Shown: piece after piece, positions 1-64,000 of the stretch
Numbering within the stretch: the stretch's first letter is position 1
How the letters are laid out: the number at the start of each line of letters is the position of its first letter
From: an uncultured Candidatus Saccharibacteria bacterium
GTDB lineage: Bacteria > Patescibacteriota > Saccharimonadia > Saccharimonadales > Saccharimonadaceae
Reading direction: 5' to 3'
Assembly: GCA_947428935.1 (NCBI GenBank)
Contig: CANENS010000004.1
Span: forward strand, 1-64,000
Length of the DNA: 64,000 bases
Made by a program: the position numbers and the translations under genes
Notes under the pieces: model-generated
Databases searched by the model: none
Seen by the model: only the letters and a program-made list of their open reading frames with translations
What the model was told of the DNA's origin: nothing

Positions 1-67
1 GCAAGCATAACACTATTCTTTTTATCGTTCTACCTTGAATTGTGTAACAAGGCCGTAGAAAAAACTC

Positions 68-96
68 TTGACATTTTTGAGGATGTGTGCTATAAT
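68..96 (+). promoter_or_regulatory. Orphan strong sigma70-type promoter
   Basis: The -35 TTGACA lies at 68-73 and the -10 TATAAT at 91-96, with a 17-bp spacer and an extended -10 (TGTGC before TATAAT). It belongs to a promoter family repeated through the window. It points rightwards into the 3' end of ung, which is on the other strand, so no conventional gene follows. The predicted transcript would start near an ATG at 102 that opens a nine-codon reading frame, and contains TACGCT/AGCGTA and TAGAAT/ATTCTA hairpins up to about 156. Confidence 0.75.
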
Positions 97-143
97 AGAG
101 GTATGGGGTATTTTACGCTGGCTTTCGTATAGGAGCGTAGAAT

Positions 144-791
144 CTACCATTCTATTTCCGCAACACCATGTTTGGCCAAATAATCGTTAGCGCGACGAAA
201 GTGACTATTGCCGAAAAAGCCATTGTGAGCCGAAAGCGGTGAGGGGTGCGCCGATTCTAAGATTAGATGTCTATTTACATCGATCATATTTTTCTTGCTC
301 CGGGCGTCACGACCCCAAAGCAGGAAGACCAAGTGTTCCCGCTCAGCGTCGAGATAGCGTACCACCGCTTCTGTAAATTGTTCCCAGCCCTTACCGCGGT
401 GCGAGCCAGCCTTATGCGCTTCAACCGTCAAAACGTTATTTAGCAGCAAAACGCCCTGCTGCTGCCAATTACGCAGGTTCCCAGTCGGGTTAGCGTGCTG
501 CCCATATTCCGCATCGATTTCTTTATAGATATTCACCAGCGAAGGCGGGATTGTCTGCGAATCCGGAACAGAAAAGGCTAGTCCATGCGCAGCGCCCGGC
601 GTATGATAAGGATCTTGCCCCAACACCACCACTTTAACCTCCGCAAGATCGGTGGTAAAGGCGCGGAAGACCTGTGACTTAGCTGGAAACACCTGTTTCT
701 CGGCGTAGGCGACATGAAGAAAGGCGCTCAGTTCTCGGAAATATGATTTAGCAAATTCTGAATCCAGGAAGGGTTTCCAGCTCTCGTGCAT
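144..791 (-). CDS. ung: Uracil-DNA glycosylase, family 1
   Basis: Removes uracil from DNA as the first step of base excision repair. The 215-residue length matches family 1 UDGs. The water-activating motif GQDPYH is at residues 58-63 (catalytic Asp60) and the DNA-intercalating motif HPSPLSA begins near residue 182; both are intact. It is the last gene of a tight minus-strand run: its ATG lies six bases after the stop of the bactofilin-like membrane protein gene, so co-transcription is likely. A strong plus-strand orphan promoter fires toward its 3' end and could produce antisense RNA (inference). Confidence 0.97.
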   Translation of the reverse strand: MHESWKPFLDSEFAKSYFRELSAFLHVAYAEKQVFPAKSQVFRAFTTDLAEVKVVVLGQDPYHTPGAAHGLAFSVPDSQTIPPSLVNIYKEIDAEYGQHANPTGNLRNWQQQGVLLLNNVLTVEAHKAGSHRGKGWEQFTEAVVRYLDAEREHLVFLLWGRDARSKKNMIDVNRHLILESAHPSPLSAHNGFFGNSHFRRANDYLAKHGVAEIEW

Positions 792-797
792 TTTTAT

Positions 798-2237
798 CTA
801 TTCTTCTTTACCTTTTTTATCGCGTCGAGACTTCGGCTCGATTTTTGCGTTCCTTCTGCCAGCATTCTGGCTGCGCTCTCTCCGCTTCGCCGATTGTTTT
901 TCGCCCGATTCCAGCTCTTTGGAGACAGATCGATCGCTATCCGTGCGGTCTGTCTGATCTGATTGTGGCTGATTTTGGCCTAAAATTGGTTTACGGCGCA
1001 AACATTGCACAATCAAGCCGAGGCCGAGCACCAGACCCAAGAAGCCGGTAGCGACACCAACGAAAGGTACTAGTGACAAGACGCCCAGAATTAAAATCCC
1101 CACTAGCGCATCAATCACAAAACCGCCTTTGCTCTTCAGCGCATGTGTCACCAACAAATGCCCTAGCCAAACCCCGGCGAAACCTTGCGCGAGATAGATC
1201 GCAATCATCCAAAGCGCCAGGATACTAATCCCGAGCGGCGCCAATAGAATCGTACAAAGCGCGATCAGACCGAGTAGTGGCATAGCGATCAGCACGGCGA
1301 CTCCTAGACCGATATTATTGCCAAATTGGGTCATATCGCTGGCTGCCACCAAGCGCGAATAGAGATGGCGGAAAATCGCCAGGATAATGATCGTGCAAAG
1401 GAAAAGCATCAACATGCTCAAGAATTTACCTGACCAAACCATCACCATATTCTCGGCAACGTTTTGTTTTTGCTGATATACTTCGATGTTGTCGCAATCA
1501 AGCTTATCTAGATTCTCAACGATCGCATTACTGTTGTAATTAGTCACGCCTTCGACCGCGGTCGACCCCTTGATCAAGATTTTATTGGCCTCGATATTGA
1601 GGTTACCTTCGATCTGCACATCGTGCAATTCCACCGTATCTGCCATGACTGAAAGATCGCCATCAAGATCGGCTTCCACGATCACGGTGCTGCCAGCCAC
1701 ATAAGCGTCTCGGCCGATGTTCGCTTCCTTCTCCAGCGTAACTACATTCCCTGCGGCGAAGAGGTCTTTGTTAGTCCAGGCGGAGATATTGACGATGTTT
1801 CCAGCCACGAAGCCATAATCACTATCCGTGGTCAACCCGACTCGATTACCTGCTACAAATAGTAGTCCGTTCATGCTAGCGGAGCTTTTGACGTCGTTAC
1901 CAGCTAGCAGAAGATTTTGACCCATGCGAAGGCCAGTCAAGCCATCTTTCGCGTCGGCCACCTCGGTAAAGCTGCCGCCGGGCGTAGTGTGCCCTTCGAT
2001 ACAATCATTATTCTCATCGATGAACCCCGAGCAAGCGTCCGGGTCGTTCGCCTCGTCTGCACCATCCACGTCTTCGGCGCAATTTATATCTCCATCGTCT
2101 GTGCAATTCGTTTCTGGATCAATTGATCGCGTCGGCCCAGTGCTGCCGGTTTCCGCCCAAACCGCAGCTGTAAGGCCGCCTGCCCCAGCCAGCGCGAATA
2201 AGACTGCGGCTAAAAATCCGGTGATTTTTCTCTTCAT
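798..2237 (-). CDS. Secreted/membrane protein with bactofilin-like repeats
   Basis: I chose the ATG at 2237 (479 residues) because it has a GGGAG ribosome site and starts with a clear signal peptide (MKRKITGFLAAVLFALAG); the longer frame would run into the upstream gene. After an acidic Asp/Asn/Cys-rich linker come repeated short beta-strand units (LLLAGNDV, LFVAGNRV, FVAGNIV, LFAAGNVV, AYVAGSTV) typical of polymer-forming, bactofilin-like beta-helices. Three or four hydrophobic segments follow, then a Lys/Arg/Ser-rich tail. Domain type is from family knowledge; the role, perhaps an envelope scaffold, is inferred. Confidence 0.75.
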   Translation of the reverse strand: MKRKITGFLAAVLFALAGAGGLTAAVWAETGSTGPTRSIDPETNCTDDGDINCAEDVDGADEANDPDACSGFIDENNDCIEGHTTPGGSFTEVADAKDGLTGLRMGQNLLLAGNDVKSSASMNGLLFVAGNRVGLTTDSDYGFVAGNIVNISAWTNKDLFAAGNVVTLEKEANIGRDAYVAGSTVIVEADLDGDLSVMADTVELHDVQIEGNLNIEANKILIKGSTAVEGVTNYNSNAIVENLDKLDCDNIEVYQQKQNVAENMVMVWSGKFLSMLMLFLCTIIILAIFRHLYSRLVAASDMTQFGNNIGLGVAVLIAMPLLGLIALCTILLAPLGISILALWMIAIYLAQGFAGVWLGHLLVTHALKSKGGFVIDALVGILILGVLSLVPFVGVATGFLGLVLGLGLIVQCLRRKPILGQNQPQSDQTDRTDSDRSVSKELESGEKQSAKRRERSQNAGRRNAKIEPKSRRDKKGKEE

Positions 2238-2247
2238 TTTTACTCCC

Positions 2248-3429
2248 TTATTTAATATTCTTGTCGTATTCGATATCAGAAATTTCATATCGACGCTTTT
2301 GGGCAATATAGGACAAAACCTTGGTCGCCGCCCAGCCAATAAAGGCGAGGACGAAGAAATAAATAAACCCAAAAGTCGTAAAGCTCGGCTCCGACTCCGT
2401 AAACAAGCCCAGAATCGCTGCGCCCGCGCTCATTGAGGTTACGATAGTCAAATTATTAATTGAGCTCGAGGTGATATCTTCCTTAATGCTATCAAACATT
2501 TTCTGCGTCGACTTTACATAATTATTGGTCATCACCCAGAGATCCTCGATATATTCCAGCGTATCGCGCAAGGTCTCGTAACGATAGCCAGAAATTGCCA
2601 GAAAATCTGCCAAGTCCTGATCTGATTTCGCAATTCGCTCACGGGTTGATATATAAGTTGACATCTGCTTAATACGCGTATCGATCAAATTGACAGTTTT
2701 AGCATAACCTTCCAATTTAGTGGTAAATTTTAAGACATCGCTCCCCTTAACCCGCGAACGATCTTTTACGGCGTCAATTTTCTCCCAAATAATCCGGTGC
2801 AGATTCAGATAGCGATGAAGCTGCCCCTTGAACTCGCGAATAAAAATCTGCTCCTCAACGTAGCGCTCAATATTGGCCTGGGAGGTCTTTTTGTTATTGA
2901 TAAAATAATATTTATCGCCACGCAATACACTATAATTCTTGTTATCGAATTCGAAATACTTTTGACGCTCGGTCTTTGCTAGCAAGGTTGCAATATCCTC
3001 ACGCGTAGCATGGTCGCAAATCACGAAGTACGGATAAATACTCTCTATATTAGCTAATTCCTTCGGCACTGGCGCCCCTAGGCTAAAAATATAGTTAATC
3101 GCCGGAGTCAGCTTCTGTTCATAATAATCCTTCAGCCGTCCGATATCGGCAAACAGCGTTCCCTCGCTCACTTGGTCCGAACTCACCACGATCAACCCAT
3201 CTTCGAAAATCTTCACCCGCAAGTTATCGCTGGTATTAAATAGAATAAACTCCTCGCCTGCCACGCCATACTCAACGCTGCCAATCCCCAGATTTTTCTG
3301 CAATTCCTGGAGTTTTTTCTTATTCAGCTTCAGTTGCGACTCGGCATCTCGCAGAAAGTCATATACCTCCGAAAGTTGCAGCATAGTGCGCTGGAACCAA
3401 CCACCGATGTAGATATTCTTGATTTTCAT
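2248..3429 (-). CDS. Membrane protein with two C-terminal TM helices, CorA-like layout
   Basis: 393 residues. The long N-terminal part is soluble and rich in predicted helix and coiled coil (residues about 15-45 and 200-310). Two hydrophobic helices sit near the C-terminus (starting around SINNLTIVTSMSAGAAIL and FGFIYFFVLAFIGW), followed by a short charged tail. This resembles CorA/Rmd1-type proteins, but I see no GMN motif, so magnesium transport is not claimed. It lies ten bases upstream of the bactofilin-like gene and probably shares its transcript. Confidence 0.6.
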   Translation of the reverse strand: MKIKNIYIGGWFQRTMLQLSEVYDFLRDAESQLKLNKKKLQELQKNLGIGSVEYGVAGEEFILFNTSDNLRVKIFEDGLIVVSSDQVSEGTLFADIGRLKDYYEQKLTPAINYIFSLGAPVPKELANIESIYPYFVICDHATREDIATLLAKTERQKYFEFDNKNYSVLRGDKYYFINNKKTSQANIERYVEEQIFIREFKGQLHRYLNLHRIIWEKIDAVKDRSRVKGSDVLKFTTKLEGYAKTVNLIDTRIKQMSTYISTRERIAKSDQDLADFLAISGYRYETLRDTLEYIEDLWVMTNNYVKSTQKMFDSIKEDITSSSINNLTIVTSMSAGAAILGLFTESEPSFTTFGFIYFFVLAFIGWAATKVLSYIAQKRRYEISDIEYDKNIK

Positions 3430-3441
3430 CTTGCCTCCCTT

Positions 3442-3882
3442 TTAGATCCCTTTCTCAAAAAATTTCGCATCCAAAACTTCAAAACCGTGCTTGCGATACA
3501 ACGTATGCGCCGGCACCCGGAAATTACGCGACCAAAGTTTAATCGTGTCAACTTCCTGTTCGCGACAAACCGCAAAAATCTCTTCCATCAATTTTGTTCC
3601 TAGATGCTGTCGCCGCAAATCTGGCTTTACACAAACGTGATTCAAGATCGCAAAAGTACCCATCGGCTGATAAATCGTTGGTACAATCGTAATCTTGGCA
3701 TGCGCAACCAATTTGCCATCCAGATAGCCATTCAAATAAATTTGGTTCCGGTCGCTCGCCGTCTCCTGAAAAACTCGCTCTGCATATTCCAGCGGCGTTA
3801 ACTCCTCAAAACATTCGTTTGTCAGCGCAACGATTTCGCCTACATCTTCCAGCGCCGCCTTGCGAAAACTCACTTCTCCCAT
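3442..3882 (-). CDS. GNAT-family N-acetyltransferase
   Basis: About 146 residues. The acetyl-CoA binding region is visible as a strand with VKPDLRRQHLGTKLMEEI, close to the family R/Q-x-x-G-x-G/A signature, followed by the C-terminal LYRKHGFE element. The frame is open to 3915, but that ATG overlaps a TATAAT-like -10, while the ATG at 3882 has a GAGGTGAG ribosome site, so I use 3882. Substrate unknown. It precedes the CorA-like gene by twelve bases and may be the first gene of that run. Confidence 0.85.
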   Translation of the reverse strand: MGEVSFRKAALEDVGEIVALTNECFEELTPLEYAERVFQETASDRNQIYLNGYLDGKLVAHAKITIVPTIYQPMGTFAILNHVCVKPDLRRQHLGTKLMEEIFAVCREQEVDTIKLWSRNFRVPAHTLYRKHGFEVLDAKFFEKGI

Positions 3883-3936
3883 TCTCACCTCACTTATTTT
3901 AACACTTACCCTCATTATACTATACTTTTGGTTAAT

Positions 3937-4173
3937 TTAAGGTTTTTCGAGAATTTCCACTAATTTAATGCGGCCGCGGGCGCCGCTTTTGAGCGAGAGC
4001 ATCGTCTTTGGTAGACTAAAATATTGCGCCAGAATCTTCAGAAGTGCTGCATTGGCCGCGCCCTCAACCGGCTTCTCGCGCAGGTAAACTGTCAGCTCGC
4101 GCGACGCCTCATTCGTGACTTCTACCAGAGGACCTTTTTTCGAATTTGGCTTCACCATAACGCGATAAATCAT
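3937..4173 (-). CDS. DUF167 / YggU family protein
   Basis: 78 residues, the usual size of this conserved small family. Recognised by VMVKPNSKK near the start, then VYLREKPVEGAANAAL and the C-terminal SGARGRIKLVEI, matching the family pattern of KPxSK, PxxGkAN and GxxsRxK. Molecular function is not established for the family. The start has no obvious alternative. Confidence 0.9.
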   Translation of the reverse strand: MIYRVMVKPNSKKGPLVEVTNEASRELTVYLREKPVEGAANAALLKILAQYFSLPKTMLSLKSGARGRIKLVEILEKP

Positions 4174-4280
4174 ATTTTTAGCTTAACATAGCGCAGGAGC
4201 TACAGCAATCATCTCGGGACAGAGTTTTAGTGTAAGACCAATCGGATATCTAGACTGTTTTAACCCCATCTTTATAAAAA

Positions 4281-4336
4281 TGATCAATAGTCGGTAATTT
4301 TACCCTTAGATTCAACATAAAAATGACTAACGGTCA
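4281..4336. repeat. Paired-palindrome intergenic repeat, copy 1
   Basis: Two imperfect copies of TGACCAACGGTCA (4281-4294 degenerate; 4324-4336) are separated by about 30 bases containing TTTTACC. The same two-unit arrangement recurs at 21711-21766 and, inverted, at 39553-39608, always between genes. The rest of the 4174-4412 gap shows nothing else I can name. Confidence 0.65.
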
Positions 4337-4412
4337 TTATTATTGTGATTTTACGTCTTTACTCAAGGGCAGCAAAGACAGCCTCAGCACACATATGTGG
4401 ACGCCTCGCATC

Positions 4413-4595
4413 CTAGAGAGATAATTGATAAACGGCTAGAGTTTCATCCATTTTGCGATCGACCAAAATCGCCGCCTCGATACCCTTCATGACGGCTTGA
4501 CTAACGGCGCTAAAGTCCCATATGGTGAAGCCTGCACTCTCTAGCGCTCCGTCATGGAGCGCTTTTTCATGCCATTGAAGCCGTCTGATATCCAA
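4413..4595 (-). CDS. Short unrecognised ORF, possible gene remnant
   Basis: 60 residues from a TTG start with CAGGAGA four bases upstream. The frame stays open further upstream across the end of the AlkD-like gene, adding residues such as VVCEKIWVAGD, so it could be a C-terminal remnant or be translated by coupling. I recognise no family. No hydrophobic segment is present. Direction and position suggest it would be transcribed with the AlkD-like gene. Confidence 0.3.
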   Translation of the reverse strand: MDIRRLQWHEKALHDGALESAGFTIWDFSAVSQAVMKGIEAAILVDRKMDETLAVYQLSL

Positions 4596-4629
4596 ATCTC
4601 CTGCAACCCAGATTTTTTCGCAGACAACT

Positions 4630-5343
4630 CTAAATTCGATATTTAACGAGACGATCTTTGGTCATTTGATCAACACGGTAACTGTCACGAATTTTACTAA
4701 TGGCTTTATTCTGGACGAATTTAGGCAAGTTGCGCTCCGCCAAAAATTTCTCCGCGAGCTCAGGAAATTTGACAAAAACTTCGCAAATCAGCCAAGCCTC
4801 CGCCATCTGCACATAATAGGCCTCGCTCTGGATTCGGCGCAAATAGTTAAAAATCAACTCCAAATACGGTGCATCGACATAATAGCACAAAAGCAAAACT
4901 AGCCCAATCCGCACTTTGAATTCCTGCTGCGTCGCGATTAAAGTTTCAATCATCGGCAGAAAATGCTTCTGATTTTTTGACACAATTTTCAAACTATTGC
5001 AAAATGTATCACAAAGACACCAATCGTCAACCAACTCAGCATAGTCCCAAAAATACTCCTCGAGCTCAGCCAAGTCCTTAATCCCGGCCGTCACCAGCCC
5101 GCGCAGTAATACTGTCTCGAAAAAGCTTTGATCGCAAATCGCCAGAAAAGCGGGGTAATTCCCCTTTCTGATCTGCGTGGCGAGCTTGCGCAACTTCGGA
5201 ATTCGCACACCTGAAATCGGATATTTTGAGGAAATACCTTTTTTAGTAAAAGCGGCATACTCCGGTTCACTCTCATTTTTCAGCCAAGCCAATAATTCGG
5301 CGTATTCTTCCCGTTCCCAACTCGCTTGCGTAAAATCCATCAT
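4630..5343 (-). CDS. DNA alkylation repair protein, AlkD-like HEAT-repeat glycosylase
   Basis: 237 residues, the usual family size. All-helical repeat pattern with family signatures GVRIPKLRKLA near the N-terminus, DDWCLCDTFC mid-protein, YYVQMAEAWLICE and the C-terminal NKAISKIRDSYRV. AlkD-type proteins remove 3- and 7-alkylpurines by base excision without base flipping. The first of two adjacent Met codons is used. Together with ung and ogt this gives the window three separate DNA-damage repair enzymes. Confidence 0.9.
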   Translation of the reverse strand: MMDFTQASWEREEYAELLAWLKNESEPEYAAFTKKGISSKYPISGVRIPKLRKLATQIRKGNYPAFLAICDQSFFETVLLRGLVTAGIKDLAELEEYFWDYAELVDDWCLCDTFCNSLKIVSKNQKHFLPMIETLIATQQEFKVRIGLVLLLCYYVDAPYLELIFNYLRRIQSEAYYVQMAEAWLICEVFVKFPELAEKFLAERNLPKFVQNKAISKIRDSYRVDQMTKDRLVKYRI

Positions 5344-5412
5344 TATCTTCTATCTTAACATATCTTCTTCAAACTAGCAAAAAAATCGACGCTTGGCTAG
5401 GCTCGTCAAGGC

Positions 5413-5742
5413 TTATGGCCGCAAAACAATCCGCCAATATTCTATCAACGGCTGCAAATTCGAGTAAATACCATAAGGCTTACCGCGCTTTAGCGTAAAA
5501 AAGACCTCCTTCTTAGCCGGAGTGATGGCCCCATCCTTACTACTCACGCCGCGGTTGTCATAACACAGAACCTGGATCTCGTCATTACCGGTCGCAATCA
5601 CTTGCAGCTTGAATTTGTCAAGATTGATCGTTAAATTTTGATCAACATCCCAGAACTGGGTTGTAAAAGGAGGAGGAATAATCCGCCCCTGCTCATCCTG
5701 CAGAGTCGGCAATGGCGGCACATGGTCAATTTTGAGCTGCAT
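5413..5742 (-). CDS. Unrecognised small protein under the shared promoter
   Basis: 109 residues, no signal peptide or membrane segment, mixed beta-rich sequence ending in EYWRIVLRP. I recognise no family. It is expressed from a member of the repeated promoter family at 5810-5838, with a TGAACA/TGTTCA dyad upstream of the -35. Genes behind this promoter family are mostly unrecognised, so this may be one of a co-regulated set of lineage-specific proteins. Confidence 0.6.
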   Translation of the reverse strand: MQLKIDHVPPLPTLQDEQGRIIPPPFTTQFWDVDQNLTINLDKFKLQVIATGNDEIQVLCYDNRGVSSKDGAITPAKKEVFFTLKRGKPYGIYSNLQPLIEYWRIVLRP

Positions 5743-5809
5743 GTCGTTTCTTCTCCCTATTTTTACTATATATGGCGTTTTGAATCTTTTATCGCACCCC
5801 TATCCTTCC

Positions 5810-5862
5810 GTTATAGCACACTTTTCATTTTTTGTCCAGACTTTGAACACTAGATTTGTTCA
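5810..5862 (-). promoter_or_regulatory. Shared-family promoter with upstream dyad
   Basis: On the minus strand: -35 TGGACA (5833-5838), 17-bp spacer, -10 TATAAC (5810-5815) with extended TGTGC. Upstream, TGAACA-N7-TGTTCA (5844-5862) is an operator-like dyad that also lies just upstream of the promoter at 36372. The core is almost identical to that at 37787-37815. Confidence 0.75.
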
Positions 5863-5946
5863 GTTTTGGTGGTTTTTGTTGGGAATATTGTATTTTTAAC
5901 AACAAAAGTATTGACAAGTCGTAATCATCAGGCCATATGAAACGCC

Positions 5947-6149
5947 TTCGCAGCGGGGGAGTTACCGTTGGGCGTGGTTATTTCACGAGCGCTGGTGCTG
6001 TTAGCGGTGGTTGGTCATCTCAATCTGATCCTGCCAACATTAGCACTGCATACACTCTCAGTATTTACGAGCATAGTCTTACATCGTCCAATGAAACTAA
6101 TCGCTATAACGCCTTCCCCCTCCGTTGCTCGAGCATAGACAGTAATAAT
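5947..6149 (+). repeat. FISUMP-type C-terminal cassette 1
   Basis: Begins with TTCGCAGCGGG and ends with AGACAGTAATAAT. It encodes a divergent domain end: RSGG..., GGWSS, a region ending NRYNAFPLRC, then the SSIDSNN type of tail. An ATG at 5937, four codons before the conserved start, opens a 76-residue frame, but no good ribosome site is visible and the N-terminal part of the domain is missing. Cassette 2 follows 24 bases later. Confidence 0.8.
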
Positions 6150-6173
6150 AGGCATAAGCAAAAATAGCAGCGC

Positions 6174-6368
6174 TCCGCAGCGGGTGGAATAATATTAATA
6201 AGGCTTCTATGAACTCTGCAGGCGCCAATAGTTATTTATGGTCGAGTACTGGCACAGATTTAATTGGTGCGTACTTTATTCGTTCTGATCAATCAAGAGT
6301 TACACTAGCAGATTCGAACTTTCGTCATCTCGCCTTCCCCCTCCGCTGCCTAGCTAGACAGTAATAAT
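6174..6368 (+). repeat. FISUMP-type C-terminal cassette 2
   Basis: Starts TCCGCAGCGGG and ends AGACAGTAATAAT with the CLARQ type of tail. The frame is open from RSGW through YLWSSTG and AYFIRSDQ to FRHLAFPLRC but has no start codon. One of the most divergent members. A single half of the palindromic repeat (TTGGCCGTTGGTCAG) lies just downstream near 6405. Confidence 0.8.
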
Positions 6369-6445
6369 ATATACAGCATAGAAAGGCACAAGGTTACAAA
6401 ATTATTGGCCGTTGGTCAGTTTCTGCATGAGGGAGCAGGATCAGC

Positions 6446-8269
6446 CTAGACGTCCGCGAATTGCGAATTATAGAGCTCAGCATAGAAGCCATTTTGTGCC
6501 AGAAGTTGATCGTGAGTACCCTGCTCAACGATATTTCCCTCTTTCATGACCAGAATCAAATCGGAATCGCGAATGGTAGAGAGGCGGTGCGCAATCACGA
6601 AAGAAGTGCGCCCACGGGTCAATTTAGTAAAGGCATCTTGAATCAGTTGCTCAGTCCGCGTATCGACGTTTGAAGTTGCTTCGTCTAGAATCATCATAGG
6701 TGGATTCGCCACCATCGCGCGCGCGATGGTTAAAAGCTGCTTCTCTCCAGCGGAGATATTGTCAGAATCTTCAGAAATATGAGTTTGATAACCGTGTGGT
6801 AATGATTCAATAAAATGATGAATATGGCTGGCTTCAGTAGCCGATAGGACATCATCGTGCGTTGCGCCAGCACGCCCATAGCGCAAATTCTCCTCGATCG
6901 TACCGGAGAATAGCCAGGTATCCTGCAGTACCATACCGAACTTTTGCCGGACGTCAGCGCGCTTCATCTCGCGAGTCGGCACGCCATCGATCGTAATATA
7001 ACCCGAATCGGGATCATAGAAGCGCATCAGCAGATTAATAATCGTGGTCTTGCCGGCTCCAGTCGGGCCAACAATTGCAACCTGCATACCTGGTTTAATT
7101 TTAACTGAAAAGTCGCGAATAATAGGTTGGTCGGGACGATAAGAAAAATTCACATCATGGAATTCAACTGCGCCTTCGACTTCAGCAACTTGGTGCGCCG
7201 GATCGGGATCAGGCGATTCTTCCGTCTCTTCTAGGAATTCGTAAATTCGCTCGGCCGCCGCTAGTGAAAGCTGAATATTAGACGCAATTTGCGAAACTTC
7301 GGTAATCGGACGATTGAACTGACTAACGTACTGAATAAAGGCCTGTACGCTACCAATCAGCAACACGCCGTCGATCGCCATTTTGCCGCCTACTACGCAA
7401 ATCGCCACATAGGCAAAATTAGTAAACACATTCGTGATCGGAAAGGCTAGAGCGGAGTAGAACTGCGCCCTCCAAGAAACGTCATAGAGATGATTATTGG
7501 TGGTTGCGAACTTTTGCAAAGCCGTTTCTTCGTACGAATTAGCCTTAATGATAGATTGTCCAGCATAATCCTCCTCGATTATATTGTTGAGGTGCCCTAA
7601 GGTAGTTTGCTGCGAGCGGAAAAAGTTTTGGGCTCTTTTGGCTACCAAGCTCACGAAAATCGCCGAAAGCGGCACTGAAACCAGGGCGATCAGGGACAAA
7701 CTCGGCGAAATCGTCAGCATCATGATTAGAATCCCCACGATCATGGTAATACTGGTAATAATTTGCGACAAAACATTTGCCAGGGTATTTGCAACGGTGC
7801 TAACATCATTACTCATATGCGACAAGGTATCACCGAATTGATGCTGGTCAAAATAAGCAATCGGCAGCTTAGCGATTTTTTCGATGACTTGCGAGCGCAT
7901 TTTACGCGCATAGTGAGCGGACACCACCGAGAGAATCACGCCCTGGATATAATTCAGAACTGCCGAGCCTAAGTAAAGCCCGATTAACAAAACTGCCAAG
8001 CTACCCAGCTTACCCCAGTCAATCGCCTGACTGAGCTGTTCCGGCGTGGGCTGGCCGCCAGTCGCAACATAAGCCGCTTGATAATCCTCGACTGCCGTAT
8101 TGGTCATCTGTCCCAGAATTTTCGGACCAAAAATCGAGAGCACTGTCGCCCCTGCCGCCAGAATAATCGCAATCAAAATTGGCATCACCCAAGGCTTAAG
8201 CGAGGCCAAAGTATGCTTCAGCGCTACGCCAAAGTGCTTTGGCTTGGCTACTTGAATCGGTCTAGGCAT
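6446..8269 (-). CDS. ABC exporter half-transporter, catalytically canonical subunit
   Basis: 607 residues: an N-terminal six-helix exporter domain (about 30-330) and a C-terminal ATPase domain with Walker A GPTGAGKTT, signature SAGEKQ, Walker B ILDEATSNVD and the H-loop AHRLST. The catalytic Glu of Walker B is present. Its start overlaps the end of the next ABC gene by eight bases, so the two are almost certainly co-translated and form a heterodimer. The substrate, perhaps lipid, peptide or drug, cannot be read from sequence. Confidence 0.93.
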   Translation of the reverse strand: MPRPIQVAKPKHFGVALKHTLASLKPWVMPILIAIILAAGATVLSIFGPKILGQMTNTAVEDYQAAYVATGGQPTPEQLSQAIDWGKLGSLAVLLIGLYLGSAVLNYIQGVILSVVSAHYARKMRSQVIEKIAKLPIAYFDQHQFGDTLSHMSNDVSTVANTLANVLSQIITSITMIVGILIMMLTISPSLSLIALVSVPLSAIFVSLVAKRAQNFFRSQQTTLGHLNNIIEEDYAGQSIIKANSYEETALQKFATTNNHLYDVSWRAQFYSALAFPITNVFTNFAYVAICVVGGKMAIDGVLLIGSVQAFIQYVSQFNRPITEVSQIASNIQLSLAAAERIYEFLEETEESPDPDPAHQVAEVEGAVEFHDVNFSYRPDQPIIRDFSVKIKPGMQVAIVGPTGAGKTTIINLLMRFYDPDSGYITIDGVPTREMKRADVRQKFGMVLQDTWLFSGTIEENLRYGRAGATHDDVLSATEASHIHHFIESLPHGYQTHISEDSDNISAGEKQLLTIARAMVANPPMMILDEATSNVDTRTEQLIQDAFTKLTRGRTSFVIAHRLSTIRDSDLILVMKEGNIVEQGTHDQLLAQNGFYAELYNSQFADV

Positions 8270-10055
8270 GGTCTACCTCCTGGTTAGCTGCTTTTTGCTG
8301 GCAAAATTGATTAGCTTCCTCCAGCTCGCTAGCAAATTCCTGCTCCGAAAGTTGCGAGCGAGCAATTTCGCGATAAATCTTGCTTTTCTTCAGTAACTCG
8401 TAATGACCACCTTTCCCCACTACTTTCCCGCGGTCAAGCACCACAATTTGCTCTGCATCTTTAATCGTGCTAATGCGTTGAGCGACGATCAAGGTAACGG
8501 CATTTTGAGTAATCGGTTTAAGGGCGGCTCTCAGTCGCGCATCGGTTTTCATATCGAGCGCCGAGAACGAATCGTCAAAAATATAAATATCTGGATCTTT
8601 AGCGATTGCGCGCGCAATTGAGAGCCGCTGGCGCTGGCCGCCAGAGACGTTGGTCCCGCCCTGCGCAATGTGCGTATCGTATTTTTTGTCCAATTTTTCG
8701 ATAAATTCCTCCGACTGCGAGACTCTGGCGGCCAGCTTGATGCGCGCATCATCCGCCTCAGGTGCCCCGAAGGTGATGTTACTTTTCACCGTACCTCTAA
8801 ATAGCACGCCCCGTTGCGGAACGTATCCCATGCGCCGCATCAAGTCGCGCTGAGCATAATCTTTGATATTGATACCATTAATCTTAATTTCGCCGCTCGA
8901 GGCTTCGTAAAACCTTGGCACCAAATTAATCAAGGTGGATTTCCCTGATCCAGTCGAGCCAATGAAGGCCGTCGTTTCGCCAGCCTTAGCTACGAAGGAA
9001 ACGTCCTGCAGAATCTTCTCTTCTGCTCCTGTGTAGGAAAAATCAACATGCGAGAATTCGAGCGACGGACGCAACTCCGGCTTGCCATTTGTTTCCGGTT
9101 TCCAGGTGATTTTCGGGTGCGTCTCCAGCACTTCGTTGACACGTTTGGCTGAAACGCTGGCCCTCGGCAGGATAATGAAAAGCATAGTCATAAAGAGGAA
9201 AGACATCACCACCTGAATCGCGTACTGCATGAAGGCCGTCATATTGCCAAGATAAGCAAAATCTGTCGTAATCAGCGAAATCCCAATCCAAATGCAGAGC
9301 AAAGTAGTGCCATTGAAAACTAGGCTCACCAGCGGATTTTCCAGCGACAGAATCGCGTCAATCACTACATTTAACTTCGAAAACTCGGTGTTGGTCCGCT
9401 CAAATTTTTGCTTAGCGTGCCCCTCATTATTAAAAGCCCGGATCACCCGTAAACCAGTTAGGTTCTCGCGCGTGAGCAACGTAATCCGGTCGGCCAACTT
9501 TTGCACTACCTTAAACTTCGGCATAACAATCGACATAATCAGAATCGTTAACCCTAAAATAATCGCTACTGCCAGCGCAATAATCCAAGTCATATCCGGC
9601 GCCGTAGCAATCGCCTGCCCGATCGCCAAGAGACACGTCATCGGCGCCCGTATTGCCATCGATAAACACATAACCACGGCCTGTTGGACCTGCGCAATGT
9701 CGTTAGTCGTACGCGTAATCAGAGAAGCGGTCGAGAATTTATCAATATCGGAAATGCTAAAGCTCAGCACTTGCTGGAAAAAGTCCGCCCGCACATCGCG
9801 CGCAAAAGCGGTCCCGATCCGGGCAGAAAGAAAATTGCTCAAAAACGCGCAGACAGAAGTCAGAATCGCAAAGCCAACCATGCCCACTCCGGTCCGCCAG
9901 ATATAGTCCAAATCGTTTTTCATAATCCCGTCATTAATAATGCCGGCCATCATTGACGGCAATTGCAGCGAAGCCCACACCTGCATAGCCACTACTACAA
10001 ACAGCACCATAACCTGCAAAAAATAGGGCTTCAGATATTTAAACATTTTTAGCAT
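8262..10055 (-). CDS. ABC exporter half-transporter, degenerate-site subunit
   Basis: 597 residues with the same layout: six membrane helices then an ATPase with Walker A GSTGSGKST, signature SGGQRQR and Walker B IYIFDDSFSALD. The residue after the Walker B Asp is Asp rather than catalytic Glu, and the switch region reads AQRIST instead of AHRLST. This is the known pattern of the degenerate subunit in heterodimeric exporters such as TM287/288 and LmrCD. It is the first gene of the pair. ATG at 10055 or, three codons later, 10046. Confidence 0.93.
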   Translation of the reverse strand: MLKMFKYLKPYFLQVMVLFVVVAMQVWASLQLPSMMAGIINDGIMKNDLDYIWRTGVGMVGFAILTSVCAFLSNFLSARIGTAFARDVRADFFQQVLSFSISDIDKFSTASLITRTTNDIAQVQQAVVMCLSMAIRAPMTCLLAIGQAIATAPDMTWIIALAVAIILGLTILIMSIVMPKFKVVQKLADRITLLTRENLTGLRVIRAFNNEGHAKQKFERTNTEFSKLNVVIDAILSLENPLVSLVFNGTTLLCIWIGISLITTDFAYLGNMTAFMQYAIQVVMSFLFMTMLFIILPRASVSAKRVNEVLETHPKITWKPETNGKPELRPSLEFSHVDFSYTGAEEKILQDVSFVAKAGETTAFIGSTGSGKSTLINLVPRFYEASSGEIKINGINIKDYAQRDLMRRMGYVPQRGVLFRGTVKSNITFGAPEADDARIKLAARVSQSEEFIEKLDKKYDTHIAQGGTNVSGGQRQRLSIARAIAKDPDIYIFDDSFSALDMKTDARLRAALKPITQNAVTLIVAQRISTIKDAEQIVVLDRGKVVGKGGHYELLKKSKIYREIARSQLSEQEFASELEEANQFCQQKAANQEVDHA

Positions 10056-10226
10056 TTTCTCATCATAACCCGTTTTTTTATTGCGGTCAAGGGTACTACA
10101 GGCACAAAAAAGGCGAATTTTAGGTTATTTTTAGGTTTCTGACCTTAATTTTAGCTTAAAATTTCGTATTTTATAACGATTTTAGGGCGATGTGAGGCTA
10201 AAAATCAATATTTTGACGTTTTTCTA

Positions 10227-10353
10227 TTGCTTTTTTAAGTGAAGTGTGCTATAATGGAGGCATGGGCTCTGTTTTTCGGCTTTTAATTATATAGTCAGGA
10301 AATTGAGCCATTATTGCTCTTTAGTGTTCCTTAAAAAGAGAGGGGGATAAAAA
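10227..10353 (+). promoter_or_regulatory. Promoter and structured leader of the VUT transporter
   Basis: -35-like TTGCTT (10227-10232), 17-bp spacer, extended -10 TGTGC-TATAAT (10250-10255). The leader of about 90 bases has an ATG at the predicted transcript start opening a ten-codon frame, plus GGCTC (10264-10268) able to pair with GAGCC (10303-10307), which competes with a GAGC/GCTC hairpin. A regulatory role is possible given the queuosine link, but I do not see a preQ1 riboswitch consensus. AGAGGGGG precedes the start codon. Confidence 0.6.
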
Positions 10354-11187
10354 ATGATTGAACAGAGGGAGCTAACCGAAAAGGTCGCGGAGTTGACCAA
10401 GTACGTGGAGGAACTGGAGAAGGCGCTGGAAGGTCGTAAGCGGCAGGTCCAGGCGGCACGCAAGCAAATTGCGCACGATCGAGCATTTAAGGATAAGATT
10501 CATCTTTTGGTGATTTTATCCATCATCCTGAGCGTTAGCTTGATCACGGCGAATCTTTCGGCACTGAAAATTTGGAAGGCCGGTCAAATACCGGTCGACG
10601 GAGGGATCCTGATTTTTCCAGTCACCTATGTCGTCGGTGATCTGCTGGTGGAGTTTTTCGGGCAAAAAGTGTCCGATTTCGTGGCCGGTCTGATCGCCTT
10701 TCTGGGCGTAATGATGTGTGGCGTCTTAAAAGTCGTAGATTATCTGTTGCCGGATTTTCCGGGGGCGGACAATAGCGCTTTTTTGGTCGTGGAGTCAGCC
10801 ATGGGGCAGATTTTCCTCGCCAGCATGATCAGTTTTTTCGTCGGACAAATCGTAAATAATTACGTATTCGAACTGTTGCGGCGCAAATATGCTGACGAGA
10901 GGGATTTTTTGATCCGAGCCTTAATTTCATCGGCTCCAGCGCACTTTGTTGATGCGCTAATTTTCGAAATTGCCGCGTTTTTCGGGAAATTGAGCGCAGA
11001 GGACTTCGTTAAGCAAATATTATTTGCGCTTATCGCTGGATTAGTTCTGGAGGGGATTTTCGCGCCGCTAACGCGTTTTTTAGCTTTGCGCTTAGGAGGC
11101 AAGCCAAAAGGCTCGATAGAGGGAACAAAAAAGCGTGGCTCTTGGTTCGGTGGTTGGAAAAAGACTAAGAAGTCGCGGTCAAAGTAG
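10354..11187 (+). CDS. Queuosine-precursor transporter, VUT/YhhQ family
   Basis: 277 residues. Residues 1-45 are a charged coiled coil not typical of the family; from about 48 there are six or so membrane helices carrying family patterns NLSALKI, FPVTYVVGDLLVEFFG, DNSAFLVV and SSAPAHFVDALIFEI. The family imports queuine or preQ1/preQ0. The nearby tgt gene (11831-13165) encodes the enzyme that inserts such bases into tRNA, supporting a salvage pathway. The C-terminus is a Lys/Arg/Trp-rich tail. It has its own strong promoter. Confidence 0.9.
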   Translation: MIEQRELTEKVAELTKYVEELEKALEGRKRQVQAARKQIAHDRAFKDKIHLLVILSIILSVSLITANLSALKIWKAGQIPVDGGILIFPVTYVVGDLLVEFFGQKVSDFVAGLIAFLGVMMCGVLKVVDYLLPDFPGADNSAFLVVESAMGQIFLASMISFFVGQIVNNYVFELLRRKYADERDFLIRALISSAPAHFVDALIFEIAAFFGKLSAEDFVKQILFALIAGLVLEGIFAPLTRFLALRLGGKPKGSIEGTKKRGSWFGGWKKTKKSRSK

Positions 11188-11205
11188 CACGGTTTAATCA
11201 TTTCG

Positions 11206-11256
11206 TGGAATACATCATGTATTCCAGCTTAACCCTCCATTTGGAGGGTTATTTTC
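11206..11256 (+). terminator. Double hairpin terminator after the VUT gene
   Basis: A 10-bp perfect stem TGGAATACAT/ATGTATTCCA (11206-11226) is followed by AACCCTCCA/TGGAGGGTT (11231-11250) and a T-rich tail. Cassette 3 begins twelve bases later. Confidence 0.85.
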
Positions 11257-11267
11257 TTGGACTCTCG

Positions 11268-11462
11268 TTCGCAGCGGGGAAATCCATGCAATATGGGGTA
11301 AAATAGCGTTTACTGCAGAGCGAGGCTATTTATGGTCATCTACGTCTGCAGAGACTCTTGCCTTTTACTTTGGGGTTTACAACGATTATGTTAGTTCATC
11401 AAACGGTAATGATAGTCGCTGGATCGGCTTCCCCCTCCGCTGCCTAGCTAGACAGTAATAAT
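11268..11462 (+). repeat. FISUMP-type C-terminal cassette 3
   Basis: TTCGCAGCGGGG start and AGACAGTAATAAT end with the CLARQ tail. Open frame without start codon: RSGEIHAIW..., GYLWSST, AFYFGVYND, SRWIGFPLRC. Only four bases separate it from cassette 4, giving a tandem pair between the convergent VUT and tgt genes. Confidence 0.82.
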
Positions 11463-11466
11463 AACG

Positions 11467-11669
11467 TTCGCAGTGGGGTTACCGCCATCAGTATCGGTTG
11501 TTTAAGAGGCTCTAGCATCTACGGTTACGAATGGTCGTCACGGAGTAATTCTTCCGGTGTTCGTTATGCATACAACCTATATTTCAATGCATCTGACGTC
11601 TTTTCATCCAGCAGCGACAATCGCTGGATCGGTCTCCCCCTCCGCTGCTCGAGCATAGACAGTAATAAT
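11467..11669 (+). repeat. FISUMP-type C-terminal cassette 4
   Basis: Start TTCGCAGTGGGG, end AGACAGTAATAAT with the SSIDSNN tail. Open frame without start codon: RSGVTAISIG, YGYEWSSR, RYAYNLYFNASDV, NRWIGLPLRC. Close to the consensus. The 160 bases between it and tgt show no gene. Confidence 0.85.
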
Positions 11670-11830
11670 GTATAATAAAACCATAAATAAAATTCCATCA
11701 GTAAGCCCCAAAGACCTGAGCCTTAGGTCTATACGAACAATCCTAAATCGATTAAAACAAAAGTACTTAGTAATTAGGCCAGGAGAACGGATCTAATGAT
11801 TATTTGTAATTATGGTTAAATGTCTATCAT

Positions 11831-13165
11831 TCATGTTTGATAGAATTTTTGTAAAAACTCATCTTGATACTGCGCGAAACTACCTTCGAGTATGGCTTGG
11901 CGGATTTCCTCGGTTAAGCGAATGATAAAGCGAAGATTATGCAGTGAAGCGAGACGATAATATTTTTGCTTTTGCTCCGAATTACCCGAACGCCAGAGCG
12001 CGCGCAGCCCACCTCGCGTCCAGCCCTCGCGACAAGTCGGGCAATCACAGTTTTGGTCTAATGTTTTACCAGAATCCGCAAATTTTCGCAAGTTGAACGT
12101 TCCCTCCCGAGTATAAATCTTGCCATGGCGCGCCTCGCGAGTCGGAGCGACACAGTCAAAAGTATCCGCGCCCATCTCGGCACCGATCAAGATATCATCG
12201 GGATGCGAAAGCCCAAGCAAGTGCCGCGGTTTTTCGGCCGGCAGTTCCTCGTTACACCAACGCAAAATTTCGCCCAAATTCTCCTTCAGAAAAGCACCGC
12301 CCAGCCCAAAACCGTCGAAGCCTACCCCGCCGATCTGCATTTTAGCTAAATTCTGTGCCGTCCGTCGGCGCAAGTCTTCCCAGCGTCCGCCTTGCAAAAC
12401 AGCATAAAGATTTTGCCGATAACCAAGCTCGTCACGATGTCTGATGTGCTCGCGTAAGCTCCGCTCCGCCCAACGCTCAGTGCGTTCCATAGCCTCAATA
12501 TTGTATCTATAGGTGTCGGCGAGCGAAGTTAGCTCGTCGAAAGCCATGTGAATATCGGCTCCGATCTGGCATTGAATCCGCATTGACTCTTCCGGCCCGA
12601 TAAAATCCGGCTGCCCATCAAATGGATCAGTGAAATCAACCCCCGCCTCGCTTACCTGCGCCAGCCGTTCCTTATGCGCAGTGTTCACTACCCCGCGCTC
12701 CTTCTCCATAGAGACTACTTTTCCCAGGCCTGAGCCCAGCGACATGACCTGAAAACCGCCTGAATCGGTGATGGTGGGACCGCCCCAAGGGTTAGCCAGT
12801 AGGCCGTCTGGACGCAAAATCGGCGGTTTTTCGGACATTTTGGTGTCATTTCTGGAAGCATCTTGCACCGTGGGCTCACCAGAGCCGTTCTGAGGCCTAT
12901 CTGCCCCCGTAGCGGGCTGGTACGGCTCCCAACGGCTGAGACCACCAGAATCAGCGATTTGGGCAGACTGACGCCGCAAATGATAGCCATTAGAGAGCAT
13001 GGCTTGCGCACCAATTTCATGCAAATCTTGCGCCGACAAAAAGCGCACATAACCCCTGGTTCCTACTGCCATAAAGGCCGGTGTCTTGATCTCGCCGTGC
13101 GCAGTTTTGATCACGCCAGCGCGCCCTAGACCGCCCACTATCTCTTTTTCAACTCGAAACTCCAT
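11831..13165 (-). CDS. tgt: tRNA-guanine transglycosylase with internal insertion
   Basis: Exchanges guanine-34 of GUN-anticodon tRNAs for preQ1 or queuine. 444 residues against about 375 in most bacteria. Substrate-binding TDSGGFQV is at 133-140, the nucleophile is Asp337 in DTFDCVAPTR, and zinc ligands are Cys373, Cys375, Cys378 and His409. Residues about 81-125 are an extra polar loop between the N-terminal strand region and the active-site motif; all conserved blocks on either side are in frame. It converges with the VUT transporter gene, its likely functional partner. AT-rich DNA upstream holds its promoter. Confidence 0.95.
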   Translation of the reverse strand: MEFRVEKEIVGGLGRAGVIKTAHGEIKTPAFMAVGTRGYVRFLSAQDLHEIGAQAMLSNGYHLRRQSAQIADSGGLSRWEPYQPATGADRPQNGSGEPTVQDASRNDTKMSEKPPILRPDGLLANPWGGPTITDSGGFQVMSLGSGLGKVVSMEKERGVVNTAHKERLAQVSEAGVDFTDPFDGQPDFIGPEESMRIQCQIGADIHMAFDELTSLADTYRYNIEAMERTERWAERSLREHIRHRDELGYRQNLYAVLQGGRWEDLRRRTAQNLAKMQIGGVGFDGFGLGGAFLKENLGEILRWCNEELPAEKPRHLLGLSHPDDILIGAEMGADTFDCVAPTREARHGKIYTREGTFNLRKFADSGKTLDQNCDCPTCREGWTRGGLRALWRSGNSEQKQKYYRLASLHNLRFIIRLTEEIRQAILEGSFAQYQDEFLQKFYQT

Positions 13166-13267
13166 CTTATCCTACAATTATAACTCTTTTGATACCAATG
13201 TCAAATTATGCCCCTCTTGTCGACTGATCTTTTTTTTGATATAATTGAGAACAAGAAAAGGAGGAAT

Positions 13268-14389
13268 ATGAGCAGGACAAGCAGGACGATTGATGTCGAC
13301 ACAAGGACTTTTGTGCGTTTTTGGCTGGTAATCCTGGGATTCGGCTTGGCTGGTCTTTTTATCTGGAGAGCTTGGAGTGGATTACTGATCGTGGGGATCG
13401 CGCTTTTTCTGACGATTGCGATTCGCCCCTTAGCTAAGCGGATTGATCGTTTGACGCACAAGGAGCACGCTACTTCTTCCTCGATTTTAGCCTACGTATT
13501 AGTGATTGGGGCATTAAGTTTTATCGTGGCGATCGTCGGACCGGTCGTGATTGAACAAACGGTACAATTCGCGCGACAGTTACCGGGAATGTTCGATCGT
13601 AACGTTGTAGGCTGGGATAGTATTAATGACTTCGGGCGTACTCTGGGCGTCGACGATCTGCAGGAACAGCTTATTGCTACAGTGCGAAACTTTTCGAGCG
13701 GATTCGTCGCAAATTTGGGCGGCGTTTTAATGGTAAGCGTTGGTGCAGCGGCACAAATTATTACCAATATTATTTTAATCATCGTTTTAACGCTCTTTTT
13801 CTCGATCGAAGGCCCTAGCATCGTGGCTTCGTTTTGGAGGCTTTTGTCCGATAAATATAAGGGTAAAACCGTAAAAGCTTATCAACGTTTGGTCGGTCGC
13901 ATGGTTGACGTGGTTTCCACCTATGTTTCACACCAAGTGATGGTTGCGGTGCTGGATGGATGCGTAGTAGTAATCGCCGTGTTGATGCTGTCGCTGATTT
14001 TCGGAATCTCTGGCGAGTTAGCTCTGCCAATGGGCCTGATCGCCATGGTTTTCTATCTCATTCCTATGTTTGGCCCGGTAATTAGTTGTATTTTGATCCC
14101 CTTAATTCTCATGTTTACTTCCCTGCCGGCCGCGATTACATTTCTGATTTTCTATATCATTTATGAACAAGTTGAGAATAATGTAATTGCACCAAAAGTG
14201 CAGGGTGGCGCGCTCAATTTGCCAGCGACGATTATTTTAGTATCGATTATCATCGGTATGAATGTCTTCGGCTTAATCGGGGCAATCGTAGCGATTCCGA
14301 TCGTCGGCTGCCTCAAGGTCCTGTTAGAAGAATTGCCAAATCTGCGCGAACGTGACGATAATGCACCTAGAGCTGGGGTAAAAAAATAA
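13268..14389 (+). CDS. AI-2E / PerM family membrane permease
   Basis: 373 residues from the ATG at 13268, chosen because AAAAGGAGG lies just upstream and the longer frame would start inside a TATAAT -10 element (about 13241). Membrane helices occupy roughly 20-75, 200-225 and 250-350 with the family pattern FYLIPMFGPVI and YEQVENNVIAPKVQG. Members are putative exporters; substrate is uncertain and the AI-2 name should not be taken literally. Single gene, followed by cassette 5 on the opposite strand. Confidence 0.9.
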   Translation: MSRTSRTIDVDTRTFVRFWLVILGFGLAGLFIWRAWSGLLIVGIALFLTIAIRPLAKRIDRLTHKEHATSSSILAYVLVIGALSFIVAIVGPVVIEQTVQFARQLPGMFDRNVVGWDSINDFGRTLGVDDLQEQLIATVRNFSSGFVANLGGVLMVSVGAAAQIITNIILIIVLTLFFSIEGPSIVASFWRLLSDKYKGKTVKAYQRLVGRMVDVVSTYVSHQVMVAVLDGCVVVIAVLMLSLIFGISGELALPMGLIAMVFYLIPMFGPVISCILIPLILMFTSLPAAITFLIFYIIYEQVENNVIAPKVQGGALNLPATIILVSIIIGMNVFGLIGAIVAIPIVGCLKVLLEELPNLRERDDNAPRAGVKK

Positions 14390-14437
14390 TATTATATTTT
14401 TCATACGAATAGGTTTATTCCCAAACTGAATTTATAC

Positions 14438-14768
14438 TTATTACTGTCTACACTCGAGCAGCGGGCTAATCCTGACGAGAGCGGAGGAGATGCTAGGCAC
14501 TAACGAGCAACGGACTTAGGCTGTACCACACAGTACGACAAAGGAGTAGTCGCAGTTAGTAACAACGCATCCACCCGTTCTCGTCAGGATCGCAGGTGGA
14601 AAGCGTTCCAGCGATTGTTACCGCCGGATGAGTTGACGTCAGATACATAGAAGCCGAGACTATATGCATAACGAAGATCAGAAGAATTAGCTCGGGACGA
14701 CCATCCGTAACCGTCGATGCCAGAGAGTCTCAAACGACCGCTGCTGATATATACGAATCCGCTGCGAA
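14438..14768 (-). repeat. FISUMP-type C-terminal cassette 5, interrupted
   Basis: Reads on the minus strand from TTCGCAGCGG (ending at 14768): RSGFVYISSGRL, GYGWSSRANSS, LRYAYSLGFYVSDV, NNRWNAF. Instead of the usual FPLRC the end reads FHLRS-stop and runs into a 118-bp segment with inverted ends; the usual tail CGAGTGTAGACAGTAATAA is found beyond it (14438-14460). It lies between the AI-2E gene and tRNA-Gln, convergent to both. Confidence 0.8.
14471..14588. mobile_element. 118-bp inverted-repeat insertion in cassette 5
   Basis: Bounded by CCTGACGAGA (14471-14480) and TCTCGTCAGG (14579-14588), a perfect 10-bp inverted repeat. It separates the body of cassette 5 from its conserved tail, so it looks inserted. 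No coding capacity. It could be a small non-autonomous element or a structured RNA segment; I cannot assign a family. Confidence 0.45.
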
Positions 14769-14801
14769 ACGTCGTAATTCTTATCCTGCTCAAAATATCC
14801 A

Positions 14802-14858
14802 CAGCACAAAATATTCTCGTAAAGGCGGAAATATTTTGTGCTGGCTGGGTCGGCAGGA
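14802..14858 (-). other. Second copy of tRNA-Gln 3' end plus hairpin, att-like
   Basis: TGGCTGGGTCGGCAGGA at 14842-14858 repeats exactly the 3' end of tRNA-Gln including CCA (14974-14990). Beside it is CAGCACAAAATATT/AATATTTTGTGCTG (14802-14842), a 14-bp stem resembling a terminator. Both copies of the tRNA end are thus followed by a hairpin, but the hairpin sequences differ. This is the layout left by integration at a tRNA 3' end. Confidence 0.6.
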
Positions 14859-14934
14859 AAGTCAATCCGCGCCGTCGTTGCTTCGCAACCGGGCGGATAA
14901 CGAACCTAAAACCTTCTAATCGCTGTACCGTCAG

Positions 14935-14973
14935 AAGAATAAACACCCCTACAGAGGTAGAGGTGTTTATTCT
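14935..14973 (-). terminator. Terminator of tRNA-Gln
   Basis: AGAATAAACACC pairs with GGTGTTTATTCT immediately after the encoded CCA of the tRNA on the minus strand. Confidence 0.8.
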
Positions 14974-15048
14974 TGGCTGGGTCGGCAGGATTCGAACCTG
15001 CGAATGCTGGGACCAAAACCCAGTGCCTTACCACTTGGCGACGACCCA
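14974..15048 (-). tRNA. tRNA-Gln (TTG)
   Basis: 75 bases including an encoded CCA. Acceptor TGGGTCG pairs with CGACCCA; the anticodon loop reads TTTTGGT with anticodon TTG; the T arm has GGTTCGAATCC. The only tRNA I find in the window. Its 3' 17 bases are duplicated at 14842-14858. Confidence 0.95.
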
Positions 15049-15278
15049 TCCTAACGGTAATTATAACACAGTTCGGCCGCCTTGAGAATCATTGATTTTT
15101 GTATGTTTTATTATATCCTTTCGATCATCATGAAAGAGTAAAATCGCTCTATTACATCATACTGATGGTTTTTAGCCCAAAAATAAGCAAAAACTAGGCT
15201 ATTTTATGAAATTTTTTGCAATTTTTCGCTTCTTTTATAATGAAAACTGTGTTTTTTGGCTATTTTTGGATATTAGTA

Positions 15279-15307
15279 TTGACTTTTTTAATAATGTGTG
15301 CTACAAT
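15279..15307 (+). promoter_or_regulatory. Shared-family promoter
   Basis: TTGACT (15279-15284), 17-bp spacer, extended -10 TGTGC-TACAAT (15302-15307). The predicted transcript opens with ATGGGGGG followed by a pairing CCCC. It drives the small gene at 15361. The 15049-15278 stretch upstream is AT-rich with no gene. Confidence 0.8.
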
Positions 15308-15360
15308 GGAATCATGGGGGGATATTTTACCCCGAAGTTCAACCTGGGAGGTATGTTTTT

Positions 15361-15687
15361 ATGAAGAATTTCAGTAAAAATTTGGAAGGAGCGACTTCGG
15401 AAGCGCGTACAGAAAGTACCACCGATATCTGCAATCAGGTACGTCAGTATGTGTACGATATTCCGTATAGCAAACTCGAACAGCACTTCGAACCGATTAC
15501 TAGAACTAGCGATTTTATAATTGCCGTTTCTGGTTCGGACGTTGGAGATGCTTGTGCGAGGTTGGGAGGTCGTTTTCGAGAAGCGGGTGTGCCGGAGTGT
15601 TTTTGTGAGTATGATAGCTTGGTCTATCAATTAGCCCTACTCATCAATGAACGCTGCCGCGGTCTTCACTGCCGCCGTCACCTTTAG
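15361..15687 (+). CDS. Unrecognised small protein under the shared promoter
   Basis: 108 residues from the ATG at 15361, preceded by GGGAGG eight bases upstream. Soluble, acidic first half, several Cys and His near the end (CFCEY, ERCRGLHCRRH), but no clear zinc-finger spacing. I recognise no family. The C-terminal basic end may reflect read-through past a former stop. A good terminator follows at 15822. Confidence 0.5.
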   Translation: MKNFSKNLEGATSEARTESTTDICNQVRQYVYDIPYSKLEQHFEPITRTSDFIIAVSGSDVGDACARLGGRFREAGVPECFCEYDSLVYQLALLINERCRGLHCRRHL

Positions 15688-15821
15688 CTTTGACCGGAAG
15701 AACTCCATTTCTGAAAATCTGAAATCCGAAAAGTCACAGAAATACAAACCCAGGACCAAGAGGTCTAGGCGAACACTGCGTTCGCCAACCTATAAACCAG
15801 AAAAAACCAAAACGCGCTTTT

Positions 15822-15853
15822 TAGCCCCGACTGAGTCGGGGCTACGCATTTTT
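15822..15853 (+). terminator. Rho-independent terminator
   Basis: TAGCCCCGAC/GTCGGGGCTA stem with a three-base loop, followed by CGCATTTTTAA. Confidence 0.85.
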
Positions 15854-15881
15854 AAGGCATAAAAACCTTTTGTGTACTATC

Positions 15882-15970
15882 AGTCCCTTTTGTTGGCAAA
15901 ATAAAAGGGACTTTGTGGTGAGTTGAAGGCAAAGTCCTGCGAAGATTCATAAAAGGAGGCGAGGCATTTT
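15882..15970 (+). promoter_or_regulatory. Possible alternative-hairpin leader
   Basis: AGTCCCTTTT (15882-15891) pairs with AAAAGGGACT (15903-15912), but GGACTTTG within that second arm can instead pair with CAAAGTCC (15930-15937). The two hairpins are mutually exclusive, as in an attenuator. The gene at 16113 is downstream but probably has a nearer promoter, so a role is uncertain. Confidence 0.3.
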
Positions 15971-16112
15971 TGTCTCGAACCAGGTTTATGTTTTGAGAAT
16001 TTCGACTTTTTTGCATCACCGGCATGTCGATTATATGACTTTTAAGCATAGCGGCGGCTATTTGCAGGAAAAATCTTTACGTTCTGGAAAGTCTTATGCT
16101 AAAATAAGAAAT

Positions 16113-17213
16113 ATGAATGAGTTGAGGTTCGATGCGTCGGTTCCGGACGCACAAAATAAGCGGAAACAAACACCGGTTCCTCTGGAGCAAACATCAAAAA
16201 ACATTACGGATTTGGGCGTGAACTCGCAAGTTATTGAGGCTAATTCAACACAAGCGAGTGGTTTTTCGGACTCTAGCCAGGGTCAACCAGAACCAGACCA
16301 CAAAGCAATAACAGCAGTATCGGCTCCTTCCGTAGTTACAGAAGGAGCCGACTCGGCGCCGAGTCGAAAAGCGGCCGAGCAGCCGACTGATGCTACAATG
16401 GCGCTAAAACCGCCAGCAGCACCCGCACCTTATGCGGAATCGGATAGTGCGGTGGCGACGCAGGAAGCTGGTGTGACCAACGCACAGAATGGTTCTACTG
16501 CGCAAAACATTTCAAGGTCAGCAGAGCAGGCTCCAGTTTTTCATTCTAAAGAAATCGGTACTAAGACAGTTAAAAAAGAGGATCCGTTCAAGAAGCAAAA
16601 CCAAGATCGAGCCCAACGGAAAAAACTCCAGGTCAAACAACTAAAGATCGCCTTACCAATCGTGGCGGTAGTCGTGGCAGGGGTGGTCGCTCTGACGGTG
16701 TTTTTAATAGTGAAGAACGTTAGCCAAAGCGACCAGCTGGATAATGGCGGGGAGCAAACTGCCAACTCGCCCGAAGAGGCGGCAATAACGAATCATGTTG
16801 AAGCAGCACAAAATCTCTACGAGCAATCTGACCCCGACTCAGATACTATTGCCAATTATTTTGAAGAACAATCATCTCAGGATCAGCCAGTAATTGGGCG
16901 TAACAACCTATACATAGCCGAGATGACCGCTTATGCAGATAATGAATATTATAATCTTGCGCTTGAAGCAGCGGATCAGGTTGATACAAGGTATTTGACC
17001 AATTATCAATATGTTCTACTCTATGGCACTTTGGCGGATATTTATTATCAACGCGGAGATCAGGCGAAAGGAGATTATTATATTGGTCTCTTAGAGGAGA
17101 AGGGGCTAGTTTCAAAAGATGAAGAGTTAAACACATCTGGCGAAGTTGATTATCAGACAGTGCAGGATGAAATTGATAGAGTTGAAGCCGAAAAAGAACA
17201 GGAGGAAGAATAA
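16113..17213 (+). CDS. Membrane-anchored protein with disordered cytoplasmic part
   Basis: 366 residues from the ATG at 16113. A GCTAAAAT -10-like element sits just upstream, so the mRNA may be nearly leaderless. Residues 1-190 are low-complexity, rich in Ala, Pro, Gln, Ser and Thr; a single membrane helix (IALPIVAVVVAGVVALTVFL) follows; the outer part is acidic, helical and TPR-like (residues about 240-350). The downstream gene starts right after its stop with the ribosome site inside this gene, so the pair is an operon. It may help export or anchor the large secreted partner (inference). Confidence 0.65.
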   Translation: MNELRFDASVPDAQNKRKQTPVPLEQTSKNITDLGVNSQVIEANSTQASGFSDSSQGQPEPDHKAITAVSAPSVVTEGADSAPSRKAAEQPTDATMALKPPAAPAPYAESDSAVATQEAGVTNAQNGSTAQNISRSAEQAPVFHSKEIGTKTVKKEDPFKKQNQDRAQRKKLQVKQLKIALPIVAVVVAGVVALTVFLIVKNVSQSDQLDNGGEQTANSPEEAAITNHVEAAQNLYEQSDPDSDTIANYFEEQSSQDQPVIGRNNLYIAEMTAYADNEYYNLALEAADQVDTRYLTNYQYVLLYGTLADIYYQRGDQAKGDYYIGLLEEKGLVSKDEELNTSGEVDYQTVQDEIDRVEAEKEQEEE

Positions 17214-17214
17214 A

Positions 17215-20121
17215 ATGCTAAAGTTTAGTAATCGTTTAAAAATTTTAGTCACTGTGACGGCGTGCATATTTGCCGCGTTAACGACTTCTGCGAATACATC
17301 TGCCTACATCACCGATCCGTCAAAAATTTGGTCTGACCGGCCGGAGTGGAAATCTTGCGTTAGTAAACTTGTCGGAACACAATCCACTTCAATCGGTGCG
17401 GTCGTCATTGCCTGCGACTCTTGTACAAAGCAAAACGGAACCACCAACTACGGTGCTAGCTGGATCGGCACGCCTACTTCTTCGGTTACCGTAGCCAACG
17501 AGGATGACATTAAAAATGGCTATGTCACGGCATATTTGTTTGGAACAGCGTATTCTTGCGCTAGAACTTGGGGCAAAGATAATCAGATTATGGCCTACAA
17601 CCTCTGGATCGGTGATGGGGCCGGTGCCAATAGTGTTCATAGCCCGGTAGCCGATTATATCGAAGGTGTACCTAGCCAAATGAGACGAGGCATCCAAGGT
17701 GGCCCCAGGACTTGGGCGAAGCCATTAAGAAAGAAAAAGATCAAAATCAATATCAAGAAGTTTGAAGAAGGTGCAGATTGTACGACCAATGCTAAAGGCA
17801 CCGTAAAAACCTGTAAGAGGACCGTATCGATTAACCGTTGTTTTGATAAGCTGCTTAGCTATGCCGGGAATGGCATAAATAGCTGTGGTGGACAGGATTC
17901 CACTATCACGCTTAAGATACCGATTATACCGACACCAGAGGATGAAGTACCACGCGAGGGCGATTTCAGCGCTACAACCACCATCCATATTCCCGCAAAT
18001 GGCAGTGACGTCCTGGAATACACCAAAGAATCTGGCGTCAACGGCGATGCGACTGTTGCATTTAGTACAAAAAGTAGCAGCGTAACCGTTGAGTTCTGGC
18101 ATAATGTCTATTATGATTCAAAGCTATATACGCCACAATCCGGCAAGCGCCCTGGGCGCGACGTTGACAATACACTCGATAAGATTTGCGCCAAACTAAC
18201 AGCCGTCAAGCAGACCAAGTTATATCGTCCTAGCTCGAGTGGGTGGACCACCGCGGATCTTTCTACCAAAGAAGACTTCTGCACTGGTGGGAACGGACAA
18301 AATAACGGTCTAAGATATCAGCCCGATGGCTCCACGCGTGATGTGAAACTTCGGCCTGGCGAGACAAAGATTGTCTGTCAAAGATTAAAAGTTCGAGATT
18401 CTAAGTGGAAAGTAAAGGAGACGGTTAGCTACGACTGGACCGACCCGGCTTCTTGGGTATCTCCATACCCTTGCAGTCCCTATGAGTGTAATTGTACCGG
18501 TGAGGGAGACTCGAGGACATGCGGAACTTGCTATAGCACATGTGGAGGATATTATAGCAAGACCCGGGAAGAGCGCAAGACTTGGGATGCCACACTTGAA
18601 AGCCATGACGGACCCAATACTAGTGCTTGTGCAATGATTACGCGACCGGCAGAGCCAGATCCTGATCCAGACCCCGATCCAGATCCAGACGACCCGGACG
18701 ACCCGGACGGAGTCAGCATGGACGCGGTAATCGACGGCAGAAACGGAACTCCTACGCTCTATGTTGGAGAAAACGCGGAGGCTATTTGGTCTATCCATGC
18801 ACCAAACTACCCCACCCATCGCCTCGAAGAATATCAAGATGTACTCTACCATGTACCTAGCGGACAAGTATACGACAAGAGCATCGTGAGCGGAGTCAAC
18901 AATTTAAAAGTTGGACCTTGCAGTGTAGGTTCGAGGTCGACATTGGGGTGGGGGTGCGCCAGTAAGCACGGCCAGGCAGGATTAGCGACGTCGGATAGGC
19001 TCGGAGTGACTTGGGAGGCTTTTGACGAAGATAAAGATAGCCTTAGCTTGATCGTGCCGGATAAACTTGGTGATAAATACTGTGCTTCCGGCGGAGTACG
19101 CTATCAGTATTGGCGGGGGGTTGCCAACTCGCGTGAATACAATAAACTGGGTAGTTTTACTTGGGAATTGTTACCGGGTCTTGATTACTGGAACATCATG
19201 CCGTCGTCCTGTAAGACTCTAAGCAAGAAACCCTCTACCAACATCTGGAATGGGAGCTTGTACACGAGCAGGAATATTAGCACTTTCACTTCCGACCGCT
19301 TTACCAATGCTTCGGAGTGGTTCAAAAACTTCTCGTCAACCGATGAGCGAAAACTTTATGGTTCTTGGTCAGAGCATATCGCCGCGGTCGGTGGCACAAC
19401 CAAAAATTTTGCTTCGGGTTCGTCGCTAGCGATCGGCTCTAAGTTTAACACTAGCAGCAACTTCTGGGAGAATTCGACTCTCACGATTGCAAACAATAAC
19501 TCCGAGAGCTTAGGTAACTCCGGGATTGGAGTGTCAACCGCAATCGAACAGCTGAAAGACCGAATGCTGGGTGACGATAAGCCAGTGGAAGAAATTAGCT
19601 CTATTGGTGGCATTAGCGTTAGCGGCACAAAGGTTTATCACGCGAGTAGTGACTTAGAAATTACTGGCGATATCGAAAACAATGGCACATATGATAGTAT
19701 TAGCGCTATCCCGCAAGTCCTGATTTTCGCGGACAATAATGTCAAAATTTCTAAGAACGTGAAGCGCATTGACGCCTGGCTAATTGTGGGTGGAACGATC
19801 GACACCTGCCACGACTTTGTGAACGGTAAGGACGACACCGAAACCGGAACGAGTGCCGACGGAACCAATGGCGGGTGCAATCAACAGCTCATCTTCAACG
19901 GACCGGTGGTGGCAAATGGGATCAAGCTAAACCGTAGCTACGGATCTGAGGCTAACGGCGCTATTAGCGGTAGCTTCAAAGGAGCCGCTAATAGCCGCAC
20001 TCAACCAGCCGAAGTGTTTAACTATCGCGCTGATGCTTACCTTTGGGCTTATGCTCAGTCCGGCAAATACGGCACCACACTGAACGAAGTCTATACGTCT
20101 GAGTTGGCGCCGAGGTATTAA
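17215..20121 (+). CDS. Large secreted cysteine-containing surface protein
   Basis: 968 residues from ATG 17215, with AGGAGG overlapping the end of the previous gene. A signal peptide (LKILVTVTACIFAALTTSANTSA) is followed by a Cys-rich N-terminal half, a repeated Pro-Asp linker near residue 480-500 (DPDPDPDPDPDDPDDPD) and a C-terminal region with ILIF-like strands, DAWLIVGGTIDTC, QLIFNGPVVANG and a final YLWAYAQSGKYGTT ... LAPRY. I associate this C-terminal pattern with Saccharibacteria surface proteins near pilus genes, but give no function. Likely exported and exposed on the cell surface. Confidence 0.7.
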   Translation: MLKFSNRLKILVTVTACIFAALTTSANTSAYITDPSKIWSDRPEWKSCVSKLVGTQSTSIGAVVIACDSCTKQNGTTNYGASWIGTPTSSVTVANEDDIKNGYVTAYLFGTAYSCARTWGKDNQIMAYNLWIGDGAGANSVHSPVADYIEGVPSQMRRGIQGGPRTWAKPLRKKKIKINIKKFEEGADCTTNAKGTVKTCKRTVSINRCFDKLLSYAGNGINSCGGQDSTITLKIPIIPTPEDEVPREGDFSATTTIHIPANGSDVLEYTKESGVNGDATVAFSTKSSSVTVEFWHNVYYDSKLYTPQSGKRPGRDVDNTLDKICAKLTAVKQTKLYRPSSSGWTTADLSTKEDFCTGGNGQNNGLRYQPDGSTRDVKLRPGETKIVCQRLKVRDSKWKVKETVSYDWTDPASWVSPYPCSPYECNCTGEGDSRTCGTCYSTCGGYYSKTREERKTWDATLESHDGPNTSACAMITRPAEPDPDPDPDPDPDDPDDPDGVSMDAVIDGRNGTPTLYVGENAEAIWSIHAPNYPTHRLEEYQDVLYHVPSGQVYDKSIVSGVNNLKVGPCSVGSRSTLGWGCASKHGQAGLATSDRLGVTWEAFDEDKDSLSLIVPDKLGDKYCASGGVRYQYWRGVANSREYNKLGSFTWELLPGLDYWNIMPSSCKTLSKKPSTNIWNGSLYTSRNISTFTSDRFTNASEWFKNFSSTDERKLYGSWSEHIAAVGGTTKNFASGSSLAIGSKFNTSSNFWENSTLTIANNNSESLGNSGIGVSTAIEQLKDRMLGDDKPVEEISSIGGISVSGTKVYHASSDLEITGDIENNGTYDSISAIPQVLIFADNNVKISKNVKRIDAWLIVGGTIDTCHDFVNGKDDTETGTSADGTNGGCNQQLIFNGPVVANGIKLNRSYGSEANGAISGSFKGAANSRTQPAEVFNYRADAYLWAYAQSGKYGTTLNEVYTSELAPRY

Positions 20122-20141
20122 AGGAGTCAAACATCGTCTTA

Positions 20142-20173
20142 TTAAGGCTCTCGAAATCGAGAGCCTTAATTTT
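20142..20173 (+). terminator. Strong terminator after the surface-protein operon
   Basis: Perfect 13-bp stem TTAAGGCTCTCGA/TCGAGAGCCTTAA with a two-base loop and TTTT. The last T residues are also the first bases of cassette 6, which therefore abuts the terminator. Confidence 0.9.
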
Positions 20174-20374
20174 CGCAGCGGGCTCGTCTATATCAATGGC
20201 GGTCGTTTGGGGTACTCTGGCATCTACGGTTACGGATGGTCGTCCCGGGTTGGTTCTTCTGATATTAATAGTGCATACTACCTCAACTTCGGTGTGTCTG
20301 CCGTCCACCCGTCCAACAACGACAGTCGCCGGAACGGCTTCCCCCTCCGCTGCTCGAGCATAGACAGTAATAAT
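20172..20374 (+). repeat. FISUMP-type C-terminal cassette 6
   Basis: TTCGCAGCGGG to AGACAGTAATAAT with the SSIDSNN tail. Near-consensus open frame lacking a start: RSGLVYINGGRL, GIYGYGWSSRVGSS, SAYYLNFGVSAVHPS, RRNGFPLRC. Placed directly on the T-tract of the preceding terminator. Confidence 0.88.
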
Positions 20375-20526
20375 ACAAGGTAAAAGCTTTTGTTTTTTAT
20401 CGTTATCCCTCTATTATTTTTCAAGGCAAGGCAACCATTCCCGAGCCCATTGCACGGAAACGGTTATGATCTAATGTTTAATATTACGAAACACTTATAG
20501 CTCTACATATATTAATTACCGCCTAG

Positions 20527-21561
20527 CTATACATGACGCTTCTTCTTGCGTACAGTCTCGATCAGCTTGGTAATTTGGTACTTGGCCGGTTCTAGCACTA
20601 AATCATGCGCTGGCGTATACTTCAGTTCATCCACGCCAAAACCCCGCTTAAAACATGACACACCATAAAAACGATGTTTTGTCTCGTCTTCACCGACAAT
20701 TCCCCAAAAATTATAACGCTTAATTCCCCGCTTGCGTGCATCGCGCATCGCCTCGAGGTGCAAAAGCGGCGCTCCCGAGAGCTTAGTGCCGAGCTCCGAC
20801 GACACTCCGTAATGATACGAAGCCTCGTTACCATAAAAAATCATAAAATTCTGCGCCAAAGTTTTACCCTGATACTTCGCGGAATAGAGCACCGCTTCGC
20901 CATTTTTGGCAAAAGCCGCAAACTGCTTGGTGAAAAAATCCTCCGAAAAAGCCACGAACTTCTGCCGCCCCGCCGTTTCGAGCTGAATTTGATAAAATTC
21001 GTGAATGTCGGCCGGATCAGTCGACTTTTCCACCGTGATCTCATTTTTCGCTGCCTTGCGCAAGGCTCGACGCAAACGCTGCCGCATTCCTTTCATAATT
21101 TCGTCTTCATCCTTATTAAGATCCAGCACCCCCGCAAACTCCACCGAAAGATACATGGGCGCCGGCACCAATCCTAGTTCTCGCATCAACTGCATTGAGT
21201 CATCCGAGTGTTTTAACTGCGGACGCACCCGTACAAAGACACAATGATGCCGCTTCCCTTGTGTTTTCATATCCTGAAAAATGCGATCGACCGCCGCCTG
21301 ATCATGCCAATCCAAAATCGGCCCGCCAGCAATCGCCAAATGTCGCCCGCGTTTAGCCGCCTCTACTACGCCAGCGTAAGCGCCTCGGATGACGCCTTGC
21401 TCATCAACCAAGATGCGCCGCACAATTTCGTTACCACGACTACGGTAAAATTCATAAAAATCCCACGACTGCAAAAAGTTCGCCTCCGGATGGCTAGTTA
21501 CAAAATCATCCCACGCTGTCCGGTCCTCCGCATCTACAATCTTCATCTCCGTTCTCTTCAT
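20527..21561 (-). CDS. FemA/FemX-like peptidyltransferase (GNAT fold)
   Basis: 344 residues, the family size. Such enzymes use aminoacyl-tRNA to add the cross-bridge amino acid to peptidoglycan precursors at the inner membrane face. Seen: FLQSWDFYEFYRSRG near the N-terminus, a first GNAT-like half, and the C-terminal signature YHYGVSSELG, LLHLEAMRDARKRGIKRYNFWG and HRFYGVSCFKRGFG. Ribosome site GAGGAG precedes ATG 21561; a second ATG five codons later is possible. Monocistronic. Confidence 0.88.
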   Translation of the reverse strand: MKRTEMKIVDAEDRTAWDDFVTSHPEANFLQSWDFYEFYRSRGNEIVRRILVDEQGVIRGAYAGVVEAAKRGRHLAIAGGPILDWHDQAAVDRIFQDMKTQGKRHHCVFVRVRPQLKHSDDSMQLMRELGLVPAPMYLSVEFAGVLDLNKDEDEIMKGMRQRLRRALRKAAKNEITVEKSTDPADIHEFYQIQLETAGRQKFVAFSEDFFTKQFAAFAKNGEAVLYSAKYQGKTLAQNFMIFYGNEASYHYGVSSELGTKLSGAPLLHLEAMRDARKRGIKRYNFWGIVGEDETKHRFYGVSCFKRGFGVDELKYTPAHDLVLEPAKYQITKLIETVRKKKRHV

Positions 21562-21710
21562 TTCACTCCTCTACTTCGCCCCGATTTTCAGAAACCTAAA
21601 CTCCATATATAAGCTCATTATATCATAAATATGGCTTAGCACAGTCAAACCGTCAATAAATGGCTTTTTCTACGAATCATTGTAGAAACATGCTACTTGT
21701 TAGCTAGAAA

Positions 21711-21766
21711 TGACCAACGGTCAGTAATTTTACCTCTGGCTTTAATGCAAAAATGACCAACAGTCA
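21711..21766. repeat. Paired-palindrome intergenic repeat, copy 2
   Basis: TGACCAACGGTCA (21711-21723) and TGACCAACAGTCA (21754-21766) flank about 30 bases that include GTAATTTTACC and TTTAATGCAAAAA. Matches copy 3 at 39553 in inverted orientation. Confidence 0.75.
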
Positions 21767-21850
21767 GTAATTGATCCTGCAGTCTCAATAATAGCATTAT
21801 AGAAAGCGCTGATGGACAGTATAATATTACCGAAGCGCCCCTTTATTTCG

Positions 21851-22068
21851 TTCGCAGCGGGGTCGTCTTTATCAATATCGGTCGTTTGAGGTCTTCTGGT
21901 ACCGTTGGTTGCGGATGGTCGTCACGGATCCAACTTTCTAGCACGGAAAGAGCATATAACCTCAGTTTCAATGCGTCGGCCGTCGCCTTGTCTGATCGTA
22001 GCGATCGCTTCTACGGCTTCCCCCTCCGCTGCTCGAATATGAACAGTAATCAGCAAAGACGTAATTAA
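21851..22068 (+). repeat. FISUMP-type C-terminal cassette 7
   Basis: TTCGCAGCGGGG start; the tail is degenerate (CSNMNSN instead of CSSIDSN). Open frame without start: RSGVVFINIGRL, VGCGWSSR, AYNLSFNASAV, DRFYGFPLRC. Lies between divergent genes. Confidence 0.82.
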
Positions 22069-22077
22069 AAAGAAAAG

Positions 22078-22172
22078 TTCGCAGCGGAAGTGTAGGCACA
22101 AATAACGAAAACATTTTTAATATTAGAGCATCAACAAAGTCATCTAAATGTCACTTGAATTTTGTAAGCTAG
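22078..22172 (+). repeat. FISUMP-type cassette 8, truncated
   Basis: Only the first part is present: TTCGCAGCGG then RSGSVGTNNEN, and a stop about 30 codons on, with no FPLRC end. It directly follows cassette 7, so a tandem pair has lost most of its second member. Confidence 0.6.
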
Positions 22173-22209
22173 GGAGGTAAACGGAAAAGTTGTTAAACGA
22201 AAGGAAATA

Positions 22210-22887
22210 ATGGCGATTCTAGAAGTAGAAAATTTGAGCAAAACTTATGGTAAAGGTGAAAACATGGTGCGGGCGGTCGACGACGTTAGCTTTGCGATCG
22301 AGGAGGGGGAGTTTGTCGCAATTGTCGGAGCTAGCGGCTCCGGCAAGTCGACACTCCTCCACCTCCTCGGTGGAGTCGACCGCCCGACCGACGGCGTCGT
22401 ACGGATCGAAAACAAGAATATTTATCAACTATCCGACGATGCGTTGGCAATTTTTCGGCGCCGCCAGATCGGAATCATCTACCAATTTTACAACCTGATT
22501 CCGATCTTAAATGTAGTGGAAAATATCACTTTGCCTTGCGATCTTGATAATAAGAAAGTGAGCAATGCAAGACTAAATGAACTAATCAAAACTTTGGGTT
22601 TAGAAGAACGCATCGATCATTTGCCAAATCAGCTTTCTGGAGGTCAGCAGCAACGCGTTTCGATCGGGCGAGCCTTGATTAACGATCCAGCTTTGATTCT
22701 GGCGGATGAGCCAACCGGAAATCTGGATTCGAAAGCTGGGGATGAAATTGTTTCCCTGCTCAAACTGTCGAATAAAAAATACCATCAAACCATCGTTGTG
22801 ATTACGCACGATTTAGAAATCGCGGCGCAGGCGGACCGCGTATTAACTTTCGAAGATGGACGAGTGACCAAAGATGAGAGAATGTAA
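22210..22887 (+). CDS. ABC transporter ATPase, MacB/LolD/BceA type
   Basis: 225 residues. Walker A GASGSGKST, Q-loop in YQFYNLIPILNVVENI, signature LSGGQQQR, Walker B LILADEPTGNLD and H-loop VITHD are all intact. The NLD after Walker B and the ~225 length are typical of ATPases that pair with FtsX-type permeases. The permease follows at 23005 and a kinase/regulator pair beyond it, suggesting a Bce-like module for sensing and resisting envelope-active peptides (inference). Confidence 0.93.
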   Translation: MAILEVENLSKTYGKGENMVRAVDDVSFAIEEGEFVAIVGASGSGKSTLLHLLGGVDRPTDGVVRIENKNIYQLSDDALAIFRRRQIGIIYQFYNLIPILNVVENITLPCDLDNKKVSNARLNELIKTLGLEERIDHLPNQLSGGQQQRVSIGRALINDPALILADEPTGNLDSKAGDEIVSLLKLSNKKYHQTIVVITHDLEIAAQADRVLTFEDGRVTKDERM

Positions 22888-23004
22888 TATGGCAGCATAC
22901 CAAAAATTGGCCGATCTATTCTGTCGACTTTATCAAAAATCAAAATTACGCCATGGTAAAAAATATTTATACAATTATGCATATATTGACAGAAAGGAGG
23001 AAAA

Positions 23005-25236
23005 GTGCGAATTCTAGAAAAGTTAACACTCGAAAATTTGCGAAAAAATAAGCGGCGCTCGCTGGTCACGATCGTGGGCGTTATGCTTTCGTCGGCTCTG
23101 ATCCTAGCCGTAGCGGGCATGGCGACTAGCTTCCAGGCTATGATGGTTAATTTTACAAAAGCGAAATCGGGCGATTATCATGATATGTACCAGGAAGTGC
23201 CAGTTGCCCAAATTCCACTAATCGAACAAAATCAACATATCGAGAATTACTATTTCAGCACGCCGCTAACAAAACAGGATTTGGGTGCCGATGCCTGGGA
23301 ATATTATCAACAATATCCGCATGATATATATAACCTGGAGAATTATCAACCATTCAGCCAATTGCCCGAGCAAACCGAAAAGAATGCGCGTTATAATGTC
23401 TTTGTGCGCTACGATCAGGCTAAAAACGCCACCGAAACGCGCGATCAGCTGCTGGCGACCTTGATGCAAGACACCGGCGAGGATATTAACGTGCGGGTCA
23501 ATGACCGTTTAATGCAGTACGAGGGCGCTATGGGCGAAACCGAGCTGGCGGTGCTCTATAGTATGGCCGCGATCGTGATTGGAATTATCGTGGTCACTAG
23601 TATTTTTGCCATCCGGAATAGTTTTAGCATTTCCGCGAATGAGCGCATGCGGCAATTTGGCATGCTGGCCAGTATCGGCGCCACTCCACGCCAAATTCGC
23701 CATAGCGTGCTTTTCGAAGGGCTGGTGGTCGGGCTGATTGGTATTCCGATGGGGTTGGTTTGCGGAGTTTTGGCGGTGGTGATCCTAGTGGCAGTGGTGA
23801 ACGCCTTACTCGATGGCATGATTGTGGCGCCAGTAGTCTTCTCGGTACCGTTTTGGATTTTTCCGATAACGCTGACGCTCAGTTTCGTGACCATTCTGCT
23901 TTCCTGCCTCATGCCGGCAATCCGAGCCGGGCGCATGTCGCCAATTACGGCCATCCGCGGTAACAAGGAAGTCAAAATCAAAGCCAAAAAGCTCAAAACT
24001 TCCCCTTTGACCAAGAAAGTTTTTGGCATGGGCGGTGTAATTGCGAGCAAAAACTTGAAGCGCAGTCGCAAAAAGTATCGCACTACCGTGATTTCGATCG
24101 TGGTCTCGGTTGCGACTTTTATTGGCCTGTCCGGCTTTATGGGCCTAATGAAGACTACACTTGAGCTGCAATACGCCAATTCTGACATTGATCTATCGAT
24201 TAATGGCGGTCCGGTCTCGCTCTACGAAGAAGTGATCGAAAAATACCAAATCAAAGACTATGCTTATTATCAAAGCGTAGCTACGGCTAACCCTATCCTT
24301 ACGCTAAAAGTTAACGCGGAGTATTTTGAAAAATTTGCCAAGGAGCTCGGCATCCACACTAAAGATTATAATAAAGTGGCAATTCTGAACGATCACGAGA
24401 TGACTGCGGTGGAAGATGGCGGCTATAAGGTTAAACGAGCCACCGACCTGAAAGACGGCGATACTTATGAAGTACAAGTATATGATCAAGAAACGGCAAG
24501 TAAAATGTCTAATCAGCTGAACGCACGCGGCCTGGTTTCGATCGTCGACACCGCCCCCACTACATCAGTCAAAATTCCGATCACTAAGGTGACCGACCAC
24601 ATGCCGCTCGGCTTTGAGAGCAGTTATTATGCGGTTTTGCTGATTTCGGAAAATTATGACCGAGATTTACCGGTCTACACCGAGGCCAATAATTTCGTTG
24701 CCAAAAATCTCGAAAATACCAGCGAAATCGTCGAATACCTCGAAAATCTAAAGGAGCAAAGCGATCAGTATGACAGTGTGTTTCCGCTCGACGTAAAAGA
24801 GACTATGGCTGCAGAACGGCGGTTGTTCCTCCTGATCGGGATTTTCCTCTACGGCTTCATCACGGTCGTGACCTTAATCGGTGTCACCAGCGTCTTCAAT
24901 ACGATTTCGACCAATATCGCCTTGCGAGCCAAAGAATTTGCTATGCTGCGTTCGGTTGGTATGACCAGCAAAGAATTTAATCGCATGGTGCGGCTGGAGA
25001 GTCTCATGTACAGCACGAAGGCCCTGATCATTGGCCTGCCGCTCGGCGTATTGCTGGCTTATGGTTTTTATAAGGCGTTGGTCGACGCGATTGATTTCGG
25101 GTTCAAGCTGCCTTGGAGTGCTATCGGGATTGCTGTCGTGGCCGTTGGTGTCTTAGTCAGCATCATTATGCATTATTCCGTGAAGCAGGTGTCGAAGCAA
25201 AACATTATCGAAACCATCCGCGACGACAATATTTAA
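23005..25236 (+). CDS. FtsX-family ABC permease, two FtsX domains
   Basis: 743 residues starting at GTG with GAAAGGAGG upstream. Membrane helix near 20-45, a first FtsX triad about 185-320, another helix about 365-385 (the start of the second half), a large extracellular domain about 390-600 and a second triad about 605-735. It lacks the coiled-coil of LolE and fits MacB-like mechanotransmitters without export pore or BceB-type permeases. Partner of the ATPase at 22210; a 117-base gap separates them. Confidence 0.9.
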   Translation: MRILEKLTLENLRKNKRRSLVTIVGVMLSSALILAVAGMATSFQAMMVNFTKAKSGDYHDMYQEVPVAQIPLIEQNQHIENYYFSTPLTKQDLGADAWEYYQQYPHDIYNLENYQPFSQLPEQTEKNARYNVFVRYDQAKNATETRDQLLATLMQDTGEDINVRVNDRLMQYEGAMGETELAVLYSMAAIVIGIIVVTSIFAIRNSFSISANERMRQFGMLASIGATPRQIRHSVLFEGLVVGLIGIPMGLVCGVLAVVILVAVVNALLDGMIVAPVVFSVPFWIFPITLTLSFVTILLSCLMPAIRAGRMSPITAIRGNKEVKIKAKKLKTSPLTKKVFGMGGVIASKNLKRSRKKYRTTVISIVVSVATFIGLSGFMGLMKTTLELQYANSDIDLSINGGPVSLYEEVIEKYQIKDYAYYQSVATANPILTLKVNAEYFEKFAKELGIHTKDYNKVAILNDHEMTAVEDGGYKVKRATDLKDGDTYEVQVYDQETASKMSNQLNARGLVSIVDTAPTTSVKIPITKVTDHMPLGFESSYYAVLLISENYDRDLPVYTEANNFVAKNLENTSEIVEYLENLKEQSDQYDSVFPLDVKETMAAERRLFLLIGIFLYGFITVVTLIGVTSVFNTISTNIALRAKEFAMLRSVGMTSKEFNRMVRLESLMYSTKALIIGLPLGVLLAYGFYKALVDAIDFGFKLPWSAIGIAVVAVGVLVSIIMHYSVKQVSKQNIIETIRDDNI

Positions 25237-25269
25237 CAGCAAAAGGTGCAGTCTAGAAAAATCTTACTC

Positions 25270-25332
25270 CATCTTGGGCGTCAACCATACGGCGCTCAAG
25301 ATGGGGGATAAAAAACGCCGCACAAAGCGGCG
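25270..25332 (+). terminator. Two hairpins between transporter and regulator genes
   Basis: ATCTTG/CAAGAT closes the first stem (25271-25302) and CGCCGC/GCGGCG the second (25316-25332), followed by GTGAAAAAG. They separate the transporter pair from the two-component genes. Confidence 0.6.
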
Positions 25333-25457
25333 CGTGAAAAAGTTACTAGGGATACAAAAACGCGAGAATTACGATTAAAAGACAGGGCATAATACATAGG
25401 TATAAGCACGATGCGCCCAGTTTGTAAAATATCAGGAAAAGTATTATACTATAGATA

Positions 25458-26252
25458 ATGAAAAAACGAATTTTAGTGTTGGAAGATAATCTCTTGACCG
25501 CGCGCGGGCTGCAGTATCTATTAGAACAGGCCGGCTACGAAGCGGAGATTGCAACGCGAGCATCAGAAGCGCGAGACTTGCTAGATCGGCAGGCGGAAAG
25601 TCACAATTTTGATTTGGCAATTCTAGATGTGGGATTGCCGGACGGCGATGGTTTTCAGCTGGGCGCAGAGTTAAATAGTGGTCATGCCAAAATACCGATG
25701 ATTTTTTTGACGGCAAAAGACGACGAAACCGATATTGTACGCGGTCTCGAGCTCGGCGCGGAGGACTATATCACGAAACCATTTCGTAATCGCGAGCTAT
25801 TGGCGCGAGTCAAAGCAATTTTGCGGCGCGCGGAGCAGCATTCGGGCTTTAATAATCAGAGTGATTTTTACGAAATTGGGCCTTTTCGCCTGGATCCGGC
25901 GAGTGGCGAAATTTGGCGGCAAAGGTCAGACTCACGAACGACCGATTTCGGCGCAGACTCAGATCAAAAGGCCGGGGTGGAAGAATTTGAGTCATTACAT
26001 TTGACCGCCTTGGAATCACGCCTGTTTCGGCTCTTGTTGGAGAATCCTGGGCGGGTAGTGACGCGTGAACGCCTGGCTGACGAAATTTGGGATGCTTCCG
26101 GCAGTATTGTCAATAGTAATACCATTTCGGTTTATCTGCGGCGAATTCGTCAAAAAATTGGCCTACCAGATCTGATCGAAACTTCGAAAAATCTTGGTTA
26201 TCGCTTGAAACTACCAGAAAAAGCGCAGAGGAGCCAAAAACATGCTAAGTAG
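25458..26252 (+). CDS. OmpR/PhoB-type response regulator
   Basis: 264 residues. Receiver domain 1-120: acidic pair in LVLEDN, phospho-acceptor Asp in AILDVGLPDGDG (about 55), Thr in FLTAKDD and Lys in ITKPF. A C-terminal winged-helix domain carries LTALESRLFRLLLENPGRVVT and TISVYLRRIRQKIG. A polar stretch (about 145-180) separates them. Next to a sensor kinase and a FtsX transporter, it probably controls that transporter. A TATACTATAGATAAT region just upstream may supply the promoter. Confidence 0.93.
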   Translation: MKKRILVLEDNLLTARGLQYLLEQAGYEAEIATRASEARDLLDRQAESHNFDLAILDVGLPDGDGFQLGAELNSGHAKIPMIFLTAKDDETDIVRGLELGAEDYITKPFRNRELLARVKAILRRAEQHSGFNNQSDFYEIGPFRLDPASGEIWRQRSDSRTTDFGADSDQKAGVEEFESLHLTALESRLFRLLLENPGRVVTRERLADEIWDASGSIVNSNTISVYLRRIRQKIGLPDLIETSKNLGYRLKLPEKAQRSQKHAK

Positions 26253-26479
26253 ACGACTTGAATCTGCGCGCGAGCCTCATTTTCATAAGGCATTCCAGGT
26301 AAGATGCGTCTTACCGACTCGCTTCGAGAGTTTCTATTTGTTAAGTTCAAACAATTTTGGGTTCAAAAGTAAAAGTAGCCAGATTATGGTAAACTCGCGA
26401 TTAATTTTACTATCAATGTGTTGCGCTGGCGTTCGATTACGGCCGCCACAGGCCAGCTGCTCAGAGTCAGGAGGCCAGT

Positions 26480-27712
26480 ATGTGGCGGCGATTTAAAAAA
26501 GTCGCCCTGCCGGTTTTGATCGCCTTGCTGCTAGCGGCGGTATTGTTCGCGGTTGCTGCAACCAAGTTACGCTCCGAATATCAAACTACCAATAATGCAA
26601 AGTTAGCGAGCTTAGTCGGCGTTATCCGCGAACAATACCCAGAGTTGGACGAGCTGGAACTGACTGCGGCTTTGCGTGGGCAGGGCGACGACCTGGCCTC
26701 GCGTGAGCGAGGCCAGGAGTTTTTTCAGCGTTTTGGCTATCAGGCGGATGAAAATTTTTCGGCCGAAGCCGAACAATTCGCCTTGCGCCTGAGCCAAAAC
26801 GCCGTCATGATTTTTGCCTTGCTGGCTGGTGGTTTGGGCTGCTACTTTTGGTGGCGCGATCCACATCTGAGTAATGAAATTGAGCAATTGATCCGTTACC
26901 TCGATGATCTAAGTAATCGCCTCTACGACTTGCGGCCGCAAGATAATCGCGAGGATGAATTCTCGCGATTTCGCAATGAACTGTATAAAATTACCGTGGT
27001 GCTCCAGGAAGCGGCCGCCGAAAATCAGCGTTCGCGCCAAAACCTGGAGGCCGCCTTGGCCGATATTTCGCATCAGCTGCGCACACCTTTAACCTCACTA
27101 GCCGTCACTATTAACAATATTTACGGTGATCCCGCTATGCCGGAAAAAACTCGGCAGGATTTTTTGCGTTCCGCCAGCCATCAGGTCGAAAGCATGTCAA
27201 ATCTAGTCACTACTTTACTCAACTTAGCGAAATTCGATAACAAAACAATCAAAATGCATTCTCAAAAGATGCGCATCGACACTCTACTCAGCCAAGTACG
27301 AGAACATCTCGAAGTACTGGCCGATCTGCACGATATCGAGATTAAGTTAAGCGGTGATCTTGCGGCCGAGGTGGCGCTCGATCCACGCTGGGAACTCGAA
27401 GCGCTGAGCAATATTCTCAAAAATGCCATCGAACACAGTCCACCAGGCACTGCAGTCGAGCTGCGCGCAATTGATTGTCCGCTGTTTCTCAAGCTAGAGA
27501 TCGAAGATCACGGCGAGGGAATTCCGCGACACGATTTGCGCCGCATCTTCGAGCGCTTTTATAAATCGCAAAATGCCAGTCCAGAGAGCGTGGGCATCGG
27601 CCTAGCCTTCGCGAAGGCAATTATTGAAGCCGACAATGGGCAAATCACCGTTCGCTCCGAAGAAGGCAGCGGCAGCAAATTCGCCATCACTTATTTCAAA
27701 AATAAATTTTAA
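26480..27712 (+). CDS. Membrane sensor histidine kinase
   Basis: 410 residues. Two membrane helices (about 7-28 and 110-128) bracket an outer domain of about 80 residues. Cytoplasmic part: H-box DISHQLRTPLTS, N-box NILKNAIEHSP, G-boxes DHGEGIP and GSGSKFAI. I chose ATG 26480 (GGAGG upstream). Unusually, 227 bases separate it from its regulator; that gap holds a GGTAAGA/TCTTACC hairpin (about 26299-26316) and no clear gene. Confidence 0.92.
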   Translation: MWRRFKKVALPVLIALLLAAVLFAVAATKLRSEYQTTNNAKLASLVGVIREQYPELDELELTAALRGQGDDLASRERGQEFFQRFGYQADENFSAEAEQFALRLSQNAVMIFALLAGGLGCYFWWRDPHLSNEIEQLIRYLDDLSNRLYDLRPQDNREDEFSRFRNELYKITVVLQEAAAENQRSRQNLEAALADISHQLRTPLTSLAVTINNIYGDPAMPEKTRQDFLRSASHQVESMSNLVTTLLNLAKFDNKTIKMHSQKMRIDTLLSQVREHLEVLADLHDIEIKLSGDLAAEVALDPRWELEALSNILKNAIEHSPPGTAVELRAIDCPLFLKLEIEDHGEGIPRHDLRRIFERFYKSQNASPESVGIGLAFAKAIIEADNGQITVRSEEGSGSKFAITYFKNKF

Positions 27713-27771
27713 TTTCGACCGCCCCACAACAAAACTCTTTTCTGATCAATAATACAATTTTCATCCAATCC

Positions 27772-28056
27772 AGTAAACTTCTTCGGTACAAAAGTATACT
27801 CTGTTTGACCCGAGCTAAGATCCCAAACTCGGGGAGTATATTTTTAATCTCCGTGAGTAAACTTTGTAATAGTTTGAGTATACTTGCTCTAGTCTTGAGT
27901 AAACTTATTTTCTAGTGATTTTGGCTGGTTTTCCCAGAGGTGAATTACGAAAATATATTTTAGTATACTTTTTCATTACAAAAGTATACTTTTCTAAAGC
28001 GAGAGCAAACTTCTTTAATACGAAAGTATGCTTTTTTGGCGATCGAAGTAAACCTT
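27772..28056. repeat. Array of about eleven AGTATACTT-type repeats
   Basis: Copies or one-to-two-base variants of AGTATACTT / AGTAAACTT begin at 27772, 27793, 27835, 27856, 27877, 27898, 27962, 27983, 28004, 28025 and 28047. Many are exactly 21 bases apart, that is two helical turns. The core AAGTATACTT is a palindrome. The array fills the 457-bp gap between two convergent genes, so it is unlikely to be an ordinary promoter region. Confidence 0.7.
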
Positions 28057-28169
28057 TAACTATTCAGACATAAATATAATAAGGATTATAGTCTCTTGCA
28101 TTAATCTAATCACTAAGACTTTTGTGAACTATACTTATATGTAAATACATATTATCTGATGAACAGCAA

Positions 28170-29678
28170 CTATTCTTCGGAAGGAGCCTTGTCTTCGTCA
28201 TTATTTCCTGTTTCCTCGGCGTTATTTTTCTTCTTAGCTTCTTTACTTTCATTTTTCGCGATGCTTGCGCTTGCGGATTTAGTTTTGATTTTTGGAGTAG
28301 TCTTCGCTTTAGAATCTTGCATATCGGCGGGTACATTCAAGGTGGCAAATTTCTCGATTTTAGGCGAACGGGTGATTTTTGGCGTTGGTTCATTTTGGGT
28401 ATTTTCTCTGCGCTTGATCACCTTCGGAATTGCAAATTCGTCCTTGGACTTTGTAGTATTGTCCGGAGTTTGAGTAGTTTGCGCTTTGGCCTTCGGTTCT
28501 TTTTCGCCTTTAGATTTTTCACCGCTCTTGGCCTTGGCCGGTTTTACGATTTTAGCCGTGTGTATATTCTCGCTTGGAGTTTTAGCTTCTTTAGCCGAAG
28601 CGTTTTCTGAGTTATCACTCTTAACTCCACTTTCCTTATTGCGATCATTGGCTTTAATAGTTTGAGTATTCGCCGACGAACTTTTTGTAGACGCCTTGGT
28701 GGCAGGTTTCTTGGCTGCAGCGGCCGGACCGGATTCTGCCTTTGGGGTTTTTGAAGAAGATGCAGTTTTCTTCTCCGTACTAGAAGCGTCTTTTGGTTTC
28801 TGTTTACTGCTCTTTTTCTTTGTGGTCGCAACAGGAACTTTGGACTTTTCTAAAGCACTGGCGGTTTGAGGTATAGGTTGATTTGGATTCGGGCTAAGGT
28901 CCTCCTCTACCACCACTGTACGGACATGCGGCAGAACGATACGATCACTCAGCTTTCCACTCGCGGTATAATCAATCACCAGCAAAACGTAACCTACGAA
29001 GAAAATCATAGCGCCAGCAAAGCAAATCCAGAGCGCAGTCTCGCGCACGCCAACCGTATTATAGTCCAGGAATAGATACGGATAGGTCCATTCGCGCGCT
29101 GATTGTGCCGTTAGAAAAATGAGTGCCACATAAATAATCGGTATGGACAGCCAGTACAGAGGATCAACAAACCGCCAACGGCCTTTCTTCGTAAACAAAA
29201 CCCAGTCCGCAAACATCAAAATCGGCAGCAAAAGATAGATCAGCAGTGGCCAAATGAAGTTTAAGGAGTTCACCGAATCGCCAGTTACATACGGTGAGCC
29301 GGGGCCAGCCCATTGTACACAATACGCCCGGGCGGAGTCCTCAACAACCTGCACGGTAAGTTCGCTATTCGGCATACAAGCGAAATTATTAGTGATACGG
29401 ATCATCAAAAAACCCACGCACATCAAAATCCCGGCGATCAAGAGCGCCCCCTCGAAAACAATGGAAAAGGAGTCCTTCGTCTCGTCATGCTGCTTATGTA
29501 CTAAAATTTTCGCTGCTGCTGTCAGATAATAAATCGCCGCTATCAGCAAAACCCAAAAGGAGAAGAGTCGCGAGGCAATCAAATCTAGATCCGCCCATTC
29601 ATACAGCATGCCCGCTAAGGCCAGCAAGCCAATGATTAATTTTAAAATTGCGCCCCTTGATTTTCTTTTGGTGTACAT
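28170..29678 (-). CDS. Pr6Pr-family membrane protein with long disordered tail
   Basis: 502 residues. Residues 1-245 contain six or seven membrane helices with the Pr6Pr/FAR-17a-like pattern: WPLLIYLLLPILMFADWVLF, YWLSIPIIYVALIF, YPYLFLDYNTVG. Residues about 250-502 are almost entirely Lys, Ser, Thr, Ala, Pro and Glu, predicted disordered and cytoplasmic or wall-associated. Function of the family is not established. The first membrane helix starts within ten residues of the Met, supporting the start. Confidence 0.75.
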   Translation of the reverse strand: MYTKRKSRGAILKLIIGLLALAGMLYEWADLDLIASRLFSFWVLLIAAIYYLTAAAKILVHKQHDETKDSFSIVFEGALLIAGILMCVGFLMIRITNNFACMPNSELTVQVVEDSARAYCVQWAGPGSPYVTGDSVNSLNFIWPLLIYLLLPILMFADWVLFTKKGRWRFVDPLYWLSIPIIYVALIFLTAQSAREWTYPYLFLDYNTVGVRETALWICFAGAMIFFVGYVLLVIDYTASGKLSDRIVLPHVRTVVVEEDLSPNPNQPIPQTASALEKSKVPVATTKKKSSKQKPKDASSTEKKTASSSKTPKAESGPAAAAKKPATKASTKSSSANTQTIKANDRNKESGVKSDNSENASAKEAKTPSENIHTAKIVKPAKAKSGEKSKGEKEPKAKAQTTQTPDNTTKSKDEFAIPKVIKRRENTQNEPTPKITRSPKIEKFATLNVPADMQDSKAKTTPKIKTKSASASIAKNESKEAKKKNNAEETGNNDEDKAPSEE

Positions 29679-29762
29679 GTTTTAATTCTATTACAACTTG
29701 CGAGAACCTGCAAATTATGCTTATGTGGCTAATTAACTCTGCTGTCCTTGTTTCCTTATGTC

Positions 29763-29956
29763 CTCGCAGCGGGGATGTCCATATCAATAACGGTCGTTTG
29801 AGGAGCTCTGGCCTCAACGGTTACGGATGGTCGTCTCGGGCTACTTCTTCTGATCTTCGTTATGCATACTTCCTCAACTTCTTTGCGTCTGGCGTCAACC
29901 CGTCCTACTACAGCAATCGCTGGGACAGCTTCCCCCTCCGCTGCCTAGCTAGATAA
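29763..29956 (+). repeat. FISUMP-type C-terminal cassette 9
   Basis: Starts CTCGCAGCGGGG; ends in the CLAR type, but the usual AGACAGTAATAAT is shortened to AGATAATTAG. Near-consensus: RSGDVHINNGRL, GLNGYGWSSRATSSDL, RYAYFLNFFASGVNPS, NRWDSFPLRC. No start codon of its own beyond chance ATGs. Confidence 0.86.
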
Positions 29957-30013
29957 TTAGGTATATTTAGCCATAATTATAAATAATCATTATGATTTGT
30001 TTTTTGGCCTAAT

Positions 30014-30556
30014 TTAATTAGACAAGTTCAGCAGTTCCCATACCGCAATCGCAGTAGCGACAGACACATTAAAAGATTCTTTGTTTCCGCGCATGGGGAT
30101 TTCTATAAAAAAGTCAACTATCTTGCGAATTTCATCTGGGATTCCCTGTACTTCTTCGCCCAAAATTAAGTACGCCTTAGCATAAGTTGAGAATTTTTTG
30201 CTCAGTTGTGCCCGATTTTCAACACTCAAAATCAACTGGCGCGACTTCTCGAACGGCTGAAGATTATTTTCCAGACCAAGAATAAGTGTATCTTGAGTTC
30301 TTTGTTGCTCCAACCAAGGTCCAAGCTCATCTATCGTCTCGCAAAGTATCGTTTTTTCCGCCCCTAACCCGGTTTTTTCGATCTGCCGATTCAACTTCGC
30401 TCGCAAATGCGGCAGAACATTTTGATCGTTATATATTGGCGTGTATCCCGAAAAAACTAGTTTTTTCAGCCCCATACCATCCGCAGTGCGCAAAATAGAT
30501 CCAACGTTATGCGCCGAACGAATATTATGCAGGACTGGAATTATTTCCATGTTCAT
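30014..30556 (-). CDS. SpoU/TrmH-family RNA 2'-O-methyltransferase
   Basis: 180 residues, a compact SPOUT enzyme without an extra N-terminal domain. Motif 1 HNIRSAHNVGSILRTADG, motif 2 ILGEEVQGIP and motif 3 IPMRGNKESFNVSVATAIA are intact and form the knotted SAM site. It methylates ribose in tRNA or rRNA; the target is not readable from sequence. It sits alone between cassettes 9 and 10. Confidence 0.92.
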   Translation of the reverse strand: MNMEIIPVLHNIRSAHNVGSILRTADGMGLKKLVFSGYTPIYNDQNVLPHLRAKLNRQIEKTGLGAEKTILCETIDELGPWLEQQRTQDTLILGLENNLQPFEKSRQLILSVENRAQLSKKFSTYAKAYLILGEEVQGIPDEIRKIVDFFIEIPMRGNKESFNVSVATAIAVWELLNLSN

Positions 30557-30617
30557 ATTATACCACTACATAAAGAATAGAAATATATTAAGCGCCAAAA
30601 AGACAGATTATGACTAC

Positions 30618-30821
30618 TTCGCAGCGGGTATGTTGTTATTGACAATGGTCGTTTGAGAGACTCTGGCCTCTACGGTTACGGATGGTCGTCCCGGGCTGAT
30701 TCTTCTTCTAATGTTCATTATGCACACTACCTGTATTTCCGTGCTTCTAACGTCTACCCGTCCCTCAATAGTAATCGCTGGAACGCCTTCCCCCTCCGCT
30801 GCCTAGCTAGACAGTAATAAT
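30618..30821 (+). repeat. FISUMP-type C-terminal cassette 10
   Basis: TTCGCAGCGGG to AGACAGTAATAAT, CLARQ tail. RSGYVVIDNGRL, GLYGYGWSSRADSSS, HYAHYLYFRASNVYPS, NRWNAFPLRC. One extra codon relative to most members in the SSS region. Confidence 0.88.
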
Positions 30822-30871
30822 AACTATAGACGACATAAAAAAGTATATATGTGTTTTAATATTGCTCGCAG

Positions 30872-31693
30872 CTATTTTTTCGAACTGCTCTTGGCGGCCG
30901 TTTTAGCCTTGTTTTTTTGTACGACCTTCGCACTTTTGCTTTTACTGACTCTAGCGCTCTTGGCAGTCTTATCAATATTGGTATGCTCGCGCCAAGACTG
31001 CTCCGCAGCGCTAGAAAAGCCATCGTAATAATTGGTTTTGATCGGGGGGTGTCCAACCTTATTGGCGGCCGCCACAATTTCATTAATGTCGTCGGTTACT
31101 TTAAATATCTTCAGATCATCGCGCGCGATTAACTTTAGCGGCAGCATTTTATCCTCGTAAAACTTCATGAGCGGCCGCCAGAAGCTTTGGCCAAAGAAGA
31201 AAAACGGCATGCGAGGCATTTTACCCTCTTGCATCAAGACCAGAATTTCCGAAACCTCATCCAGCGTACCGAATCCTCCGGGGAAGAAAACGTAAACTTT
31301 GGCCGACATGGCCAGCATAACCTTGCGCGCAAAGAAATAGCGAAATTGCAACATGTCACTGAGGTAAGGGTTAGGCTCTTGCTCGTGGCTCAAAGTAATG
31401 TTCAGGCCAATCGATCGTCCTCCGTATTCATAAGCGCCTTGGTTGGCTGCCTCCATGATCCCAGGGCCACCGCCGGTAATCACCGCATGGCCATTTTGGG
31501 CCAAAAGTTGCCCCAGCTCGCGCGCTTTTTTACAATATTTGGTCTCTTGCGACAAACGCGCCGAACCAAAAATCGTAACGCCTTGCGGATAAGTACGTAC
31601 TTTTTTCAACCCTTCTTCCAAATCCTTGGCGTAGGCCTTCGCACGCTCAACATCGGCCTCTTCTAATTCCTTCAAGATTGCTTCATCCAACAT
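30872..31693 (-). CDS. LOG-family (TIGR00730-like) Rossmann protein
   Basis: 273 residues. Rossmann start VTIFGSARL, then GHAVITGGGPGIMEAANQGA and the diagnostic FFPGGFGTLDEV motif (family PGGxGTxxE) with RK in FFARKVMLA. The family includes nucleotide-5'-monophosphate phosphoribohydrolases. A Lys/Ala/Ser-rich tail from about 240 is extra. Ribosome site GGGAGA is near the ATG at 31693. Confidence 0.9.
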   Translation of the reverse strand: MLDEAILKELEEADVERAKAYAKDLEEGLKKVRTYPQGVTIFGSARLSQETKYCKKARELGQLLAQNGHAVITGGGPGIMEAANQGAYEYGGRSIGLNITLSHEQEPNPYLSDMLQFRYFFARKVMLAMSAKVYVFFPGGFGTLDEVSEILVLMQEGKMPRMPFFFFGQSFWRPLMKFYEDKMLPLKLIARDDLKIFKVTDDINEIVAAANKVGHPPIKTNYYDGFSSAAEQSWREHTNIDKTAKSARVSKSKSAKVVQKNKAKTAAKSSSKK

Positions 31694-31862
31694 GATTATT
31701 CTCCCTGTGATATATTTTATAATAGTTGTAATTTTATATAAATATTAAATTTTATCTGTTATCGTAATTGCTATTTTAGGTAGCTATATCTTAGCCATAT
31801 TTTCTAACAGTTCACTCCACCCCCACAATCATTTCTTTCATCTAGGACTCATACTTGACAAA

Positions 31863-32510
31863 CTAGATCAGGACTCCATTTTTCTCCGACTCGGTGATCA
31901 GCGATTGATACATAGCACCAGGATCAGAAGCCTGAGTGATGGCGCTGCCGACGTTGAGTACGTCGATATTAGCGTGCGCCAAGGCACGAATGTTGCTCAA
32001 GTTAATTCCGCCGTCCCAGCCCACTTCTAGACCCGATTTCAACTCGCGAATCAGTGGCACTTTTTCGATCTGGAGCAGATCAATCTGGCCGCCCTGCTGC
32101 CCCAACGTACCGGCAAAAATCATTACATGGTCGACCATAGCAATCAACTCTTGCGCTCGGCGCGGAAAAGTCGGCTTCAATAATGCCAACCCAGTGCGAA
32201 TGCCGGCTTGACGCAAGTGCGAAAAAATATTTGCTAGATTATCATCAACTTCGGCGTGCAGGATACAGAGCGAAGGTTTCAGGCTCAAAATTGAGCCCAA
32301 GTGATCACTCGGCCGCGCACTCATAAGGTGAATATCAATATCCACGCCATCGGGCAATTGCATATTAGCGAGCGGAACCAGCTGCGTCGGCGCCAAAGTG
32401 CCATCCGATACGTCAATCTGGATACGCTTGGCAAAACTCCGGAAAGTCGCCAAATTCTGCGTAAACGTAGCGATATTATTGGTCGTAATAGTCGGGACAA
32501 TGACCGGCAT
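31863..32510 (-). CDS. Ribulose-phosphate 3-epimerase-like TIM-barrel protein
   Basis: 215 residues, the usual size. Conserved elements: IDVSDGTLAPT (family HxDxMDGxFVPN), DIHLM, the long DNLANIFSHLRQAG helix and EVGWDGGINLSN (family VDGGI). Three metal-site residues correspond, but the first His of HxD is Gln (QIDVSDG), and the MVEPGFGGQ loop is replaced by IFAGTLGQQGG. It may be an active variant or a paralogue with another sugar phosphate. A TATAAT (minus strand, 32533-32538) lies just upstream. An RpiB-like gene is close by. Confidence 0.75.
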   Translation of the reverse strand: MPVIVPTITTNNIATFTQNLATFRSFAKRIQIDVSDGTLAPTQLVPLANMQLPDGVDIDIHLMSARPSDHLGSILSLKPSLCILHAEVDDNLANIFSHLRQAGIRTGLALLKPTFPRRAQELIAMVDHVMIFAGTLGQQGGQIDLLQIEKVPLIRELKSGLEVGWDGGINLSNIRALAHANIDVLNVGSAITQASDPGAMYQSLITESEKNGVLI

Positions 32511-32538
32511 CTTCCTCCTTGTATTTGATTTTATTATA

Positions 32539-33036
32539 CGAATATATGAATGGCTTGGATAATTCTAAAATTTCAGCCACAATTAACTTATTGCTGGCTT
32601 GGTCTCAGTTATACTTCCAGCTTATATCCGCTCCTGCTTTTTATTATAACAAAAGCTTTTTATGACGTAAAGCCAAAGGTTTTTTGCAAGCAGCGTTGCT
32701 TCAGTTTGTTCTTATTTGCAACCGTTTCCAACTTGGATTTCTATATAGAGCATAGAGCGTGTCGCAAGAAGTCCGTGCTTAACAGAATTTATCCTATGGA
32801 TGTCTTTAAACTCTTAAACAGTCAATATTTGAAGGACAAAAAGACGAAGTCTGAGTTTTTCGCTTTAGAGTATGGGTAATGTTTGCAAAACCACTTATAC
32901 TGAAATGACGTCGCTAAATTCAAGAGTTTATCACTTTTCGCAGTAATAAAACAGATAAAATACGCGTTCTAGGCTTGACTTCTGCAATCTGCGCGTCTCA
33001 AACCTCGCTTACTGCTGCACTACGAATCAATTATCC
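32539..33036. other. Intergenic stretch without a supported gene
   Basis: About 500 bases. A 109-codon plus-strand frame begins here but has no ribosome site, no recognisable domain and irregular codon use. I see no hairpin terminator of quality and no repeat. Confidence 0.4.
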
Positions 33037-33504
33037 CTATTTTTGTCGACTTTCGTCGAGACGTTTGACGCGACGAGCGTACCGCTCGTCGCGGCACGGG
33101 CGCGCGTGACAGAAGGTTTTGATAATGTTTTCGATCTCGTCGACTCCGAGCTTTTGGTCGTCGGCAGAAAAACAAACGATATTAGCCCAATCATGTTCGC
33201 GACCAACTTTCGCTGATTCTGGAGTCGACACATTGATGGCACGCGCGCCCGGCACGCGATTCGCCTGCATGCAAACCCCGTGCGCGGAGCCACAGAGCAA
33301 AATACCAAAACTATGCTCATCCGCCACTACCGCCTCCGCAACGCGAAGCGCGGGGTCATTAAAATCATCCTCCGGATCATACTCAGGATTGCTCTTGTCA
33401 ACTATATGGACATTTTCGTGGCAATCGCCCAAAATCGGAAGCAACTCCTCTTTCTTCTCCCAACCGCGATGATCAGCCCCAATATATAAATGATACTCCG
33501 GCAT
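33037..33504 (-). CDS. RpiB/LacAB-family sugar-phosphate isomerase
   Basis: 155 residues from the ATG at 33504, chosen because GAGGAGG lies directly before it (the frame opens at 33516). Seen: YIGADHRGWEKKEEL, LLCGSAHGVCMQANR (the CGSxxG anion loop with the catalytic Cys) and RAINVSTPESAKVGREHDWANIVCF, close to the family's HxxAN pattern. Expected to interconvert ribose-5-P and ribulose-5-P, complementing the epimerase-like gene downstream. Confidence 0.88.
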   Translation of the reverse strand: MPEYHLYIGADHRGWEKKEELLPILGDCHENVHIVDKSNPEYDPEDDFNDPALRVAEAVVADEHSFGILLCGSAHGVCMQANRVPGARAINVSTPESAKVGREHDWANIVCFSADDQKLGVDEIENIIKTFCHARPCRDERYARRVKRLDESRQK

Positions 33505-33596
33505 TTTCCTCCTCATAAAACAAGTTTATTTACCTTAATAATCAATACTTCTATTTTACACCCTGTCACCCGGAAGCACAATCTATAAAAACATAC

Positions 33597-33797
33597 TTCG
33601 CAGCGGGTACGTCAATATGAGTAATAGCCGCCTATGGCACTCTGGTAATAATGGTTACGGCTGGTCTACGCGTTCTAATGTTTCTGACGCCCGGTACGTA
33701 TACAATTTCACCTTCAATGTGTCTGGCGTCTACTCCTCCGACAACAACTATCGCTGGAACGGCTTCCCCCTCCGCTGTCTAGCTAGACAGTAATAAT
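33597..33797 (+). repeat. FISUMP-type C-terminal cassette 11
   Basis: TTCGCAGCGGG to AGACAGTAATAAT, CLARQ tail. RSGYVNMSNSRL, NNGYGWSTRSN, RYVYNFTFNVSGV, YRWNGFPLRC. Located between divergent genes upstream of the promoter at 34010. Confidence 0.87.
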
Positions 33798-34009
33798 ATA
33801 TATATAAGCGTATCTTTCGTCATCTCTACGTTAATTTCCTACGATGCTATACGTTTCCCGAACGGGGCGTTTCTGATGTTGCGGATGATGGAACTGGGTT
33901 CTGTTCTAATGACATGGGAGTTTATACAACAAAATTAGACCATTTTTGGTCAAAATTACCGAAAGATCAGTTTTTTCACCGCAGAATTGAAGATTTTATA
34001 TTTTTGCTA

Positions 34010-34066
34010 TTGACTTTTTTGACAATGTGTGCTACAATGAAATTATACCATGGATGTGGTATAATT
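34010..34066 (+). promoter_or_regulatory. Shared-family promoter with 5'-terminal hairpin
   Basis: TTGACT (34010-34015), 17-bp spacer, extended -10 TGTGC-TACAAT (34033-34038). At the predicted start is a perfect 10-bp inverted repeat AATTATACCA/TGGTATAATT (34041-34066). It could be a protective 5' stem in RNA or an operator in DNA. Confidence 0.8.
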
Positions 34067-34112
34067 TCGCCTGCCCCTAGGGGTAGAGCACATTTAAAAG
34101 GAGGTAGGTTGT

Positions 34113-34523
34113 ATGATCTACGCAAAGAAATTAAGATTGGAACTCGTTGACGGCCCGTCGAAGGCAGAGCTGGTGGATGCACTGAAATACGCTTATAGCA
34201 AACAGCGTCGCCAGGCGTTCGCCGTGACTTTCAAGTTTAAGCAGGCGACGCACAGTCTGTCCGAGGACGATTGTTGTCACGACGCAGTGCAAGCAACGAT
34301 CGATCGGCTTAACAACATGCACTCGAAAAAGCTATCGGCGCTAGTCACCGGCTTGGTGCACGAAGACGGCTCCGGGGAGAAATTTCTCGTAAGAGGAATG
34401 TTGGAGTTCTGTCAGTATAAGTGCATTAAGGCCAGTTTCAACGATCCGTATACCGGTTTTTTCGACACCGGCAACAGGGCGGGTTGGCTCGATGTCGAAA
34501 TCCGCTTCGCGGATGACAAATAA
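34113..34523 (+). CDS. Unrecognised 136-residue protein under the shared promoter
   Basis: Soluble protein with AAAGGAGG upstream of the ATG. Sequence includes YAYSKQRRQAFAVTFKFKQATHS and a pair of Cys in EDDCCHD; there is no membrane segment. I recognise no family. It is flanked by its own promoter and a strong terminator, so it forms a stand-alone, probably highly expressed unit. Confidence 0.7.
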   Translation: MIYAKKLRLELVDGPSKAELVDALKYAYSKQRRQAFAVTFKFKQATHSLSEDDCCHDAVQATIDRLNNMHSKKLSALVTGLVHEDGSGEKFLVRGMLEFCQYKCIKASFNDPYTGFFDTGNRAGWLDVEIRFADDK

Positions 34524-34582
34524 GCTTATTTGCAGTATACCGGCTAAATAGCCGGTGACATAGATTTTCGCCCCCTCTTTTT

Positions 34583-34615
34583 AATCCCGACCAGGTTTCA
34601 GCGGTCGGGATTTTT
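34583..34615 (+). terminator. Rho-independent terminator
   Basis: AATCCCGACC/GGTCGGGATT stem, 10-base loop, TTTTT tail, just after the 136-residue gene. The following 34616-34962 is AT-rich without a gene that I can support. Confidence 0.9.
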
Positions 34616-34962
34616 AATGTTTTGGCATAGGCGTGATCAATATTTTAACCTAATACGTTTTTAAGTTAATCTCCTAGGCAAAAAGTTACACACGTAGAGC
34701 TTTGTTAAACATTTTTACGAGAAAGAGAGCACTATGATATAGTTTTAAGTAATCTTGGTTCTGCAAAATATAATCAAAAAAATAAGCAAAAGTATCAGAT
34801 TATTCTTCGCACAAAATTGTTGTAAAAATTACAGCAGTTCTCGCAATTGCTTCTTTTTAAAAAAATAGAGATTATGTGGATAGTCTGTCCCAGCATTCTT
34901 CATCGCAGCACTACGCGCGGTCTCGAGGAAAGATTTAACGCGCAAAATTCCGAGTTTTGACT

Positions 34963-35961
34963 TTAACGTCCAAAATCAATACTCAGCTCGACCAAACGAT
35001 TTGAATAGCCCCACTCGTTATCATACCAAGCGATAACCTTCACCATATTCCTACCTACCACATCCGTCAGCGACAGATCAATCACCGTCGAGTGCGAATC
35101 ACCGCGAAAATCGGACGAGACTAGCTCCTCATGTGTCACATCCAAAATCCCTTCATAATACGGCTCCTTGGCCGCGCGCTCGAAAACGGCGTTAATTTCC
35201 TCCTTGGTAGTATCGCGCTTCAAAACCGCCGTGATATCGGCCAGCGAAACCACCAGCGACGGTACCCGCACCGAGAGGCCAGTAAATTTCCCCTCTAGGC
35301 TGGGAATCGTCAAGGCAGCCGCCTTTGAGGCACCAGTCGTGGTCGGAACGATATTGACCGCCGCCGCCCGCGCCTCGCGCAAATCCTTCGCCTGGTCATC
35401 CTGCAGGCGTTGTGAAATTGTATAAGAATGTACCGTGGTCATCATCGCTTTCTCGATGCCAAAATTGTCTTCGAGAATCTTCATAGCTGGGGCAATGCAG
35501 TTCGTCGTGCAGCTCGCATTTGAAATAATCTCGTCGTCCGCTGTTACTACCTCTTCGTTCACACCAAGCACTACCGTCTTCGCACCTGGGCCCTTGGCAG
35601 GCGCCGAAATCACCACCTTGCGCGCACCGGACTTGATATGCGAACGCGCATCGGCCGGATTGCAAAACTTTCCCGTGCATTCCATCACCACATCGATTTT
35701 CAGCTTATCCCAAGGCAAACGCAGCGGCTCCGGCTCGTTCAAAAACAGGATCTTCCGCCCATCCACGATAATGTGCTTATCATCGTGATCAACTTCGTGC
35801 TCATAAACGCCATAAGCCGAATCGTACTTCAAAAGATGAGCAAAAGTGGCTGGATCGCCCAAGCTATTAATGGCGATGATCTCGGCATCCGGCCGCTCGA
35901 AAGCGATTTTAAACGCGCACCGCCCGATGCGACCAAACCCATTTATAGCTAATCTCACCAT
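34963..35961 (-). CDS. gap: Glyceraldehyde-3-phosphate dehydrogenase
   Basis: 332 residues from the ATG at 35961; the longer frame begins with a non-family extension. NAD(P) fold NGFGRIGR (7-14), catalytic Cys151 in SNASCTTNC, His near 178 (VHSYT), and the C-terminal WYDNEWGYSNRLVEL are intact. The dinucleotide-selecting Asp of the usual INDL motif is Ser (INSLGD, about residue 33), which could permit NADP. Key step of glycolysis in a fermentative cell. GGAGG lies upstream of the start. Confidence 0.96.
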   Translation of the reverse strand: MVRLAINGFGRIGRCAFKIAFERPDAEIIAINSLGDPATFAHLLKYDSAYGVYEHEVDHDDKHIIVDGRKILFLNEPEPLRLPWDKLKIDVVMECTGKFCNPADARSHIKSGARKVVISAPAKGPGAKTVVLGVNEEVVTADDEIISNASCTTNCIAPAMKILEDNFGIEKAMMTTVHSYTISQRLQDDQAKDLREARAAAVNIVPTTTGASKAAALTIPSLEGKFTGLSVRVPSLVVSLADITAVLKRDTTKEEINAVFERAAKEPYYEGILDVTHEELVSSDFRGDSHSTVIDLSLTDVVGRNMVKVIAWYDNEWGYSNRLVELSIDFGR

Positions 35962-36080
35962 TTTATTTTGCCTCCTAATTCTATCTTTTCTTAGTATAGC
36001 ATAATTTCTTTTGTTTGAGGGATTTTCATGACTTTTTCTAAAAGTGGTTACTATTTTAAAACCAAAAACCTTTATCATAT

Positions 36081-36283
36081 ATTACTACCGTCTATGCTCG
36101 AGCAGCGGAGGGGGAAGCCGACCCAGCAACTGACGTTGTTGGACGGGTTGACGCCAGACGTATTGAAGCCGAGGTAGTATGCACTATTAATATCAGAAGA
36201 ACTAGCCCGGGACGACCGCCCGAACCCGGCGATGCCGGACTCCTTAAAACGACCGTAATTGATATTGATTTCCTCGCTGCGAA
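36081..36283 (-). repeat. FISUMP-type C-terminal cassette 12
   Basis: Minus strand, from TTCGCAGC at 36283 to AGACGGTAGTAAT at 36081, SSID tail. RSEEININYGRF, GIAGFGRSSRASSSD, SAYYLGFNTSGVNPS, SCWVGFPLRC. Several otherwise fixed residues are changed (RSE, GRSS, SCW), suggesting decay or drift. Confidence 0.83.
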
Positions 36284-36346
36284 CCTTATACCTATCAAGC
36301 CCTCTTGTTGTTAAATTCGCAACATTTTCGACAAAAATCGCTAAAA

Positions 36347-36428
36347 CTGAACAAATTTAGTGTTCAGTCTATTGACTTTTTTAGCAATGTGTGCTATAAT
36401 GGAGGGATAGGAGCACTTTTACTCCTAT
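36347..36428 (+). promoter_or_regulatory. Shared-family promoter with operator-like dyad and 5' hairpin
   Basis: Perfect dyad CTGAACA-N7-TGTTCAG (36347-36367), then TTGACT (36372-36377), 17-bp spacer and extended -10 TGTGC-TATAAT (36395-36400). The transcript begins with ATAGGAG/CTCCTAT (36407-36428). Confidence 0.82.
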
Positions 36429-36472
36429 TGCACCAAGTTAAAAACTAGTTTTTCAAAAAAAAGGGGGAAATT

Positions 36473-37534
36473 ATGTCAGAAATGAGTTTGAACGCAATAC
36501 GCGAAAAATTCGAGGGACAGGCACTGATTAATTTGGGCGAGGTGAACGTTTGTTCGTTAGGCCAGCGAGAGGAGTGCGAGTTAACAGATTGCGCTGGTTG
36601 CAGTCTGGTGTTGCCGATACCGATCGAGGTGGAGGTGGACGATATTTACTCAACCCGTCGCAGTTTTCTATTGGATTCGTTTGGGCTGGAGTTTTCGATC
36701 GTAATATCGAAAACGGCCTACTTTGAGCCACTCGAGGAAGCCGAACTTTCCGAGACACTAGCAGAGCAGCTGAAAAACTTGGCTCTCGAGAAATTGGACG
36801 ATCCCAAAATCTTCTACGTCCGCACGTGGCAGGAAGAGACCACGCGCCGTCATCCTAACGGGTGGCGTTTCGTAAAATTCGTCGAAAAGGCGGAACATGC
36901 TAATGCCCTGTTGATGTTTACGAGATGGGAGCATCTGCCTTCCGAATGGCTTCTTTCTGGTACGGTTGAAAGGTACCATGAGACGATTGGTGCTTTCGAA
37001 TGCGGAGCAGTGGATACGAGTGCGGAAATCGACGGTCATAATTTCGGCTACGAATACTGGCTGTTTCAGTATGACCCGAAGGCCGATCGGCTGCGTATCC
37101 CGAGCGACCCGGCGGAGGACAAGATCGACACTTTTCTGTGCCGCCAGGAGATCTACAGGAAGATTCAGGTATTCGAAAGGCAATGGCAGCCGCAGATCGG
37201 AAAACGCCTGCGTATGCAGCAGCAGATTATCGATCAGATCAGAGCGGACGATTTGGAGCACCAGCTGGAGCTGGCGACGATTGTACAGAGTTGCATCCAG
37301 GTCATGCCGATTCGTGGCCTCGATACTATGCTGGAGCAAGAGTTGAAGTCAAAGCGCGAAAGAATGCAAGCGCGTTTGACCGAGATTCGAAAGACGCTCG
37401 CCGAGAGTGAATTTGCCGGTCAGAGCGTGGAGCAGCTGCAGACGGAGGTGGAAGGTCTGAATATGACTATACAGGAGTTGGAGTCAAAAATCCATGCCTA
37501 CCTCGACGAGCTGGATACTGATTCGATAAACTAG
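36473..37534 (+). CDS. Unrecognised protein with C-terminal coiled coil
   Basis: 353 residues. The N-terminal 230 residues are mixed alpha/beta with a Cys cluster near 27-43 (CSLGQREECELTDCAGC). From about 235 to the end the sequence is helical, with strong heptad character (EVEGLNMTIQELESKIHAYL). No signal or membrane segment. I recognise no family. It has its own strong promoter with an operator-like dyad and a good terminator at 37543. Confidence 0.7.
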   Translation: MSEMSLNAIREKFEGQALINLGEVNVCSLGQREECELTDCAGCSLVLPIPIEVEVDDIYSTRRSFLLDSFGLEFSIVISKTAYFEPLEEAELSETLAEQLKNLALEKLDDPKIFYVRTWQEETTRRHPNGWRFVKFVEKAEHANALLMFTRWEHLPSEWLLSGTVERYHETIGAFECGAVDTSAEIDGHNFGYEYWLFQYDPKADRLRIPSDPAEDKIDTFLCRQEIYRKIQVFERQWQPQIGKRLRMQQQIIDQIRADDLEHQLELATIVQSCIQVMPIRGLDTMLEQELKSKRERMQARLTEIRKTLAESEFAGQSVEQLQTEVEGLNMTIQELESKIHAYLDELDTDSIN

Positions 37535-37542
37535 TTTAGCCT

Positions 37543-37577
37543 TTCCCGGCCATTTATCTTGGCCGGGAATTTTTATT
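37543..37577 (+). terminator. Rho-independent terminator
   Basis: CCCGGCC/GGCCGGG stem followed by AATTTTTATT. Confidence 0.9.
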
Positions 37578-37786
37578 GACATAATACATGTATGATGCTA
37601 TAACTTATCGCCCCGTCACTCTTGTCAAGACTTTTGTTGTCGGACACTGTGTGCCCTAGGCGCCAGTCGTCGCCTCACTAGAAAATAAGCAATACTTATA
37701 TTTCTATCTCGGACTCCTTCGGCGATAAATTCTACAACATTTTTGGCAAAAATCCCCAAAATTGAACAAATTCTGTGTACAAAGTC

Positions 37787-37844
37787 TGGACAAAAAATGA
37801 AAAGTGTGCTATAATGGAAGGATAAGGGTGCCTTTATGGCGCCT
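37787..37844 (+). promoter_or_regulatory. Shared-family promoter with 5'-terminal hairpin
   Basis: TGGACA (37787-37792), 17-bp spacer, extended -10 TGTGC-TATAAT (37810-37815). AGGGTGCC/GGCGCCT can pair directly after the start. Upstream AATTGAACAAATT is shared with the ogt promoter. Confidence 0.8.
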
Positions 37845-37887
37845 CACGACCCAAAAATTGCACCTTACCAAGAAGGAGGAGAGAAGA

Positions 37888-39129
37888 ATGTTACGTCCGT
37901 ATATTGAATACGATGAGGAGATGAAACTACTGTCAAACCTGCAAACATATGAGATCGACCCGACCAGTACGACGCCTGAAGGGATAAATTATTACGCGAT
38001 TGATCATCACCCTAAGTCCAATCAGACCATAGTGAATGCTAAGATGTGCTCTGGCTGCCGCTGCGAGGGCTTAGACCTCCGCATCGCTATATATGACTGG
38101 TGCGACATAGATATTCCGGCAGAAACACAAAAAGAGCCTAGAAAAGTGGCAAGGCCGTATATCCATGCCTTAAACGGGCATTATTATCCAGAGATGACGG
38201 AAGGTTTTGCTGAAAAATGCCTACAGGAGGCCAGTTGGCTGCTGGGCTATTACGACTCAGAGGCAAATGAGTTCATCGTCTGGAGAACCGGCGTATATCT
38301 ACATCCAACCTACAAACCTTCAGCGAAAACTCAGCCGGGAATTCTATTGATGATCGATGCATGGGATGAGGAGCAAAGTCAGGCTCTGGAGCCTTTTCGG
38401 CAAAAGGCGCTGTACGAGCATAGGGTTACGCCGAGTCTAGCTACCCAGGTGAGCGATTTTATCATTTTACCGCTCGATATATTCTATTATAATCTTGCGG
38501 GAGAATATTATTATTATCGTTTTATAAACGCGAAAATACAAATTCCCGAAGACGAGAAAGTTGAACACGGACGCAATAGATACCATACTATCATCGAAAG
38601 ATACCTTGAACAGTTTAAGGATTATACGCTAGCAGCACACCAATATTGTGATGATATTTGTTATCAGAAGAGCTGGGTAGTTCTGCAAGATGGCCAGCTT
38701 TTACGGCCATCCGAAACGATCGAATCACGGGAGTTCCGGCACAGCATGGTCTTTAGCAACTTTCCGGAGAAATATCCTGAGGAATATTATCGCTTTGAGG
38801 CAGAAACCGACCGAATGGTTTTTTGGGATTACATGCCAGACGGAGCGATAGCGTTCGAAGTGCGTTTTCAACAGGCAGGCGAACTCTTAAAAACAGCTTG
38901 CTACGACACCTTTCGTGGCAAACAGACTGAGTTGACCGCTCTACAAAAAACCAGAGTCAGCCTTATTATTGATCGAATTTCCGAATTAATTATGGAGCGA
39001 CGTGCTCGCAGCGTTCGCTGCAGCTATTGTATGGATAAGCTGAAGAATTGCGAAACGATTTCGGCGGACACACTTAATAAAATGATACTTGGCGATGTGG
39101 CAATGCGCGCCCATAACCGGGTGCTTTAG
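37888..39129 (+). CDS. Unrecognised 413-residue protein under the shared promoter
   Basis: Start at ATG 37888, with AAGGAGG upstream; the longer frame overlaps the promoter. Soluble, rich in Tyr and Glu, with a CSGCRCEG Cys cluster near residue 55 and RSVRCSYCMDKLKNC near the end, so a metal site is possible. I recognise no family. Stand-alone unit; it is followed by another promoter of the same kind that drives a structured RNA. Confidence 0.65.
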   Translation: MLRPYIEYDEEMKLLSNLQTYEIDPTSTTPEGINYYAIDHHPKSNQTIVNAKMCSGCRCEGLDLRIAIYDWCDIDIPAETQKEPRKVARPYIHALNGHYYPEMTEGFAEKCLQEASWLLGYYDSEANEFIVWRTGVYLHPTYKPSAKTQPGILLMIDAWDEEQSQALEPFRQKALYEHRVTPSLATQVSDFIILPLDIFYYNLAGEYYYYRFINAKIQIPEDEKVEHGRNRYHTIIERYLEQFKDYTLAAHQYCDDICYQKSWVVLQDGQLLRPSETIESREFRHSMVFSNFPEKYPEEYYRFEAETDRMVFWDYMPDGAIAFEVRFQQAGELLKTACYDTFRGKQTELTALQKTRVSLIIDRISELIMERRARSVRCSYCMDKLKNCETISADTLNKMILGDVAMRAHNRVL

Positions 39130-39223
39130 ACAAGCGCCATTCTATTCTTGCGAAATGGACTCAAGTTATGCATCCCCGCCTGCGAGGGTTCGCCTGGAAT
39201 TAACTTTTGAAGTAAAGACGGCC

Positions 39224-39252
39224 TTGACAGGCTTGATTCACTGTGCTATAGT
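39224..39252 (+). promoter_or_regulatory. Promoter of the structured RNA
   Basis: TTGACA (39224-39229), 17-bp spacer, TGTGC-TATAGT (39247-39252). No open reading frame of note follows before the terminator at about 39390. Confidence 0.8.
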
Positions 39253-39258
39253 GGGAGA

Positions 39259-39420
39259 TATAGCTATTTAGGGTAATGATTCGTATCGGCGCTTAGGCCG
39301 ATGACATAAAGCGTATTTCCCTCTTAAACTCGCTACATTAAGGGTGATTTAGCCTTTGATTACCGCTAATGTAGCGAGCATTTCTCAATGGGCCCGCCTT
39401 CATGGCGGGCCTTAAAATAT
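39259..39420 (+). ncRNA. Candidate structured small RNA
   Basis: A predicted transcript of about 160 nt bounded by its own promoter and a strong terminator GGCCCGCC/GGCGGGCC (39391-39412). Inside are TCGGC/GCCGA near 39285-39301 and a perfect 12-bp stem CTCGCTACATTA/TAATGTAGCGAG (39329-39378) with a 26-base loop. GGTAAT near 39272 could pair with ATTACC in that loop. No usable coding frame. It does not match SRP RNA, tmRNA or RNase P as I know them; a 6S-like or new RNA is possible. Confidence 0.65.
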
Positions 39421-39552
39421 GTAAAAAATCGGCCGAAAGCCTGCATGAATAATTTAAGCTAAAACAAAAGATTTGGTAATTAGATCGACAATATGAATCA
39501 TGATGATTATTTGTGATTATTGAATTGCTGCACGACTTTGATTAAATATTAT

Positions 39553-39608
39553 TGACCATTGGTCATTTTTGCATTAAATCCAGGGGTGAAGTTACTGACT
39601 GTTGGTCA
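39553..39608. repeat. Paired-palindrome intergenic repeat, copy 3
   Basis: TGACCATTGGTCA (39553-39565) and TGACTGTTGGTCA (39596-39608), inverted relative to the copy at 21711. The remaining gap 39421-39721 shows nothing else. Confidence 0.75.
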
Positions 39609-39721
39609 GTTTTATGCAGGAGAGGACAAATAGCTTGATAATTTGCCATTTACGCAACAAAAACGCTAATTAAAAACAAAAAGCCGTCTTATTACTTCAA
39701 TATTTTTCTATTTTTGTCAAT

Positions 39722-41134
39722 TTAGTAATCCTCAACCAGCGTGAATTCTTTGTCGGCGATTGAGATAATCGAGTTGGGTTCGGCGCCGAGCGTGGTCAAG
39801 GCGGCGCGGATACCCATTTTTTTCATAATGTCGCGCAGGCGATTGACCGAAGCGTAATTTTCGAGGTCGGTGCGACGGGCGAATTTTTCGATTTTTGGCC
39901 CAGTGACGATGAATTTGATCTCGCCGTCCGGTGTCGTGATTTTCTCGATGTTCCAGGCTTTCGAAAGTTGCTCCGCGCCTAGCTGAATCACCGGCAAATT
40001 ATTTTCTTTGCTGCTCAACTGGTCAAAATTTTGATTGCTCGCAACGCGCTGAATATCGTCCGGAGTCTCGATCTGTGCAAATTCGCGCACGGTCGGCGTT
40101 TCCTCTGTTGCCGGAGAATTTGGCGTTTCCTGTGCCTCCGCTTGCCTCCGTGTATGCGCACGCTTCTCTGTTAGCAAGGCACGCAATAATTCCGTAATCC
40201 CCTGGTGCGCCTGAGAAGAAATTGTAAAAACCCGCGCCGATGGATTCACTGCCAAAATTGCCTGTTTCTGCATCTCGACAATCTCTGGGTCGACTCCTTC
40301 ACACTTCGTTAAGGCGACAATCTCTGGGCGATCCCTGAGGTCAGAATAGCGCTCCAGCTCACCCCGAATCATCCGGTACGCCTCACCAGCATCATCATTA
40401 TAAATATCAACTAAATGCAACAAAACCGCCGTCCGGTCAACATGACGCAAAAAATCGTGCCCCAGCCCCTTACCGTCCGCCGCCCCTTCGATTAAGCCCG
40501 GAATATCCGCAATTAAGAGATCTTGATCATCAATTGTCGCGACGCCCAGCTGCGGGGTTAGCGTCGTGAAGGGATAGTTCGCAATTTCGGGGCGTGCGTT
40601 CGAAATCACCGAGAGAAAAGTCGATTTTCCAGCGTTCGGCAACCCAATTAAGCCAATATCCGCCATACTTTTGAGCTCCAACTCCGCCTCGAAGGCCTCG
40701 CCCGGTTCGCCCACTTCCGCCACCATCGGCGTTTGACGCGTTGAAGATTTAAAATGTGCATTGCCAAACCCGCCGTCACCACCTTTCGCTATTACAACCT
40801 CCTGTTTATCTTCCGTCAAGTCCGCAACTACTTCACCGTCGCGCCGCACTACGGTCCCGATCGGCACTTCGACAATTTGGTCACGCCCAGACCGGCCAGC
40901 GGCACGCTGGCCGGCACCGTTTTTACCATTTTCGGCTTTAATCTCTGGATTAAAGCGAAAATCGAGCAAGGTGTTAGTGTCTTTATCGGCACGAAAAATA
41001 ATCGAGCCTCCACGGCCGCCATCGCCGCCGTCCGGGCCTCCCTTCGGGATATAAATCTCGTGCCGGAAAGACACCGCCCCATCACCGCCCTTCCCGGCCT
41101 GGAGCTTTACTTTCGCCGTGTCAACAAACATCAT
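39722..41134 (-). CDS. obg: Obg-family ribosome-assembly GTPase
   Basis: 470 residues. Gly-rich N-terminal Obg fold (1-158, GGDGGRGGSI and similar), GTPase domain with P-loop LPNAGKST, switch II ADIPGLIEGA and a C-terminal OCT domain (about 400-470, DGEIKFIVTGPKIEKFARRTD). The G4 base-recognition motif reads TKCE rather than N/TKxD. Obg acts in 50S maturation and stress control. A segment of about 50 residues with Pro/Thr/Glu (TRRQAEAQETPNSPATEETP) links the last two domains. Confidence 0.96.
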   Translation of the reverse strand: MMFVDTAKVKLQAGKGGDGAVSFRHEIYIPKGGPDGGDGGRGGSIIFRADKDTNTLLDFRFNPEIKAENGKNGAGQRAAGRSGRDQIVEVPIGTVVRRDGEVVADLTEDKQEVVIAKGGDGGFGNAHFKSSTRQTPMVAEVGEPGEAFEAELELKSMADIGLIGLPNAGKSTFLSVISNARPEIANYPFTTLTPQLGVATIDDQDLLIADIPGLIEGAADGKGLGHDFLRHVDRTAVLLHLVDIYNDDAGEAYRMIRGELERYSDLRDRPEIVALTKCEGVDPEIVEMQKQAILAVNPSARVFTISSQAHQGITELLRALLTEKRAHTRRQAEAQETPNSPATEETPTVREFAQIETPDDIQRVASNQNFDQLSSKENNLPVIQLGAEQLSKAWNIEKITTPDGEIKFIVTGPKIEKFARRTDLENYASVNRLRDIMKKMGIRAALTTLGAEPNSIISIADKEFTLVEDY

Positions 41135-41229
41135 TATCTATAATAATAACACATATTCTCCCCTTGTGCCTATTTTCACCCATCTCGATTTCGCACACGA
41201 ATTGATCCTCTAAAGATTTTTACTATGAA

Positions 41230-41262
41230 AAACCGCCCTTAATAGTTGGGGCGGCTAAAAAT
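41230..41262. terminator. Hairpin between the JAMM-like gene and obg
   Basis: CCGCCC/GGGCGG with a 12-base loop, followed by TAAAAA. It lies after the 3' end of the minus-strand gene at 41272. Confidence 0.6.
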
Positions 41263-41271
41263 CGTAGCCCT

Positions 41272-42210
41272 TTAATCTTCTCGGTCACGTTTCACGCTTT
41301 CGATAAGAGGCTCAGTAGCCGAGCCTGGATTTATCGTCATGGAATACTCGAAGAACCAAGAGCGGTCTTTTTGGATAGTATATGTCATCTCGTATTTTTT
41401 GGCCACATTCCTAAGCATCCGATTCCGATTGTGACGCCGTTCTGACGCCAGAAGCTTTGTTCTCAACTCCCCCCAAAAGCCGCAAGAGGACTGGATTAGC
41501 CCTTCTAAATATGCTTTCGCCTCTTTGCTTCTTAGGGAGCTATCCTGCTCGCGCCAATGCATATTTTCCATGATGTAGGTATAGCGGCGAGTGACGACAA
41601 TCATCGCGCGTAGGTGGTATTGCAACATATAACCAAGATCGTCCGAGGAAAACGCCATTTCCTCTATCCCGGGATGGTTATGCACCAAAAACATTCCGTT
41701 ACAATCGTGCATCGTTCCAGGAAACCTCACAGCTGTCCGGGAATAGCATGTCCATTCCGACATCTTCTTGCCAGCCACGGTGAAAAAGGCGCAATATTCG
41801 ATATCTTCTTCGCGGATACTTTGTATCACGGCCTTAAGGTCATTGCCATGTACGTCAGTTTCGATTGCCGTTTTTAACGGTTTCTGGCGTCCTTGCGACG
41901 CCTTCTCGCATTTGGTTGCTGCAAATTGCAACAAAAAAGCTATTGCTAGAACAGCTACCGGCAGAGCACTGAACGCTATCGTCAACATACGCGTGTTCGG
42001 GTCCGTAAGCCAACTCCAAGTTGTGCCGACCAAATCGCTATAATTTCCGGGAAATATCGCATAGCGCAGTATCATGTAATCCATGTACAGCGTATACATG
42101 ATTCCGCCCACATATACATATAGAGCTATCTTGGTCAGCAAGGCTATTAACTCGCCGATTCGGTTCAGCATGAACGCCATTTCCTTGCATGTCTTCTTAA
42201 ATTTTCCCAT
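41272..42210 (-). CDS. Membrane protein with JAMM-like metal motif
   Basis: 312 residues: two membrane helices (about 18-48 and 74-98), then a soluble domain. Residues 177-191 read HNHP...SSDD, resembling the JAMM/MPN motif HxHP-x-S-x2-D of RadC-like and JAB proteases, though one residue longer between His179 and Ser188. A candidate upstream Glu is in KKMSEW. RadC-like flanks (FLVHNHPG) support the fold. Substrate unknown; deubiquitinase activity is not implied. It has a shared-family promoter and GGAGGGG before the ATG. Confidence 0.5.
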   Translation of the reverse strand: MGKFKKTCKEMAFMLNRIGELIALLTKIALYVYVGGIMYTLYMDYMILRYAIFPGNYSDLVGTTWSWLTDPNTRMLTIAFSALPVAVLAIAFLLQFAATKCEKASQGRQKPLKTAIETDVHGNDLKAVIQSIREEDIEYCAFFTVAGKKMSEWTCYSRTAVRFPGTMHDCNGMFLVHNHPGIEEMAFSSDDLGYMLQYHLRAMIVVTRRYTYIMENMHWREQDSSLRSKEAKAYLEGLIQSSCGFWGELRTKLLASERRHNRNRMLRNVAKKYEMTYTIQKDRSWFFEYSMTINPGSATEPLIESVKRDRED

Positions 42211-42318
42211 ATTCCCCTCCTTTTTGGGAAAAGACTAGGACTCCAATGTGCTAAGGCCTGCTCTTTTGCGCCTTGGCTCATCAAAACCCCAGTGCTAATT
42301 TACAGTACCTTACTCTCT

Positions 42319-42347
42319 ATTGTAGCATACTTTATCTAAAAAGTCAA
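42319..42347 (-). promoter_or_regulatory. Shared-family promoter
   Basis: Minus strand: TTGACT (42342-42347), 17-bp spacer, TACAAT (42319-42324) preceded by TATGC. Further upstream, GTTAAAAATACAA matches the sequence upstream of the 5742 gene's promoter. The rest of the 42350-42629 gap has no supported gene. Confidence 0.78.
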
Positions 42348-42629
42348 GACTTTTTCTTCATTTTAGAATAAATTGCTAGAACATTGCGTAATGAACAGGG
42401 TATTTTTGTATTTTTAACAAGGCGAATAAGAAATTTAAACAGGGGCTTTTATGAATGTTTTTTTGTAGATGGCTTAGACGATTGTAGATACTTTGCCTAT
42501 TTTGTCATCTAAGACCCCTGTCGCGCTCTAGGAGCGGTTTTTAGGCAGGAGTGCTAATCATACCGCACTCTGAGTACAGAACCCCTTAGAGAGCCTCTGC
42601 GGCGCCTATAACATAATCTATGCCTTCTA

Positions 42630-43751
42630 CTAGTGAATATACATAAAACTGCGGGTTTGGGAAGCTGGAATTGTCGCTTCGGTCGCTACGTAGGCTGCGG
42701 CGTAATTCATCTCACGTACCAAGATCGAACCGTCGCTATTGACCGCCAGAACCACACCAACGTGCCCGTACCAACCGGCTGTGGTTTGGAAAACGGCGCC
42801 GACCTCTGGATTGCGGTCCACCCGGTAACCGTAGGCGGCAAGTGTACCGGCCCAGCTATTGGCATTCCCCTGGAGTCCATCCGGTAGGGGACCTTGTGAA
42901 CGAGGATCGTGCTTGCGCCACCACCAGGCGTAATAAGTGCATTGGCCGGCATACATACGGTTCCCTGGATCAGCCCAGACTCGTTCATTGATCACGCGTA
43001 GATTCTGACGTGCCGAAGTCGAACCGTTGTAGGTATAGCTGTAATTATAGTTATAGACCGGCGCAACGTATTCGGGGCGCTCAGTGGTTGGCAAAACACC
43101 ACCCGGCAAGACGATTTTTGATCCTTCCACCATACCAACGCTCTCGATATTACTGTTGTAAGCGATGATCTCAGTCGGCGAGGTGCCGTATTTTGAAGCC
43201 ACACTCTCCACCGTATCTCCGGCCTTGATCGCATAAACAATCCCGGGCACCGTCGAAAGATCGAGCGTCTGACCAGGGGAAACTTCAGCATTTTTCAGGC
43301 CATTCGACCAGCGGATTTGATCAATCGTGAGGCCAAAAGCTGCCGCAATCGACTCCATAGTATCACCTTCTTTTACCGTGTAGGTCTGGACGCCACGCGA
43401 AATATTAACACTGGCCTGGCTCTGTTTCTCGGCGAAGCTATTCGTGGTGTTAGTCTGGCCGATTTCCTTCAGAACCGAGGCCGCGACATAATTATTAGAA
43501 ACTGTATCAATACTGGCAAGGCTGAAAGAATCGGAGAGGCTCGCTACAACGTAAAGTTCAGAAAGCTGATCGGCGGAAACGCCGCTATCACTCGAAGCCA
43601 TAGCGTTTAAATTAAGACTGCTGGCTTCGGCATTCATCTTGTCTTCTGAGCCAAATTTAGCGATGCCAAAAATCACCAAAAAAGCTACGAGATAAGGCAA
43701 AAGCCTGCCTACTCGATAGAAAAATCCGTGTTCTTTTGCTTGCTTCTTCAT
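42630..43751 (-). CDS. Secreted peptidoglycan hydrolase, two LysM domains plus CHAP
   Basis: 373 residues. An N-terminal membrane/signal segment (LLPYLVAFLVIFGIAKF, 18-34) is followed by LysM 1 (YTVKEGDTMESIAAAFGL, about 119-165), LysM 2 (YAIKAGDTVESVASKYG, about 172-215), a Tyr-rich linker and a CHAP domain (about 250-373) with Cys in GQCTYYAWW, His in YGHVGVVL and REMNY. CHAP enzymes cleave peptide or amide bonds of peptidoglycan. Together with MltG and FemAB it indicates cell-wall remodelling. Confidence 0.93.
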   Translation of the reverse strand: MKKQAKEHGFFYRVGRLLPYLVAFLVIFGIAKFGSEDKMNAEASSLNLNAMASSDSGVSADQLSELYVVASLSDSFSLASIDTVSNNYVAASVLKEIGQTNTTNSFAEKQSQASVNISRGVQTYTVKEGDTMESIAAAFGLTIDQIRWSNGLKNAEVSPGQTLDLSTVPGIVYAIKAGDTVESVASKYGTSPTEIIAYNSNIESVGMVEGSKIVLPGGVLPTTERPEYVAPVYNYNYSYTYNGSTSARQNLRVINERVWADPGNRMYAGQCTYYAWWWRKHDPRSQGPLPDGLQGNANSWAGTLAAYGYRVDRNPEVGAVFQTTAGWYGHVGVVLAVNSDGSILVREMNYAAAYVATEATIPASQTRSFMYIH

Positions 43752-43833
43752 AATTAAAGTATTTTGCTTAAGAAAAGTCGATTATAATAACTTCTCCTCC
43801 GCATTCCACCCTCGCACTCCCGTAACAATAATA

Positions 43834-45402
43834 CTAGAGAGCGACATTACAGAGTTCAGGACAATGTTGCATATTATTTTGGTGATCCTCCTCTGTAATA
43901 CCATAATACATCAAACCATCATCTCCTGTCAAGAAGTAAAAATATTCAGCCATGCTTTGATCAGGGGTGGCAGCAGCCAGTAAGGCCTCGACGCCAGGAT
44001 TTGAAATCGGCCCGAAGGGCAAGCCAGGATTTTTGCGCGTATTATAAGGCGAATCAATTTCTAGCTTCTCAGCGTTACTAACTTCACTGGGGTCGCGCCC
44101 CGGATTGGCCTGGTCCCAAGCATAAATCACAGTTACATCACTGCCGAGCGGAATTTCAGCGCCCAAGCGATTATAGAAAATCTGCGCTACTTTGGCCTGG
44201 TCTTCGGCATTATTGGCCTCTCTTTGAACGATCGAGGCGAGTGTAATCCCCTGGTAAAGGTTTAACCCTTGAGCTTCAAAGCCTGCTTTGACATTTTTCT
44301 CTTCTAGAACTGCCGCCATTTCCTTCAACATATCCTCGATGATAGTCTCAACCTCGTCAGTTTTATAGAATTCGTAGGTATCGCCCAGTAAATAACCTTC
44401 CAGGCTTGCACCCTCCGGCCGGCCTTCGAAGATCCAGCTATATTCTTTGCCGCTGTAATCGGCCGCAAAAGCAGTTTCAACCTCTTCCGCGGAATAACCT
44501 AATTCAATCAGTTTATCCTTGATTTTTTGCACGGTCTCCCCTGGTAAAACCGTAAAAGAAAAGGTATTGTCATTGGTACCGCCACGAATCAACGAACGCA
44601 AAATTTGGTCCGGCGTCATAGACTGGTCCAGTTCATACTCGCCAACCCGGATGTTCTCGTTATTGTAGTTCAAGCGGTAAAAAACTTGAAAGCTTAAGGC
44701 GTCGCGGATCAGATTAGCGTTTTTCAAATTCATAGCAACATCGCCAACGCTAGCGCCCTCCGGGATATTAAATTTGACCAGCTGACAAGCGGATTGCTGA
44801 TCACTGCCTTCTGCCGCGCAATCAACATCGGTCACCACCGGCTGTAAATTATACATATAGTAGCCATAAGCGCCCCCGGCCGCGGCCACCAATAATACTG
44901 CGATAATAATAATTGCAGTCAAGAAATGATGCGGTTTACGAGCTTTGACGGATTTTTGTTTGGCGGCCGCGGCCTTCACGGTTTTGGCCGGGGGTTTTTT
45001 GCCAGTATGTTCTTCTAGAAAATCTTGCAAAATGATCGTAGCGGCCTCCGAATCGATATCGCCTTTTTTGTAACTCTTCTTACGCTTTTTGAGCCGTTTT
45101 TCAGCTTCGACCGATGTCAGCGATTCGTCCTGAAAACAGATTTTGGCATCCGGAATCATTTTTTTCAGTTTTTCCGCAAAGTTACGCGAATATTGACTCT
45201 GCTCAGTTTCTTCGCCTTCGTTATTACGCGGCAAGCCGATCACGAAACTATTAATATCCCAAGCGCGAGCTAGTGAGGCTATTTTTTCAAACTCAGTGCC
45301 ATCGACTTCGATCGCGCTATACGGCACCGCAATACAAACCGTGGAGTCGGCCTTCGCGACACCAATCCGCTTAGTTCCAACGTCTAAACCTATTAGTTTC
45401 AT
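43834..45402 (-). CDS. RuvX(YqgF)-MltG fusion protein
   Basis: 522 residues joining two proteins that are usually separate neighbours. Residues 1-135 are a RuvX/YqgF RNase H-like domain (GLDVGTKRIGVA, VIGLPRN, DESLTS, DSEAA). A Lys/Ala linker leads to one membrane helix (160-182), then an MltG domain to the end (LPGETVQKIKDKL, ASIVQREANNAED, GSDVTVIYAW, SPYNTRKNPGLPFGPISNPG). MltG is the lytic transglycosylase that ends glycan strands. Its start overlaps the stop of the upstream gene by four bases. Confidence 0.92.
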   Translation of the reverse strand: MKLIGLDVGTKRIGVAKADSTVCIAVPYSAIEVDGTEFEKIASLARAWDINSFVIGLPRNNEGEETEQSQYSRNFAEKLKKMIPDAKICFQDESLTSVEAEKRLKKRKKSYKKGDIDSEAATIILQDFLEEHTGKKPPAKTVKAAAAKQKSVKARKPHHFLTAIIIIAVLLVAAAGGAYGYYMYNLQPVVTDVDCAAEGSDQQSACQLVKFNIPEGASVGDVAMNLKNANLIRDALSFQVFYRLNYNNENIRVGEYELDQSMTPDQILRSLIRGGTNDNTFSFTVLPGETVQKIKDKLIELGYSAEEVETAFAADYSGKEYSWIFEGRPEGASLEGYLLGDTYEFYKTDEVETIIEDMLKEMAAVLEEKNVKAGFEAQGLNLYQGITLASIVQREANNAEDQAKVAQIFYNRLGAEIPLGSDVTVIYAWDQANPGRDPSEVSNAEKLEIDSPYNTRKNPGLPFGPISNPGVEALLAAATPDQSMAEYFYFLTGDDGLMYYGITEEDHQNNMQHCPELCNVAL

Positions 45403-47216
45403 TCGTTATCCTCCACTTTTAAATCAATCGTAATCCGATCATCCTCGGTTGGCACCGTACGAACCCAGAAGTAAGACGGAGTGACGTTGACCGAGCTAAC
45501 GCCGTTAATGCTGCGCAATTGTGACTGAATTTCGCCAACCTTGTGCCCCTTCGCGCGCTCCAAAATATCTTCCTTGGTCACGGTCGGGCCAGACTCAGTA
45601 GTAGCCTTTAGTGAGGCTGGTTCCTCCAGACCATAGAAACGCTCAAGACGGGGCTCAATGATTGAATAAATAATCTGATCGGCGCCCAAATTCGACTTCA
45701 AGGAGATGATTTCATATAATTCGTCATACGGAATGACATAAACTGAGTAAGAAATAGTTAAGCTAGCGGTCGGGCTGACTCCGGTACCGACTTCTTGGCC
45801 AACACCTGGATTACTTTCCACCGTGCCCGGCTCAGCCTTAAAAGTCGATTCCAAGATCAGAGGCATGCGATCAGCGTCGCTTGAACTACGCTCGTGTTTT
45901 TTCTCCTTGTCATCCTTCTCAGCTTTTTGTTCTTTTTCGGCCTCAGTTTTAATCTGGGCAAACAACTGTTCCTTACCAGCGTCGGAGTTAGTAGCGACTT
46001 GCTCATTGCGCACTCGCTCAATATCCGCCTGCGAAACGATCGTTACTTCATTGGTTTTACCACCGGAAATCGCATTCGGGTTCGTAATCGTCGCTTCGTT
46101 AAAAGTATTCCATTTCGAATCGGCATCAAGATTATACTTGTCCCCATTCTCGGAAGCGATTACCGGAATGGTGGCCGTGATACTACATTTATCTTTCATA
46201 GTCGGCGTTTTTTTGCCGTCACTACTCTTACAAATGTCGGTGCCGATCGTGCCGTCCCAGACTAATTCCGCCGCCGTTTGCGTAACGTAGGTTTTGCCAT
46301 TGCTGGCAGTCAAAGTCGCCCCCTTCGGGATACTACGATCAAATTCCCCCGCTGTAATTTCTTTAGGGATGAATTCTACGGTCGCGGTCACACTTCCGCT
46401 CGCCTTTTCGCCACGGTCTTCCTTGCCGGTTGGAGCAAAATTGGCCGTATATTTATGTTCGTAATTTTTTGGTTCGACGTAAATCACGCTATTTTCGAGA
46501 TCTTTAGCGGCTGGGTCGGTAGTAAAGGTGACATTATGAGAGAAGTTATTTGAGGAAGTACTGATGGCCACCACGATCGAAACCGCTGGTGCAAAAACTA
46601 AGGCCCAGACCAAAACCGCGATTACCGCAACTATGCAAACCCCGCCAGCTACGATCACTTTGCGGTTCATCTTTGGCACTTTTTTGTTCTTTTTGCCTTT
46701 TTTATCATCTTTTTGATCGGATTTTGCGTCCTCAGTCCCTTTTTCATCCCTCTCGAGGCCCTCATCGTCCAACTCAAGCGTATCGGCCTTTTTCGCTTCC
46801 GAGCTCTTAGAAGCGCTCTCCTGGCCTCCAGGGGTCGTTTTTGAGGCATTTTTGGAATTTTTGCCATTCTCGCCCGAATTATCGCCTAAATCCTCGTCAA
46901 TTACCTGCTCGGAGGCCTCCGAAGCCTTCAGGGTTTCTTCGGTAGGGATTACAGGACGCGATTGTAAAGTCTTCGCCACCGGGATCTTAGCCGCCATAGC
47001 GAGCTTCATAATCCCGGGGTCCGCAGTTACCACCACCGCTACTTTCTCGCATTCTTTGGCCGTTCGTGCTACGAGCTTCATATTCACCGCACTACGAAAC
47101 ATCGTGGCTTTTTTGGGCGGCACTAAGGCCACCAATTTTTGCTCAGCCTGCTGGAGCTTAGTCAGGATGTCGGTGATATCATCCTCCGGCTCCAAATAAA
47201 TAACTTCCTTATTCAT
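45399..47216 (-). CDS. Membrane-anchored protein with large extracellular region
   Basis: 605 residues. The N-terminal domain (1-90, ITDILTKLQQAEQKLVALVPP, VVVTADPGIMKLAMAAKIPV) looks like a small Rossmann or toprim-like fold; then an acidic, disordered linker, one membrane helix (about 180-203, VIVAGGVCIVAVIAVLVWALVF) and an outer beta-rich region, with a charged helix (EKEQKAEKDDKEKK) about 410-450. I cannot name the family. Translationally coupled to the RuvX-MltG gene, so a role in cell-wall or envelope processes is plausible. Confidence 0.6.
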   Translation of the reverse strand: MNKEVIYLEPEDDITDILTKLQQAEQKLVALVPPKKATMFRSAVNMKLVARTAKECEKVAVVVTADPGIMKLAMAAKIPVAKTLQSRPVIPTEETLKASEASEQVIDEDLGDNSGENGKNSKNASKTTPGGQESASKSSEAKKADTLELDDEGLERDEKGTEDAKSDQKDDKKGKKNKKVPKMNRKVIVAGGVCIVAVIAVLVWALVFAPAVSIVVAISTSSNNFSHNVTFTTDPAAKDLENSVIYVEPKNYEHKYTANFAPTGKEDRGEKASGSVTATVEFIPKEITAGEFDRSIPKGATLTASNGKTYVTQTAAELVWDGTIGTDICKSSDGKKTPTMKDKCSITATIPVIASENGDKYNLDADSKWNTFNEATITNPNAISGGKTNEVTIVSQADIERVRNEQVATNSDAGKEQLFAQIKTEAEKEQKAEKDDKEKKHERSSSDADRMPLILESTFKAEPGTVESNPGVGQEVGTGVSPTASLTISYSVYVIPYDELYEIISLKSNLGADQIIYSIIEPRLERFYGLEEPASLKATTESGPTVTKEDILERAKGHKVGEIQSQLRSINGVSSVNVTPSYFWVRTVPTEDDRITIDLKVEDNE

Positions 47217-47266
47217 ATATTATTAAATATAGCACATTTTTATTTGCATGTGTTAAAATAAACATA

Positions 47267-49033
47267 ATGAGTTTTTTCAAAAGCAAAAACGCTTCGATTC
47301 ACACCAATACAAAATCGGAGAATAATAGTACAAACGGAATGGCTGACCTTGCACTCAATTCGATTGCGGATGGAGTGTTATTGGTTGGCGTCGATAATAA
47401 GATCCAATTTGCCAATCCGGCGGCTGCGACTTTGACTGGTTATAGTTCGCCGCACGATTTAATCGGTCTGGGTTATCAATTTGTCATGATTTTGGAAGAT
47501 GCGGATGGCAAAGTCGTGCCGCCGGAACTGAGTAAATTGACGGCGGCGATGCGGTCCAACTCGGCGATGACGACGCGCGAATATCTACTCGTCGCTGCGC
47601 AAAGCGAGCGACGAGTAGCGATTTCGCTCGCCGTCACGCCGACTGGTGGACCGGACGCCGCCAGGATCATTACCTTTCGTGACATCACCAAAGAATTGGA
47701 AGAGGAGGATAACCAGAGCGAATTCATCTCGACCGCTAGTCACGAAATGCGCACTCCGGTTGCTTCGATTGAGGGTTATTTGGGCTTAGCTTTAAATCCG
47801 CAAACTGCGACGATTGACGAACGCGCACGTAAATATCTTGAGGCGGCACACGCTGCTAGCCAGCATTTAGGCCATCTTTTTAAGGATTTACTTGATGTAA
47901 CCAAGCTCGATGATGGGCGCCAAAAAGTACATTTGGTGCCAGTCGATATTGTTTCGAAAGTGCGCGAGATTGCGGATGAGCGAGCACATGACATACAGGG
48001 CAAGAATCTGCGTTACAGTTTCGGTGCCGCCAATGCCGTGCAGGACGCGCGTAAGGTTGAACCCTTGGTTTATGCAGCGGTGGATTTGGATTTTTTGCGT
48101 GAAATTCTCGACAATTTGATCGATAATTCAATTAAATATACGCCGGAAGGTGGCGAAATCTGGGTCGACGTGCGTGCGGACGGTGATAAAGTTTTGATCA
48201 GCGTAGCTGACAACGGAATCGGAATCGCAGCAGACGATTTGGGTCATATTTTCCAGAAGTTTTACCGCGCGGATAATTCACAAACGCGCTCAATCGGTGG
48301 CACTGGCCTGGGACTCTATCTGGTGAAGCAGCTGGTCGAAGCAATGAATGGGCGAGTTTGGGCCGAGAGCGTGTTCGGTAGTGGCTCGAGCTTTTTTGTT
48401 TCCCTTCCACGCCTTTCTAGCCGCGAGTATGAAAAGCGACGTATTGCTTACGAAAACGAACGGGCCGCAGAAGCTTTATTGGCTCAGCAGAATGCAGTAC
48501 AAAAAGCAAATCAAGTGCCTTGGCCAGGCAATAATACCGCAAATGGCACAGTTAGTAATGCCAGCGTTGCGCCCACTCCAGCCAGTCAAATGACTGGGGC
48601 ACACCTCGCTAGCTTGGCCGGGACTTTGACCGGAACTTCGCCAGCCAATGCGGCCGCTGCTACGCAAAACATTGCGCCATCTGCAGGAACCCCACAGAAT
48701 ACTGCAGCGAGCGCGCCGGCGCCAGTGTCGACGCCTGCCCCAGCTGCGCCGATGGCGAATCCGCAAAATGTTGCGCCGGCAGCACAAACACCAGTACCGG
48801 CGGTTAACCCTGCTCCAGTGGCGACCACAAGCCCGGCGCCTACGATAGCAACAACAACATCCGCAGCATCAATGACATCAGCGGCGCCAGTAACTCCAGC
48901 AGCCCCGGCCGTCAACACCGTTCCAGCCACCCCAGCTCCAACAGCCGCTGCACCGGCGTCTGACCCTATTCCCAACGTTAACCATTCTAGTTTATCAGTA
49001 ACCAATAATAATCCAAATGAGGAGTCTGTATGA
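47267..49033 (+). CDS. Cytoplasmic PAS sensor histidine kinase with Pro/Ala tail
   Basis: 588 residues, no membrane helix. PAS domain about 25-145 (ADGVLLVGVDNKIQFANPAA), H-box ISTASHEMRTPVASIEGY, N-box ILDNLIDNSIKYTPEGG, G-boxes VADNGIGIAADD and GGTGLGLYLVK. Residues about 420-588 are Pro/Ala/Thr/Gln-rich. Overlaps the response regulator by four bases (ATGA). Its input would be intracellular. Confidence 0.93.
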   Translation: MSFFKSKNASIHTNTKSENNSTNGMADLALNSIADGVLLVGVDNKIQFANPAAATLTGYSSPHDLIGLGYQFVMILEDADGKVVPPELSKLTAAMRSNSAMTTREYLLVAAQSERRVAISLAVTPTGGPDAARIITFRDITKELEEEDNQSEFISTASHEMRTPVASIEGYLGLALNPQTATIDERARKYLEAAHAASQHLGHLFKDLLDVTKLDDGRQKVHLVPVDIVSKVREIADERAHDIQGKNLRYSFGAANAVQDARKVEPLVYAAVDLDFLREILDNLIDNSIKYTPEGGEIWVDVRADGDKVLISVADNGIGIAADDLGHIFQKFYRADNSQTRSIGGTGLGLYLVKQLVEAMNGRVWAESVFGSGSSFFVSLPRLSSREYEKRRIAYENERAAEALLAQQNAVQKANQVPWPGNNTANGTVSNASVAPTPASQMTGAHLASLAGTLTGTSPANAAAATQNIAPSAGTPQNTAASAPAPVSTPAPAAPMANPQNVAPAAQTPVPAVNPAPVATTSPAPTIATTTSAASMTSAAPVTPAAPAVNTVPATPAPTAAAPASDPIPNVNHSSLSVTNNNPNEESV

Positions 49034-49698
49034 CCAAAATCATGCTAGTCGAAGACGACAACAGTCTTCGTGAAATTTATACTATTCGTCTAACCGCTGA
49101 AGGCTATGCTATTGTTTCGGCTGGAGATGGTGAAGAAGCCTTGGCTGTGGCAGTAAAAGAGCGCCCCGACTTGATCATTTCCGACGTCATGATGCCCAAA
49201 ATCTCTGGTTTTGACATGTTAGATATTCTGAAATCCACTCCCGAAACCAAAGATATCAAAACTATCATGATGACGGCGCTTTCGAGCGAGGATCAGCGCG
49301 AACGAGGAGAGAATCTGGGCGCCGATCGTTATCTAGTGAAGTCGCAAGTCGGGATTGAGGATGTGGTTAACGTGGTACACGACGTCTTAGGTGATCGCAC
49401 CAATGATGGCACGATCGACACCAATGCGAATGTTGAACAAGCACCGGCACCCGCCGCACAATCAGACCCTGAACCAACACCAACTCCAACTGCACCGATC
49501 GCACCGCAAGCGGTGCAGCCGGCTACTGCGACCAATATACCGCCAGCGCCTGTCGCTGAGCCACAGATGACGCCGTCCCAGCCAGCTCCTGCTCCGCAAA
49601 AAATGTCGACCCCTATGGTTGCCGTGCCACAGAATCCGCCGATGCCTTCTCCTACTACTGAACCTCAACCCACACCACCCAATTTTGGCCAGTTCTAG
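49030..49698 (+). CDS. CheY-like response regulator with Pro-rich tail
   Basis: 222 residues. Receiver domain 1-120 with acidic MLVEDDN, phospho-acceptor Asp in LIISDVMMPKISG, Thr in MMTALSS and Lys in YLVKSQV. No DNA-binding domain; residues about 135-222 are Pro/Ala/Gln/Thr-rich, like the tail of its kinase. Output is probably by protein contact. Co-translated with the kinase. Confidence 0.93.
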   Translation: MTKIMLVEDDNSLREIYTIRLTAEGYAIVSAGDGEEALAVAVKERPDLIISDVMMPKISGFDMLDILKSTPETKDIKTIMMTALSSEDQRERGENLGADRYLVKSQVGIEDVVNVVHDVLGDRTNDGTIDTNANVEQAPAPAAQSDPEPTPTPTAPIAPQAVQPATATNIPPAPVAEPQMTPSQPAPAPQKMSTPMVAVPQNPPMPSPTTEPQPTPPNFGQF

Positions 49699-49729
49699 AT
49701 TTTTCACTCAATTATGATATGATAAGCAG

Positions 49730-50563
49730 ATGAGTACCACGGTTCGCCTCAATAAATATCTCGCCGAACAGTTAGGCATTTCTCGCCGCGAAGCCGATGA
49801 TTTGATTGCTGCAGGGCGGATTTTGGTTAATGGAGAGGTCGCAAAGCTCGGCCAGCGGATTTCGGTAAGTTTTCCTGCAGAAAATAGTGAGAACCTTTCT
49901 AAAAACCCCAAAAATTCGGAAAAAGACACAAGAACTATTGACAATTTCGATGAAGTGTGCTACAATGGAGATATAGGGGCGTTAGCGAATGTGCGACGAG
50001 CCCATGCTTTTCGAGTCCAAAAAGACGGACATATTATCATTTCGCCAGAGATCCGGCGGATATATTTAGCTATGAACAAGCCGACTGGATACGTCTGTTC
50101 GCGGCGGCGACAGGGCGAAAGTCAGACAATTTATGAACTTTTACCAAAGAATTATCAAGGGCTAAAGACGGTGGGGCGATTAGACAAGGACTCTTCGGGC
50201 TTGATATTATTAACCAATGATGGCGATTTTGCGTTCCAGATGACACATCCAAAGTTTTTTAAAACTAAGGTTTATGAAGTGGAGCTAGACAGACCGCTCG
50301 AACCATTACATCAGCAGATGATTGCAGACTTCGGGATTCAGATCGGCGACGGCTTGTCGAAATTAGGCCTCGAGCGGCTCGATGATAGCCGGAAAAATTG
50401 GCGCGCAACTATGCACGAGGGGCGTAATCGGCAAATTCGACGGACTTTTGGCGCGCTGGGATATACCGTGACCGCGCTGCATCGGACGGATTTTGGCCGG
50501 TATCGGCTCGGTGGATTGAATCCGGGGGAGTTCGTCGAGATTAAAATAACCCCTGAGCTCTGA
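49730..50563 (+). CDS. RsuA/RluB-family pseudouridine synthase with insertion
   Basis: 277 residues. N-terminal S4 RNA-binding domain (5-50, RLNKYLAEQLGISRREADDLI), catalytic domain with GRLDKDSSGLILLTNDG (the catalytic Asp), VYEVELD, and RNRQIRRTFGALGYTV. Between the two, residues about 50-90 are a polar stretch whose DNA is a complete copy of the shared promoter (49938-49966), kept in frame. Modifies 16S or 23S rRNA. Confidence 0.93.
   Translation: MSTTVRLNKYLAEQLGISRREADDLIAAGRILVNGEVAKLGQRISVSFPAENSENLSKNPKNSEKDTRTIDNFDEVCYNGDIGALANVRRAHAFRVQKDGHIIISPEIRRIYLAMNKPTGYVCSRRRQGESQTIYELLPKNYQGLKTVGRLDKDSSGLILLTNDGDFAFQMTHPKFFKTKVYEVELDRPLEPLHQQMIADFGIQIGDGLSKLGLERLDDSRKNWRATMHEGRNRQIRRTFGALGYTVTALHRTDFGRYRLGGLNPGEFVEIKITPEL
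49938..49966 (+). promoter_or_regulatory. Shared-family promoter inside the pseudouridine synthase gene
   Basis: TTGACA (49938-49943), 17-bp spacer, TGTGC-TACAAT (49961-49966), followed by ATATAGGGG as in the intergenic members. It lies within codons 70-79, in frame. It could start an internal transcript encoding only the catalytic domain. Confidence 0.7.
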
Positions 50564-50642
50564 GCCCAGGGGCAGGTTTTAGAGTGACATTTTCGGCAAA
50601 AAGTAGAAACGCCTGGGCATAAAGCTCAGGCGTTTTGTTTTT
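50546..50642. terminator. Two hairpin terminators between convergent genes
   Basis: CCCCTGAG with GCCCAGGGG at about 50550-50574, and AAACGCCTG/CAGGCGTTTT (about 50607-50636) with T/A runs on both sides, which can serve both strands. Confidence 0.85.
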
Positions 50643-51274
50643 TAAAGCTGCATTTTCACCCCCTTATAATAGCTACAGGTATCCCAACGCGGCGCAACAA
50701 ATCCGTCCAGATTATCGCTGTACCGCAAGTAGTTTTCAGTCAGCTTTCGCTTAACTTGATAGCCGATAGTCCACAAGCGACGGCGCATTAGTACATTATA
50801 CTGGTCTGGCTCAAAATTGCCTTGCGCCTCATACCGTAAACATTGGTAGATCAGCTTCACTGTGCCGTCAAAGTCCGTGTAGCAAGCGCAGCAGATGAAT
50901 TGCTCGGGAGAAAGCCAAGTCTTGCGCGTATAACCGCCCTCGCCGGTACTGGTCAGTGGTATCTCCTCGACCAAATCAGGCGGGATTTCATTCCCGTACC
51001 AATCGATCATCCAGGCTTCGTCATACTTCACGCCGTTATCCCGACAGACCCATTCGAATTTCTGCGTGAGTTGACCCATCATGCTGTGAACCAAGGAACG
51101 GTAATGCTTATTTGAAAGCATGATACCGGTTTTGTCCTGGTTGAACAACATCGCTAGATCTATCACGATAGCCTGTTCATAGTTAGAGACAGCAGTCGCA
51201 AAAGAAACACTCTGGTTGAGCTCTGACAAGACATCTGCTTCCTTTATCTGGTCCGACTGAACTAAAACGAGCAT
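50642..51274 (-). CDS. Unrecognised protein with long leader under shared-type promoter
   Basis: 210 residues from the ATG at 51274. The frame stays open about 50 codons further upstream (WLFAGGY, GVWTAGYLLGYLYGEN) without a standard start, up to a promoter at 51433-51461, so either the leader is long (about 150 nt) or a non-ATG start is used. No membrane segment. Cys pair in QFICCACYTD. I recognise no family; residue composition resembles the unrecognised 413-residue protein at 37888. Confidence 0.55.
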   Translation of the reverse strand: MLVLVQSDQIKEADVLSELNQSVSFATAVSNYEQAIVIDLAMLFNQDKTGIMLSNKHYRSLVHSMMGQLTQKFEWVCRDNGVKYDEAWMIDWYGNEIPPDLVEEIPLTSTGEGGYTRKTWLSPEQFICCACYTDFDGTVKLIYQCLRYEAQGNFEPDQYNVLMRRRLWTIGYQVKRKLTENYLRYSDNLDGFVAPRWDTCSYYKGVKMQL

Positions 51275-51432
51275 CTCCGTGCAGTTATCCTCTCCGACGG
51301 TAAAAACCGGACAACTATTTTCCCCGTATAGATATCCGAGCAGATAACCTGCGGTCCAAACCCCTGGGAAAATATCACTCAGGGTGCGAGAATAATCAGT
51401 ATAGCCACCAGCAAAAAGCCAGCTCTGCTCCT

Positions 51433-51461
51433 ATTGTATCAAACTTCGCCAATTTTGTCAA
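51433..51461 (-). promoter_or_regulatory. Promoter of the 51274 gene
   Basis: Minus strand TTGACA (51456-51461), 17-bp spacer, TACAAT (51433-51438). Divergent from the orphan promoter at 51510. Confidence 0.75.
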
Positions 51462-51509
51462 TAGTTTTAGTTAAAATTTAATGATTTAAGCAAAAGTATG
51501 GAAAAAGTA

Positions 51510-51538
51510 TTGACTTTTATGATGATGTGTGGTATAAT
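51510..51538 (+). promoter_or_regulatory. Orphan shared-family promoter
   Basis: TTGACT (51510-51515), 17-bp spacer, TGTGG-TATAAT (51533-51538), then ATTATAGGGTATT; GGTATT can pair with AATACC about 40 bases on. It reads toward the 3' end of the minus-strand gene at 51699, with no plus-strand gene. Confidence 0.75.
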
Positions 51539-51698
51539 AGAATTATAGGGTATTTTTTGACCACCGGAAGAATATTCCAAAGAATACCATATCTTATCTA
51601 ATTTTGCAATAATTTCGCCGAAAAAGCCTCGTTTTACGATCAATTTGCGACGCTGGTGGAGAAAAATGCCTTAAACCTAAATATGGCGGCCAAATTCC

Positions 51699-53075
51699 TT
51701 AATTTTGCAATAATTTTGCCAGTTTGCCGCGGATTCCGCCTTCGTCGGGAGCGCCAGCCATAGTGTCGAGCGCCACACGGAGCAAGCCCAGCGCGGTAAT
51801 GTAAGAATGGTCGAGTGATATGTCGGTCTTGTTGTGTACACCGGGGATGTCAATCGACTCGACGAGATGAATGACGGGGCGGCGCGAGAACGGCAGAGCC
51901 TTAAACCAGTCGGTGGTCGCGAGCACGTCTTGCAATTCATTTAGACCCGCGCCGCCCCCACAGAGCAGGATTTTGTTCGGCAGCATTTCGGAAAGGTCAA
52001 ATTCCTCAAGTGTGATTTCCACCCCTGAGAGCCAAACCGCAAGATTACGCTGAATTGCCAGATGCATTTTTTCGCGCAAGTCCGCCGGGATTTTAGTCGG
52101 ATTCCCAGATGCCAGTTTATACTTCTCTGCCGTGTCAAAGTCAACGCCTAGAACCTGAGCGATTTGATGCGTAAAGCTACGGCCACCAATACCAAACATC
52201 TTGGTCCCCTCGACACCTCCATCATCAACTACTGCGATGTCAGTAGTACCGCCTCCAATATCCATCACCACGCCGGAAAAATTGCTATCTAGGTCGTCGC
52301 CCAGACAGGCGCGGCAAACCGCGAATGGCTCTACCGCCACGGCTAGCAGATCTAGGTTCAATTCAGCACAGACTTTTTCGATCGCCGAAACGTGCACTAG
52401 CGGCGCAAAGGCAGTATAAAATTGAATAATGATATCTGTACCCTTAAAACCGATCGGATTAGAGATCTTGTAGCCATCAATACTAATACTCACGATCGCC
52501 GAATTAATCAAGCGTACCTCAACACTCGGGTTATTGGTCTCGGTGGCGATTTCTTTGCGCGCTTGCTCGCCGGCGCGCTCCTGCACCCGTTGGATAATCA
52601 GAGACATTTCCTGTTCAGTGAGTGGCTTGTTTCCATTCTTACGACGATAGCGTACGGTCGAAGTATTGCCCTTCACCAGCTCACCGGCGATGCCAACCAC
52701 GGTGGTCCTACAAGTGATCCCAGCGATTTTTTCAGCACCAGCTAGCGCTTTTTCACAAGTCGCTACCACGCCGTGAATGTCCGCAATCGCTCCGGCATGC
52801 ATATTACTAACTTCTTGGCGAGTCTTATTGATGCCGATAATACTTAATTCGCCACCACGGGTCGGCCGTGCGACCACAGCCTTTACAAACTCAGTTCCGA
52901 TATCGAGCGCTAAAATTGCATCGCTACAGGGAGCCGGAGCTACGCCGCTAGTAAATTCGGCCGCCGCCTTCCGCTCGGCGGTATGCTCTCGGCTAGGGTT
53001 CAGGGCTTGATTCTTCTTGCGTATTTTGGAAGCCCCAGCCGAAGCAGCGCTCTTAACATTTTTCAACAAACTCAT
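51699..53075 (-). CDS. FtsA/PilM-like actin-fold ATPase
   Basis: 458 residues. Phosphate loops ALDIGTEFVKAVV (near 55) and VVMDIGGGTTDIAVV (near 270), adenosine motif ILLCGGGAGLNEL (near 370), and an inserted domain of the FtsA/PilM type between them. The N-terminal 45 residues are basic. FtsA tethers FtsZ at division; PilM works in type IV pilus assembly. Neither ftsZ nor pil genes are adjacent here, so I leave it open. Follows the 651-residue membrane protein by 25 bases and is likely co-transcribed. Confidence 0.8.
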   Translation of the reverse strand: MSLLKNVKSAASAGASKIRKKNQALNPSREHTAERKAAAEFTSGVAPAPCSDAILALDIGTEFVKAVVARPTRGGELSIIGINKTRQEVSNMHAGAIADIHGVVATCEKALAGAEKIAGITCRTTVVGIAGELVKGNTSTVRYRRKNGNKPLTEQEMSLIIQRVQERAGEQARKEIATETNNPSVEVRLINSAIVSISIDGYKISNPIGFKGTDIIIQFYTAFAPLVHVSAIEKVCAELNLDLLAVAVEPFAVCRACLGDDLDSNFSGVVMDIGGGTTDIAVVDDGGVEGTKMFGIGGRSFTHQIAQVLGVDFDTAEKYKLASGNPTKIPADLREKMHLAIQRNLAVWLSGVEITLEEFDLSEMLPNKILLCGGGAGLNELQDVLATTDWFKALPFSRRPVIHLVESIDIPGVHNKTDISLDHSYITALGLLRVALDTMAGAPDEGGIRGKLAKLLQN

Positions 53076-53100
53076 CGCGACTCCTTTCCCGTCTCTTTAG

Positions 53101-55056
53101 CTACATTTCGTCCCAATCGTCATCATCGATAGTCGTATGTACTTCACAGTCATCAATATTCATCACGGTCGTGCCGTCGGGGCAGACGACCGGCTCACTG
53201 ACGCCAGAATTTGCACCCATACTGGCGTTGATTTTTTCGACTGCGGGACCGATAAACTCGCTGATCGGGCGATAAGTATCCGGCGCTACGATAGTAGCGG
53301 GCTGATAAGTAAACATCAAACTGGTCGAGACCTGCGTATCCGTAGTCGAGGTGCTATTCGCTGTAATACCTTTGAGTTGGTGCCCAAAACGAGAAACCTC
53401 TAAATGAGTAACGATATTACTGGATTCAAGCGCAGAGAAATCAGAGGCATCGACTTCGTCAATATCTTCGGGGCTAATTTCGTCGTCCTCACCGGCTTTT
53501 TCTGCAGCTGCATTGTAGCAAGCATAAAAATTCCGTGCCGCCGTCGTGTCCGCCATCCCATTGACAAAACTGGCCAGCTCCGTAGTATTAAACTTCAAAT
53601 TATAATAGCCATTCCAACCACCGGAGGCAGTCTGGCCAAACTCCGATCGAGAAATCGGCTCCAGCTCGGCAAAAGGATGCGCCACCCAAAGCTGCTTCAG
53701 CTCAGCACTCTTATCTTCTCGTACTAGATTTAGAGTACAATCATAGAGGTCTTTCAAGGCTTCGTTCATGTCGCCTTCCGACTCGAAATTATCGATCAAA
53801 TCCGGGACCGAAATCTGCCACCATTCATCATCGAGTAGCTCAACCACTTCGATAAATTCTTGCATACTGTCATAAATCGGGCTCCCTTCCTTCGCGCCAA
53901 TTTCTTCTAGCGAGGCCATAATACCCGCAACTCGTAAATAAATCACGCCGTCCGTCATCTGCACGGTCCCCAGTTTTATTTCAACATGCCCTTCTTCAAG
54001 GCCATAATCCGTAGGTGTTACTGGGTACGTTATCTCATCTTCAGGATGCTGCAACTCTTCAAATTCCAAATCAAAGCTCAGAGTAGCATTCGTGGCCCCC
54101 GGCAAAGCACCCGCAGAATCAAAATTCACCATAATATTTTTTAGGGGGAAGGAATCACCCACTCCCGCCGGTGGAGCAATCCGGACGGAGCCAATCGTAT
54201 TAACATTCTCTGCACTTACCAAGTTACCCAAAGCGTCAAACGCTACCTTGGTCGGATTATTATAAAAAACAAAGAACCAAATCGCCAGACCGCCGACCAC
54301 TAGCATCAGGACCGCTAGAATGATCAATCCTACTATCAAGCCTTTGTGATTAGGCTTAGGTACTTTTGCAGTTGAGATGTGCGACGGATCTAGAACCGGT
54401 TCGACCACTGATTTGGTCGCCTGGGTGTCTGTGCTAACACCCATGCCTTCTAGAGCCGAGAGTACGGCCGGACTGGGTTGAGGTTTTTCGGCCGACGTCA
54501 CCACTTCTTCGGTCGCGGCCTCCGCCATAGCTCCCTCCGGTTCGTTCGCGATCATTGCGGTGCTTGCGACCGTTGCGTCCGGCGTTTGCGCCAAATTTTC
54601 GGGAGTCGGATTCGTTGCGGAAGCAGCATTGATCATCTCCGTGCCGTCCTCGGTAGGGGCAAAAGTCTCAGCCTGATAAGATGCAGCTGTGGCTGGATTT
54701 GAGTCTGCAACGTTCACAGCCAAGTTCGAGCCTACAGCATTCATTGCAACATCAACATTGGGGGCCTCTGCATCACTAACGGTTGTTTCGTTGAAGGTCT
54801 CGTTACCCATGTCGTTAGAATCGGATTCAGTAAAACTGTCATAGCTGATCACCTGGCCTGTGTTATTCCTGGCCGGAGAATCTGAGCCCATATTCATTGA
54901 TTCTGTCGACGCGTTACCTAAGCCGGCCACAGCTTCGCTCTGGCCGACGTTATTTGACGCATCTGTGCCAAAATTATTTTCGCTATTTCCGTCTGACTGT
55001 GGGTCTTGCACCCCCGCATCCTGCGTCCCACCTGCCGTCATAGGGTCCCGATTCAT
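53101..55056 (-). CDS. Membrane-anchored surface protein
   Basis: 651 residues. Residues 1-230 are low-complexity, acidic, rich in Asn, Ala, Ser and Thr, and probably cytoplasmic; one membrane helix (about 243-270, GLIVGLIILAVLMLVVGGLAIWFFVF); residues 275-651 form a beta-rich outer domain with a final Cys pair (VCPDGTTVMNIDDC). The layout repeats that of the proteins at 16113 and 45399. No family recognised. First gene of an operon with the FtsA/PilM-like ATPase. Confidence 0.65.
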   Translation of the reverse strand: MNRDPMTAGGTQDAGVQDPQSDGNSENNFGTDASNNVGQSEAVAGLGNASTESMNMGSDSPARNNTGQVISYDSFTESDSNDMGNETFNETTVSDAEAPNVDVAMNAVGSNLAVNVADSNPATAASYQAETFAPTEDGTEMINAASATNPTPENLAQTPDATVASTAMIANEPEGAMAEAATEEVVTSAEKPQPSPAVLSALEGMGVSTDTQATKSVVEPVLDPSHISTAKVPKPNHKGLIVGLIILAVLMLVVGGLAIWFFVFYNNPTKVAFDALGNLVSAENVNTIGSVRIAPPAGVGDSFPLKNIMVNFDSAGALPGATNATLSFDLEFEELQHPEDEITYPVTPTDYGLEEGHVEIKLGTVQMTDGVIYLRVAGIMASLEEIGAKEGSPIYDSMQEFIEVVELLDDEWWQISVPDLIDNFESEGDMNEALKDLYDCTLNLVREDKSAELKQLWVAHPFAELEPISRSEFGQTASGGWNGYYNLKFNTTELASFVNGMADTTAARNFYACYNAAAEKAGEDDEISPEDIDEVDASDFSALESSNIVTHLEVSRFGHQLKGITANSTSTTDTQVSTSLMFTYQPATIVAPDTYRPISEFIGPAVEKINASMGANSGVSEPVVCPDGTTVMNIDDCEVHTTIDDDDWDEM

Positions 55057-55229
55057 TAAACCTCCTTACGCTTTGACTTCATTGTATCATAGAATTTAAA
55101 AACGTAATAGCTTTTTCGGGCTGGTTTTTGGCTTTTATTTTACAAAATGTAAAATAACTCTAAAAATCTCCTATTTGACGCGAGTATAATATCTTATAAT
55201 TTCCTTGGGAATATCAAAAAAGGAAGAAT

Positions 55230-55985
55230 ATGTTAAGAGTAATTGTATGCGGTGGCGGTTGGGGAGCGGAATTGGTGGCCGATTATTTACAAAGTGAACT
55301 AGAAATTATCGAAGTTGTACGTATTATTGATTGGCGTGAGCCAAATTATAGCAAGCTAACGCCCTCCACTCGAATCGAGCGCATCGAAGCGGCCCTCAAA
55401 GCTTATCAACGCCATATTGATTTAGTGGTGCTGGGTGATTATGCCGCCACAACCGTCATCGAAACGCTACGTACGAGGAATCCGCAATTTAGCTTCGTCG
55501 GTATGGATGTAGATGCTCATCGTATACTTAGAGCTAGTCATTACCCCACCAATATTACGATTTTAGCCGATAGCTCTTTTGAGAATAGTAAGATCGAACA
55601 AACACTTTATAATAAGCTAGCCGATTCGGCTTTTACGGTTTTACAGCCCCAAAATTGGGTTGAGTCGATCAATGCGCAAGAGCTCGATGAGGATCTTTTG
55701 TACAAGGATTTGTCACAAATTTTCCAATTGCCGCAGCGATCTTCTGGTTCACTCGCTCAGACTCTTCTTGGCGAAACCGAAACGAAAGCACACGACGACC
55801 ACATCACAAAATTGCCCAATCCGGATGCAGTACTATTACTTAATACTTATTATTGGGAGATTAAAAAGGATCTCGAAGCGGTCTTTGGCTGGCGCGTGCG
55901 CGTCTTGGATTTTCGTCAACAGCTTTTGCATGACGTATGTCGCAGCCTAAAACTACGCGGTGTTGATGGACATCGTGCAAGATAA
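55230..55985 (+). CDS. Glutamate racemase-like protein (tentative)
   Basis: 251 residues. Alternating beta/alpha pattern with IVCGGGWGAELVADYL at the start and HIDLVVLGDYAATTVIETLR, reminiscent of MurI's substrate loop and its first catalytic Cys region (ACNTA), but here the position reads GDYAAT with no Cys. The second half lacks the GCTHYP motif. So it may be a divergent or inactive relative, or a different Rossmann-like protein. Single gene, with AAAGGAAG upstream of the ATG. Confidence 0.4.
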   Translation: MLRVIVCGGGWGAELVADYLQSELEIIEVVRIIDWREPNYSKLTPSTRIERIEAALKAYQRHIDLVVLGDYAATTVIETLRTRNPQFSFVGMDVDAHRILRASHYPTNITILADSSFENSKIEQTLYNKLADSAFTVLQPQNWVESINAQELDEDLLYKDLSQIFQLPQRSSGSLAQTLLGETETKAHDDHITKLPNPDAVLLLNTYYWEIKKDLEAVFGWRVRVLDFRQQLLHDVCRSLKLRGVDGHRAR

Positions 55986-56022
55986 ATCATTTGTATAAGT
56001 TTTTGCTATATCGTAGCACGGT

Positions 56023-57816
56023 CTACTTGCGTTCGACGAAAGCGCCGCTTTGTCGATCCCAAAGATGTTTATAGGTACCCTCAGATTTTTCCAATAGCTC
56101 AAGATGCGCACCTTGCTCGACAATTTTGCCATTTTCGAGAACCACAATGCGGTCGAGATTCGCCACAGTCGAGAGCCGATGCGCAATCACAACACTAGTC
56201 CGGCCAGCCATCAGTTTACCTAGTGCATCCTGAATCAGTGCTTCGCTCTCTGAGTCCAGGGCCGAGGTGGCTTCGTCAAGGACCAAAATCGGAGCGTCTT
56301 TCAAAATCGCCCGCGCGATCGCAATGCGCTGACGCTGACCGCCCGAAAGCTTAATCCCTCGTTCTCCCACCAGGGTATTATAGCCGTCCGGCAAATCTTG
56401 AATGAACTCGTGGGCATTCGCGAGTTTAGCCGCGTGCTCAATTTCCTCTTGCGTCGCATCGAGTTTCCCGTACGCAATATTTTCGCCAACCGTGCGATGA
56501 AAGAGAGCTGTCTCCTGCGGGACGTAAGCAATATTCTGGCGTAAAGATTGCTGCGTGATGCTTTTGATATTTTGATCAGAAATCGCAATCCCACCTTGGT
56601 CAACGTCCGCAAAACGGAGCAGCAGTTTAGTCAAAGTAGTTTTTCCCGATCCCGAAGTACCAACCAACCCCACGCGCTCACCTGGTTGCACTTGTAAATT
56701 AAAATTTTCAAAAATAGCTTCTTTGGCGTCATAATGTTTAAAGCTGATATTTTTAAAGTTAATCGCTGATTCTTGAATAACTAACTCTTGGGCGTCCGGT
56801 TGATCAACTACATCGTCTTGCATATCCAAAATCAAGGTCATATCGTGCGCATCACCGAATACTCGGTTCAAACCGCGAAAAATATGGTTAATCGACCAGA
56901 GTTCGCTCATAACAGATTGGGAATAATTCACAATCAGGATCAAAGTTGCTACCGAGATTCCCAGCCACTCAGAACCAAAGATTAGAAAAACCAGAATCAT
57001 CGCCGTGATGCCGATATTCACTCCGCTAAACATAACATCACGTTTCAAAACCGCCTGCATAGTTTTCAGATTCGCATTCGCCGCGCCGCGCGAAAAATTC
57101 GCATAGCGATGACGTTCGTGGGCTTCGTGAGCGTACGATTTTACGGAGATAATATTCGTGATCGAGTCGGCCAGTTGCCCGGTTTGCTTAGTCTCGGCCG
57201 CAGCTTGTTCGCTATTCAGATGACCAATTTTCTTGAAGGTGATGCCAGAAATCAACGTATAAATCAAAACTAGAACAATGATCCCTACCGCAAACAGCGG
57301 CGCGATTTTCCACATGACAACGACGATAAATAGGATGCCGCTCACAATCGGCAACAGGTCCCAAATCAGCACATCCAACAAACGCTCAAAAGCGCCGATA
57401 AATTTGTTGGTCTGCGAGACCAGAGAGCCCGAAAAACGATCGCCGTGGAATTGCATTGACTGAACCGAGAGCGTATCAAAACAGAGGCTAGCCAAGTCGT
57501 ACATAGCCAGCACCTCCATTTTCCAAGTCCAATAGAGGCGCAACTTTTCGATAATCAAACTACTAAAGGAATATACCCCCAAATAAATCAGTACTTGCGG
57601 CAATAGTTCAGAGACAATTTCGTTTTCCTGAATACCATCGGAAACTTTTCCAATCAAATTAGCAAAAATCAACGGGCCTAGAACCACCCGAATGAAAACC
57701 ACAACCGGCGTCGAGATCAAAGCGCCGAGTGAGTACCACTTGTATTTCACCACTTCGCGCCAAAAATAATGCAAAGTGCGTTTTGTAGTCTTCGGTTCCT
57801 CAGTTTTTTGCGCCAT
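56023..57816 (-). CDS. ABC exporter half-transporter, probably homodimeric
   Basis: 597 residues: six membrane helices (about 25-320) and an ATPase with Walker A GTSGSGKTT, signature LSGGQRQR, Walker B LVLDEATSALD and H-loop AHRLST, all canonical. Unlike the pair at 6446-10055 it stands alone, so a homodimer is expected. Substrate unknown. The gap downstream (57817-58080) has no supported gene. Confidence 0.93.
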   Translation of the reverse strand: MAQKTEEPKTTKRTLHYFWREVVKYKWYSLGALISTPVVVFIRVVLGPLIFANLIGKVSDGIQENEIVSELLPQVLIYLGVYSFSSLIIEKLRLYWTWKMEVLAMYDLASLCFDTLSVQSMQFHGDRFSGSLVSQTNKFIGAFERLLDVLIWDLLPIVSGILFIVVVMWKIAPLFAVGIIVLVLIYTLISGITFKKIGHLNSEQAAAETKQTGQLADSITNIISVKSYAHEAHERHRYANFSRGAANANLKTMQAVLKRDVMFSGVNIGITAMILVFLIFGSEWLGISVATLILIVNYSQSVMSELWSINHIFRGLNRVFGDAHDMTLILDMQDDVVDQPDAQELVIQESAINFKNISFKHYDAKEAIFENFNLQVQPGERVGLVGTSGSGKTTLTKLLLRFADVDQGGIAISDQNIKSITQQSLRQNIAYVPQETALFHRTVGENIAYGKLDATQEEIEHAAKLANAHEFIQDLPDGYNTLVGERGIKLSGGQRQRIAIARAILKDAPILVLDEATSALDSESEALIQDALGKLMAGRTSVVIAHRLSTVANLDRIVVLENGKIVEQGAHLELLEKSEGTYKHLWDRQSGAFVERK

Positions 57817-58113
57817 GTTTTTGATTATAACTCAACCAAGATAAAAAAGCAAATAGCAGAGTGCCTTTCGGGTGCTCCTGCACAATTCGTTTCCTGACGG
57901 GGGAATGATGGTAAATAACATAACGTTTTTGTTCATTAGTAGCAAGGTCAATAAATTACAGACCAAGACTCACCTTCGCAAAAAGAGCTTATTACCTAGC
58001 AGCCCAGAGCAGATTGTTCGTACTTGAACTTGGGCCTGTCAAGCTTTTTGTTGTATTCTTTACAACATTTTCATCAAAAAAACTAAAATTGAACAAATTA
58101 TTTATGCAAAACC

Positions 58114-58142
58114 TTGACTTTTTTGATGATGTGTGCTATAAT
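58114..58142 (+). promoter_or_regulatory. Shared-family promoter giving a leaderless ogt mRNA
   Basis: TTGACT (58114-58119), 17-bp spacer, extended -10 TGTGC-TATAAT (58137-58142). The ATG at 58150 falls where transcription should start. AAATTGAACAAATTA lies upstream, as at 37770. Confidence 0.85.
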
Positions 58143-58149
58143 GGAAGGT

Positions 58150-58665
58150 ATGGGATCGGTTAAATCTGTGTCTTCGCATTATTCTTATTCTTCTCCCTTG
58201 GGCGAGATTCAATTAACCAGTCGGGACGATACGTTGGTACGAATCGACTTAGGCAAAAGGATCTCGAGCCAAGATCCACAAGCGCCTAAATCAACCGATC
58301 TAGCGCCAGTTTTACGGAAGGCGTGCTCTTGGCTAAACCACTACTTTGCTGGAGAACCTTTGGATGTTAAGGGTTTTAAATTTACACCTGACGGCACGGT
58401 TTTTCAGCAAAAAGTCTGGGAGATTGTACGGCATATTCCTTATGGTGAGACTCTGACTTACGGAGAAATTGCGCGGCAATTATCTTCCGCTAGCTCAACA
58501 GGCCAAATGTCAGCGCGCGCCGTCGGCCAGGCAGTTGGTAAGAATCCGCTTATGTTAATCATACCTTGCCACCGCGTACTCGGGAAAAACAACAGAATCA
58601 CTGGTTACGCTGGCGGTCTCGAGGCCAAACTTTGGCTTCTGCGGCATGAAAGAATTTTGCAATAA
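58150..58665 (+). CDS. ogt: Methylated-DNA-protein cysteine methyltransferase
   Basis: 171 residues. Repairs O6-alkylguanine by suicide transfer to Cys. C-terminal domain: FQQKVWEIVRHIPYGETLTYGEIA, RAVGQAVGKNPLMLIIPCHRVLG with the active Cys in PCHRV, and YAGGLEAKLWLL. The start at 58150 puts the ATG at the predicted transcription start, so the mRNA is probably leaderless; the longer frame would lie in the promoter. Confidence 0.95.
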   Translation: MGSVKSVSSHYSYSSPLGEIQLTSRDDTLVRIDLGKRISSQDPQAPKSTDLAPVLRKACSWLNHYFAGEPLDVKGFKFTPDGTVFQQKVWEIVRHIPYGETLTYGEIARQLSSASSTGQMSARAVGQAVGKNPLMLIIPCHRVLGKNNRITGYAGGLEAKLWLLRHERILQ

Positions 58666-58670
58666 ACACT

Positions 58671-58940
58671 AAGGTTTTTAGATTGACATAATCGAATATC
58701 GGAAGACGCAAGTTCAGTTCAAATTTTCTCTGGTAGGGCACAGTCCGGCAGGCTTTAACAAAGTTTCTAGAGGAAAACAACTAAATGTTAAGTCGATCTA
58801 GTCAAAGTTCTGCACTTCGTTTTTGTCAAGTTCGCGCCCGATTAGGGCCTCGCATTCGCTAGTAGCGAGTATAATTGTCATTCTGTGGTCTATTGTGTAA
58901 ATACATAAGATAGAGCGCAAATAATATTGTTTGAATGTGG
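58671..58940. other. Intergenic stretch before the leader RNA
   Basis: About 270 bases. A minus-strand frame of 81 codons (58798-59043) overlaps the plus-strand leader and shows no family signature. Nothing else supported. Confidence 0.35.
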
Positions 58941-59100
58941 TATAATAAGGGAGTCTATACTTAATATCATTGAATAAATCATCTCGGTGCATAATCGCTT
59001 TTTCTAGCGAACAGTTGCCGTATTTAAGCGGCACCGCTAGCAAGACGGCAATAGCCGAGTTGTGATATAGGTATAGACACCCTCGCGGTGTCGCTTTTAT
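58941..59100 (+). promoter_or_regulatory. Riboswitch-like leader with pseudoknot and terminator
   Basis: Starts at an extended -10 TGTGG-TATAAT (58941-58946). GTCTATAC (58953-58960) pairs with GTATAGAC (59071-59078) as a closing stem; inside, CTCGG/CCGAG (58983-58987, 59055-59059), and CTAGCG/CGCTAG (59004-59009, 59035-59040) interleaved with TTGCCGT/ACGGCAA (59015-59021, 59045-59051), that is, a pseudoknot. The terminator GACACC/GGTGTC (59076-59092, then CGCTTTTA) shares GAC with the closing stem, so the two compete. Ligand unknown. Confidence 0.65.
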
Positions 59101-59135
59101 TTGGCATCGTTCTTAATAATTAAGGAGATGCCAAA

Positions 59136-59711
59136 ATGGAAATAGATTTTATCTACATTCTTTCCCAAATCTTTACAATCTTAATGTATGCCCTGATGGC
59201 TTGGACTTACTTTCTAAAAGATAAGCGCAAAATCGTCATCGTCAGCGCTTTCTCGCTAGTCGCTAATATAATTGCTTATGTTCTGCTTGGGGCTTGGACG
59301 GGGCTAGCAATGTGCGTAGTGGCGATGCTTCGCAATTTGTATATTCTTTGGGAAGAAAAGAAGAATGGCAAACGCGAAACCAACGAGAAGTGCGATTATA
59401 TTTTTCTCGCTATCGTCTATCTCGGTATCATTCTTGCCACCATTCCCACTTACGAAGGATTCCTAAGCCTGCTCTCGGTTTTCGCAACATCCATCTATAC
59501 TTATTCCATTTGGCAGAAAAGCACGAAGGTTTATAAGTTCTGCGGCATTCCAGTCGGGATTTCATGGATCGCTTATAATGCCTATGTGAAATCTATCTTC
59601 GGGGTAATCCTAGAAGCAATTTTACTAATCGCATCTGTTATCGGCTACGCGGCCGAAGTAAAACCTGCCAGAGGTGGTAAAATACAAAGTAAGAAACAGG
59701 AGAAAGAATGA
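59136..59711 (+). CDS. YgjV-family inner membrane protein
   Basis: 191 residues with six or so membrane helices; matches the YgjV pattern in WTYFLKDKRKIVIVSAFSLVANIIAYVLLGAWTG and MLRNLYILW (shown in parts). Function of the family is not established. First gene of an operon of four or five genes under the riboswitch-like leader. TAAGGAG precedes the ATG. A basic cytoplasmic tail ends the protein. Confidence 0.8.
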   Translation: MEIDFIYILSQIFTILMYALMAWTYFLKDKRKIVIVSAFSLVANIIAYVLLGAWTGLAMCVVAMLRNLYILWEEKKNGKRETNEKCDYIFLAIVYLGIILATIPTYEGFLSLLSVFATSIYTYSIWQKSTKVYKFCGIPVGISWIAYNAYVKSIFGVILEAILLIASVIGYAAEVKPARGGKIQSKKQEKE

Positions 59712-60388
59712 AGCTATTTTTAGCCAGTCAAGATTTGGGCAACTTCGCCACCATCTTGCAAGAAATGGTCGGCAAGAAGAAGCGCGCGCTCGTTATCAGC
59801 AATGCCAGAGATTACTATAATGATGAAACAAGAATTGCCAGGAGTGTGGAGAAAACTCTCGTTAATCTCGGTGAAATTGGAATTGAAGCCGAAAGATTAG
59901 ACCTCAGGCCATTCTTTGGTAAACAAGCGGAACTTGCGCGATACATTGAAGAAAAACAAGCAGGACTAATCTTTTCTGTCGGTGGTAATGTAATCTGTCT
60001 TGCCACGGCTTTGCACGAAAGTGGCATGGACGAGGTTATTCGGCAAGGTGTAGCCGAAGACAGATTCGTCTATGGCGGTTATAGCGCCGGTTCGCTGGTA
60101 GCATCGCATAATTTATCGCTGTATCTGATTGATGCGAAGTCGGGGGAAGAACTACCGCCGTGCTTTAACCCTGATGTGACAAAGGAAATTTACGGAGTTG
60201 AGTCTTACAGACAGGGTCTGGGCTTGATTCCAGAATATGTCGTACCACATATGGATAGAAGTGACTGTATTGATGCTATGCGCAAGGGGCTAAATAAAAT
60301 CGCGCAGGCTAGTGCCGAAGCAATTTGCCTAGACGATGCTGATGTGTTTGTTGTGAATGACGAAAATAAGGAAATCTTGAAAGGCTAG
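59708..60388 (+). CDS. Peptidase S51 (PepE/cyanophycinase-like) family protein
   Basis: 226 residues. Start overlaps the YgjV stop (ATGA). Nucleophile elbow GGYSAGS with Ser near 123, preceded by FSVGGNVICL, and a later VPHMDRSD; these fit the S51 fold. PepE cleaves Asp-X dipeptides, but the substrate here is unproven. Same operon as YgjV. Confidence 0.85.
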   Translation: MKLFLASQDLGNFATILQEMVGKKKRALVISNARDYYNDETRIARSVEKTLVNLGEIGIEAERLDLRPFFGKQAELARYIEEKQAGLIFSVGGNVICLATALHESGMDEVIRQGVAEDRFVYGGYSAGSLVASHNLSLYLIDAKSGEELPPCFNPDVTKEIYGVESYRQGLGLIPEYVVPHMDRSDCIDAMRKGLNKIAQASAEAICLDDADVFVVNDENKEILKG

Positions 60389-60390
60389 AC

Positions 60391-60936
60391 ATGAAACTAA
60401 TCGCTACCCGACATGCCGAAACGAACTACAATATTAAAGATTTGGTAAATTATGATCCATCAGTTGATGTGTATCTGACCGAAAAAGGTATAAAACAAGC
60501 AGCCGAACTTGCCGAACAATTGAAAGATTCTAAGTTTGATAGGATCTACATTTCTAGGCTGAAACGCACAAAGCAGACCGCCGATGCTATCAATCGCTAT
60601 CATGGACAAGAGTTAGTGGTAAATGAACTGCTAGACGATACTCGGAATGGATTTGAAGGTCGTCCGTATAGCGAAGCCAAAGGTTGGCGCGATACACAGC
60701 CTAATCCAGTGACTGCGCGTTATCAGGGCAAATATGAATCCGTCAGCGACATGACAGACCGCGTGCGCAAGTTCTTGGACTATCTGAATCAGCATCACGG
60801 AAATGACGAAACGATTTTAATTGTCACTAGCAGCCACATTATCAAGCAGTTGCGTATGCTGAACGGCGAAATCACGATGCAGGAGTTGCTCAATGCACCA
60901 GCCAAACATGCCACTTACTATGAATTTGATATTTAA
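60391..60936 (+). CDS. Histidine phosphatase (phosphoglycerate-mutase-like) family protein
   Basis: 181 residues. Catalytic RHAETNYN at residues 7-14 (family RHGET), ISRLKRTKQTA, a Glu in the FEGRPYSEA region, and second His in VTSSHIIKQL. Acts on small phosphorylated metabolites; substrate unknown. Two bases after the previous stop. Confidence 0.9.
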   Translation: MKLIATRHAETNYNIKDLVNYDPSVDVYLTEKGIKQAAELAEQLKDSKFDRIYISRLKRTKQTADAINRYHGQELVVNELLDDTRNGFEGRPYSEAKGWRDTQPNPVTARYQGKYESVSDMTDRVRKFLDYLNQHHGNDETILIVTSSHIIKQLRMLNGEITMQELLNAPAKHATYYEFDI

Positions 60937-60948
60937 ACAGGAGTAAAA

Positions 60949-61464
60949 ATGATTTATCTTAAACTTGCTAATTTGGAAGATGCTAAAGCCGAATACGAAG
61001 CCTTGCAAAAAATCCCAGCCGCCGAAAATGGTTTGAATAATGAATATGCCGATATGTCTGAAACTGAGTTTGCGGAGCAGGCTTTGCCAAAAATGATTGC
61101 TAATTCCAGGGGAGAAGACCTGCCGGAAGGCTATGTGCCGTTTTCGGTTTATTTCTTGTGGGATGACGATAAAATTGTCGGCCTATTCCATTTTCGGCAC
61201 CATCTTTGCGATAGTCTGAAAAAGCATGGTGGACATATTGGCTATGCTACTATCAAAGAATATCGCGGTAAAGGCTATGCTAGTAAAGGCCTAAAGTTAT
61301 TGCTCGATGAAGTGCGCGATAAAATCCCCGAAGATGAGTTTTGGCTGGATGCGCGTAAAGATAATATCGCTTCACAAAAGGTAATGTTAAGTAATGGCGC
61401 ATATAAGGTGGATGAATACGAAATGGATGGCATCCAGTATGTCAGAATGAGAATTAAAAAGTAG
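60949..61464 (+). CDS. GNAT-family N-acetyltransferase
   Basis: 171 residues. Acetyl-CoA loop IKEYRGKGYASKGLKLLL matches R/Q-x-x-G-x-G/A, followed by LDARKDNIASQKVMLSNGAYKV. Substrate unknown. AGGAG precedes the ATG; twelve bases after the phosphatase gene and likely in the same operon. Confidence 0.92.
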   Translation: MIYLKLANLEDAKAEYEALQKIPAAENGLNNEYADMSETEFAEQALPKMIANSRGEDLPEGYVPFSVYFLWDDDKIVGLFHFRHHLCDSLKKHGGHIGYATIKEYRGKGYASKGLKLLLDEVRDKIPEDEFWLDARKDNIASQKVMLSNGAYKVDEYEMDGIQYVRMRIKK

Positions 61465-61737
61465 TACCTAATCGCTTCGCTTCTAGGGCGCGCCGAGGCT
61501 TGTTCTCGGCTAATACGGCTATCTTGCCTTATTGCGGCTTCGCCCCTGACTTTCTCGTGGCGCATCCTATTGCAATGACACTGTAATCTCCGTTCCGCAC
61601 CACTCGCCAGCCAGCCGGCTACGGCTCTCGCGGACAAGTTCGCTTCGCCTTGTCCGACTGGCGCGCCCAGTCGCTACGCGAGTTCCGCGCTGTCCTAATC
61701 TGTAATCTTGTAATATAGGCAAAGGAGGTGGCACATT
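61465..61737. other. GC-rich non-coding spacer
   Basis: About 270 bases with base composition unlike its neighbours, many short inverted repeats (for example CGGACAAG/CTTGTCCG near 61640-61665) and no open frame. Could be debris from a deletion or insertion. Confidence 0.4.
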
Positions 61738-62119
61738 ATGGCTATAATTATCAAACCTATTCTCTGGGGAGAAACTTGGGATTGGCGGAATGACGATTTT
61801 GTCAAAGGCGAAAGTGTGAAATGCGATGTTTATGCTTATCGTGGCGAAAACCGCACTTTCGTAAGGGGAGAAATCGCACCGCACGAAGACCACGGCTGGA
61901 CGAATGCCGCTAGTGATTATTACTATCTGATTATAAGTGGCTCTTGCGAAGTTTATGTCGGCAAAGATAGCAGTAAGATTAGTGATTAATCTGATAGAAC
62001 TTGCCGAAACGACCGAGTTCAAAGCCGGTGATAGTTTTGTCATCAAGGCCGACACAAACTGCAACTACCGCGCTGGCGCAGACGGTTTGAAATTCGTCTT
62101 ATTTATGAATAATCTCTAG
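61738..62119 (+). pseudogene. Cupin-like protein, frameshifted
   Basis: AAAGGAGG lies before the ATG at 61738. The first frame (MAIIIKPILWGETWDW..., YYLIISGSCEVYVGKDS) stops at 61989 just after KISD; the next frame continues with NLIELAETTEFKAGDSFVIKADTNCNYRAGADG and ends at 62119. Removing one T near 61987 would join them into an intact protein of about 125 residues of single-domain cupin type. It is either a recent frameshift or a sequencing error. Confidence 0.7.
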
Positions 62120-62146
62120 GAGGAATAATATCGCCAAAAATATCAC

Positions 62147-62180
62147 AAAACGGTGCAGCCCCACAAACTGCGCCGTTTTT
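62147..62180. terminator. Bidirectional terminator
   Basis: AAAACGGTGCAG/CTGCGCCGTTTTT with a loop of about nine bases, between the plus-strand operon and the minus-strand terminase remnant. Confidence 0.88.
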
Positions 62181-62517
62181 AAAATCTCACCGCCCCATAT
62201 TCCACCTGCTTCCGTTCCATATCTCTGACCGCATAAACCAGCGCATCTATACAGTGGACGTTGCTATCTTCCGGTCCGTCTAGGGTTTTGCCAGTGGATT
62301 TCTGCATGCGCCACAGATAGGTTAAGTATTCTTGTTCTAGGTCTTGTATCATTTCCGGCTTTACGTTATCGCAGACAAACAAGCCTCCATGCTTCACATT
62401 GATTTTGACGGTTTCCGCCACGATTTCTTTGCTAGTAAGATGAGTTTGATACAAACAAGGTTTAAGGTAGATTGACTTCGTCTGTGCGTCGTTCTCTACT
62501 ACTTGCCATTGGTCCAT
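62179..62517 (-). pseudogene. Phage terminase large subunit, C-terminal remnant
   Basis: 112 residues. The end of a TerL nuclease domain is recognisable from VKHGGLFVCDN, YLTYLWRMQKSTGKTLDGPEDSNVHCIDALVYAVRD; the HxxDAxxYA motif is typical. A TAA lies in frame three codons before the Met. Upstream (about 62518-62600, minus strand) another frame carries FWDYMSAIVLSSEWYFLKHW, which may be more of the same gene. The ATPase part is missing, so this is a prophage remnant. Confidence 0.7.
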
Positions 62518-62622
62518 GTCCAGTGCTTAAGGAAGTACCATTCGGAACTAAGGACTATGGCGGACATGTAATCCCAAAACGACATAGGGCATTAACAGTC
62601 AAAAAAAATAGAGGTAGAACCA

Positions 62623-62754
62623 TAAATGGCTGGAAGAATTAGATGAAACTGTCGACCAAGACAGAGAAATTTTCCCCCTCAGGGCTTTAACAGAAAAATT
62701 GTCCGTTCAACAGGGGTCAAACGAACAATTTAATGATTTATATTCGGCTTGGTA
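62623..62754 (+). pseudogene. Short ORF fragment in the phage-remnant region
   Basis: An open stretch of about 44 codons (WLEELDETVDQDREIF, LTEKLSVQQGSNEQF) ending in TAG, without a start codon. Looks protein-like, charged and helical, but not recognised. Possibly decayed phage sequence. Confidence 0.25.
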
Positions 62755-63332
62755 GTCCTCGTCACTTCATATTGGAACCAACTCTGTAATGAGATTAACC
62801 GTTGGATATCTCTATTAGAGAAGTCATCTCTTACAAATCACATTCCCTATGGTCTTGGAACTGTATCTCATGTGTAGTGTGATATAGGCCAAACTTAATG
62901 TTGTATAGAAGGTGGGTTTGAATACACTACCGAACCAGAAGTTGTGGATTCAGCGAGACCATACAATCACAATCTATGACAACAGACCAATATAGACGCA
63001 GGCAAATGCCGTTCTCATTGACCGTCTTGGGAATGTTAGCGAGCAAGGCCCCAGTGACTGGGCTATGTTTTTATTATAGCAGAGTATTGGCTATCTGAAT
63101 AGATCTTTTAACAACTCCAGTAACTAACAGGGTAGGGGTCTATATAGATTAGGCACTTGACCGATATTTTGTCTAAACTGACCTGCCCGATAATTCTGTC
63201 ATTCTGTCTGTTTTGTCGCTCATTACGGCTCTCGGAGTGTTATTCTCACCCCGCTGAACTCTGTGGCTATTTCCTTAACTGGTCATTTTCAAGGCTAAAA
63301 ATCTGTGCCGGTTTTTATTTTATAATCAAGTT
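62755..63332. other. Gene-poor stretch between phage remnants
   Basis: No supported gene. A hairpin CCCCAGT/ACTGGG near 63041-63057 followed by a T run (about 63066-63072) may be a terminator. Frames are short and interrupted on both strands. Confidence 0.35.
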
Positions 63333-63860
63333 ATGGCTCGGAAAAGTATGTATCGTCAAGAACTGGCTGACAAGATTGTGGAACTGGTCAGTCAAGGTTA
63401 TTGCCTAAAGGATGTGGCTTATTTTTGTGGCTTGTCTGACCGAACGATCTTGCGGTGGCGAGAAACGCACCTAGACTTTAACGAGGCTTTTGTGAAGGCT
63501 ACTCAACGCAGTGTGGAGAATATTGAGGCGATCAGACGGCTTGGACATCGCACTTATAAGAGAAAAACGTATATTTCCCCGAACTACGGACAGAAGCCCC
63601 TCATATCGCCCGTAAATCGCTCACAGGGGCAATTATCTCGACCAAAGAACCCTACTTGGCTGGGCTTACCGATTCACCCACGACCGATGTCGCCTTACAC
63701 CAAACGTATTCCGCACTATCTCAATCCAAACACTATGCGTGTGGAATGGGTGGAACGTTGGCGAGGTGGGGAGTTCGTCTTGGGGAGTTGTCGGATGGAG
63801 GTTTGGGAGGCAAAACATGAACCTATCATTGACGATAGGTTCATAGGGATAGTAGTTTAA
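63333..63860 (+). CDS. Terminase small-subunit-like HTH protein, aberrant C-terminus
   Basis: 175 residues. The first 70 are a helix-turn-helix unit (ELADKIVELVSQGYCLKDVAYFCGLSDRTILRWRE, given here in part) with EAFVKATQRS, typical of phage terminase small subunits. From about residue 75 the composition changes to Pro/Arg/Tyr-rich, and the DNA near the end (63817-63844) is a perfect 11-bp hairpin ATGAACCTATC/GATAGGTTCAT, so the second half is probably a frameshifted or non-native extension. Confidence 0.5.
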   Translation: MARKSMYRQELADKIVELVSQGYCLKDVAYFCGLSDRTILRWRETHLDFNEAFVKATQRSVENIEAIRRLGHRTYKRKTYISPNYGQKPLISPVNRSQGQLSRPKNPTWLGLPIHPRPMSPYTKRIPHYLNPNTMRVEWVERWRGGEFVLGSCRMEVWEAKHEPIIDDRFIGIVV

Positions 63861-64000
63861 GTCTATTTCTTGGACAAGTATACTCCATTTGGTACAAGTT
63901 CTTTTTCCACTGCGGTTACCCTTGCGTGTAAAAAGATTATTTTGGAAATCTGAACAATAACGATGAGAAGGTATACGAGCGATGAAAAAAGTAAGAAACC

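Follow-up and report, generated by a model that had tools for sequence, protein, structure and literature searches.

What is the structured leader that precedes a YgjV-like membrane protein gene in an uncultured Saccharibacterium, and which of its pairings could switch transcription? The leader lies in a stretch of 64,000 nucleotides (the window). An earlier note, made from the letters of the window, described a leader before a YgjV/S51 peptidase operon with a closing stem, an internal pseudoknot and a terminator that overlaps the closing stem. It read these parts as a transcription switch of no known riboswitch class.

The leader and its operon

The features of the leader and of the genes behind it are listed in Table 1. 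Transcription is expected to start near position 58953, approximately 7 nt after the -10 box, and the intrinsic terminator lies between this promoter and the first gene, as in an attenuator, 37 nt upstream of the YgjV start codon. The window leader folds better than all 200 of 200 dinucleotide shuffles (z -3.9). The closing stem (P1) is present where the earlier note placed it. The same is true of the pseudoknot, in which the CTAGCG/CGCTAG pairing (A:L) is interleaved with the TTGCCGT/ACGGCAA pairing (P3). The terminator and the closing stem are both present and share nucleotides, and the overlap is limited to 3 nt (GAC).

The earlier note overlooked the many paralogous copies of the leader and two of its pairings. 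Strand L of the apical loop can form 12 bp with the 3' arm of the terminator and its first Us (T3). In addition, a hairpin covers part of the Shine-Dalgarno sequence AAGGAG (59122-59127). For this hairpin, none of 100 shuffles is as good in the window copy, and p<=0.05 is reached in 19 of 82 copies, where approximately 4 are expected.

Table 1. Positions of leader elements and downstream genes in the window, with the basis for each.
Feature	Positions	Strand	Basis
Extended -10 promoter element, TGG TATAAT	58938..58946	+	Sequence
P1 (closing stem) 5' strand, GTCTATAC (58953-58960) plus TTA	58953..58963	+	P1 covariation
P2 5' strand, CTCGG	58983..58987	+	Folding of window copy
Strand A, CTAGCG, partner of L 3' half (pseudoknot)	59004..59009	+	Native vs permuted pairing; 29-copy alignment
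P3 5' strand, TTGCCGT	59015..59021	+	P3 beyond all 300 shuffles
Strand L, AAGCGGCACCGC, P3 apical loop, complementary to T3 (candidate antiterminator)	59026..59037	+	12 bp; covariation in 42 copies
L 3' half, CGCTAG, partner of strand A	59035..59040	+	Sequence, covariation
P3 3' strand, ACGGCAA	59045..59051	+	Sequence, covariation
P2 3' strand, CCGAG	59055..59059	+	Folding of window copy; no covariation support
P1 3' strand, TAG plus GTATAGAC (59071-59078)	59068..59078	+	Sequence, covariation
T5, terminator 5' arm, GACACC	59076..59081	+	GAC (59076-59078) common to T5 and P1
T3 and first Us, GCGGTGTCGCTT: terminator 3' arm (GGTGTC, 59087-59092), partner of L	59085..59096	+	Complementarity, covariation
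GC plus TTTT tract of terminator	59093..59098	+	Sequence
Hairpin TTTGGCATC (59100-59108) / GATGCCAAA (59127-59135), ends at start codon	59100..59135	+	Shuffle test
First gene: YgjV-like membrane protein	59136..59711	+	PF10688, E 2e-26
Second gene: peptidase family S51	59708..60388	+	PF03575, E 3.2e-15
Third gene: histidine phosphatase	60391..60936	+	PF00300, E 2e-31
Fourth gene: GNAT acetyltransferase	60949..61464	+	PF13302, E 3.5e-10

A gene read in the earlier note as a cupin (61738-62119, + strand) is split over the overlapping frames 61738-61989 and 61937-62119, and the first piece has no Pfam match; this looks like a frameshift or an assembly error. Farther downstream, PHROGs matches identify fragments of a phage terminase large subunit (62179-62517, - strand, E 8.7e-8) and small subunit (63333-63860, + strand, E 1.9e-8), which may mark a prophage remnant or a prophage edge near the operon.

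Copies of the leader and the genes behind them

In a DNA search of 174 genomes of the genus, one other genome (locus L002) contains a near-identical leader before the same gene. The same search gives many weak matches to the terminator region, and many of these prove to be complete paralogous leaders when the surrounding DNA is read. The paralogues share a layout: the same promoter position, a GTCTnnnn start, a long hairpin whose conserved apical loop lies around GCGGCAYCGC, then nnnnAGACACC...GGTGTCG-TTTT. The leader does precede the YgjV/S51 operon, as the earlier note had it, and is not specific to that operon.

Because MAFFT did not align the variable 5' side correctly when given whole elements, covariance models were built on the half from L to the terminator, the first on P3 plus terminator and the second on L:T3. 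The first model has matches in 35 of the 174 genus genomes, with up to 12 per genome; the weaker ones lie at E near 0.01 and were inspected in part. The second model, run on 295 family genomes, has matches in 86 of them, from 28 of 61 genera; on 393 class genomes it likewise has matches in 86, from 31 of 153 genera. Within the class, the matches extend to several further families of the order and to two that lie outside the order, and those in a phylum sample of 287 genomes are confined to the window's own family. Some relatives carry at least 14 copies per genome by the second model. Because the L:T3 pairing is nearly palindromic, a few of the matches in these counts are the same site picked up again on the opposite strand. 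The window's own genome contains about six copies, four strong and two weak (C7:31545, counted from the model match alone, and C18:11070).

A pattern scan of named genomes gives 13 loci, all in MAGs named Saccharibacteria except one. The exception (L049:6083-6168), a clear copy, stands on a contig that belongs to a MAG labelled Eubacterium sp.; it may be a mis-binned Saccharibacterial contig or a transfer between phyla. The window leader is thus one of many copies of an RNA family that, in these searches, is confined to Saccharibacteria except for this doubtful MAG. In genome G197, two leaders lie in tandem approximately 480 nt apart (L241:1645-1725 and 2124-2204, - strand) and are nearly identical from L to the terminator. 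Many leaders are close to a contig end, at a distance of a few hundred bases at most (G126, G135, G140, G164, G167 and G169), and the genes behind them may belong to repeated families that break assemblies.

A Shine-Dalgarno sequence and an open reading frame follow within 110 nt in 88 copies, at a median of 46 nt after the terminator. Among the 90 first genes scanned, Fib_succ_major domains occur in 13, Listeria-Bacteroides repeats in 7, DNA methylases in 3, and DUF4352 and OmpA-like domains in 2 each. Single cases include a Tsp45I-type restriction enzyme, an OLD-like nuclease, a T4SS pilin, a TM2 protein and the window's YgjV. A hydrophobic N-terminal segment (membrane or signal) is present in 64% of first genes and in 79% of the genus set. 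The comparison values are 23% for 53 ORFs of the window (Fisher p = 2e-6) and 34% for the 87 ORFs of loci L040-L052. These figures are approximate; the first gene was picked by a longest-ORF rule, and some picks (e.g., L195, L200 and L207) are the second gene. By their domains, the predicted targets are mostly surface genes with some secretion and DNA-defence genes, and share no common pathway. This diversity suggests a general physiological signal rather than pathway feedback.

Defence-type genes, including DNA methylases and a Tsp45I-like restriction enzyme, lie behind the copies in L205, L208, L233, L229 and L207. In L205 a methylase is followed by a helicase-like ORF, and in L207 a small ORF precedes the OLD-like nuclease. 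A link between the leader family and DNA defence is possible. In L008, L034, L098, L102, L141 and L146, a segment complementary to the copy's own terminator lies approximately 55-100 nt after it (for example GCGACATCCGAGGTGGC in L034), and in some copies this segment holds a Shine-Dalgarno-like AGGTGG. The segment is common by eye and is significant by shuffling in only 6 of 65 genus copies; it was rejected as a part of the model.

Pairings conserved among the copies

In an alignment of 29 copies from many genera and several families, the window included, P1, P3 and A:L are each beyond all 300 shuffles. P1 is 97.8% paired (77.9% in shuffles) with 44 double-sided changes (12.5 in shuffles). P3 is 66.3% paired (56.8% in shuffles) and A:L is 77.8% paired (73.9% in shuffles). 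The closing stem and both halves of the interleaved pseudoknot thus covary. In the same alignment the P2 helix has no support, and for T5:T3 the double-sided changes do not exceed those in shuffles. A -10-like hexamer stands approximately 5-8 nt upstream of P1 in nearly all relatives. The sequence and length of the hairpin are highly variable between copies.

In other genera and families, strand A is located directly 5' of P3 and pairs with the 3' half of L. Examples of A/L partners are TTTATGCGG/CCGCATAAA, TGCGTGAT/ATCACGCA and TTTCGCACGAT/ATCGTGTGAAA. In a separate test on 54 cross-genus copies, native A:L partners are stronger than permuted ones, with none of 2000 permutations as good. Taken over the whole genus of the window, A:L is weak, with 38 of 1000 permutations as good, so that A cannot be the general masking strand there; the window copy retains six pairs. 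Residues that pairing leaves unexplained are common across genera, namely AUAAGCA after L and GUGAAUGG before P1'. AAUGG and A are missing from one subtype of the window's genus, and AUAAGCA and GUGAAUGG are also lost in one subtype there. The loop residues beside L are conserved even in copies without A.

Of the 31 leaders that were first well delimited, nearly all have an L that can pair over 10-16 bp with the 3' arm and first Us of the same leader's terminator; L032 lacks this complementarity and L029 has one mismatch. In a set of 74 copies, whose T3 strands comprise 29 distinct sequences, compensating changes maintain the fit. In a 42-copy alignment of divergent copies, the L:T3 helix is 95.8% paired (90.2 +/- 0.5% with shuffled partners) and has 30 double-sided changes (7.5 +/- 2.5 in shuffles). 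When the partner is slid by 1-3 columns, pairing falls to 31-64%. Similarity in L and T3 was one of the means by which the copies were found, and the 74- and 42-copy sets were filtered for an L:T3 match. This selection inflates the percentage paired and affects the double-sided changes less. L:T3 is a conserved alternative pairing that excludes the terminator, and its covariation is the strongest evidence here for a transcription switch in which T3 would form either a terminator with T5 or an antiterminator with L.

The covariation of P1, P3, A:L and L:T3 contradicts the reading of the leader as a chance hairpin beside an ordinary terminator with no switch. A single leader alone could be due to chance, whereas here many copies are located directly at gene starts, and this explanation is highly improbable.

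Neither the leader region nor 20 relatives match any Rfam 15 family at the gathering cut-off, and only chance-level matches appear at E up to 10 or 5. The single match above cut-off in the whole window is a tRNA elsewhere. The RNA family is absent from Rfam 15, and no published description of such an RNA was found in a search of mostly open-access literature, with bioRxiv preprints outside it. Three exact-pattern scans of viral contigs for a phage-borne element, using narrow patterns, were empty. The earlier note had proposed comparing the leader with Rfam and with other Saccharibacterial leaders, and had named unconserved pairing or a clear match to a known class as evidence against it. Neither was found: the leader matches no known class, and the pairing is conserved in homologous leaders.

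A candidate attenuator and what may set it

The leader is probably a copy of a Saccharibacterial family of cis-acting transcription attenuators. The existence and conservation of P1, P3, A:L and L:T3, like the terminator, the promoter position and the placement before genes, are well supported by sequence comparison. We infer an alternation of A:L with L:T3 in the cell, with L:T3 as the ON state and an effector that decides between them. Transcription would begin at the P1 5' strand, and the RNA would fold into a P1-P2-P3 hairpin whose apical loop presents L. L would then choose between two mutually exclusive partners, A just upstream of P3 or T3 with the first Us. With L:T3 paired, the terminator would be blocked and RNA polymerase would read into the gene. 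If A held L, or if something bound to the loop masked it, T3 would pair with T5, which borrows GAC from P1, and transcription would stop before the gene. The hairpin over the ribosome binding site may add a layer of translational control in the window and in a minority of copies.

For the window, the predicted energy of the L:T3 duplex is approximately -23 kcal/mol, that of the terminator -9 and that of A:L -8. A free L is expected to pair with T3, and the gene would be read. Since the predicted L:T3 duplex is by itself much stronger than the terminator, our guess is that the effector would keep L off T3 and cause termination. Several points speak against the attenuator model. When the two folds of the window leader are forced, the nested L:T3 fold (-43.1) is 5 kcal/mol worse than the terminator fold (-48.0). 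Some copies have an upper hairpin of tens of base pairs, and L would reach T3 there only if the hairpin bends or opens. The weakness of A:L in the window's genus, the T5:T3 result on the 29-copy alignment and the way in which the copies were found also count against it. Because P1 shares only GAC with the terminator, competition with P1 would be a minor part of the switch. The earlier note is partly supported. Its observation is confirmed, and its transcription switch is largely upheld and extended: the leader is conserved and structured, its folds exclude one another, and it has an intrinsic terminator. The main competition is not the overlap of terminator and closing stem but lies between A and T3 for L. 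Binding of a metabolite, as the riboswitch-like reading would imply, is hypothetical.

A metabolite riboswitch of a new class, in which a small molecule would bind the P1/P2/P3 core and the loop and set A:L against L:T3, is a more specific version of the attenuator explanation and is a plausible reading that falls somewhat short of an even chance. A pseudoknotted core ahead of a terminator, as in this leader, is a common riboswitch layout (PMC11625349, PMC7337938). The conserved residues AUAAGCA after L and GUGA before P1' argue for something that binds. However, the surface, secretion and defence targets do not belong to a common pathway, and the subtype without AAUGG and A also speaks against a ligand-binding core. 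These diverse targets resemble the regulon of one regulator, either a protein (attenuator or antiterminator) or another RNA (sRNA), that would set the switch by binding the apical loop or P1. The conservation of loop residues in copies that have lost A fits such a regulator, which we consider somewhat unlikely. Against the RNA form, all four exact T3 copies in the window's genome are leaders of the family, and exact matches give no obvious sRNA partner.

The small energy difference between the two forced folds, together with the variability of the hairpin, is consistent with a bistable attenuator that has no effector and gives a fixed or noisy read-through fraction, for example heterogeneous expression of surface proteins. 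The conservation of A:L and the loop residues across families goes beyond the needs of a constitutive attenuator, and we regard this explanation as rather improbable. The remaining reading is a T-box riboswitch, or a derivative, that reads tRNA. L, GGCACCGC, resembles the T-box motif GGNACCGCG, and T-boxes likewise involve competition with a terminator. The would-be U of UGGN varies, however: column 14 of A3, the 42-copy alignment, is C in 32 paired cells and also G and U, and it covaries with T3. There is also no RF00230 match, and the targets are not aminoacyl-tRNA synthetases or amino-acid genes. The T-box reading is thus contradicted and very improbable.

Among known systems, the ZTP/pfl, preQ1-I and fluoride riboswitches are also 5' leaders with a hairpin loop in a pseudoknot and a competing terminator. 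In contrast to these, the present leader has no Rfam match, is found only in Saccharibacteria in the model-searched genome sets, and has a single loop strand that pairs with either an upstream strand or the terminator 3' arm itself. T-box leaders (RF00230) share a terminator, an antiterminator and a GGNACCGC-like strand. Unlike them, this family lacks a fixed UGGN and tRNA or amino-acid genes, and its L is located in the apical loop, complementary to the terminator 3' arm. In protein-controlled attenuators, such as LicT/SacY antiterminator sites and TRAP and PyrR leaders, one hairpin likewise excludes a terminator, and several targets per genome are possible; their architecture, the loop-to-terminator pairing and the lineage differ.

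If the attenuator reading is correct, the family would be a candidate RNA class built around a single loop strand with two possible partners, one located upstream and the other in the terminator. It could be a new riboswitch or single-signal switch class, a proposal we make tentatively, in which one common signal would set much of the surface proteome, a T4SS pilin and DNA-defence genes, through 14 or more copies per genome in some lineages. Saccharibacteria are tiny, host-dependent bacteria that live attached to other bacteria. According to a review of the Patescibacteria, the mechanisms by which host-attached and free cells differentiate are completely unknown, and cultivated Saccharibacteria have recently become accessible to genetic manipulation (PMC11665869). 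An RNA switch that is conserved, present in many copies and placed before surface, secretion and defence genes would offer a concrete regulatory system in cultivated Saccharibacteria, if they carry the leader.
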